29,617 nucleotides of DNA from a virus, in the IMG/VR virus record IMGVR_UViG_3300032240_000837, positions 1 to 29,617 of that record. One strand, written 5' to 3'. The number at the start of each line of letters is the position of its first letter. Positions within the stretch are counted from its first letter, which is position 1. A program made the translations under genes and the position numbers. Of the stretch, positions 1-29,617 are shown one piece after another. A model generated the notes under the pieces. That model saw nothing but the letters and a program-made list of their open reading frames with translations. It was not told the origin of the DNA and ran no database searches.

Positions 1-267
1 CACATTCCTTTACATACCGACAGCTTGGGTCGCTTTGGAGTTAACATTCATGGTCACTTACATGCAAACCGTGTAAAGAAGGTGCGTGGGTTTAACGCCA
101 AGACTGGTGAAATCTTGTACAGCGACGAACCTGATGTGCGCTATCATTGTGTGTGCGTTGAGCAAACACCCGACTTTGCACCTATCTTGTTTGAAGATGT
201 TGTCAAACGTATTGAAGCAGAAGGTGGCAATATAGGTTTTAGGAACGGAAACGGTCCTACAATGTAA
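1..267 (+). CDS. Metallophosphoesterase, C-terminal part (5' truncated)
   Basis: The frame is open from base 1, so the gene starts outside the window; an internal TTG at 25 is probably not the start. The reading begins HIPLHTDSLGRF and runs into NIHGHLHANRV, which matches the last metal-binding motif (GHxH) of calcineurin-like phosphoesterases. This family uses a two-metal centre to hydrolyse phosphodiesters or phosphomonoesters in nucleic acids, nucleotides or proteins. The preceding His in HIPLH could be the other late metal ligand. The remaining tail (RYHCVCVEQTPDFAPILFEDVVKR) is typical of the short phage versions, whose last strands follow the GHxH motif. Substrate cannot be told from this fragment. 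The family call is fairly safe; the exact role is not. Confidence 0.7.
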   Translation, partial: HIPLHTDSLGRFGVNIHGHLHANRVKKVRGFNAKTGEILYSDEPDVRYHCVCVEQTPDFAPILFEDVVKRIEAEGGNIGFRNGNGPTM

Positions 268-268
268 G

Positions 269-325
269 AGTCCTGGACACGCGGACTTTAAAACGAGGTG
301 GGGGCAAGTGGAATCCTTGCCACTT
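269..325 (+). other. Two short hairpins between the phosphoesterase and tRNA-Arg
   Basis: AGTCC (269-273) pairs with GGACT (283-287). GGCAAG (303-308) pairs with CTTGCC (316-321) around a 7-nt loop. An alternative stem AAGTGG (306-311) with CCACTT (320-325) excludes the second hairpin. This could be a weak termination or RNA-processing site ahead of the tRNA. There is no clear U-tract and no acceptor stem, so it is neither a clear terminator nor a tRNA. Confidence 0.25.
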
Positions 326-328
326 ATT

Positions 329-405
329 CGGCCCTTAACTCAATTGGATAGAGTGCAAGTCTTCGAAACTTGAAGTTGGGGGTTCAAATCCCTCAGGGCC
401 GGCCA
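329..405 (+). tRNA. tRNA-Arg(TCG), CCA encoded
   Basis: A complete cloverleaf can be drawn by eye: acceptor CGGCCCT (329-335) with AGGGCCG (395-401), D stem ACTC/GAGT, anticodon stem CAAGT/ACTTG with the 7-nt loop CTTCGAA, T stem GGGGG/CCCTC with loop TTCAAAT (one G-T pair), discriminator G402, then CCA at 403-405. Loop positions 34-36 are TCG, which reads CGA/CGG-type arginine codons. The CCA is encoded rather than added after transcription, and its last bases form part of the next promoter-like motif CATAAATA. Confidence 0.9.
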
Positions 406-411
406 TAAATA
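404..411 (+). promoter_or_regulatory. T4-like late promoter motif CATAAATA
   Basis: CATAAATA fits the N-ATAAATA late promoter of T4-like marine phages (T4 itself: TATAAATA). It overlaps the encoded CCA of tRNA-Arg. With the usual 5-6 nt between box and start of transcription, the transcript would begin about 417, only a base or two before the ATG at 419. Confidence 0.5.
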
Positions 412-418
412 ATACGCT

Positions 419-613
419 ATGCGTAAAGATGATGTTATGAAATTGATCGAAGCCATGCTAAAGCCGGGCTTGGACAAATATACGGACCCACGTTTACGTA
501 GTAGGTACATACAAGGTTATTTGACTTCTATGTTAGCTGATCTTGCAACTCATGATTCTGACATACTAAGAAAACTTGTTTACAAATACGAAGATCAGCG
601 TAGACAAGATTAG
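419..613 (+). CDS. Small phage protein of unknown function (64 aa)
   Basis: A 64-residue, charged, probably helical protein (MRKDDVMKLIEAMLKPGLDK...) ending in YKYEDQRRQD. I recognise no domain. It follows a late-promoter motif directly, with no Shine-Dalgarno sequence between box and ATG, so translation may be leaderless. Its stop codon at 611-613 abuts the stop of the convergent minus-strand dehydratase at 614 with no spacer. Codon use and composition look like the neighbours. It could be a small virion or regulatory protein; nothing in the sequence decides this. Confidence 0.6.
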   Translation: MRKDDVMKLIEAMLKPGLDKYTDPRLRSRYIQGYLTSMLADLATHDSDILRKLVYKYEDQRRQD

Positions 614-1642
614 TTATTTCTTTAACCAACGGGGGTTGGCCAGAGTCCAGTCAACCATTTCTTTGATTCGTTCACTAAGTTTAATCTTGGGTTCCCAACC
701 GAGACTTTTTAAATATTCGCCACTCATGGCATAACGCAAATCGTGTCCTGGGCGTTGGCTATGAAAGTCTACCATTTTATGATTTAATGGTCGGCCCACA
801 GCCGTGGCAATTATCTGTGCTAGGGATAGGTTATCAACTTCTTCTGGTCCTACTAGATTGAATTTGGGGCACTTGGCACCACCATAGTCACGCTCTAGGC
901 CGTGTGTGTTTAAATTAAGTACAAACATCAACCCTTCGGCAACATCTGCCGCATGAATCCAGTGACGTGAACCGGCTTCAGTCTTTTCGGGATTAGCATG
1001 AATTTCAATTAGTTCGCCATCGCGTACTTTTTGTATACACAGCGGAATAAACTTTTCTGGATGCTGACGCTGACCAAACACATTCATGGTGTGGGTAATA
1101 ACAATAGGCAGACCGTAGGTGTTTTCAAATGCAATACACATTTCTTCTCCTGCGGCCTTGCTGGCGCTGTAAGGATTGGTAGCATTGTATCGATCACGTT
1201 CTTTATAGCTCACACCCTTGGGTGCTGGGCCAAACACTTCGTCAGTTGAGAAGTAAACAAGACGCTCTAAATTAGCCAATGTGCGAGCATACTGTAGCAA
1301 GTTAACAGTACCAACAACGTTATCCATTACAAATTCCATTGGGTACTCAATGCTACGGTCCACGTGACTGCCAGCGGCCAAATGTAATACGTAGTTTACA
1401 TCTCCAATGGCATCACATACTTGTGGGTTTATTTCAGCTTTTAGGTCGTGATAAACAATACGTACACGAGCTTGGTCTTTGGAACTAAACTGTTGCATAA
1501 TATCTGCCAGTCTGTTTAAGTTGCCCGAAAAGTCCAACCGGTCCAAACTAACGATCTTCCAGTCGGTTGTTTTAATAATGTGTGCAATTAAGTGGTGGGC
1601 AATGAACCCGGCCCCGCCGGTAATCAAAACTGTCTTTGACAT
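614..1642 (-). CDS. NAD-dependent sugar dehydratase/epimerase, dTDP-glucose 4,6-dehydratase-like
   Basis: An extended short-chain dehydrogenase/reductase of 342 aa, the normal size for RmlB-type enzymes. The N-terminal Rossmann motif is TGGAGF (residues 8-13). The active-site segment FSTDEVFG places Thr133, Asp134 and Glu135, the Asp-Glu pair that is diagnostic for 4,6-dehydratases. Tyr158 and Lys162 form the YxxxK motif (YSASK). Such enzymes oxidise C4 of a nucleotide-activated hexose, remove water and give the 4-keto-6-deoxy sugar, the first step to rhamnose-like and amino-deoxy sugars. Start is well set: GGAG lies upstream of ATG on the minus strand, with a perfect TATAAATA further upstream. 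It is one of only two minus-strand genes seen here. It probably supplies an activated sugar to the glycosyltransferases at 7.8-11.1 kb. Donor nucleotide is inferred. Confidence 0.88.
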   Translation of the reverse strand: MSKTVLITGGAGFIAHHLIAHIIKTTDWKIVSLDRLDFSGNLNRLADIMQQFSSKDQARVRIVYHDLKAEINPQVCDAIGDVNYVLHLAAGSHVDRSIEYPMEFVMDNVVGTVNLLQYARTLANLERLVYFSTDEVFGPAPKGVSYKERDRYNATNPYSASKAAGEEMCIAFENTYGLPIVITHTMNVFGQRQHPEKFIPLCIQKVRDGELIEIHANPEKTEAGSRHWIHAADVAEGLMFVLNLNTHGLERDYGGAKCPKFNLVGPEEVDNLSLAQIIATAVGRPLNHKMVDFHSQRPGHDLRYAMSGEYLKSLGWEPKIKLSERIKEMVDWTLANPRWLKK

Positions 1643-1672
1643 GATATCTCCATTAAATAGTTGATTGTTTGA

Positions 1673-1680
1673 TATTTATA
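1673..1680 (-). promoter_or_regulatory. T4-type late promoter TATAAATA for the dehydratase gene
   Basis: The minus strand reads TATAAATA exactly, the T4 late promoter consensus. Transcription would start near 1667 and give a leader of about 25 nt containing GGAG before the ATG at 1642. It is the best match to the late consensus in the window and supports a T4-like late transcription system. Confidence 0.6.
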
Positions 1681-1696
1681 TGCTACAATGTAGGTA

Positions 1697-1888
1697 ATAA
1701 TAATTAAGGATGTGAGCAAAAGAATGGACTAGCTATCCGTCTCCTAACTGTCGAGGAAGTTTATCCCCTGCACTGTGCTACCTTGATCGGTGTACCTAAT
1801 AGGCTGTTAGGATGAAGCAAGCTGACAGGGCAAGGACGAACATCGTTGAACCTTGCGTAAAGCACATGACAGTATCCTTTATTATTAT
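1697..1888 (+). ncRNA. Candidate structured RNA, about 190 nt, family unknown
   Basis: This gap between two divergent genes holds no plausible ORF but several complementary segments. The ends form a long closing helix: 1697-1711 pairs with 1874-1888 in 14 pairs with one T-T mismatch. Inside, TCCTAAC (1742-1748) pairs with GTTAGGA (1806-1812). GCAAGGACGA (1830-1839) pairs with TCGT (1843-1846) and CCTTGC (1851-1856) around a 3-nt loop with a 4-nt bulge. CCCTG (1766-1770) can pair with CAGGG (1826-1830), crossing the TCCTAAC helix as a pseudoknot, though G1830 is then shared with the hairpin. ATGTG (1710-1714) can also pair with CACAT (1863-1867). The strand is not certain; on plus it would be the 5' leader of the oxygenase gene at 1911. 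It may be a trans-acting RNA, a cis-regulator or a ribozyme. Confidence 0.5.
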
Positions 1889-1910
1889 GGTTAACTTAAG
1901 GTAAATACTA

Positions 1911-2477
1911 ATGACATGGTTATTACAACCACAGACTAAAAACTCTCTTTGGTCCTGGCGAGCAGGAATGTTCACAGATGAGCAATTGGATCAAATTATA
2001 GAGCTGGGCAAAAGTCTAACAGTAGAGTCAGGGCGAGCAATCGGCAATGATTCTATTAGAGAAAGCAATATTGCCTGGTTACAGTCAAATAACGACACAG
2101 CATGGATTTACCAAACACTGTCGTGGAACGTACAAACAATAAACAACGACAAGTTTGGTTTTGATCTAACTCATATAGAGCCATTACAATTTACAGTCTA
2201 TGACAGCCAAGTGCAAGGGTTTTATGGACAGCACATTGATTTGGGTACTGATGAGGGCGGCTTCCGTAAACTATCTTTTGTACTACAGTTATCAGACCCA
2301 GTAGACTACAATGGCGGAGAACTAAAGTTGTATTATTCTAGAGACGCAACAATAATGCCTAAGGAAAGAGGCAAGCTGATGTTCTTTCCAAGTTGGGCAT
2401 TACATGAAGTTACACCAGTGACCAAAGGCACACGCTACAGCCTTGTGGGATGGGTAGCAGGACCAAAATTTAAATGA
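1911..2477 (+). CDS. 2OG-Fe(II) oxygenase (prolyl hydroxylase-like)
   Basis: A 188-aa single-domain dioxygenase. The iron-binding triad is visible: His108 and Asp110 in GQHIDLG, and His165 in SWALHEV. Arg175 in TRYSLVGW would bind the 2-oxoglutarate carboxylate. The spacing and the GGEL segment between them match the prolyl 4-hydroxylase-like group common in marine T4-like phages, which hydroxylate protein or small-molecule substrates at the cost of 2-oxoglutarate and O2. The substrate cannot be read from the sequence. A GTAAATA box ends 3 nt before the ATG, too close to serve this start as a late promoter. The gene overlaps the radical SAM gene by 4 nt (ATGA), so the two are likely co-translated. 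Confidence 0.85.
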   Translation: MTWLLQPQTKNSLWSWRAGMFTDEQLDQIIELGKSLTVESGRAIGNDSIRESNIAWLQSNNDTAWIYQTLSWNVQTINNDKFGFDLTHIEPLQFTVYDSQVQGFYGQHIDLGTDEGGFRKLSFVLQLSDPVDYNGGELKLYYSRDATIMPKERGKLMFFPSWALHEVTPVTKGTRYSLVGWVAGPKFK

Positions 2478-3919
2478 AAAAAGATCTAGTAATTGTAACA
2501 GCACCGTGGTCGGATACAGAGATGCCACTCATGGCACCGGCTATATTAAAGACTATGGCCACGGCCGCAGGAGTATCCAGTACAGTATACGAACTTAATG
2601 CAGAGATTGGCAACATAGTTAGAACACATCCGCACAAAAATGATCTAATAGAATTTTTCTTCACTGGTTATATAAGACCCAATAATATTGAAACAATAAT
2701 TTTTGAAATGATGGAAAATGCGGCACGTCGTATATTAGAACACAGCGATAAGATTGTTGCTATCAGTGTATTTTCTTACTCGTCGCAGGTATCTACCAAG
2801 TGGCTCTGTTATCTAATTAAAAAACTCAGCCCACATACTCGCATAGTTTTGGGTGGATCGGGTATACTGGACAATCTAACAGGACATGGTAGATACGCAG
2901 AAGATCTACTAGCACGTGGATTAATAGAACACTACATTCGTGGGGATGGAGAAAATGCGTTCTACAATTTCCTTAAAGGTAAAACCGATTACATTGGCAT
3001 TGACAGCGACTTATGGCAAGAACTTTCAAATCAAGAATTAAATCAATTACCAATTCCTGACTACGACGATTACGATTGGGCATTGTACAATGCAAAAGCT
3101 CTACCAATACTGGGCAGTCGCGGATGTGTACGACAATGTACGTTCTGTGATGTACATGCACACTGGAATAAATTTACCTGGCGCACAGGAGAAAACATAT
3201 TCCGCGAAATGATAGAACTCAGTGAAAAACATAAAGTTTATCATTTTAAATTTCAAGATAGTTTAATTAACGGTAACATGAAAGAGTATCGAATATTAAC
3301 CAAGTTATTGGCGGATCATAACGAAACAGCTAAGAATAAGTTGACCTGGAGTAGTTTTTTTATTTTTAGAGACAAGAATAGTTTTAAAGAAGATGAGTGG
3401 GAACTAACTGCAAAAAGCGGAGCCACTACACTATTAGTTGGCGTAGAAAGTCTAAGTGATAGCGTGAGAGAGCACATGGGAAAGAAATTTACCAATGTTG
3501 ATTTAGAGTTTGCATTAGACCAATGCGCTAGACTAGGAGTCGGTGTTGGTATGTTAATGATTGTTGGCTATGTGACAGAGACTGAAGAAGATGTTAAATT
3601 TGCAGAACAATGGTACAGAGAACATAAACATTATGCTGGTAATCCTATTAAATTTATCAACATGGGAGGCACATTGGGAATCTTAAAGAACACACCATTG
3701 GAAAAGAATTTTATCAAATTGAATTTAGTAAAGTCCGGCGAACACGATCACGATTGGGTTAACCCAGCAATCAACAGCACACCACAGCGTAGGGGACAAT
3801 GGAATATGCACTTACGTCAGGTCATCAAAGAGTGTGGGTTTGAAGAGTGGCTAAGTGCCGGTGACAATTATTTGATTATGGAACAACTAATTAAACAGGA
3901 CAGCCATGTTAGCGTTTAA
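2474..3919 (+). CDS. Radical SAM protein with B12-binding-like N-terminus (module A)
   Basis: A 481-aa protein with the radical SAM cluster motif CxxxCxxC at Cys218, Cys222 and Cys225 (GCVRQCTFC), which holds a [4Fe-4S] cluster that cleaves S-adenosylmethionine. The first about 170 residues resemble the cobalamin-binding Rossmann domain of class B radical SAM enzymes (VLGGSGI, YIRGDGE), but I do not see the DxHxxG His ligand. Later family segments include DSLING and LLVGVESLSDSVREHM. Enzymes of this architecture often methylate or rearrange unactivated carbons in lipids, glycans or antibiotics. The gene overlaps the oxygenase upstream and the next gene downstream. It is a paralogue of the gene at 16277 with cysteines at nearly identical positions, and both are followed by the same kind of partner. 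Confidence 0.88.
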   Translation: MKKDLVIVTAPWSDTEMPLMAPAILKTMATAAGVSSTVYELNAEIGNIVRTHPHKNDLIEFFFTGYIRPNNIETIIFEMMENAARRILEHSDKIVAISVFSYSSQVSTKWLCYLIKKLSPHTRIVLGGSGILDNLTGHGRYAEDLLARGLIEHYIRGDGENAFYNFLKGKTDYIGIDSDLWQELSNQELNQLPIPDYDDYDWALYNAKALPILGSRGCVRQCTFCDVHAHWNKFTWRTGENIFREMIELSEKHKVYHFKFQDSLINGNMKEYRILTKLLADHNETAKNKLTWSSFFIFRDKNSFKEDEWELTAKSGATTLLVGVESLSDSVREHMGKKFTNVDLEFALDQCARLGVGVGMLMIVGYVTETEEDVKFAEQWYREHKHYAGNPIKFINMGGTLGILKNTPLEKNFIKLNLVKSGEHDHDWVNPAINSTPQRRGQWNMHLRQVIKECGFEEWLSAGDNYLIMEQLIKQDSHVSV

Positions 3920-4334
3920 TCAATCTATTTTGACATTAAAGTTTGAAGCAGGTGCTGTGGATGGAAATACCATGGGCATGGAAGTTACATCAACACTAGG
4001 ACATCAAGTATATCAAAGTCTTGACCAAATAGATTCAATTAGCGTTCCAGTAGAATTTCCTAGCACACTGGAAATTAAAGTTTTTGGCAAAGGACAATTT
4101 GATACTCAAATTGATTCGGCGGGTCAGGTAGTTGCAGATAAGTATATCAAAATAACAGACATACTAATTGATCAATTGAGTGTAGCTCGATATTACTGTG
4201 ATCAGTGCTTGACACTGGATACCGGCACTGAAAAATTTACTACAGCCTATTGGGGATTTAATGGAACAGTTATCATCAATCTGGACCAAGAAAATGGATT
4301 TAGATGGCTAGCCAAAACACAGAATTATGTATAA
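3906..4334 (+). CDS. Beta-rich partner of the radical SAM protein (module A)
   Basis: A 142-aa protein, mostly predicted beta strands, with no signal peptide. It shares a signature with the protein at 17835: DSAGQVVADK (residues 70-79) followed by a run of hydrophobic strand residues, and WGFNG (116-120), which match DSAGNIVADR and FFGFNG there. Both genes start inside the end of a radical SAM gene, here with a 14-nt overlap, so the pair is translationally coupled and conserved as a unit. The fold may be a jelly-roll or Ig-like sandwich of the sort that binds carbohydrate; that is inference. Its job could be to bind or present the substrate of the radical SAM enzyme. No catalytic motif is visible. 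Confidence 0.7.
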   Translation: MLAFNQSILTLKFEAGAVDGNTMGMEVTSTLGHQVYQSLDQIDSISVPVEFPSTLEIKVFGKGQFDTQIDSAGQVVADKYIKITDILIDQLSVARYYCDQCLTLDTGTEKFTTAYWGFNGTVIINLDQENGFRWLAKTQNYV

Positions 4335-4335
4335 T

Positions 4336-4409
4336 GCGGGATTAGTTTAATGGTCAAACGAAACCTTGCCAAGGTTTAGTTAGGAGTTCGATTCTCCTAT
4401 CCCGCTCCA
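4336..4409 (+). tRNA. tRNA-Gly(GCC), CCA encoded
   Basis: Cloverleaf by eye: acceptor GCGGGAT (from 4336) with ATCCCGC (4399-4405), D stem GTTT/AAAC, anticodon stem AAACC/GGTTT with loop TTGCCAA giving anticodon GCC, T stem AGGAG/CTCCT with loop TTCGATT, discriminator T4406 and encoded CCA at 4407-4409. It begins 1 nt after the stop of the preceding gene and lies 15 nt before the dCMP deaminase gene, so it is probably cut from a longer transcript. Confidence 0.93.
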
Positions 4410-4424
4410 AATTGGAAAACGACA

Positions 4425-4856
4425 ATGAAACAAAAATTAATAGATGCGTACATGGAAACAGCACAAGTATTTGCTGAACTAAGTCACGCACGTCGATTAC
4501 ACGTTGGCGCCATTGTGGTCAAAGACGATCGTATTATCAGCATTGGCTACAACGGAATGCCAGCTGGTTGGGACAACAACTGTGAAGATACTATACAGCA
4601 CAGTGATGATACTGTAACATTAAAAACCAAACCAGAAGTACTTCATGCAGAAACCAACGCCATTGCAAAACTGGCACGTAGCAGTGAATCTGGCGATGGT
4701 GCAACTATGTTTATTACTCATGCACCTTGCATGGACTGTGCAAAGATAATATACCAAAGCGGAATTAACAGCGTATATTATAAAAACCAATATAGAGATC
4801 AGTCTGGGGTAGAGTTTTTACAAAAGGCTGGTGTAGAAGTTACACATCTATCATAA
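4425..4856 (+). CDS. dCMP deaminase (deoxycytidylate deaminase family)
   Basis: A 143-aa zinc-dependent cytidine/deoxycytidylate deaminase. The zinc site is complete: His74 and the proton-shuttling Glu76 in LHAETNA, and Cys102 and Cys105 in PCMDC. The N-terminal LSHARRLHVGAIVVKDDRIISIGYNG is the usual opening of the family. The enzyme converts dCMP to dUMP, feeding thymidylate synthesis for phage DNA replication, as the T4 cd protein does. Size is on the short side but normal for bacterial and phage homologues. It follows tRNA-Gly by 15 nt and is followed 20-odd nt later by a probable virion gene under its own late promoter motif. There is no sign of damage. Confidence 0.93.
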   Translation: MKQKLIDAYMETAQVFAELSHARRLHVGAIVVKDDRIISIGYNGMPAGWDNNCEDTIQHSDDTVTLKTKPEVLHAETNAIAKLARSSESGDGATMFITHAPCMDCAKIIYQSGINSVYYKNQYRDQSGVEFLQKAGVEVTHLS

Positions 4857-4859
4857 ATA
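4852..4859 (+). promoter_or_regulatory. T4-like late promoter motif CATAAATA
   Basis: CATAAATA overlaps the stop codon of the deaminase gene. Transcription from about 4865 would give a short leader with AGGAG at 4869-4873 for the following gene, a convincing late promoter plus ribosome-binding-site arrangement. Confidence 0.55.
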
Positions 4860-4883
4860 CTAGCAATCAGGAGAACCTTGAAA

Positions 4884-5555
4884 ATGGCCTTTACATTATT
4901 AGACTTACTAGAGCATGATAACATTTATCGTGTTAAAACAGAGCTGTGCGTTATGGACAGCGAATCAACCACTGGCAGTGTCACAGTTGATGTCAACGGA
5001 ACAGTAACAGAACAGACAGTTTTGGCTGTAAGAGAAGCATCATTAGATGACGTTAATACTGTTATTGCATTGGACCGCACAGGATCAAATACAGTGACAA
5101 TTACCAATACAGGAACTGTTCCAGTTAAAATTCAACAGGTTACATTGAGTCAAGCAAAGCGACTAGTTCCAGACCAAACACATGTTGGTTGGTATACTAG
5201 CGAAAAAGCCGCCATTGATGCGGCTGATCCAACATTTGCTACAGGCCTAGCATCGGCATTAGAAGCGTCCGATATAGCTGAATTAAAGTCATACATTGCT
5301 GGCAATTACAAAGCATTTTTTGCGGCACATCCTGGCTTCTTCCACACCGATGCAGAATTTGTAAACTCTCGTTGGACTAGCGTTAGTGTAAACGGAACCG
5401 AATTAGTTAATGAAGATCCAGTTAACGTTGGTTTGATTATTCAATCGGGCGAAACGGTTGTTTATGACCTAGCCCAGTTCTTTGCTACTGCAACAGCCCC
5501 AGCTGGACCTAAATATCCATGGGATCCGGCATATATTGCCAGCAAAACCGTTTAA
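4884..5555 (+). CDS. Putative virion-associated protein with beta-sandwich N-terminus
   Basis: I do not recognise a named family. From the ATG at 4884 the protein has 223 aa; a TTG at 4878 would add two residues. AGGAG (4869-4873) is 10 nt from the ATG and 4 nt from the TTG, so the start is not settled. Residues about 20-90 are rich in Thr/Val and read like Ig-like strands (VTITNTGTVPVKIQQV). The middle (about 100-150) looks helical (GLASALEASDIAELKSYIAG), and the C-terminal part is again beta-rich, ending in a Pro-rich tail (APAGPKYPWDPAY). No signal peptide or membrane segment is visible. The late promoter motif before it suggests a structural or assembly protein. Confidence 0.6.
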   Translation: MAFTLLDLLEHDNIYRVKTELCVMDSESTTGSVTVDVNGTVTEQTVLAVREASLDDVNTVIALDRTGSNTVTITNTGTVPVKIQQVTLSQAKRLVPDQTHVGWYTSEKAAIDAADPTFATGLASALEASDIAELKSYIAGNYKAFFAAHPGFFHTDAEFVNSRWTSVSVNGTELVNEDPVNVGLIIQSGETVVYDLAQFFATATAPAGPKYPWDPAYIASKTV

Positions 5556-5559
5556 TCTC

Positions 5560-5588
5560 TTGACATTCTAATAAAAACAGCGTATACT
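5560..5588 (+). promoter_or_regulatory. Consensus sigma70 promoter TTGACA-N17-TATACT
   Basis: TTGACA at 5560-5565 and TATACT at 5583-5588 are separated by exactly 17 nt. Transcription from about 5595 would give a leader of about 20 nt containing AAGGAG (5601-5606) for the 50-aa gene at 5614. This is a host-RNA-polymerase promoter of the kind phages use for early genes. Confidence 0.75.
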
Positions 5589-5613
5589 TAACTTTTATCT
5601 AAGGAGTATACGC

Positions 5614-5766
5614 ATGTTTGAATCCATTGAAATTCGCCGAGTGGCCAACGGCTTTGTCTTAACAATTACCACCGAAGACGACACAAAAGAGTTTGTGTAC
5701 GACACTAGCCGCAAAGCAATGCGGGCAATTAAACAATATATCGACGCAAGCCCTTCTGCAGATTAA
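5614..5766 (+). CDS. Small protein of unknown function (50 aa)
   Basis: A short but well-supported gene: consensus sigma70 promoter, AAGGAG 7 nt before the ATG, and a clean 50-codon frame to TAA at 5764. The protein reads MFESIEIRRVANGFVLTI then TTEDDTKEFVYDTSRKAMRA and ends in a helix (AIKQYIDASPSAD). The pattern is two or three beta strands followed by an alpha helix. It is acidic in the middle and soluble, with no cysteines or membrane segment. Early promoter and small size suggest a host-directed or regulatory role, but function is unknown. Its stop codon lies in the TTAAATA box that precedes the next gene. Confidence 0.75.
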   Translation: MFESIEIRRVANGFVLTITTEDDTKEFVYDTSRKAMRAIKQYIDASPSAD

Positions 5767-5769
5767 ATA
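5763..5769 (+). promoter_or_regulatory. Late-type box TTAAATA ahead of the glycan operon
   Basis: TTAAATA ends 5 nt before the ATG at 5775. If it acts like the T4 late box, the expected start of transcription falls on the ATG itself, giving a leaderless message. There is no Shine-Dalgarno sequence between. The match lacks the first bases of the TATAAATA consensus, so the call is modest. Confidence 0.35.
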
Positions 5770-5774
5770 TCTGT

Positions 5775-7145
5775 ATGAATTCTTTTGACGTATTTGACAC
5801 GTTATTAGCTCGACGATATATTACCAGCGATCCAATTTGGGACCATATAGAAGATCAATATTCTATTCCAGGATTTGCCACAGCACGTAAGTCAGCCGAT
5901 AACGGTTCTAGAAATCTTTACGAAATATACGACATATTAGTTGGCACTAGTGTGATTGATCAATCCCAGAGAAATCAACTGTTTGATCTTGAACTTCGTC
6001 TTGAAAAAGAAACATGTTTTCCTGTACAGGAAAACATTGATCGAGTGTCAGATGGTGATATGCTAATTTCTGACATGTACCTACCGGCCAGTGCAATACT
6101 GGAACTAGTTCGTAGTGTAGGTTTAACCAAACAAGTGACACTATATCAAAGCAATGGGGATAAGTCCCAGGGATCGGTTTACAAAAAATTTCGCGAAGAA
6201 AAACCCGGAATACATTTAGGCGACAACCGACGCAGTGATTACGAGCAGGCCCGGGCAAATGGAATCAATGGAGAATGGTACCTTGGTACCGGACTCAACG
6301 AATACGAAAGTCAATTCAACGATCGAGGCATGACCTATACTGCACTACTCTGTAGAGAAGTGCGTTTACGTAACAATACCATTTATCGAAATTACTTTGA
6401 TGTTGCCTGCGGCATTAACTTGCCTTGGTTGTTGATCTGTGCTGAGATGTTGCACAGAAAATACAAAGATAGAAATCTTGTATTCCTGGGCAGAGATTGT
6501 CAGCTGATGTATAAAATTTATTCAGCATACTACGGCGGCTGTTATTATCTACCCTTTAGTCGTAGTGTGGCATTCAATCAGCCTGGTGATGCAGTCAATT
6601 ATCTACTCACACACAGTCCCGAAAACCCATTATTTGTTGATATCTCAAGCACTGGTGGCACATGGGCAAAATTAGATTCGTACAGCAAGTTGGAAATTGT
6701 TGTTGCAATATACAGTGACCTAGCATACTATACGCCTGACCGTCCAGTTCCGCCACAGACTTTTACATATCTAACAACCAACACACAAGTTGGCCCAACT
6801 AATTTATTGTTAGAAGTTTTTAATTGCGGAGACCATGGCCACCTTAAACAAATTGAAGTCATTGATGGAAAACTAATGCAGGTTAAGTTTGGTGACCCGG
6901 AGTTACCCCAAGAATTAATCAACACTATACAGCAACCTGTAAATACTGCTATAGACTTGGCAATACATTATCGGAGTAATATTAGAGAAGAACTTGCTGG
7001 ACTAACAGACGAAGAGCTGTTTGACAAGTTCAAGAGTTGTGTTAGTTATCTGTGTGGCCAACAATCATTGGCAGAACAACTGCCACAATCCTTTAGAGAT
7101 AAAGAATTTGCATACCTGCATCAATTTACCAATAGATCATTATGA
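5775..7145 (+). CDS. HAD-family hydrolase fused to a second domain, glycan operon
   Basis: A 456-aa two-domain protein. The N-terminus SFDVFDTLL is HAD motif I with the nucleophile Asp5; the +2 acid is replaced by Phe7, as in dehalogenase-like HADs and in a group found in polysaccharide loci. A later GDNRRSDYEQA segment (about residue 155) fits HAD motif IV. The second half (about 200-456) contains FLGRDCQLMYKIY and FSRSVAF, a segment I have seen associated with HADs of surface-polysaccharide clusters and that resembles a phosphoribosyltransferase-like fold; that is tentative. Such proteins may cut a sugar phosphate or attach a glycan group. It is the first gene of a six-gene overlapping operon and overlaps the FkbM gene by 4 nt. 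Function within the pathway is inferred. Confidence 0.75.
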   Translation: MNSFDVFDTLLARRYITSDPIWDHIEDQYSIPGFATARKSADNGSRNLYEIYDILVGTSVIDQSQRNQLFDLELRLEKETCFPVQENIDRVSDGDMLISDMYLPASAILELVRSVGLTKQVTLYQSNGDKSQGSVYKKFREEKPGIHLGDNRRSDYEQARANGINGEWYLGTGLNEYESQFNDRGMTYTALLCREVRLRNNTIYRNYFDVACGINLPWLLICAEMLHRKYKDRNLVFLGRDCQLMYKIYSAYYGGCYYLPFSRSVAFNQPGDAVNYLLTHSPENPLFVDISSTGGTWAKLDSYSKLEIVVAIYSDLAYYTPDRPVPPQTFTYLTTNTQVGPTNLLLEVFNCGDHGHLKQIEVIDGKLMQVKFGDPELPQELINTIQQPVNTAIDLAIHYRSNIREELAGLTDEELFDKFKSCVSYLCGQQSLAEQLPQSFRDKEFAYLHQFTNRSL

Positions 7146-7855
7146 ATAAAATAGTTAATAGCTTTGTGTATCAACGCATATTAGAAAGCAGTATGCCAAA
7201 CTCAACAATCCCTGCTTGGTTGAACGAAACCTATAGCCAGTGTTATGAAGATGTTGTTATCGACAGCGTGTTACGAGCATATGGGCGCACAGCAAAACGA
7301 CCTGTTGAATTAACCTACATTGAGATTGGCGGAAACCATCCTGTCTGTACCAGTGCCACATATTTGTTACAACGCAAGTACGGAGTTACTGGAGTTATTG
7401 TAGAAGCCAATCCCAAACTGATTCCATCATTGGAAAAGTACAGGCCCAGTGACAAAATTATTAATGCGGCTGTATGCGACACAGACGAAAAAGAAATTAC
7501 ATTCTATGTCAGTCCCGAAAATGAAGTCAGCAGTCTTGACGAACGTTTTGTTAATGCGTGGAAAGACCTAGGGGTACAGGAAAAGATCACGGTACCAACT
7601 ATTCGTATCAACAACTTGTTGACCATGGTATCGGGAATTGAGTTGGTATTCTTGAGTATTGATGTTGAAGGTTACGACATGCGTTTACTTGAAGATATTG
7701 ATTTTGAAAAACACCAACCTTTTATTATTCAAGTTGAGCCCAGTGAAGCATTTGCACCTGGCACAACTGATCGCATGATTGAGTTCCTTGGATTTAAGGG
7801 CTACACTCTTATCGGGGAAACTGATGTTAATTTATTATTCAAGCACAATAGATGA
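7142..7855 (+). CDS. FkbM-family SAM-dependent methyltransferase
   Basis: A 237-aa methyltransferase. The SAM-binding motif I is YIEIGGNHP (near residue 60), motif II is VIVEANPKLIPSLEK, and the later VFLSIDVEGYDMRLLEDID segment is the FkbM hallmark (DVEGxD). FkbM enzymes O-methylate sugars or polyketides. ATGA overlaps join it to the HAD gene before and the GT17 gene after, which points to a shared product, most simply a methylated glycan. A second FkbM gene lies at 21869; the two are different enough not to be a recent duplication. No cysteine cluster or membrane segment is present. Family call is secure; substrate is inferred from neighbours. Confidence 0.9.
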   Translation: MNKIVNSFVYQRILESSMPNSTIPAWLNETYSQCYEDVVIDSVLRAYGRTAKRPVELTYIEIGGNHPVCTSATYLLQRKYGVTGVIVEANPKLIPSLEKYRPSDKIINAAVCDTDEKEITFYVSPENEVSSLDERFVNAWKDLGVQEKITVPTIRINNLLTMVSGIELVFLSIDVEGYDMRLLEDIDFEKHQPFIIQVEPSEAFAPGTTDRMIEFLGFKGYTLIGETDVNLLFKHNR

Positions 7856-8700
7856 AAATATACGATTGCTTTCCGTTCTATAACGAACTAGACCTACTGG
7901 ATCTTCGATTTGAAGAACTATACGATCATGTTGACCATTTTGTCATTGTAGAGGCAACTACTACATTTCAAAGTAAACCCAAAGAATTGTTTTTTAACAA
8001 CAACAAAGATCGTTATGCAAAATATTTAGACAAGGTCATTCATGTCATTGTTGATGATGCACCAGGTGACCCCAATGCCTGGGTCAATGACATTTTCCAA
8101 CGCAACAGTATTATACATGGACTGGTAGATGCTGATCCAGATGATATCTGTATCATTGGTGATGCTGACGAAATATTACGACCTGAAATCATCGATCACA
8201 TGCGGGACAATCCTAAAGATGTTATGGGATTTCGTACACCCTACTTCAACTTCAAGTTGAATTATATGCTGACCAATTGTCCACGCGGCGAACAGTATTG
8301 CGTTTGGATTGTGGCCTGTCGTCGCAAGTTCTTGACTGAGCCTGACGCCTTCCGTGGCACACGTTGGAACTTGAACCGTTTGCCATTGGGCTACGAAGAT
8401 GACACTATTCGCATGTACGAACATGCAGGCTGGCACTTTACCTACCTTGGCGACACAGAATTTATAAAAAACAAAATACGTAGTTTTGCTCACACAGAGT
8501 TGAACAACGATCAAGTACTAAACAATATTGATGTTGATGCAATGATGGCACGTGGTGTTGGATTCAACCCACAAGACCCACGACCGTTTACTAGTGTGGC
8601 ATTAGACGACTACTTTCCGGTCACAGTATTAAACAATACAAAATATCAAGATCGAATTGTTGCAGGACAATTTAAATCAGCGAAAGACTACTTACCATGA
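7852..8700 (+). CDS. Glycosyltransferase family 17
   Basis: A 282-aa protein with the features of GT17 (beta-1,4-N-acetylglucosaminyltransferase type). The opening MKIYDCFPFYNELDLLDLR and the block VIVEATTTFQSKPKELFF are characteristic. The DxD-like metal site is D104-A-D106 in IIGDADEIL. GT17 enzymes transfer GlcNAc from a nucleotide sugar to a mannose; in bacteria and phages the acceptor is unknown. The domain fills the protein and there is no signal peptide or transmembrane helix, so the enzyme should be cytoplasmic. It overlaps both neighbours by 4 nt. It is not truncated relative to bacterial family members. Confidence 0.88.
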   Translation: MKIYDCFPFYNELDLLDLRFEELYDHVDHFVIVEATTTFQSKPKELFFNNNKDRYAKYLDKVIHVIVDDAPGDPNAWVNDIFQRNSIIHGLVDADPDDICIIGDADEILRPEIIDHMRDNPKDVMGFRTPYFNFKLNYMLTNCPRGEQYCVWIVACRRKFLTEPDAFRGTRWNLNRLPLGYEDDTIRMYEHAGWHFTYLGDTEFIKNKIRSFAHTELNNDQVLNNIDVDAMMARGVGFNPQDPRPFTSVALDDYFPVTVLNNTKYQDRIVAGQFKSAKDYLP

Positions 8701-9413
8701 AACAACATGCATTTATAGTCACCAGTGCAATGAACACCAAATTTGGAGTGTTCAGCCCCGAGGAAAGACTAGCACAGACAATAGACACCATCAACAGCAT
8801 TACCAGCAGAGTTCCTGAAGCTTCGATTATTTTATTGGAAATGGCCGGCGAGCCGTTGACCGAAGAGCAAAAAGAAACACTGAACCCATATATTGATCTG
8901 TTGTTGGATTTCACAGAGAATCCAGTTGTCAAAAGCATTTACGAAAGTCCCAATTGGGACATAGTAAAAAATTCAACTGAACTTATGTGCTTTGGTGCGG
9001 CCCTGCGACAATTGAAGCAGGCAGAAGCACTAAATGATTTTGATCGTGTATTTAAAATATCTGGACGATATGTATTAAACGACAAGTTTGATATCAACTA
9101 CTACGAGCAAGCGGCACTGAGCAACAAAATTGGCATCAAGAAGCGCATGCCTAGTCAATTTTCTTACGAGACCACACAGGTGGCAGAACAATACATGAGT
9201 AGGTTATGGAGTTTTCCTACCAATAGACTGGATACAATAATTAATGTTTACGATAACATGTTGAAGTTCATGAGCGAGCGAGTAAACGCCGGTGGGTATG
9301 TTGACATTGAGCACTGCTTGTTCAAGTTCTTACCTCAAGCAGATATTATCGAATTAGACTCAACAGGATTAAGTGGACTGCTAGGTCCCAATGGGAGACA
9401 AATCGTTGATTAA
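8697..9413 (+). CDS. Unknown protein of the glycan operon, possibly glycosyltransferase-like
   Basis: A 238-aa soluble protein. The start HAFIVTSAMNTKFGVFSPEER and the segment DFDRVFKISGRYVLNDKFD resemble phage and bacterial proteins that sit beside glycosyltransferases, but I cannot name a family. The first about 75 residues look like a Rossmann-type alternation (IVTSAM ... SIILLEMAG ... IDLLLDF). No DxD metal motif is obvious. It starts with an ATGA overlap to the GT17 gene and its end overlaps the GT9 gene by 23 nt, so it is certainly part of the operon. It may be a glycosyltransferase or a nucleotide-sugar-handling protein. Confidence 0.65.
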   Translation: MKQHAFIVTSAMNTKFGVFSPEERLAQTIDTINSITSRVPEASIILLEMAGEPLTEEQKETLNPYIDLLLDFTENPVVKSIYESPNWDIVKNSTELMCFGAALRQLKQAEALNDFDRVFKISGRYVLNDKFDINYYEQAALSNKIGIKKRMPSQFSYETTQVAEQYMSRLWSFPTNRLDTIINVYDNMLKFMSERVNAGGYVDIEHCLFKFLPQADIIELDSTGLSGLLGPNGRQIVD

Positions 9414-10308
9414 GCTAGAACAACCAATTAACATTTTAGTACATCGTCGTGGTGCATTGGGCGATGTGGTTATGACTACTCCTATTGTGCGAGCACTGTA
9501 CGAAATGTACGAAGGTGATGCCGACATCTACGTCAGCACAGATGCAACAGAAGTATATAAACACAATCCTTATGTCAAGGGTGTTTACAAGCCGGGTGCT
9601 GTTCCTGACATCAAGTTTAGTAGTATTTTTGACCTAGACGATGTGTACGAAATGAATCCAAAGAACTACTTTGTTGATTCATTTGCATATCACGTGTTTG
9701 GCAATACGGAAATTAATCAAACACTAGACATATATCTGACTCCAGACGAAACAGTTGAAGTAATGACACGTACTAGAGAACTAGTCGGTGGAGATCCTTA
9801 CATTGTTGTACACATGCGTGGTTGGGCCTGGCCCAACAAAAACATGGCCACACAAAGCTGGATTGATTTGGTTGAAGCAGTAATTGAACGCTGGCCCAAT
9901 TTAAAAATTGTGCAAATTGGTACAGATGCGGATAACTTCCTAGACGGACACGAGAATCTGGTTAACGGTATTAACCAGTTTGGTATTAGAGAATCCAAAG
10001 CACTGATTGCTGGAGCACAGGCCTATATTGGGTCGGACTCGGCAACTTTCCATATTGCAGGGGCAACCAATACACCTATTATTGGACTGCTGACTCATTT
10101 AACTGGTGAAGGTATTATGCCAAGACGCGAAGGCGATTACAAACATAAAACTGTTACTGTATATCCTGATGTTGAGTGCATTGGGTGCTATTACGATCTG
10201 CCACGGCCGGTTAGACAAATGACTTGCCGCCACGGCGACTTCCGTTGTAATAAACTGTTTGATGTTGCCGACATTATGTCTGCTCTGGAGCAACATGTCA
10301 ACGCCTAG
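9391..10308 (+). CDS. Glycosyltransferase family 9 (heptosyltransferase-like)
   Basis: A 305-aa GT-B fold glycosyltransferase like ADP-heptose:LPS heptosyltransferases. The N-terminal loop RRGALGDVVMTTPIVRAL is the classic GT9 signature, and the C-terminal nucleotide-binding region has YIGSDSATFHIAGATNTPII (compare GxDS/TG...H.A in the family). Several cysteines near the C-terminus (CIGCYYD, CRHGDFRCN) recall heptosyltransferases, which carry a Cys-rich segment there. It would add a heptose-like sugar from a nucleotide donor. The ATG at 9391 lies inside the previous gene; the next gene starts 14 nt before this one ends. LPS or capsule of the host, or a virion glycan, are possible targets. Confidence 0.88.
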   Translation: MGDKSLIKLEQPINILVHRRGALGDVVMTTPIVRALYEMYEGDADIYVSTDATEVYKHNPYVKGVYKPGAVPDIKFSSIFDLDDVYEMNPKNYFVDSFAYHVFGNTEINQTLDIYLTPDETVEVMTRTRELVGGDPYIVVHMRGWAWPNKNMATQSWIDLVEAVIERWPNLKIVQIGTDADNFLDGHENLVNGINQFGIRESKALIAGAQAYIGSDSATFHIAGATNTPIIGLLTHLTGEGIMPRREGDYKHKTVTVYPDVECIGCYYDLPRPVRQMTCRHGDFRCNKLFDVADIMSALEQHVNA

Positions 10309-11140
10309 TATTACTTTAGTCTGCGTAGAAAATCGTAACCATGCTTTGGCAAAAGAAATGGTCGCTCAAACTACCAGTCGCATGGACTTTGCAGATATAG
10401 TAATGTTCTCTAACCAAGACAATCTAATAGATGGTGCAAAACATGTTGCCATTGGCGACACAATGGACATACAAGGTTACTGTGACTTGATTCTAAAAGG
10501 TCTAGTAGATCATGTCAAAACAGACCATGTGTTAATTGTACAATGGGACAGCATGGTCTACAACTCCAAGCGGTGGACCAATGCTTATTTAAACTACGAC
10601 TACATTGGTGCACCTTGGCCCTGGCAACCAACGCATAGCCGAGTTGGCAATGGCGGCTTCAGCCTGCGTAGCCGACGTTTACTTGAAGCACTACAGGATC
10701 CTGCACTGGTAGTAGATCCAACCAACTACAACAGCCGACAAGAAGACAATTTTATTTGCTTGTTACACAGCGAGTATCTGGCGCAGAAATACAATATACG
10801 CTGGCCTGATTGGTCCTTGGCAAAAGAGTTTAGTTATGAACTGGGCGATTGGGAGCCCGACGCTTGGGGATTTCATGGACCTTGGAACGTTTTTAGGCTA
10901 GCACCTAAATCAACCTGTGAGTTGTTTATTGACAACATGCCCTGGGCAGATTTAAACAGAGACAAATGTCATCACATTATTTTTGAAACAAGCCACAGAA
11001 ATCCGAACCCAGAATGGACGGAACGTCTTACAAGTGGCTTACGCCAGCACAAAGACTCGGAGTTTTGCATTAATTTGTTAAAGTGGTTTGAAATAGAAAA
11101 TAATCCGTTACTACCGCAGTTGATTGCTCGTTTGAGTTGA
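10295..11140 (+). CDS. DUF5672-type putative glycosyltransferase
   Basis: From the ATG at 10295, chosen because GGAG sits 4 nt upstream (10287-10290), the protein has 281 aa. An upstream frame start at 10259 would lie deeper in the GT9 gene and lacks this signal. The central block VQWDSMVYNSKRWTNAYLN followed by YDYIGAPWPW and VGNGGFSLRSRRLLEAL is the hallmark of the DUF5672 family, which occurs in sugar-transferring clusters and resembles a GT-A fold. WDSM could carry the metal-binding Asp. It ends the operon: the stop at 11138-11140 overlaps the -35 box of the next promoter, and no terminator is visible. Confidence 0.8.
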   Translation: MSTPSITLVCVENRNHALAKEMVAQTTSRMDFADIVMFSNQDNLIDGAKHVAIGDTMDIQGYCDLILKGLVDHVKTDHVLIVQWDSMVYNSKRWTNAYLNYDYIGAPWPWQPTHSRVGNGGFSLRSRRLLEALQDPALVVDPTNYNSRQEDNFICLLHSEYLAQKYNIRWPDWSLAKEFSYELGDWEPDAWGFHGPWNVFRLAPKSTCELFIDNMPWADLNRDKCHHIIFETSHRNPNPEWTERLTSGLRQHKDSEFCINLLKWFEIENNPLLPQLIARLS

Positions 11141-11165
11141 CAATAAATAAAATTACCGATATACT
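11137..11165 (+). promoter_or_regulatory. Sigma70 promoter TTGACA-N17-TATACT with an embedded AATAAATA box
   Basis: TTGACA (11137-11142) and TATACT (11160-11165) are 17 nt apart. The spacer contains AATAAATA (11142-11149), a late-type box, so the site could serve early and late. The leader carries AAGGA before the ATG at 11195. The -35 box overlaps the stop codon of the previous gene. Confidence 0.75.
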
Positions 11166-11194
11166 ATAGTTTTACTTAACACTAAGGATTTAAT

Positions 11195-11467
11195 ATGGCA
11201 ATTTTGAATCTTGCGGGACGCCCCGTAGTTAGATTTGATGTTACTAGTGCAGAACATAGAGAATTATTTTACAAGTTCTTAAAAAACGGAACATGGAAAG
11301 ATAGCCCATATCAATTTTACCTAGAGGATGGTGGTATTGATCTGATATGGCAATTACATCAATGGGTAGCCGGCTATTATCTTGGCAACGAGTTTGAGCC
11401 AGTTAAAGCGCCTAGACGTGCCAAAAAAGGTACAATGGGTACTTACCTAAAACCAAAGAAAAAATGA
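11195..11467 (+). CDS. Small phage protein of unknown function (90 aa)
   Basis: A 90-aa protein with a good context: consensus promoter and AAGGATTTAAT before the ATG. The body reads as a compact alpha/beta domain (VTSAEHRELFYKFLKNGTWK, then QFYLEDGGIDLIWQLHQWVA) and the C-terminal about 20 residues are strongly basic (APRRAKKGTMG then KPKKK), suggesting nucleic acid binding. No named family is recognised. Its stop overlaps the nitroreductase start by 4 nt (ATGA), so both are translated from the same message. A DNA- or RNA-binding accessory role is possible but only inferred from the basic tail. Confidence 0.72.
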   Translation: MAILNLAGRPVVRFDVTSAEHRELFYKFLKNGTWKDSPYQFYLEDGGIDLIWQLHQWVAGYYLGNEFEPVKAPRRAKKGTMGTYLKPKKK

Positions 11468-12132
11468 ATGTTAACAATGCCATAGCGGCCCGATCAAGTA
11501 TACGATCATTCCATTCAGTACTACCAGATTTAAACCTAATACAACAAATTCTACTAGATGCTAGTCGAGCGCCCAGCCAAGGAAATACACAACCCTGGCG
11601 TGTGCGTGTACTAACAGGTAACAGTCTTACTCAATTGACAGGCAAAATACAAGCAGACTTTGACACAGATCCTAGACTGTTCAAAAAGCCACCGCCGTAC
11701 GAGTACTATCCAAAAGAAGAATTTGATCCGTGGTTTGCTCGCAGAAGTGCAGTTGCAGAACAACTATATTCTAGCTTAAATATTGGTCGTAGAGACGTTG
11801 CTGGTCGACGAGCTCAAATCAAAAGAAATCTTAATTTCTTTGATGCACCAGTGGGCATGATATTCTCAATTGATCGTCGTATGGAAAAAGGTTCATGGCT
11901 TGACTATGGCGCTTTCTTACAAAATATCATGTTACTAGCAGTTGAAAACGATTTAAGTACCTGCCCAATGGGAATTTTTATTTTGTATGAAAATCTCATT
12001 GCTGAACATTGTGCGTTTGACGAAAATGAAACTATCATGTGTGCAATGGCTCTAGGCTACCAAAAAACCTATGCACCCGAAAACCAATTTATAACACCAC
12101 GAAGCACAGACTTCTATACATTCATGGACTGA
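11464..12132 (+). CDS. Nitroreductase-family flavoprotein
   Basis: A 222-aa member of the FMN-dependent nitroreductase family. The N-terminus AARSSIRSFHSV and SRAPSQGNTQPWRVRVL is the classic FMN-phosphate-binding signature, and LDYGAFLQNIMLLAVENDLSTCPMG matches the second FMN-contact segment, with the usual Gly near the flavin. These enzymes reduce nitro compounds, quinones or flavins with NAD(P)H; some make 5,6-dimethylbenzimidazole or dehalogenate. Length is typical. It overlaps the small basic protein before it and is followed after 2 nt by an oxygenase-like gene, so the two redox genes are probably one unit. No target is evident. Confidence 0.9.
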   Translation: MNVNNAIAARSSIRSFHSVLPDLNLIQQILLDASRAPSQGNTQPWRVRVLTGNSLTQLTGKIQADFDTDPRLFKKPPPYEYYPKEEFDPWFARRSAVAEQLYSSLNIGRRDVAGRRAQIKRNLNFFDAPVGMIFSIDRRMEKGSWLDYGAFLQNIMLLAVENDLSTCPMGIFILYENLIAEHCAFDENETIMCAMALGYQKTYAPENQFITPRSTDFYTFMD

Positions 12133-12134
12133 CA

Positions 12135-12617
12135 ATGTTATTATTCAAATCAATTTCAATTCCATTAAATGAACAAAAAATAATTGAAGTCCTTGAAGAA
12201 GAACATCGAGGGTGGTTTGGTATGAGTGTTGACCCTGACGATCAAAAACTCAGAATACTTCGTAAACACTCAGATGGGGACTATTGGGGCAAGAGTTGGA
12301 CATTGGTTGCTAAAAAATTAGAACCTTATATTGATCTAACCGGAATTGATTTTGACCCAGAGCGCAGTCTTGTTGGTCGCACTGGACCTTACGGATTTGC
12401 TGGACCACACACTGATAGAGGTCGTGCTCGTGCATTGATTATTCCATTGGGTAAAAACAAAGGACAGCTAACATTCCATCTTCCGCTATTTAAAATTCCT
12501 ATGTGGCGTCATAGTTACACAGGTCCTACTGTTATCCGTAGTAACATTTTTCACAGCATGTCAAACAACTCTGACTGTCCAAGGTATGCTATCCAACTGC
12601 ATATAAATCAAGCATAA
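12135..12617 (+). CDS. 2OG-Fe(II) oxygenase-like protein
   Basis: From the ATG at 12135, 2 nt after the nitroreductase stop, the protein has 160 aa. A longer frame upstream overlaps the nitroreductase and has no support. The arrangement of His92 and Asp94 in GPHTDRG, His140 in NIFHSMSNNS and Arg150 in CPRYAIQLHI matches the HxD...H...R iron and 2-oxoglutarate site of double-stranded beta-helix dioxygenases. The sequence is otherwise unlike the oxygenase at 1911, so it belongs to another subgroup. It could hydroxylate an amino acid side chain or small molecule. The call rests on the motif spacing and on beta-rich flanks. Confidence 0.65.
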   Translation: MLLFKSISIPLNEQKIIEVLEEEHRGWFGMSVDPDDQKLRILRKHSDGDYWGKSWTLVAKKLEPYIDLTGIDFDPERSLVGRTGPYGFAGPHTDRGRARALIIPLGKNKGQLTFHLPLFKIPMWRHSYTGPTVIRSNIFHSMSNNSDCPRYAIQLHINQA

Positions 12618-12618
12618 G

Positions 12619-12647
12619 TTGACCAATAATTCCTTTTAATATATAAT
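12619..12647 (+). promoter_or_regulatory. Sigma70 promoter TTGACC-N17-TATAAT, family copy 1
   Basis: TTGACC (12619-12624) and a perfect TATAAT (12642-12647) are 17 nt apart. The sequence past the -10 box, ATACTTGTATAGTAATTAAA, is shared with copies at 13103 and 13224. ATACTTGTAT contains an ATAC-NN-GTAT inverted repeat next to the expected start of transcription, a candidate operator. AAAAGG follows before the ATG at 12674. Confidence 0.8.
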
Positions 12648-12673
12648 ACTTGTATAGTAATTAAAAGGTTTGT

Positions 12674-13075
12674 ATGGAATATCATATAGAAGCAGGGCCC
12701 AAGACCCGTCGCTACATTGAAGCCATTTTGCCTAGTATGATGAGCCAATTAGGACTTGACCGCAGTCGTCGCTTGCTGATGATCAAAGTGGACAAGGACC
12801 TTGAAGAACAAGGTAGTACTATACCATTACTGGGTATTGACACTTTTTTGGTTGTACTTAAACCCACAAAAAATATATTAAACTTAGGTATTACTTTAGC
12901 ACATGAGCTAACCCATGTAGCACAATTTGCCAACGGTACATTGAAAGTGACTCCCAAAGGTAAAAAGTGGAAGGGCAAGTTCTATCCAACTGCACACCCT
13001 TACCTGGACCAGCCCTGGGAAGTGCAAGCCTTTGCTAGGCAGGAAATTGTGTTCCGCAAAGCAATTGAGCTATAA
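12674..13075 (+). CDS. Zinc metallopeptidase-like protein (HELTH motif)
   Basis: A 133-aa small zincin. His77, Glu78 and His81 form HExxH (LAHELTHVAQ), and Glu116 in PWEVQAFARQE is a good third zinc ligand. The protein has no signal peptide, so it should act in the host cytoplasm. Domain size is close to the minimum for SprT- or minigluzincin-type folds. It has its own strong promoter, which suggests early expression and possible cleavage of a host protein, but a purely structural role of the fold cannot be excluded. A run of basic residues (TPKGKKWKGKFY) lies between the HELTH helix and the third ligand, which might bind nucleic acid. Confidence 0.78.
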   Translation: MEYHIEAGPKTRRYIEAILPSMMSQLGLDRSRRLLMIKVDKDLEEQGSTIPLLGIDTFLVVLKPTKNILNLGITLAHELTHVAQFANGTLKVTPKGKKWKGKFYPTAHPYLDQPWEVQAFARQEIVFRKAIEL

Positions 13076-13102
13076 TTGTTGTGCAAAAACAACAGTTTTC
13101 AA

Positions 13103-13131
13103 TTGACCAAAAAATCCGTTTAATCTATAAT
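13103..13131 (+). promoter_or_regulatory. Sigma70 promoter TTGACC-N17-TATAAT, family copy 2 (no gene directly after)
   Basis: TTGACC (13103-13108) and TATAAT (13126-13131) are 17 nt apart, and the flank ATACTTGTATTGTAGTTAAA matches copy 1 closely. No ORF starts before the third promoter at 13224, so this copy either adds transcription of the ATPase gene or drives a short RNA. Confidence 0.78.
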
Positions 13132-13223
13132 ACTTGTATTGTAGTTAAAAAGAACAGCAGATACGTATCAAAAAGCGTACAGTAGTGTGGTATTAAAACA
13201 ACAAATAAAAGAGCAAAAAAAGG
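13132..13223 (+). other. Untranslated segment between tandem promoters
   Basis: About 90 nt downstream of promoter copy 2. There is no ATG and no usable small ORF. It contains the 10-bp palindrome GATACGTATC and A-rich sequence. It may be a long leader, a short RNA or simply the remains of a lost early gene between duplicated promoters. No terminator is visible inside it. Confidence 0.4.
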
Positions 13224-13252
13224 TTGCACAATAATTCAATTAATTGTACAAT
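13224..13252 (+). promoter_or_regulatory. Sigma70 promoter TTGCAC-N17-TACAAT, family copy 3
   Basis: A weaker match, TTGCAC (13224-13229) and TACAAT (13247-13252) with a 17-nt spacer, followed by the same ATACTTGTATTG element as copies 1 and 2. The leader carries AGGAG (13276-13280), 7 nt before the ATG of the ATPase gene at 13288. Confidence 0.7.
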
Positions 13253-13287
13253 ACTTGTATTGAAACTTAAAAAGCAGGAGCTAAACA

Positions 13288-14322
13288 ATGTCATCAGCAT
13301 TTATTCGTATCAAAACTGGCGCTTATCGTTCTACGCATATTAGTAACGAAGTGTTCCAGCTTGTTGAACAGTTCAAAAATACTGCCAAAGGCAACTACGT
13401 CACTGTCAAGAACGGTGGCAAGTTTCCGGGCTTCCCTGACGAGATCCGCGTCAAAGTTGACAGTATGACAGATTATGAATTTGTAAGTGCAACCGATTAT
13501 GATGGCAATGTTGCCGACAGCGGTGTAGCAGAGTCTGCTCCTGCTCAAAGCGATGAAGAACGTATGCAAGAGATTGCTGAACGTTTTGAGATCTTGCATG
13601 AAATGACCAAGGCCGCCACCAACGGCGACATTCGTGCTATGATTGTGTCGGGTCCTCCCGGAGTTGGTAAATCGTTTGGTGTTGAGCAAGAAGTTGAAAA
13701 GGCTACATTGTTTGACCGAATTGCTGGCAAGCGACTTCGTGCAGAAGTTGTCAAAGGTAGTGCAACACCTATTGGCTTATACCAAGCCTTGTACAAGTAC
13801 AGTGACCCAAATTGTGTGTTGGTGTTTGACGACTGTGACAGCATCTTGTTGGACGATGTGTGCTTGAACTTGCTGAAAGGTGCCTTGGACTCAGGCAAGA
13901 AGCGTAAGATTTCCTGGTTGTCAGAGTCAAGTGCGCTCAAACGTGAGGGTATCCCAGACAGCTTCGAATTCAAAGGCTCAGTGATCTTTATTACTAACCT
14001 TAAGTTTGACCAAATGAAGTCACAAAAATTACGTGACCACTTGGATGCCCTGCAAAGCCGTTGTCACTATCTGGACTTGACCTTGGACACTATGCGTGAC
14101 AAGATCTTGCGTATCAAGCAGATTGCCAAGGCAGGTGAGTTGTTTGCTGAGTACGACTTTGACGAGTATGCACAAGACGACATCATCAACTTTATGGATA
14201 CCAACAAAAACAAATTGCGTGAGATGAGCTTGCGTATGGCACTCAAGATTGCAGACTTGCGTAAGAGCTTTCCGCTTAAATGGGAAATGATGGCCAAGAC
14301 AACTTGTATGAAGGCGGCCTAA
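13288..14322 (+). CDS. AAA+ family ATPase
   Basis: A 344-aa AAA+ ATPase. Walker A is GPPGVGKS (residues 122-129, catalytic Lys128), Walker B is LVFDDCD with Asp181 and Asp182, and the sensor-like segment is SVIFITNL. The first about 115 residues form a separate, beta-rich N-terminal region (AYRSTHISNEVFQLVEQFKN, later DSMTDYEFVSATDYDG) that may bind the target. The arrangement suits a clamp-loader-like or remodelling ATPase, but I cannot tie it to a named T4 gene; it is not obviously gp44. It has AGGAG 7 nt upstream and tandem promoters, so it is probably made early and in quantity. A 28-codon membrane peptide follows directly. Confidence 0.85.
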   Translation: MSSAFIRIKTGAYRSTHISNEVFQLVEQFKNTAKGNYVTVKNGGKFPGFPDEIRVKVDSMTDYEFVSATDYDGNVADSGVAESAPAQSDEERMQEIAERFEILHEMTKAATNGDIRAMIVSGPPGVGKSFGVEQEVEKATLFDRIAGKRLRAEVVKGSATPIGLYQALYKYSDPNCVLVFDDCDSILLDDVCLNLLKGALDSGKKRKISWLSESSALKREGIPDSFEFKGSVIFITNLKFDQMKSQKLRDHLDALQSRCHYLDLTLDTMRDKILRIKQIAKAGELFAEYDFDEYAQDDIINFMDTNKNKLREMSLRMALKIADLRKSFPLKWEMMAKTTCMKAA

Positions 14323-14323
14323 T

Positions 14324-14410
14324 ATGTTGGGATGGATAGCTGTTATAGTTCTAGTACTATGCGGTCATCCATTCCTTGCCTTTTTCTTGGCATTAATGAT
14401 ACTGTCTTAG
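14324..14410 (+). CDS. Small hydrophobic peptide (28 aa), single membrane segment
   Basis: A 28-codon frame starts 1 nt after the ATPase stop: MLGWIAVIVLVLCGHPF then LAFFLALMILS, stop TAG at 14408-14410. Nearly every residue is hydrophobic, so it would span the membrane once. AAGG in the end of the ATPase gene could act as ribosome-binding site. Tiny membrane peptides of this kind occur in phages as lysis or superinfection-exclusion proteins; that role is only inferred. It may not be expressed, but the tight placement after the ATPase gene favours a real gene. Confidence 0.5.
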   Translation: MLGWIAVIVLVLCGHPFLAFFLALMILS

Positions 14411-14443
14411 TGACATCAAATTAACTATGTGTAAACACTAGAT

Positions 14444-15028
14444 ATGAAAACAGAACTAGATCAATTGCTATGTGAGAAGTATCCCAAGATGATGGTAAAC
14501 CGCAACAAGGACATGATGGAAACTTGTATGTGTTGGGGTTTCGAGTGTGGCGATGGCTGGTTCCAGATACTTAATCAGCTTATGGGTAATATACAGCATC
14601 ACATTGATTGGAGAGAACGTCAGCGTGAAGTTGTAATTAGATTTAATAAGATTCGAGAAGCAGGACAGTCAGGCGATGCTGAACTGTTTGCAGACCTGAT
14701 GGCAACCGAGTATGGCGATCGAGGATTGAGTGCAGACTTTGTCAAACAACGTGCCGAAGAATTTATGCGTCAACCTTTGCAGGAAGTTCCGGCACCGGTT
14801 CCGCAAGTGACATTGGATCAGGTCAAGGAAAAGTTTGGCACCCTGCGTTTTTACTACACAGGTGGTGATGACTATATCAGTGGACTTGTTAGCATGGCCG
14901 AATCTATGTCAGGAGTCACTTGTGAAACTTGCGGTAAACCCGGTAAACAAGTAGGCGGAAGTTGGGTTACTACCTTGTGTGAGGAACATGCTGAAGCCAG
15001 GGGTATTTATAAAGAAAATCAAGATTAA
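14444..15028 (+). CDS. Phage protein with C-terminal zinc-ribbon-like motif, function unknown
   Basis: A 194-aa protein. The N-terminal part has CMCWGFECGDGWFQILNQLM, then a helical, charged middle (about 55-110). The C-terminal part carries VKEKFGTLRFYYTGGDDYI, followed by CETCGKPGKQVGG and TLCEEH, which give CxxC...CxxH, a plausible zinc site. I know this combination (KEKFGTLRFYY plus Cys/His pairs) as a recurrent phage protein of unknown function. It starts 33 nt after the small membrane peptide with no clear promoter or strong ribosome-binding site, and is followed by an inverted repeat and a strong terminator, so it ends this transcription unit. Confidence 0.78.
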   Translation: MKTELDQLLCEKYPKMMVNRNKDMMETCMCWGFECGDGWFQILNQLMGNIQHHIDWRERQREVVIRFNKIREAGQSGDAELFADLMATEYGDRGLSADFVKQRAEEFMRQPLQEVPAPVPQVTLDQVKEKFGTLRFYYTGGDDYISGLVSMAESMSGVTCETCGKPGKQVGGSWVTTLCEEHAEARGIYKENQD

Positions 15029-15041
15029 AGATTTTGCAGTT

Positions 15042-15080
15042 AATTGCCTTCAACATGAACTAGCTCCCTAGAAGGCAATT
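15042..15080 (+). repeat. Inverted repeat with 10-bp arms
   Basis: AATTGCCTTC (15042-15051) and GAAGGCAATT (15071-15080) are perfect inverted repeats around a 19-nt loop, just upstream of the intrinsic terminator. It lacks a U-tract, so it may stabilise the mRNA 3' end, be a processing site or bind a protein. Confidence 0.6.
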
Positions 15081-15086
15081 CTTTAT

Positions 15087-15111
15087 AGCCCACTTCGGTG
15101 GGCTTTTTTTT
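15087..15111 (+). terminator. Strong rho-independent terminator
   Basis: AGCCCAC (15087-15093) pairs with GTGGGCT (15098-15104) around a TTCG tetraloop, followed by an uninterrupted T-tract to 15111. The last T's are also the first bases of the next promoter's -35 box, so terminator and promoter are fused. Confidence 0.93.
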
Positions 15112-15138
15112 GACCTTCAGTCAAAACTGTGCTATAAT
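15110..15138 (+). promoter_or_regulatory. Sigma70 promoter TTGACC-N17-TATAAT for a leaderless gene
   Basis: TTGACC (15110-15115) and a perfect TATAAT (15133-15138) are 17 nt apart. The expected start of transcription, about 7 nt after the -10 box, coincides with the ATG at 15145. Only TTCTTTT lies between -10 box and ATG, with no Shine-Dalgarno sequence. Confidence 0.85.
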
Positions 15139-15144
15139 TCTTTT

Positions 15145-16275
15145 ATGAAAACATTTGCCTACGTTGAAGATTACCTTGAAGTTGCGGCCGGATACATTTC
15201 GGTTGACGGCAAAAAGAACAACAAGTATTTTATGTACCCAGAGTCAATCTTGCAACTTGCACGTTATGATGTTCCAGTACTTAACAGTATGGGGGAAACA
15301 GTACATGATGGTAAGTCGTTAACAGACAATCAAGGCAAACTAGCAGTCAAGATGTTGCTAAAGTATCGCAAGCAATTTGCCGCACTTGGAGTAGATGTTG
15401 CACCGTTAGAAGAACCCAAATTCCGTAAACCTTTGCGTGAAATTGATCGACGTCGACTTGCTTATATTGATAAAGAATTGATAAAAATAAAGTTTCCTTT
15501 CCAGACAGATATCATTAATCAAGTTAAAGAATGGAAACGTATCAGCGATGGTACAGTTTCATTTAATAGAGATACTAAACTGTGGGAATTTGGTCTTACA
15601 GAAAGCAATATCAATTGGGTTAATGCTTTTGCACAAGCAAATCAATTTGAGTTAGATGTCAACATCACTGATATAATGAATCAAATCTTTGAATGTGAAC
15701 AACAGCCTTATAAAATTGAGTTGGTAGCAACTGATACTGGCTTTACTATTACCAATGCAGATGCTAGCCTGCTTGAGTATGTTGAACGGACTATTGGATT
15801 CAGAGATGACAATTTACTACAACTTGTTGATGCTTCGGGCAGTCTTGGTTATACAGTAGATCCACGGTTGTTGGATATGATAAAAGTTGATGCAGAATTG
15901 CATCCTCTTTTGGTAAACAAAAATCACAATGTGGGTGCTGAAAACTTTGAGTTAGCGGTTAAATATATTAAAGAGAGTCAGCGTTTTCCAGCTATAGTGT
16001 ATCAATCAAACCCCACGTGGATTGATACCAATATGTCTACACTACGAGAATACTTCGACGAAGATGAAATTTTTTACCAAACACGGGGAAACATTGCCGA
16101 TGTTCCGGCGTATGTTAAAGTAATTGTGTCAACCAAACTGGGACAACAGATACCAGACTGTGTTCCGGTACTGGTAACTTTTTCTGCCATGATGTTTGGC
16201 GGAGAAAAAAGCAGTTGGACACAACAAGCTGAAAAATTAATCTATTGCTGTACCGACACTTTTATTAGAAAGTAA
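15145..16275 (+). CDS. Phage protein of unknown function (376 aa), probably leaderless
   Basis: A 376-aa soluble protein. The N-terminal about 100 residues (YPESILQLARYDVPVLNSM, then LTDNQGKLAVKMLLKYRKQF) followed by the segment about 110-165 (IKFPF..., VSFNRDTKLWEFGLTESNI) recall the region before the motor of phage SNF2/HARP-like helicases, but no Walker motifs follow. The C-terminal part (VPVLVTFSAMMFGGEKSSW) is the other distinctive block. I have seen similar proteins in marine phages without a known role. A DNA- or replication-linked function is a guess from the resemblance and from uvsW 2 kb downstream. The promoter leaves no leader. The radical SAM gene starts 1 nt after its stop. Confidence 0.72.
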   Translation: MKTFAYVEDYLEVAAGYISVDGKKNNKYFMYPESILQLARYDVPVLNSMGETVHDGKSLTDNQGKLAVKMLLKYRKQFAALGVDVAPLEEPKFRKPLREIDRRRLAYIDKELIKIKFPFQTDIINQVKEWKRISDGTVSFNRDTKLWEFGLTESNINWVNAFAQANQFELDVNITDIMNQIFECEQQPYKIELVATDTGFTITNADASLLEYVERTIGFRDDNLLQLVDASGSLGYTVDPRLLDMIKVDAELHPLLVNKNHNVGAENFELAVKYIKESQRFPAIVYQSNPTWIDTNMSTLREYFDEDEIFYQTRGNIADVPAYVKVIVSTKLGQQIPDCVPVLVTFSAMMFGGEKSSWTQQAEKLIYCCTDTFIRK

Positions 16276-16276
16276 T

Positions 16277-17866
16277 ATGGATATTGTATTAGCTATTGTA
16301 CCGCGTATTGTTGACGACTTTGGATATACGCCTGCAGGTCCTGCTTTGCTTAAAGGTTCATTGAGTGCGGCTGGCTACTCTAGTAAGATTATAGATTTCA
16401 ATGCTGACCTAGAAAACAAGTATCAGCATGATCAGGATAGTTTAATTGCCCTGAGCAATTACTTTATGAACTACAACTTGTACAATGCCGAAACATTTGA
16501 ACTGGTTGATCAGCTGATAACAGAATGGGCCTGGACAATACTTGAACACCGACCAACCTGGGTTGGTATAAGTGTGTTCAGTTACAACAGCCAACGTGCT
16601 ACACGTTTGTTGGCAATACGTTTGAAGTCGATTGATCCTGGTGTGAAGATTGTAGTGGGTGGTGCTGGTATTGTAACTGACTACACCTTTAGCGAAACAC
16701 TATACCAGGATCGCATTATTGATGCGTACATTCGTGGCGAAGGCGAACGCAGTCTAATTGAACTGCTAAAAGGCAACACACTATATCCGGGAATAAACGG
16801 ATTGCCTTTTGTGCAGATAGATGATGTAGATAACCTAGCATACCCTGAGTACGACGACTACGAGTTATCTACTTATACCAACAAAAAAGGACTAGTGGCA
16901 TTGCCTATCACTGGCAGTCGCGGCTGTGTTAGAGCCTGTACCTTTTGCGATATTGCTAGTCAGTGGCCCAAGTTTAGGTTTAGGTCTGGAAAAAGTATTG
17001 CTGACGAAATACGCCATCAAGTTGAAACACACGGAGTAACAGCATTCCGTTTTACAGACAGTCTAATTAATGGTAGCCTTAAAGCATTCAAGCAAATGGT
17101 AACAGAGCTGGCTGAGTATAGACTGGGCTTGCCCAAAGAACGTAGGTTTATTTGGGACAGCCACTTTATTCTGCGCGGCCCTCGTGAAATGAAACCCGAA
17201 CTGTTTGACATCATGCGAGATAGCGGAGCCGGCACAATGTTGATTGGAGTTGAAAGCGGTAGCCAAAGTGTGCGAGACCATATGAAAAAAGGTTTCTCAC
17301 AAGCAGACTTAGACTACTGTATGGAACAGTTTAGTCGTACTGGCATCAAGACACGCTTCTTGATGATTGTGGGTTATCCAACAGAAACCGAGCAGGATTT
17401 TCAAGACACTATTGATCTGTTTACCAAGTACAAACCTTATCAGGCCGATGGCACAATTGAAGAAGTCAATCTTGGACTGACACTAAACCTACTACCCCAC
17501 ACACCACTCAGTGATGATCTAGAAGAATACAATATTGTACAAGACAATAATCATATCAATGATTGGGTATGCACAGATAATCCAACACTGACCTATCGAG
17601 AACGCTTACGTAGACGTATCTACTTACAACAGCACATTGAACAGCTGGGTTATCGTGTGTTTGAAGCCAAAAACTACACAAAACAGTTGTTTATGGCTTG
17701 GTCAGAAGTAGCTTCCAAGCCAACACGGGTCACAACAGTAGACAACTATGTATACGACCGAGAACGCGGTGGCCTAATGATACAACACAGCATTCCTGCA
17801 ATGCCACAGACTAAAAAGATTACAATATTAAAAAATGCAGATAAAAGTAAAATTACGAGCACATAA
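16277..17866 (+). CDS. Radical SAM protein with B12-binding-like N-terminus (module B)
   Basis: A 529-aa paralogue of the gene at 2474. The cluster motif CxxxCxxC is at Cys217, Cys221 and Cys224 (GCVRACTFC), one residue from the module A positions. The cobalamin-domain-like N-terminus has IVVGGAGI and YIRGEGE. Shared later blocks are DSLING and LIGVESGSQSVRDHM. Compared with module A it has an extra C-terminal segment of about 45 residues ending in a basic stretch (ILKNADKSKITST). It should generate a 5'-deoxyadenosyl radical to modify an unreactive carbon. The partner gene starts 32 nt before this stop. Same-family paralogues about 12 kb apart in one phage suggest two different substrates or two steps. 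Confidence 0.88.
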   Translation: MDIVLAIVPRIVDDFGYTPAGPALLKGSLSAAGYSSKIIDFNADLENKYQHDQDSLIALSNYFMNYNLYNAETFELVDQLITEWAWTILEHRPTWVGISVFSYNSQRATRLLAIRLKSIDPGVKIVVGGAGIVTDYTFSETLYQDRIIDAYIRGEGERSLIELLKGNTLYPGINGLPFVQIDDVDNLAYPEYDDYELSTYTNKKGLVALPITGSRGCVRACTFCDIASQWPKFRFRSGKSIADEIRHQVETHGVTAFRFTDSLINGSLKAFKQMVTELAEYRLGLPKERRFIWDSHFILRGPREMKPELFDIMRDSGAGTMLIGVESGSQSVRDHMKKGFSQADLDYCMEQFSRTGIKTRFLMIVGYPTETEQDFQDTIDLFTKYKPYQADGTIEEVNLGLTLNLLPHTPLSDDLEEYNIVQDNNHINDWVCTDNPTLTYRERLRRRIYLQQHIEQLGYRVFEAKNYTKQLFMAWSEVASKPTRVTTVDNYVYDRERGGLMIQHSIPAMPQTKKITILKNADKSKITST

Positions 17867-18458
17867 GAGTACTCGGGCTCCTGCGGTACGGTTGGCAATA
17901 AACGGCAACAGCGTGTACTATGCTGACAGCTTTGATGACGAAGTAACCGAAATAGAATTTGGGTTTACTCCAGACGAAAAAAACGTATTTGAGATTGAGC
18001 ACTACAACAAAACAAATACGGATACCATTTGCGACAGTGCAGGTAATATTGTTGCTGACCGTGCTGTTGAACTGTTGTCGTTGTCCATAGATGGGTATGT
18101 TGTTCCCAAGAACATCTTGTTTAAGAAACCGTTCTACGTAAAATGGCCTAACAACTTGATTGAAGATGCCAAACGTGAAGGTCGTACACTACCTGAGTAC
18201 CTAGACAACAACTTGTTCTTTGGTTTCAATGGTAGCTATCAATTTGATTTCCCTCAAGACTTTGCCCGAGAGTACTACTGGTACCATTGGCAAATGGAAC
18301 GAGATGCCAACAGCAATTTACAAATGGTAGATGAGTCTACACAAACTGCATACTTTGATGCTTACGGTCTAAGGCTTGCAATCAATCAAGATTTCAGTTA
18401 TACTATACATGATTTAAAATACATTATTGACAATGAAACCCTGCCGACTAATAATTAA
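17835..18458 (+). CDS. Beta-rich partner of the radical SAM protein (module B)
   Basis: A 207-aa protein that shares the signature of the protein at 3906: DSAGNIVADR (67-76) and FFGFNG (128-133). The first about 95 residues are beta-rich and could form a sandwich domain (VRLAINGNSVYYADSF, EIEFGFTPDEKN). The additional C-terminal half, absent from module A's partner, is rich in Tyr, Trp and Phe (REYYWYHWQMER). Carbohydrate-binding domains often look like this, so glycan binding is a reasonable inference. It overlaps the radical SAM gene by 32 nt and the uvsW gene by 26 nt, both strong signs of translational coupling. No active-site motif is visible. Confidence 0.72.
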   Translation: MQIKVKLRAHKSTRAPAVRLAINGNSVYYADSFDDEVTEIEFGFTPDEKNVFEIEHYNKTNTDTICDSAGNIVADRAVELLSLSIDGYVVPKNILFKKPFYVKWPNNLIEDAKREGRTLPEYLDNNLFFGFNGSYQFDFPQDFAREYYWYHWQMERDANSNLQMVDESTQTAYFDAYGLRLAINQDFSYTIHDLKYIIDNETLPTNN

Positions 18459-19890
18459 AGACGAAGTAAACGTCAAATGCGAAGGTTTGGATTTGGCCAC
18501 TAGGAAAAAACTAGTAGACAAGTTCAAATTTGAAATTCCTGGTGCTAGATATCAGCCCAGTGTTCGGCTTGGACGATGGGATGGCAAAGTCAGCTACTTC
18601 CAGCTTGGCGGTAGCAGTTATATCAACCTACTACCTGATATCCTGCCCATCATTGAAAGCGACGGATACGATATTGAATTAGAGGACATGCGGGACTACT
18701 CTATTCAATTTGAGTTTGCAGAAATCACAGAAGATACGTTTGCCAACAAAACTTGGCCCAAGGGTCATCCCAAGGCAGGCGAGCCAATCAAACTGCGCGA
18801 CTATCAACCTCAGATACTTAACAACTTTTTGCAGAACAGGCAAAGTGTGCAAGAAGTGGCCACAGGCGCTGGTAAGACCATTATGACTGCGGCCTTGAGT
18901 CTTAGCGTCGAGAAGTATGGTCGATCAATAGTTATTGTACCAAACAAAAGTCTAGTTACACAAACAGAAGAAGACTATGTTAATCTGGGACTAGATGTTG
19001 GCGTATACTTTGGCGACCGTAAAGAATTTGGCAAAACACACACTATATGTACATGGCAAAGTCTGAACATACTGTTAAAAAGCACACAAGATGGATCTGC
19101 AGACTGCACCATTGGTGAGTTCATTGAGGATGTTGTCTGCGTTATTGTAGACGAAGTACACATGGCCAAAGCAGACGCACTCAAAACTCTACTAACAGGC
19201 ATATTTTCTCATGTGCCAATTCGGTGGGGACTAACAGGAACTATTCCCAAAGAGGAGTATGCCGCAGTCAGTATCTTCTGTAGCCTTGGGCCAGTAGTAG
19301 GAAAACTAACTGCCAGTGAGTTACAGGAAGCAGGACATCTTGCTAATTGTCACGTTAACATTGTGCAGTTGGCCGACAGTGCAGAATACACCAACTATCA
19401 AAGTGAACTAAAGTACCTGACAGAAACAGCAGGTCGACTGGACTACATCAGTAATCTGGTCAAGAGTGTAAACGAAACTGGTAACACCCTGGTCCTGGTT
19501 GATAGGATATCAACTGGCAAACTATTAATTGAGCGCCTGGACAATGCAGTATTTGTTTCGGGTGCAACCAAAGCAAAGGACAGAAAAGATGAATACGACG
19601 AAGTGGCGACTGCTACTGGCAAGATTATTGTGGCGACTTACGGTGTGGCCGCTGTTGGTATTAATATCCCAAGGATTTTTAATCTGGTTCTTATTGAGCC
19701 CGGAAAGAGCTTTGTCAGGGTTATACAAAGTATTGGGCGAGGCATTAGAAAAGCAGAGGACAAGGACTTTGTTCAGATCTGGGACATCACTTCGACGTGC
19801 AAGTTTGCGAAGCGACACCTCACTAAGCGTAAGGCCTTCTACAAGGAAGCCAATTATCCGTTCACTGTTGAGAAAGCAGAATGGCAGTAA
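18433..19890 (+). CDS. uvsW: UvsW-type DNA/RNA helicase
   Basis: A superfamily 2 helicase of 485 aa, the size of T4 UvsW. The N-terminal substrate-recognition domain opens with LIIKDEVNVKCEGLDLATRK and contains GRWDGKVSYF. Motif I is ATGAGKT (catalytic Lys148), motif II is DEVH at residues 240-243, motif III is GLTGT, and motif VI is QSIGRGIRK (from Gln432). UvsW unwinds R-loops and branched DNA, migrates Holliday junctions and helps switch T4 from origin- to recombination-dependent replication. A TTG at 18427 could be the start but the ATG at 18433 is preferred. The gene overlaps its neighbours on both sides. It is the clearest T4-like marker in the window. Confidence 0.93.
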   Translation: MKPCRLIIKDEVNVKCEGLDLATRKKLVDKFKFEIPGARYQPSVRLGRWDGKVSYFQLGGSSYINLLPDILPIIESDGYDIELEDMRDYSIQFEFAEITEDTFANKTWPKGHPKAGEPIKLRDYQPQILNNFLQNRQSVQEVATGAGKTIMTAALSLSVEKYGRSIVIVPNKSLVTQTEEDYVNLGLDVGVYFGDRKEFGKTHTICTWQSLNILLKSTQDGSADCTIGEFIEDVVCVIVDEVHMAKADALKTLLTGIFSHVPIRWGLTGTIPKEEYAAVSIFCSLGPVVGKLTASELQEAGHLANCHVNIVQLADSAEYTNYQSELKYLTETAGRLDYISNLVKSVNETGNTLVLVDRISTGKLLIERLDNAVFVSGATKAKDRKDEYDEVATATGKIIVATYGVAAVGINIPRIFNLVLIEPGKSFVRVIQSIGRGIRKAEDKDFVQIWDITSTCKFAKRHLTKRKAFYKEANYPFTVEKAEWQ

Positions 19891-20612
19891 AAACTCTATA
19901 CACATGCGGCTGTAGTTTTATGAGCATCGATACCAAGGACACTGGTATCCGTAGTTTTCTGGATTTATACGCAGAAGAAAAAGGTTTTCGGCATGTTAGT
20001 CTGGCACGTAGCGGCGCCACCAACTTTCTTATTCGACTACAAATAGAAGAAGCTATCAAACAAAATGCGGATTATATTGTGATAGGTACTACCACCAGTG
20101 ACAGGATGGAAATACCTATTCCTGGTAAAACGATCACATATCCTGTAACATTAAAAGACGTTGAGTATCGCGGTTATCGCAGTCAAAGTGTCAACAACGT
20201 TGATACCGGTAATCCCAAAATTATCAGTGACAGTATTAACAATTGGACCACAGACAATTATACCTGGGTTTTTCATGACAACTTTAGACGCAAAGAAATT
20301 ACTCCGCAAGTGATTGACGCAATGAAACACTATGTGGCACACCTGCATGATTTTCAATTGGATCAAATGCGCGACTACTTTGTTATTGCCGATGGATTGC
20401 GTAAACTAATTGCACTAGACAAGAAGTTTGTATTCTTGCGAGGACCAATGTTTTGTGATTGGTCTTTTGTTGGCAACAGACTTTGGACCAAACCACAACC
20501 CTGGGACTTGCCATACGGTGTTGATCCTGCTCCAGTTAATCACAGCGGCCAACAAGCACACAATGATTTCAAACAAGTATTGTTAGATATGACCACGGAC
20601 TGGAATGCGTAA
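19881..20612 (+). CDS. SGNH/GDSL hydrolase-like protein
   Basis: A 243-aa protein whose start TYTCGCSFMS-like block (really LYTCGCSF, residues 6-13) places Ser12 where SGNH hydrolases carry their nucleophile, followed by a block-II-like Gly and block-III-like segment HVSLARSGATNFLIRLQI (with Asn). YIVIGTTTSDRMEIP follows as expected for the next strand. Near the C-terminus NHSGQQAHNDF holds candidate catalytic His. SGNH enzymes remove acyl groups, for example O-acetyl from sugars. The gene overlaps the end of uvsW by 10 nt. The sequence may equally be a non-catalytic relative; the DxxH pair is not plain here. A second, clearer SGNH protein is at 24317. Confidence 0.65.
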   Translation: MAVKTLYTCGCSFMSIDTKDTGIRSFLDLYAEEKGFRHVSLARSGATNFLIRLQIEEAIKQNADYIVIGTTTSDRMEIPIPGKTITYPVTLKDVEYRGYRSQSVNNVDTGNPKIISDSINNWTTDNYTWVFHDNFRRKEITPQVIDAMKHYVAHLHDFQLDQMRDYFVIADGLRKLIALDKKFVFLRGPMFCDWSFVGNRLWTKPQPWDLPYGVDPAPVNHSGQQAHNDFKQVLLDMTTDWNA

Positions 20613-21378
20613 CGTAATACTTTACTTTCCTTGGGGTGCAGGTGGCAATCTAATTAGAAACATAATTAGTTTAGATCCCACATTTGAGTTCTACGATGAT
20701 AATGTTTATCAGCTGGATTTGGCTACAGCAAACGAACGTTACCAGTGGATGTTGTCATACTATCAAAAACCAACAACATCTGCAGATTGGTTACCCAGAG
20801 AATGGTCAATTCGTTTGATACACAAAAACAAGTATTACACCAATAACAAGATAGCTTACTGGAACCCCGACTTTAGGCTCATATATGACACACACGGCGA
20901 AGCAGAAGAAATTGCACACATACAAGAAAACGGATGTTGTTTGTGTTTTGATAGATACCGTATTGGCATTGGCGAAAGGCCCGAACAGATCAGTAATGAA
21001 CGTCTATTAGACTATCAACAAATTATCATCGTTCCAAGAGATGTCGAGCTAATTACTGAAATATACAACAGTAAGAATCCTACACTCAAACAATTGAAGC
21101 ATATTGCAGATGCTGATACAAGATATCAACAGGCAGAAGACAGGATTGTTAACCAAACAAAAAATATTATAAAATTTTATAACGAGCTAACAGCATCCGG
21201 TAAACAGGTGTTACAATACTATGCAGAGGATCTATTCCAAAGCGAAACTGTTGACGATATTGTTGCCCAACTAGGCGCCAATATATCAAAAGAATACACA
21301 AAAACTTTGCACTCACAATGGTTGCAAAGTACCATGAATGTGTATTATAATTACTACAATAGAGAAATGAAAATATGA
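20605..21378 (+). CDS. Sulfotransferase-like P-loop protein (tentative)
   Basis: A 257-aa protein with FPWGAGGNLIRNII at residues 8-21. A GAGGN-type loop after the first strand occurs in phage and bacterial proteins related to sulfotransferases, where it would bind the phosphates of PAPS. A later strand with IIIVPRDVELITEIYN could be the second nucleotide-binding part, but I cannot find the full 3'-phosphate motif, so the activity is uncertain. Candidate substrates would be a glycan, given the many sugar genes. It overlaps the SGNH-like gene before (8 nt) and the next gene (4 nt), and is part of the long 18-25 kb operon. Confidence 0.5.
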   Translation: MRNVILYFPWGAGGNLIRNIISLDPTFEFYDDNVYQLDLATANERYQWMLSYYQKPTTSADWLPREWSIRLIHKNKYYTNNKIAYWNPDFRLIYDTHGEAEEIAHIQENGCCLCFDRYRIGIGERPEQISNERLLDYQQIIIVPRDVELITEIYNSKNPTLKQLKHIADADTRYQQAEDRIVNQTKNIIKFYNELTASGKQVLQYYAEDLFQSETVDDIVAQLGANISKEYTKTLHSQWLQSTMNVYYNYYNREMKI

Positions 21379-21878
21379 GAATATTAACAATAGAAAACAC
21401 ATCATATGAGATGAATGAAATCCCAGATGAGATTGATGATTTGAGATTTTGTGTATTAGATAATTCAGATCCAAAAAATCCTGATTACTTTTTTATTCCA
21501 TTGATATTTCTTGAGAGCTTCAACAGTCCTGCATTGGTATTGCGTATAGGCAATCAGACTATTAAAATGCCTGTGGATTGGTATGTGCTGATTGGCGAAA
21601 AAGATATGGGCGATTTAGAAATGGTACCACTTACATCTATCAATGATCGAGGCTTTAGTGCATTCACCTTCAATCCAATCAAATCGTTCAAGCCTGATTT
21701 TTATCCAATTGAAATTGTAGACATTTACCAGGATGTCAAGTGGTACTTTCCTAAACTTAAACCTGGACAGTTTTTGGCAGTTCCTTTGGAACACGGAGTA
21801 GAAAAACCCATGTGTGCATTTTTTGTTAACGATGTCAACCGCCAAAGCGAGGTAGTTGATTACAGCAAATGTTGGTAA
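21375..21878 (+). CDS. Phage protein of unknown function (167 aa)
   Basis: A 167-aa acidic protein. The most distinctive part is ALVLRIGNQTIKMPVDWYVL followed by IGEKDMGDLEMVPLTSINDR and later LKPGQFLAVPL. The pattern is of alternating beta strands, without cysteine clusters, signal peptide or membrane helices. I believe similar proteins occur in other T4-like and alphaproteobacterial phages but I know of no function. It has 4-nt ATGA overlap with the sulfotransferase-like gene and its end overlaps the FkbM gene by 10 nt. Its ending VDYSKCW places a Cys near the C-terminus, of unknown meaning. Confidence 0.7.
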   Translation: MRILTIENTSYEMNEIPDEIDDLRFCVLDNSDPKNPDYFFIPLIFLESFNSPALVLRIGNQTIKMPVDWYVLIGEKDMGDLEMVPLTSINDRGFSAFTFNPIKSFKPDFYPIEIVDIYQDVKWYFPKLKPGQFLAVPLEHGVEKPMCAFFVNDVNRQSEVVDYSKCW

Positions 21879-22642
21879 GATGGATGACTGTGGCAGAAAA
21901 AAATCAAACAGGTTTCCATGTTTGGTTTGAAGAATTCTGTCGGCATGTAAAAAACATATACCCCGAATCGGCAATCTGGATTGACGTGGGCACCAGCAAG
22001 GGCGGTACAGTAGAAATACAGTCAACAACTAATGCCGATGGACAAGTTGTTGGATTTGAACCAGATCCTACAGTATTTGCAATATGTCACCAACGACACC
22101 AAGACAAAACAAACGTAACCTTGTATAACAGAGCTTGCTACAGTAGTGATAGAATTCAAAAATATTACACCAGCCAAGAAGAAGCACAGTTTGGTTATGG
22201 CTTTATTGGTATGCCGCCCGAACATGCGGCAGATGCATCGGCTGTGATTGGCAACGGCACCGTTGATGTTAAGACAATGAAACCTACACTGGTAACTCCA
22301 GCGGTACTAGATCAAGTGCTACATGATAGAAATTTGCCAGTTAGACTTATTAAAGTTGATGCAGAAAGCAGTGACTTTGACGTGCTGTTAGGTGCAGAAG
22401 ATATACTGACTCATGACAGGCCAGTTGTTGTATTTGAGTTTTGCGGGTCTATTATGACAAGAGCACACGGACACACAATTAAAGACTTCTTTGACTACTT
22501 TGATAAATTAAATTATAAACTGTTTACAGCCATTGAAGGACAAGGTCGACAGTTTATTTTTGATAACTGGAACCGTCGAACTGCCCAGCTCAAGGACATT
22601 GTTGCTGTTCCAGTTGAATTGGAAGGACAGTTTTTTGCCTAA
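21869..22642 (+). CDS. FkbM-family SAM-dependent methyltransferase (second copy)
   Basis: A 257-aa methyltransferase with motif I IWIDVGTSKGGTVEIQ, motif II VVGFEPDPTVFAICHQ and the FkbM block LIKVDAESSDFDVLLGAED, then VVVFEFCG. The family methylates hydroxyls of sugars and related metabolites. It is distant from the FkbM protein at 7142 and probably has another acceptor. The ATG at 21869 overlaps the previous gene by 10 nt; an in-frame ATG at 21884 (GGTAAG 2-8 nt upstream) would give a 252-aa protein and is a reasonable alternative start. Its stop overlaps the TTG start of the next gene by 8 nt. Confidence 0.87.
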   Translation: MLVRWMTVAEKNQTGFHVWFEEFCRHVKNIYPESAIWIDVGTSKGGTVEIQSTTNADGQVVGFEPDPTVFAICHQRHQDKTNVTLYNRACYSSDRIQKYYTSQEEAQFGYGFIGMPPEHAADASAVIGNGTVDVKTMKPTLVTPAVLDQVLHDRNLPVRLIKVDAESSDFDVLLGAEDILTHDRPVVVFEFCGSIMTRAHGHTIKDFFDYFDKLNYKLFTAIEGQGRQFIFDNWNRRTAQLKDIVAVPVELEGQFFA

Positions 22643-22877
22643 GATTTACGAAAGCCCAGATCAAGGTCAGACCGTTTACGAACGAGATTTTGGTGGTTTA
22701 GATAAAAAACTTATTCTAGACAATCGAACACAGGACGGCCGCCCGTTGATTGAACACATCAGAGAAGACAAACTCTGGGGCGAGATTCGCAGAATGGCTC
22801 GAACAGATGCAGGCTTGCAGGAATTACTGGAACGTGCTATAGTATACTACAACTTAATCAAAAAAGACCATGAGTAA
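22635..22877 (+). CDS. Small conserved phage protein (80 aa, TTG start)
   Basis: The start is set as TTG at 22635 because GGAAGGA sits about 7 nt upstream and the longer frame from 22533 lies entirely inside the FkbM gene. The protein begins MPKIYESPDQGQTVYERDFGG, an opening I recognise from small proteins of T4-like marine phages. The rest is helical and charged (EHIREDKLWGEIRRMARTD, then LLERAIVYYNLIKKDHE). Function is not known; a small protein-interaction role in replication or transcription is possible. It overlaps the next gene by 8 nt. Confidence 0.7.
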   Translation: MPKIYESPDQGQTVYERDFGGLDKKLILDNRTQDGRPLIEHIREDKLWGEIRRMARTDAGLQELLERAIVYYNLIKKDHE

Positions 22878-23187
22878 AGACGAAGACAAATTCAAACACT
22901 CAAAGCGTTTACAAAAAAACGAAAACGCTGTTAACAAACAAGTTAAAATTGCCAAGCAACACCGGGTAAGCGAATATAACCCTGGCGAAGTTACGCAACC
23001 ACATAGATATGAAAAACATCATGCTATGGATTGTGGCAATCCGGAATGTTATATATGCGGTAATCCACGCAAGACACACAAGGACAAGCTAACAGCACAA
23101 GAAAAGAGACTGTACCAAGATATAGATACTCCTACTGACCGTCACAGCAACGGATTACCGCACAAGGACGCAGATGACAACGGATAA
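22870..23187 (+). CDS. Small zinc-binding-like phage protein
   Basis: A 105-aa basic, probably partly disordered protein. The core is DCGNPECYICGNPRKTHKD, giving Cys-x4-Cys-x2-Cys and a His, which could hold one zinc ion. The first 50 residues are rich in Lys and Gln (KRLQKNENAVNKQVKIAKQH) and the end is polar (RHSNGLPHKDADDNG). I have seen the CGNPxCxxCxNPR pattern in other marine phage proteins; no function is assigned. It overlaps both neighbours (8 and 14 nt). Nucleic acid binding is plausible from its charge. Confidence 0.7.
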   Translation: MSKDEDKFKHSKRLQKNENAVNKQVKIAKQHRVSEYNPGEVTQPHRYEKHHAMDCGNPECYICGNPRKTHKDKLTAQEKRLYQDIDTPTDRHSNGLPHKDADDNG

Positions 23188-23647
23188 ATTAAGTATTGGT
23201 AACGAGATGCAGAAGTTTGACAACAAAGACCGCAAGTTCTTTGACAGTCTAACTGATGAGGAAAAGAAAAAGTTTAGCCCTTACTTGATGATACGTTGGG
23301 GCTCAACAGTCAGTGGAGACGGAGACCTACAAGCGTACTACTTGATGAGCTGTAACGAGCGTTTGAATAAAAACTTCTTTGATATCAATACTACCCAGCA
23401 TAAAAAATTACAATGGTTGTTGGCAACAACAGTAAGCCCGGGAATGGGCAGTCATCGACATCAGTGGTTGGCTGGTAACAAAAAAGACACTGCCAACAAC
23501 AAAGCAGAAAAGTTTTTAACAGAAATGTTTCCTAGATTAAAGTCAGACGAAATTAGACTATTGGCACAAATAAATGATAGAGACAATCTTAAACGCTTGG
23601 CAAGAGAACATGGATGGGATGACAAACGTATCAAAGAGTACTTATAA
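23174..23647 (+). CDS. Possible clamp-loader small subunit (gp62-like)
   Basis: A 157-aa, mainly helical protein. The block FSPYLMIRWGSTVSGDGDLQ followed by YLMSCNERLNKNFFDI and KKLQWLLATTV resembles the layout of gp62 clamp-loader subunits of T4-like phages (F/Y-hydrophobic-R-x-x-S ... N-E-x-x-N ... K-x-L/Q-W). In T4, gp62 works with the gp44 ATPase to load the gp45 sliding clamp. The similarity is read by eye and is weak. The C-terminal helix pair (EIRLLAQINDRDNLKRLARE) is not part of that pattern. It overlaps the zinc-finger gene after it by about 29 nt. It could be an unrelated small phage protein. Confidence 0.5.
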   Translation: MTTDKLSIGNEMQKFDNKDRKFFDSLTDEEKKKFSPYLMIRWGSTVSGDGDLQAYYLMSCNERLNKNFFDINTTQHKKLQWLLATTVSPGMGSHRHQWLAGNKKDTANNKAEKFLTEMFPRLKSDEIRLLAQINDRDNLKRLAREHGWDDKRIKEYL

Positions 23648-24320
23648 ATGTCGATACTGCGACAAAGGGTTCCTTAAAGAATCCACTCTGGCAGTACATC
23701 TTTGTGAACAAAAACGCCGGTGGCAACAGGAAAAGGAAACTGGTGTACAGCTAGGTCTTAAAGCATACCTACGTTTCTTTGAAGTAACACAAGGATCGGC
23801 CAAGTTAAAAAGTTACACAGATTTTGTTGTTAGTCCGTATTACAATGCTTTTGTCAAGTTTGGTAGATATTGTCAATCAATTCGATGTGTTAACTTTGCT
23901 AACTATCTAGATTGGCTGTTAAAAAATAATAAGAAATTAGACAACTGGTGTAGCGATAAACTGTATTCAGAATGGCTACCAGAGTATTTAAAACGCGAAG
24001 CAGTACAGGATGCATTAGAGCGTGGCTTAAAAGAAATGCAGGACTATGCTGATGCTAACCCAGAACTTAAAAATGGTTTTACAGACTATTTTAGATATGG
24101 CAACAGTAATCGCGTTATTCATCATATATCAACAGGACGTATAAGTCCCTGGATAGTGTACAACTGCGATTCAGGAGTTGGTTTTCTTAGTTCTCTTACT
24201 GAAGAACAGGTTGGATTGGTGTTAACTTGGATCGACCCAGACTTTTGGCAACGTCGATTCACCGACTATATGGCAGATGCAGAGTGGGTCAAAGACATCT
24301 TACAAAAGGCTGGTATATGA
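23619..24320 (+). CDS. Phage protein with N-terminal zinc finger
   Basis: The ATG at 23619 is preferred (233 aa); ATG at 23610 or 23574 is possible but lies deeper in the preceding gene. A C2-H-C type finger opens the protein: CRYCDKGF, then LAVHLCEQKRRW. A block VQLGLKAYLRFFEVTQGSAK leads into a largely helical body with DFVVSPYYNAFVKFGRY and a late VYNCDSGVGFLSSL and IDPDFWQRRFTDYM. Similar proteins with the same finger are recurrent in T4-like marine phages, without known role. The finger suggests contact with DNA, RNA or another replication protein. It has an ATGA overlap with the SGNH gene after it. Confidence 0.75.
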   Translation: MTNVSKSTYKCRYCDKGFLKESTLAVHLCEQKRRWQQEKETGVQLGLKAYLRFFEVTQGSAKLKSYTDFVVSPYYNAFVKFGRYCQSIRCVNFANYLDWLLKNNKKLDNWCSDKLYSEWLPEYLKREAVQDALERGLKEMQDYADANPELKNGFTDYFRYGNSNRVIHHISTGRISPWIVYNCDSGVGFLSSLTEEQVGLVLTWIDPDFWQRRFTDYMADAEWVKDILQKAGI

Positions 24321-25243
24321 AAACACTAATTGTAGGAAGTGGTGGAGCATCAACTGCAAATTACTATAAAAATTTATCAGCTGGAGAGAGTACGTTAGTT
24401 GATTCAGTTGATTGCAATTTTGTTGTTGGGCATACCAGTCCTGTGGATTTGTCCAAATTGGACCTACAACATGTTATGAACAGTGTGGATATAATTTATT
24501 GGGCACATAGTCCTATAGAAGAGTTCAATACTGCCAGCGACTATTACGAGTTCCTTGATTGGCTTAAAGATTTCAACTTACAACATAATAAAATTGCTAA
24601 TCTAAATGTATATCTGGATCCGTTTAATTGGCAATACAACACCAAACTTGACACATATGATATTGTATTTTTAGGATGTAGTTTTACTGCTGGCGAAGGA
24701 TTGTCGGATCCAACCACACACTACTCGTCATTGGTTGCGGACCATTTTGGACTTAATTTAGTTAATCTAGCTGAAAATGGTGCCAGCAATAGTTTGTCAT
24801 TTGACAAATTCACACAACTTGACTTTTGCCCTGGGCAGGTAGTAGTATTACAGTTAACAGGATTAGAAAGACTACAGTATTGCAAGGAAGATCGACAACT
24901 TACCAAAATAATGTTTGCTATGCCAAAGTTTAAAAATTTGGCCAAGAATTTCTTAGAAGTTTATAATCGAGACTTTTTGTTTTACGAGAACCTGTGTAGG
25001 ATACGTGCAATCGTAACTATTGCAAGATTAAAAAAAATTAAATTGATATTTTGGACAGTGAACCAAGTCTACACATCAGAACAACTGGCATATTTTTATA
25101 ATCTTAAAGAATTTGTTCCAGAAAGTTGGGTCTCCGGGTTCCAAGTTGATTTAGCAGAAGACAACATGCATCCCGGAATTGAATCAAACAAAAACATTGC
25201 AAACACATTAATAAGATATATAGAGACTGTTTATGAAATTTAA
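24317..25243 (+). CDS. SGNH/GDSL hydrolase-like protein with N-terminal extension
   Basis: The ATG at 24317 overlaps the preceding stop (ATGA) and gives 308 aa. Residues 1-110 form a Rossmann-like region (TLIVGSGGASTANYYK) of unknown role. From about 115 the SGNH domain starts: FLGCSFTAGEGL with nucleophile Ser122, LAENGASNS with the block III Asn, and DNMHPG with Asp282 and His285 as the DxxH pair of block V. All catalytic positions are therefore present. Such hydrolases remove acetyl or acyl groups from glycans, and phage versions are known to modify surface polysaccharides. Overlaps the mini-DnaE-like gene by 11 nt. Confidence 0.8.
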   Translation: MKTLIVGSGGASTANYYKNLSAGESTLVDSVDCNFVVGHTSPVDLSKLDLQHVMNSVDIIYWAHSPIEEFNTASDYYEFLDWLKDFNLQHNKIANLNVYLDPFNWQYNTKLDTYDIVFLGCSFTAGEGLSDPTTHYSSLVADHFGLNLVNLAENGASNSLSFDKFTQLDFCPGQVVVLQLTGLERLQYCKEDRQLTKIMFAMPKFKNLAKNFLEVYNRDFLFYENLCRIRAIVTIARLKKIKLIFWTVNQVYTSEQLAYFYNLKEFVPESWVSGFQVDLAEDNMHPGIESNKNIANTLIRYIETVYEI

Positions 25244-25814
25244 GTCGGACATTGACATTGACTTTGCAGATAGAAATCAAGCATTAAAATTGCTACAGCA
25301 TCATCCTGCAGGAATCATAAGAGATGGCAAATTAATTAAACACAATACTGGTGTTTATGTTACAGACATTCCGGTGGATCCATTTACTGGCATTGCCAGC
25401 CTAGATCATCATGCGGCAGAAGATCTTGGATATGTTAAACTGGACTTTTTGAATGTCAATGTCTACAGTTTAGTTAAAAGCCCAGCACATCTAGATCAGC
25501 TGATGTTGCAAGAGCCAAGTTGGGATCGGCTGTATGATAGAGAGTTCTGTGGGCAGTTAATTCAAGTTGGAAACCATTATGATACACTGATCAAGATGCC
25601 AGAAGCAGTTAATAGTATCCCTAGGATGGCAATGTTTTTGGCTGTGATACGTCCTGCAAAGAGACACCTAATAGGCAAAACCTGGGCAGAAGTTGCAGTA
25701 GATGTCTGGACTAGACCCGATGATGAAAGTTATAACTTTAAAAAGTCACACGCTGTGGCTTACGCACATTTGGTGGCTGTGCATATGAATTTACTCGGTG
25801 ACCTTGCGAACTAG
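25233..25814 (+). CDS. Miniature DnaE-like (DNA polymerase III alpha) palm protein, 193 aa
   Basis: This 193-aa protein holds, in the right order, the signature motifs of the C-family polymerase DnaE. DIDIDFADR (residues 6-14) matches the segment with catalytic Asp401 and Asp403 of E. coli DnaE. KHNTGVYV (36-43) matches the KHAGGVVI segment. YVKLDFL (67-73) matches the VKFDFLG segment with Lys553 and Asp555; here Lys69 and Asp71. MFLAVIRPAKRHLIG (134-148) matches ALFRPGP, with the two Gly replaced. NFKKSHAVAYA (168-178) matches FNKSHAAAYA. The PHP domain, the linking helices, the OB fold and the tau-binding domain are missing, so about five sixths of the 1,160-aa enzyme is gone. It may be a condensed polymerase, a primer-handling protein or an inhibitor. 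Activity is not demonstrated. It ends inside the convergent minus-strand gene (24-nt overlap). Confidence 0.8.
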   Translation: MKFKSDIDIDFADRNQALKLLQHHPAGIIRDGKLIKHNTGVYVTDIPVDPFTGIASLDHHAAEDLGYVKLDFLNVNVYSLVKSPAHLDQLMLQEPSWDRLYDREFCGQLIQVGNHYDTLIKMPEAVNSIPRMAMFLAVIRPAKRHLIGKTWAEVAVDVWTRPDDESYNFKKSHAVAYAHLVAVHMNLLGDLAN

Positions 25815-26198
25815 GGTAATACTTCTGCGTTTACTGCGCTTTTGTGCGATTTCTTTAAGGCTAACGTAGGGTCCAAACTTAATTTCTACGTCTTTGGTGT
25901 TTAAGGTTTTAACACAGAACCTAAACTCTCCCCAAGTATCTTTAAGAAACACGTTAATGGGTATAAGCCTATTGCTTTCCCACCACCATACTTCTCCTTG
26001 ATCAAGGAAACGTAATTTCTGTTCTTCTGTTTTTAGCAGGCTGTAGTCATATATTGTGGTAATGAAATTATCCACATTTTGTACGATTCCCACATAGTCA
26101 TTCCCACCGTATACCAAATAAGTCAGGTATGGGTATCGATCTAAAAGCTGTTTAATTTCTTCCACGTTGTCCGATAAATATGTTATAAAGACGAGCAA
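25791..26198 (-). CDS. Minus-strand phage protein of unknown function (135 aa)
   Basis: A 135-aa protein on the opposite strand. The first TTG codon (26198) gives MLVFITYLSDNVEEIKQLLD; no in-frame ATG follows, and a GTG about 11 codons in is the only other fair start. The sequence looks like a compact alpha/beta domain (LVYGGNDYVGIVQNVDNFIT) with VWWWESNRLIPINVFLKD and a basic C-terminus (RSKRRSITLVRKVTE). I recognise no family. The 3' end overlaps the mini-DnaE-like gene by 24 nt and the 5' end is 2 nt from the divergent baseplate-like gene, so promoters must lie inside neighbouring genes. Single minus-strand genes among plus-strand genes are often late acquisitions. Confidence 0.65.
   Translation of the reverse strand: MLVFITYLSDNVEEIKQLLDRYPYLTYLVYGGNDYVGIVQNVDNFITTIYDYSLLKTEEQKLRFLDQGEVWWWESNRLIPINVFLKDTWGEFRFCVKTLNTKDVEIKFGPYVSLKEIAQKRSKRRSITLVRKVTE
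26173..26180 (+). promoter_or_regulatory. T4-like late promoter motif GATAAATA
   Basis: GATAAATA ends 20 nt before the ATG at 26201. The predicted start of transcription, about 26186, leaves a 15-nt leader with a weak AAGACGAG. It lies within the minus-strand gene's 5' end and fits the structural genes that follow. Confidence 0.5.
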
Positions 26199-26200
26199 AA

Positions 26201-26704
26201 ATGATTACTGTCAAAGCATATTTATATCCAAATTTAGCCGAGGTTCAAGTTTTTGATCCTACGATCTTCACTACAAGGAATCGCCAAGTGTACAGCAGAA
26301 CTATTAAAGTCTATCAAGGCATAGACAATCCAATTCAAGTGGTAATTAAAAACCAAGACCAAAAGACTGTAGATCTCACTGGATATAGTGTGCAAGCAGA
26401 CATACAAGATCCTACAAACAAAATTACAGTGGCCAGCTATGCCATTGAGTGGGCAAATCAGTCCAAGGGACAAGGTAATTTTACTATTCCGCTAGCCACA
26501 TTGAGCAGTTTAGAACAACGTTTTTACAAGCTAACATTTAGACGTATTCAAGACGCAGTCGGCGGCGACGTAATTGAAAGTCCGTTGTACATCGATGACA
26601 ACTACGGTGTTCCTTTGGATTTACAAGTATTACCAGCGTATTACTCCGATACAGAGGCACTACCCGGAACAGACTATAGTGTAATTGATGGTGGAACAAT
26701 ATAA
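26201..26704 (+). CDS. Baseplate/upper-fibre protein with BppU-like N-terminal domain
   Basis: A 167-aa beta-rich protein. Residues about 30-110 (YSRTIKVYQGIDNPIQVVIK, DLTGYSVQADIQDPTNKI, and later GNFTIPLATLSS) match the Ig-like N-terminal domain of phage baseplate upper proteins, which link receptor-binding proteins to the baseplate. The C-terminus is short and ends SVIDGGTI. The next fibre gene also closes with a VIDGG-containing tail, a shared seam. A TAATG junction couples it to the fibre gene (the stop's last base is the start's first). Assignment to a structural role is fairly good; the exact position in the virion is inferred. Confidence 0.65.
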   Translation: MITVKAYLYPNLAEVQVFDPTIFTTRNRQVYSRTIKVYQGIDNPIQVVIKNQDQKTVDLTGYSVQADIQDPTNKITVASYAIEWANQSKGQGNFTIPLATLSSLEQRFYKLTFRRIQDAVGGDVIESPLYIDDNYGVPLDLQVLPAYYSDTEALPGTDYSVIDGGTI

Positions 26705-28128
26705 TGACAGTAGCAAACGTAAATGTACGCCAGATACTATTAAAACGTGGCACAACAGTTCGCAGTTTGGCCTACACAGGTCCTGCAGGCGAAGTAACAA
26801 TTGACACAGATTTACGTACTCTGCGTATTCATGACGGCTTAACCCCGGGCGGCACGATAATTAACACCGGCGGCAGTGGCTCTACTAATCAATTAGTAAA
26901 TGGCGATTATACTGTAAGTTTAGGAGTAGATGGTTACTTAAATTTACCAAACGGACTAGACGGTGCTGGAGCATTACTACAAAGTACTAGCCCAATACGC
27001 ATCAATAGTAATGGTAATTTCTGGAAATTTGGCACAGATGGTAAATTAAAATTACCAGCAGGTGGCGACATTGTTGATAGCAACGGTACTAGTGTATTAG
27101 GCGGCGGTGTTAGTACCGGTAACTTTACATTTAATGCAGATACTGTCACAAATGCCAATGGAATGGTGATGGCAACTGGTAGAGGCACATTGGCCATGGG
27201 TACTAACATGGAGGTGCCGGGTGTAGCACAACACTTCCACATTGCCTTTGACGGTAGCAATAGTAGTCCATCTGCTAATGACCTGTTCCTAGGTGACGAT
27301 CACAACTATGTTAAATTACCTGGATATGAACTTAACCCATATGCTCAATACGGTGTTGAAATTAGAGCACACAACAGGAATGGTGGTGCCTTCCATAACT
27401 GGCGTTTTGGCACAGACGGTACTACCATATTCCCTGACAACACAATAAATGCTGGCAATAATAGTTTAGCAATCGAAGCAGGCAATGGCATCAGTACAAT
27501 TTATGCAAACGACAACGGTAGTATTGCATTACAAGGTTACAATCCCAACTTTGACCCAACAGATAATAATATTCAGCTTTACGAAGCAGTAATATCGGTA
27601 GGTGAAGCTTTTGGATTTAACGAGCTACTTGGCACTAACTATACTGGTCCTACTCTGAGTGTTGGGTCGGTTAAAGACGCCAACGGCAACAACTCTAGTG
27701 AAATGCTTGGCTTATGGACTGTTGACAAAGATGGTAATCTAATAACAGTCAAGGCCACACTTTCGGGTGACTATGGTGACAATGTTGAAGTAAGCACAGG
27801 TGACATTCGAGACCGTGAAGGCAACAGTTTGATCTATGTGCCAGCCAGCGACACAGCACCCGCACACAAGATGGATGGATTACTATGGTACAACAGCGAT
27901 GAAGGTCGTATGTATATCAAGTACATGGGCGCTTGGGTTGATGCTAGTCCAACTGTAATTCCACCACCCAATTTTACACCCACATTTGAAACAGTGACAT
28001 TCAGCGATGACACAGCACAGACCACAGCATGGTTGGGCACATACAGCTATAACGATCTTATAGATAAACCAGGAGATCCTACGGTAATCGATGGTGGCAA
28101 TGCTTACTCGGCACTGGAACCGGTTTAA
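26704..28128 (+). CDS. Tail-fibre protein with Mtd-like N-terminal domain
   Basis: A 474-aa fibre-type protein. The N-terminus RQILLKRGTTVRSLAYTGPA with GEVTIDTDLRTLRIHDG matches the small N-terminal domain of the Bordetella phage major tropism determinant and many cyanophage fibres. The body is low in charge and rich in Gly, Asn, Thr and Ser, with recurring patterns such as WKFGTDGKLKLPAGGDI and WRFGTDGTTIFPDN that imply a repetitive beta-helix or beta-prism shaft. Residues about 365-415 include GLLWYNSDEGRMYIKYMGAW, a common fibre segment. The C-terminus ends PTVIDGGNAYSALEPV. No peptidase or lyase motif is seen. It would trimerise and contact the host surface. Confidence 0.82.
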   Translation: MTVANVNVRQILLKRGTTVRSLAYTGPAGEVTIDTDLRTLRIHDGLTPGGTIINTGGSGSTNQLVNGDYTVSLGVDGYLNLPNGLDGAGALLQSTSPIRINSNGNFWKFGTDGKLKLPAGGDIVDSNGTSVLGGGVSTGNFTFNADTVTNANGMVMATGRGTLAMGTNMEVPGVAQHFHIAFDGSNSSPSANDLFLGDDHNYVKLPGYELNPYAQYGVEIRAHNRNGGAFHNWRFGTDGTTIFPDNTINAGNNSLAIEAGNGISTIYANDNGSIALQGYNPNFDPTDNNIQLYEAVISVGEAFGFNELLGTNYTGPTLSVGSVKDANGNNSSEMLGLWTVDKDGNLITVKATLSGDYGDNVEVSTGDIRDREGNSLIYVPASDTAPAHKMDGLLWYNSDEGRMYIKYMGAWVDASPTVIPPPNFTPTFETVTFSDDTAQTTAWLGTYSYNDLIDKPGDPTVIDGGNAYSALEPV

Positions 28129-28129
28129 G

Positions 28130-28136
28130 GTAAATA
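28130..28136 (+). promoter_or_regulatory. Late-type box GTAAATA
   Basis: GTAAATA ends 5 nt before the ATG at 28142, the same spacing as the TTAAATA box at 5763. Transcription would start on the ATG itself. The box directly follows the stop of the fibre gene. Confidence 0.35.
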
Positions 28137-28141
28137 CAGAT

Positions 28142-28363
28142 ATGGCAATAACATTCCCACAACACCCTACAATAGGACAGGAATTTCTAGCTGATAATAC
28201 TGTTACATATACTTGGACAGGATCAGCTTGGAGTTCTATGATAGCTATACATAACGGTACAGCAGAATACGCAAATTACGGAGGATCGGCCTCCTCAGTA
28301 TACAACGATTTATTAGATAACACGCTAGATGGAGGCGGAGGACATTATGACAACAAGAATTAA
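28142..28363 (+). CDS. Small fibre-associated protein (73 aa)
   Basis: The ATG at 28142 follows the TAAATA box and the fibre stop; a longer frame from 28091 lies in the fibre gene. The protein reads MAITFPQHPTIGQEFLADN, TVTYTWTGSAWSSMIAI and a Gly-rich end LDGGGGHYDNKN. The PTIGQ...YTWTGSAW pattern recurs in phage fibres as a small beta module, probably for attachment or carbohydrate contact. It overlaps the next fibre gene by 17 nt, which supports co-translation. It may be a detached module of the adjacent fibre proteins. Confidence 0.7.
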   Translation: MAITFPQHPTIGQEFLADNTVTYTWTGSAWSSMIAIHNGTAEYANYGGSASSVYNDLLDNTLDGGGGHYDNKN

Positions 28364-29617
28364 ACTACGTAGAGATACAGCCGCAAACTGGATCTCAGCA
28401 AACCCAATACTAAGCGCAGGTGAGCCTGGTTTAGAAACTGATACCCGTAAGATCAAATACGGTGATGGTGCTACAGCTTGGCGCGAATTGGCCTATGCTA
28501 ACAGCAAGATTGAGGGCAGAACTCCAATCGAAGTCACGACACAAGATCCCAGCAGTTGGGTAAACGTAGTTGGTCGCCCACGTAACCAATCTTGCGTTAA
28601 TGCTGTAGTTTATGATACCAAGGGCAATGTTATTGCTCTAAGCTACAACGACAACGGTACAGTTCAAAGTGGGAATGATTCCTTTTCAACTGTTACCAAG
28701 TTTGACGCAGAAGGTAATGTACTTTGGCAAACTGACATCGTAGGGTATTATCCAGAAGGCTACGGTCTAGACACTGACAGTCAGGACAACGTGTATCTGT
28801 CATTTACCAATCGGCCCGACGTTGGTCCTACTTATGTCAGCGTGGTAAAACTAAACAGCGACGGTGTTCAACAGTGGGCAGAAGCCTTTGACCACTTTTA
28901 TGACTGCGCCGCATTCCTAGTAGTTGACCGCAACAACAATCCAGTTGTCAACGGTTTCAGTAGCGATCCAGGCAGTGATGGTGGATATGTTCTAAGACTA
29001 AACAAAACTACTGGTAATGTAATAACAAATGTTCGCGTCACAGACAATACCAACGGCAACGAAATTACCAATCAAGGTATGGCCATTGATGCCGACAACA
29101 ATGTTATTCTTGTTGGTAGTCATTACAACGGCAATAATAGTGTCTTAATCGTACAAAAATTAGACGGTACTGACTTTAGTCCTATTTGGACCAAGAAGAT
29201 TGAAACTATTGATTCTAACGATATGAATGGTGGCGGTGTTGCCTGTGATGGTGCCAATAACATTTATATCACTGGTTCATTCTACAGTTATCAAAATTGG
29301 AATAACATATACAAAGCAGTTGTACTAAAACTTGACACTGGCGGTGTTGTTCAATGGAGCCGCGATATCAAGGGTGAATGCTATCAAGGCGGAACAGCCA
29401 TTGTTGTTGGTCCTAATGATGGCAACTTGTATCTAACATCTGTTTCATACCAAGCTATATATAGAGACAACACCCAGTTCCACACAAGCAAACAAGTAGT
29501 TGCCCTGGCCTGCTACGAGTCCAGCACAGGCAAAGTCTTGTGGCAAAACTATATTGGACAAGCTCAACTGAGCGAGATGAGCCCAGGCAACAACGTCAAC
29601 ACTGACTTTGACTACAA
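28347..29617 (+). CDS. Tail-fibre protein with Mtd-like start and beta-propeller repeats (3' truncated)
   Basis: The frame is open to the end of the window (423 codons). The start TRIKLRRDTAANWISANP with GLETDTRKIKYGDG is a second Mtd-like N-terminal domain, parallel to the one at 26704. After about residue 65 a series of related blades appears: VTKFDAEGNVLWQTDIVGYY, VVKLNSDGVQQWAEAF, GMAIDADNNVILVGSHYN, GVACDGANNIYITGSFYS, VVLKLDTGGVVQWSRDIKG and STGKVLWQNYIG. The unit is about 50-75 residues, a W-ending strand after V-x-K-L-x-x-x-G and then an Asp/Asn-rich turn before (I/V)Y(I/V)TG, like PQQ- or SBBP-type beta-propellers. It is most likely a receptor-binding or adhesive fibre; the end of the protein is outside the window. 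Confidence 0.8.
   Translation, partial: MTTRIKLRRDTAANWISANPILSAGEPGLETDTRKIKYGDGATAWRELAYANSKIEGRTPIEVTTQDPSSWVNVVGRPRNQSCVNAVVYDTKGNVIALSYNDNGTVQSGNDSFSTVTKFDAEGNVLWQTDIVGYYPEGYGLDTDSQDNVYLSFTNRPDVGPTYVSVVKLNSDGVQQWAEAFDHFYDCAAFLVVDRNNNPVVNGFSSDPGSDGGYVLRLNKTTGNVITNVRVTDNTNGNEITNQGMAIDADNNVILVGSHYNGNNSVLIVQKLDGTDFSPIWTKKIETIDSNDMNGGGVACDGANNIYITGSFYSYQNWNNIYKAVVLKLDTGGVVQWSRDIKGECYQGGTAIVVGPNDGNLYLTSVSYQAIYRDNTQFHTSKQVVALACYESSTGKVLWQNYIGQAQLSEMSPGNNVNTDFDY

Follow-up and report, generated by a model that had tools for sequence, protein, structure and literature searches.

A short DnaE-like protein of an environmental virus as the probable C-terminal chain of a split minimal DNA polymerase III alpha in T4-like jumbo phages

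The locus and its neighbourhood

In the window, by which we mean the whole 29,617-nt stretch of viral DNA analysed here, we confirmed an open reading frame at 25233-25814 (+) that starts with ATG, encodes 193 aa and overlaps the upstream reading frame by 11 bases. Most of its close relatives begin at the same start (MKFKSDIDIDF...). PHROG_11778, annotated as 'DNA polymerase', matches the product over residues 2-189, i.e. its full length (E=1.6e-58), and from profile, fold and alignment we read the protein as one half of a split minimal DNA polymerase III alpha, putatively the C-terminal one that binds Mg2+ and DNA (hereafter the C-half). A single-sequence search of the PDB sequences gave no match, and Pfam and NCBIfam returned DnaE matches below threshold only, so that profiles were needed to recognise the protein; profile-profile comparison with DnaE gave 95.4% (E=1.7e-8).

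The 3' end of the gene is overlapped by a convergent gene encoding 135 aa (25791-26198, -; PHROG_11637), a conserved neighbour that lies at most 400 nt from the C-half in 99 of 111 relatives; in 8 more the distance is slightly larger. A UvsW-like helicase, recognised by search match and synteny, is encoded upstream (18427-19890, +) and belongs to a replication and recombination neighbourhood that the window has in common with phage isolates, where the order is uvsX, uvsY, a DnaQ-like exonuclease, uvsW, small genes, the C-half, the convergent PHROG_11637 gene, a DNA primase and a DnaB-like helicase. Elsewhere in the window, two similar proteins (2474-3919 and 16277-17866, both +) have radical-SAM-like Cys motifs (GSRGCVRxCTFCD) when read by eye, and their genes stand among those for sugar-nucleotide proteins, glycosyltransferase-like proteins (also by eye) and an FkbM methyltransferase (a search match).

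Relatives of the C-half are encoded in 556 candidate stretches of IMG/VR and in 63 phage isolate records, among them Atu_ph07, Phosso, the PA5oct group, SCTP-2, 121Q/PBECO4, RaK2, GAP32, CBB, Munch and the smaller Slicko01; with SCTP-2 as query, no environmental relatives were found. GTDB genomes contain the C-half too, on contigs assigned to bacterial metagenome-assembled genomes and to an archaeal one (L268-L274); these are probably phage contigs binned with their hosts. The window protein shares 34-74% identity with 48 other aligned members. Synonymous sites are otherwise near saturation, and the unsaturated pairs give a dN/dS of ~0.09, on which a pseudogene was rejected; on this sequence evidence 25233-25814 is a working gene under strong purifying selection. 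The preliminary description of this DNA had argued from the retained aspartates against simple decay, and the argument holds, with the aspartates kept in the relatives and the dN/dS as low as it is.

Predicted fold and catalytic residues

An AlphaFold2 model of the window protein, built with 48 relatives, reached a pLDDT of 90.2. When the model was compared with known structures by VIA-align, the top 12 entries were all C-family polymerases (Z 5.8-8.8, 180-189 residues aligned), namely DnaE of E. coli, M. tuberculosis and Thermus and one PolC-sized polymerase, 9qrn, while the best unrelated entry had a Z of 3.4. Foldseek likewise ranked DnaE structures first, with weak E-values (0.015 at best). 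A structure prediction with no palm would have spoken against homology to DnaE, and what the prediction returned is the C-family palm and fingers.

Residues 1-193 of the model align to residues 397-780 of E. coli DnaE. Missing are the PHP domain, the thumb and everything past about residue 780 (HhH, clamp motif, OB and CTD), in agreement with the earlier proposal that the PHP, tau-binding and OB domains are absent. The place of the thumb is taken by 63 residues instead of 152, measured from D8 to D71 in the window protein and from D403 to D555 in E. coli DnaE, so the shortened spacing of the aspartates reported before is borne out as well.

The catalytic motifs stand in the order first described: D6-I-D8-I-D10-F, K36-H37-N-T-G40-V, V68-K69-L-D71-F-L, I139-R140-P141-A-K143 and F169-K170-K171-S-H173. 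We followed their conservation in 57 diverse relatives, whose identity to the window protein goes down to 31%. The palm Asp pair lies in the DIDIDF segment (25248-25265, +), where D6, D8 and D10, equivalent to D401, D403 and D405 of E. coli DnaE, are invariant in 57/57. In H37-N-T-G40 (25341-25352, +), corresponding to H511..G514, the His and Gly are invariant, and K69-L-D71 (25437-25445, +), corresponding to K553/D555 and including the third catalytic Asp, is kept in 56 of the 57. The I, R, P and K of the finger motif IRPAK (25647-25661, +; R140 equivalent to R639), and K170 and H173 of the FKKSH motif (25737-25751, +; H173 equivalent to H760), are again found in all 57. Thus D6, D8, D10, H37, G40, R140, K170 and H173 are all invariant, and the aspartates are not free to vary among the homologues (D6 and D8 in 57/57, D71 in 56/57). 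Against a reference of nine DnaE-type sequences, all nine of the DnaE-invariant residues that map into the C-half, by manual mapping, fall among its 20 invariant positions (2e-10 under random placement). In the same comparison, the DnaE-invariant finger residues G682, G699 and R709 had no counterpart in the C-half.

These data bear on the suggestion that the protein is a decoy that interferes with the Pol III replisome of the host. Its likeness to the host DnaE would suit such a role. In DnaE, the PHP domain contacts epsilon, and the C-terminal region contacts the clamp and tau. The parts known to bind these replisome proteins are thus the very ones that the C-half has lost, while the catalytic core is kept, its catalytic residues are invariant at a dN/dS of ~0.09, and it is co-inherited with a partner half described below. 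With the catalytic core retained and the replisome-binding parts gone, a decoy role is the least probable of the readings that we considered, and we give it hardly any weight.

The missing GRGS motif and the partner half

In C-family polymerases a GRGS motif shortly before the Asp pair is also required, and none of the nine DnaE-type sequences departs from its R362, G363 and S364. The G-R-G-S motif of the C-family active site is not in the window protein, an absence that the preliminary description overlooked. According to papers on CBB and Atu_ph07, both genomes encode a short 'Pol III alpha' at another place. These proteins, CBB_328 and Atu_ph07 gp316, carry ...GRGSxxSS... and end soon after, at ...YELDVNEFLKW and ...YDLDFSEFLE respectively; both are matched by Pfam PF07733 above its cut-off, and PHROG_11127 matches the CBB partner over its full length (E=1.7e-87). 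The partner is a protein of ~172 aa encoded by a separate, distant phage gene, which in CBB is near clamp loader and topoisomerase genes, and the GRGS motif is invariant among the partner proteins.

We modelled the partner of one window relative, 357 kb long; its predicted fold has a pLDDT of 88.2, and the matches listed for it are all C-family polymerases (Z 6.4-10.6, rmsd 2.3-3.2 A), the best having a Z of 10.6 and an rmsd of 2.5 A. Structural alignment places partner residues 75-174 on residues 278-393 of E. coli DnaE (Z 8.7-9.6), and profile-profile comparison with DnaE (96.7%, E=3.9e-10) gives the same end point. The pair therefore covers 278-393 (partner) and 397-780 (C-half) of E. coli DnaE without overlap. 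The partner residues 1-74 (L166:3001-3222), in place of the PHP domain, are barely covered by the structural matches.

The end point is common, within 3 residues, to all 108 partner ORFs found. No fusion of the partner to the C-half was seen among 110 partner-profile matches; two long ORFs among them that might have been fused halves proved to be pieces of full-type phage DnaE. As in the cyanobacterial split-intein DnaE, two separate genes encode the DnaE parts. Unlike the cyanobacterial case, the phage junction has no intein, and the C-half ORF starts at its own Met. A split intein was rejected on the grounds that the 108 partner ORFs stop 0-3 residues past the DnaE homology and that the C-half is without an N-terminal extension of intein length.

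Divided and reduced DnaE genes of other kinds were also encountered. Other phage DnaE genes are broken into two ORFs at differing points (L133-L139), and one of these (L139) has an intein-like C-terminal end (HNFIAGNFIVHNC) ahead of the second DnaE part. A 167-kb relative of the window (G003) encodes, besides both split halves, a DnaE-like protein of 557 aa that is in one piece and has no PHP domain (L149:517-2190, -), and proteins like it are found in hundreds of other phages.

Co-occurrence of the two halves

Hit lists compared by reading show the partner in 59 of the 60 listed isolate records with the C-half. The exception, PP728206, has the C-half without the partner and is a record of 109 kb from a phage whose relatives are ~346 kb. 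The four longest environmental contigs with the C-half (127-357 kb) all have the partner, and none of 12 shorter ones does. When the search was made from the partner side, the C-half was on 11 of 18 contigs, including 10 of the 12 of at least 240 kb. Two contigs of more than 280 kb have the partner and are without the C-half as judged by the PHROG profile; since the usual neighbour gene of the C-half is absent as well, a missing stretch of genome is the likely explanation. The window record extends over 29,617 bases only, and its own partner gene and family B polymerase would lie beyond it.

It had been proposed that the protein could be a minimal C-family nucleotidyltransferase, and the C-family assignment and the kept aspartates agree with this. 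The part that is not supported is that it would act alone. That the C-half is one compact chain, predicted with confidence and bearing the Asp triad, could suggest a standalone enzyme with no partner, yet the GS motif, invariant in the compared DnaEs and in the partner, is absent from the C-half, the C-half begins exactly at the stop point of the partner, and the separate partner co-occurs with it in nearly every listed isolate record. We therefore regard a standalone enzyme as very improbable.

Discussion

Because the GRGS motif is absent from the window protein and is supplied by a co-occurring partner that ends where the C-half begins, the window protein probably forms the C-terminal part of a minimal DNA polymerase III alpha that T4-like jumbo phages make as two chains. 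The interpretation draws together the fold, the conserved residues, a partner covering the adjoining part of DnaE, the common split point and the co-occurrence. A two-chain Pol III alpha core that is both thumbless and PHP-less is the best reading of these findings, and the standalone enzyme and the decoy are set aside. The wide separation of the two genes, the weak Foldseek E-values and the two large contigs with the partner alone count against it. The pair is like the bacterial DnaE, or Pol III alpha, of E. coli, M. tuberculosis and Thermus in its palm and finger motifs and in a predicted fold that corresponds to E. coli residues 278-780; it differs in being two chains with no PHP, thumb, HhH, clamp motif, OB or CTD, and with shortened fingers.

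A mechanism can be envisioned in which the two chains assemble into one catalytic core, where the partner would bring its GRGS motif to the triphosphate and primer side and the C-half its Asp triad with two Mg2+, together forming a single nucleotidyltransferase site of the pol-beta type, and the fingers remnant of the C-half would contact the template and the nucleotide. With the thumb, PHP domain, clamp motif and C-terminal domains all gone, it can further be proposed that the pair would perform short, low-processivity synthesis, such as gap filling, repair or the finishing of one strand. It would presumably act beside the family B replicase, the primase, the helicase and the recombination proteins of the phage. 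A family B polymerase was present in all 15 long genomes tested, relatives and isolates together. In Slicko01 (OQ508956 3529-5033) and Atu_ph07 (NC_042013 212336-213688) the family B polymerase is in two open frames, and a split PolB with an intein has been published for MIJ3 (PMC6892783).

The chemistry of the pair is the less certain part of the argument. Besides the missing G682, G699 and R709, residues R390 and R396 of E. coli DnaE, near the split point, have no counterpart, which makes it uncertain that the pair polymerises. The loss of the thumb and of the three finger residues also leaves room for a complex in which the halves assemble and serve as some other nucleotidyltransferase, for terminal addition or for protein or nucleotide modification, or as a structural or regulatory subunit of the replisome; the presence of a full family B replicase in the genome would fit such a role too. 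Against it, the metal-binding Asp, the Lys, the RPxK and KSH motifs and the GRGS of the partner are all near-invariant, and both half genes are placed among replication genes. We hold this alternative to be unlikely, if clearly less so than the two set aside above. For the stronger form of the two-chain polymerase, in which the halves form a heterodimer of ~365 residues without thumb or PHP domain that works beside a family B replicase in jumbo phages and is the smallest active C-family polymerase known, we consider the case evenly balanced.

For group 2.2 jumbo phages, Iyer et al. 2021 (PMC7824862) had already predicted a minimal DNA Pol III alpha that is phage-specific and split; their text describes two separate distant genes for an NTP-binding N-terminal unit and a Mg2+/DNA-binding C-terminal unit, with a family B polymerase alongside. 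Set against that description, the system described here is alike in every point tested, and full-length matches to PHROG_11778 (C-half) and PHROG_11127 (partner) revealed no difference from those families. The window protein is an environmental addition to the split Pol III alpha predicted in 2021. The earlier statement that no characterised protein like this is known must be narrowed accordingly: the split enzyme had been predicted from genomes in that paper (PMC7824862), while our literature search, including papers after 2021, found no biochemical or experimental study of the split Pol III alpha. The split point, the structures and the co-occurrence are worked out here in more detail than in the main text of Iyer et al. 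2021 (PMC7824862).

If the two-chain polymerase is real, a core conserved in two pieces and lacking thumb, PHP domain and clamp parts would show the true minimum for C-family catalysis. Bacterial replicases are large multidomain chains, and the ~365-residue pair may be a natural two-chain version of their core and possibly a relic of that core's origin, so that the idea that minimal cores predate the cellular enzyme would become testable. The split enzyme is also widespread, being found on hundreds of environmental viral contigs and in several phage genera that grow on laboratory-tractable hosts.
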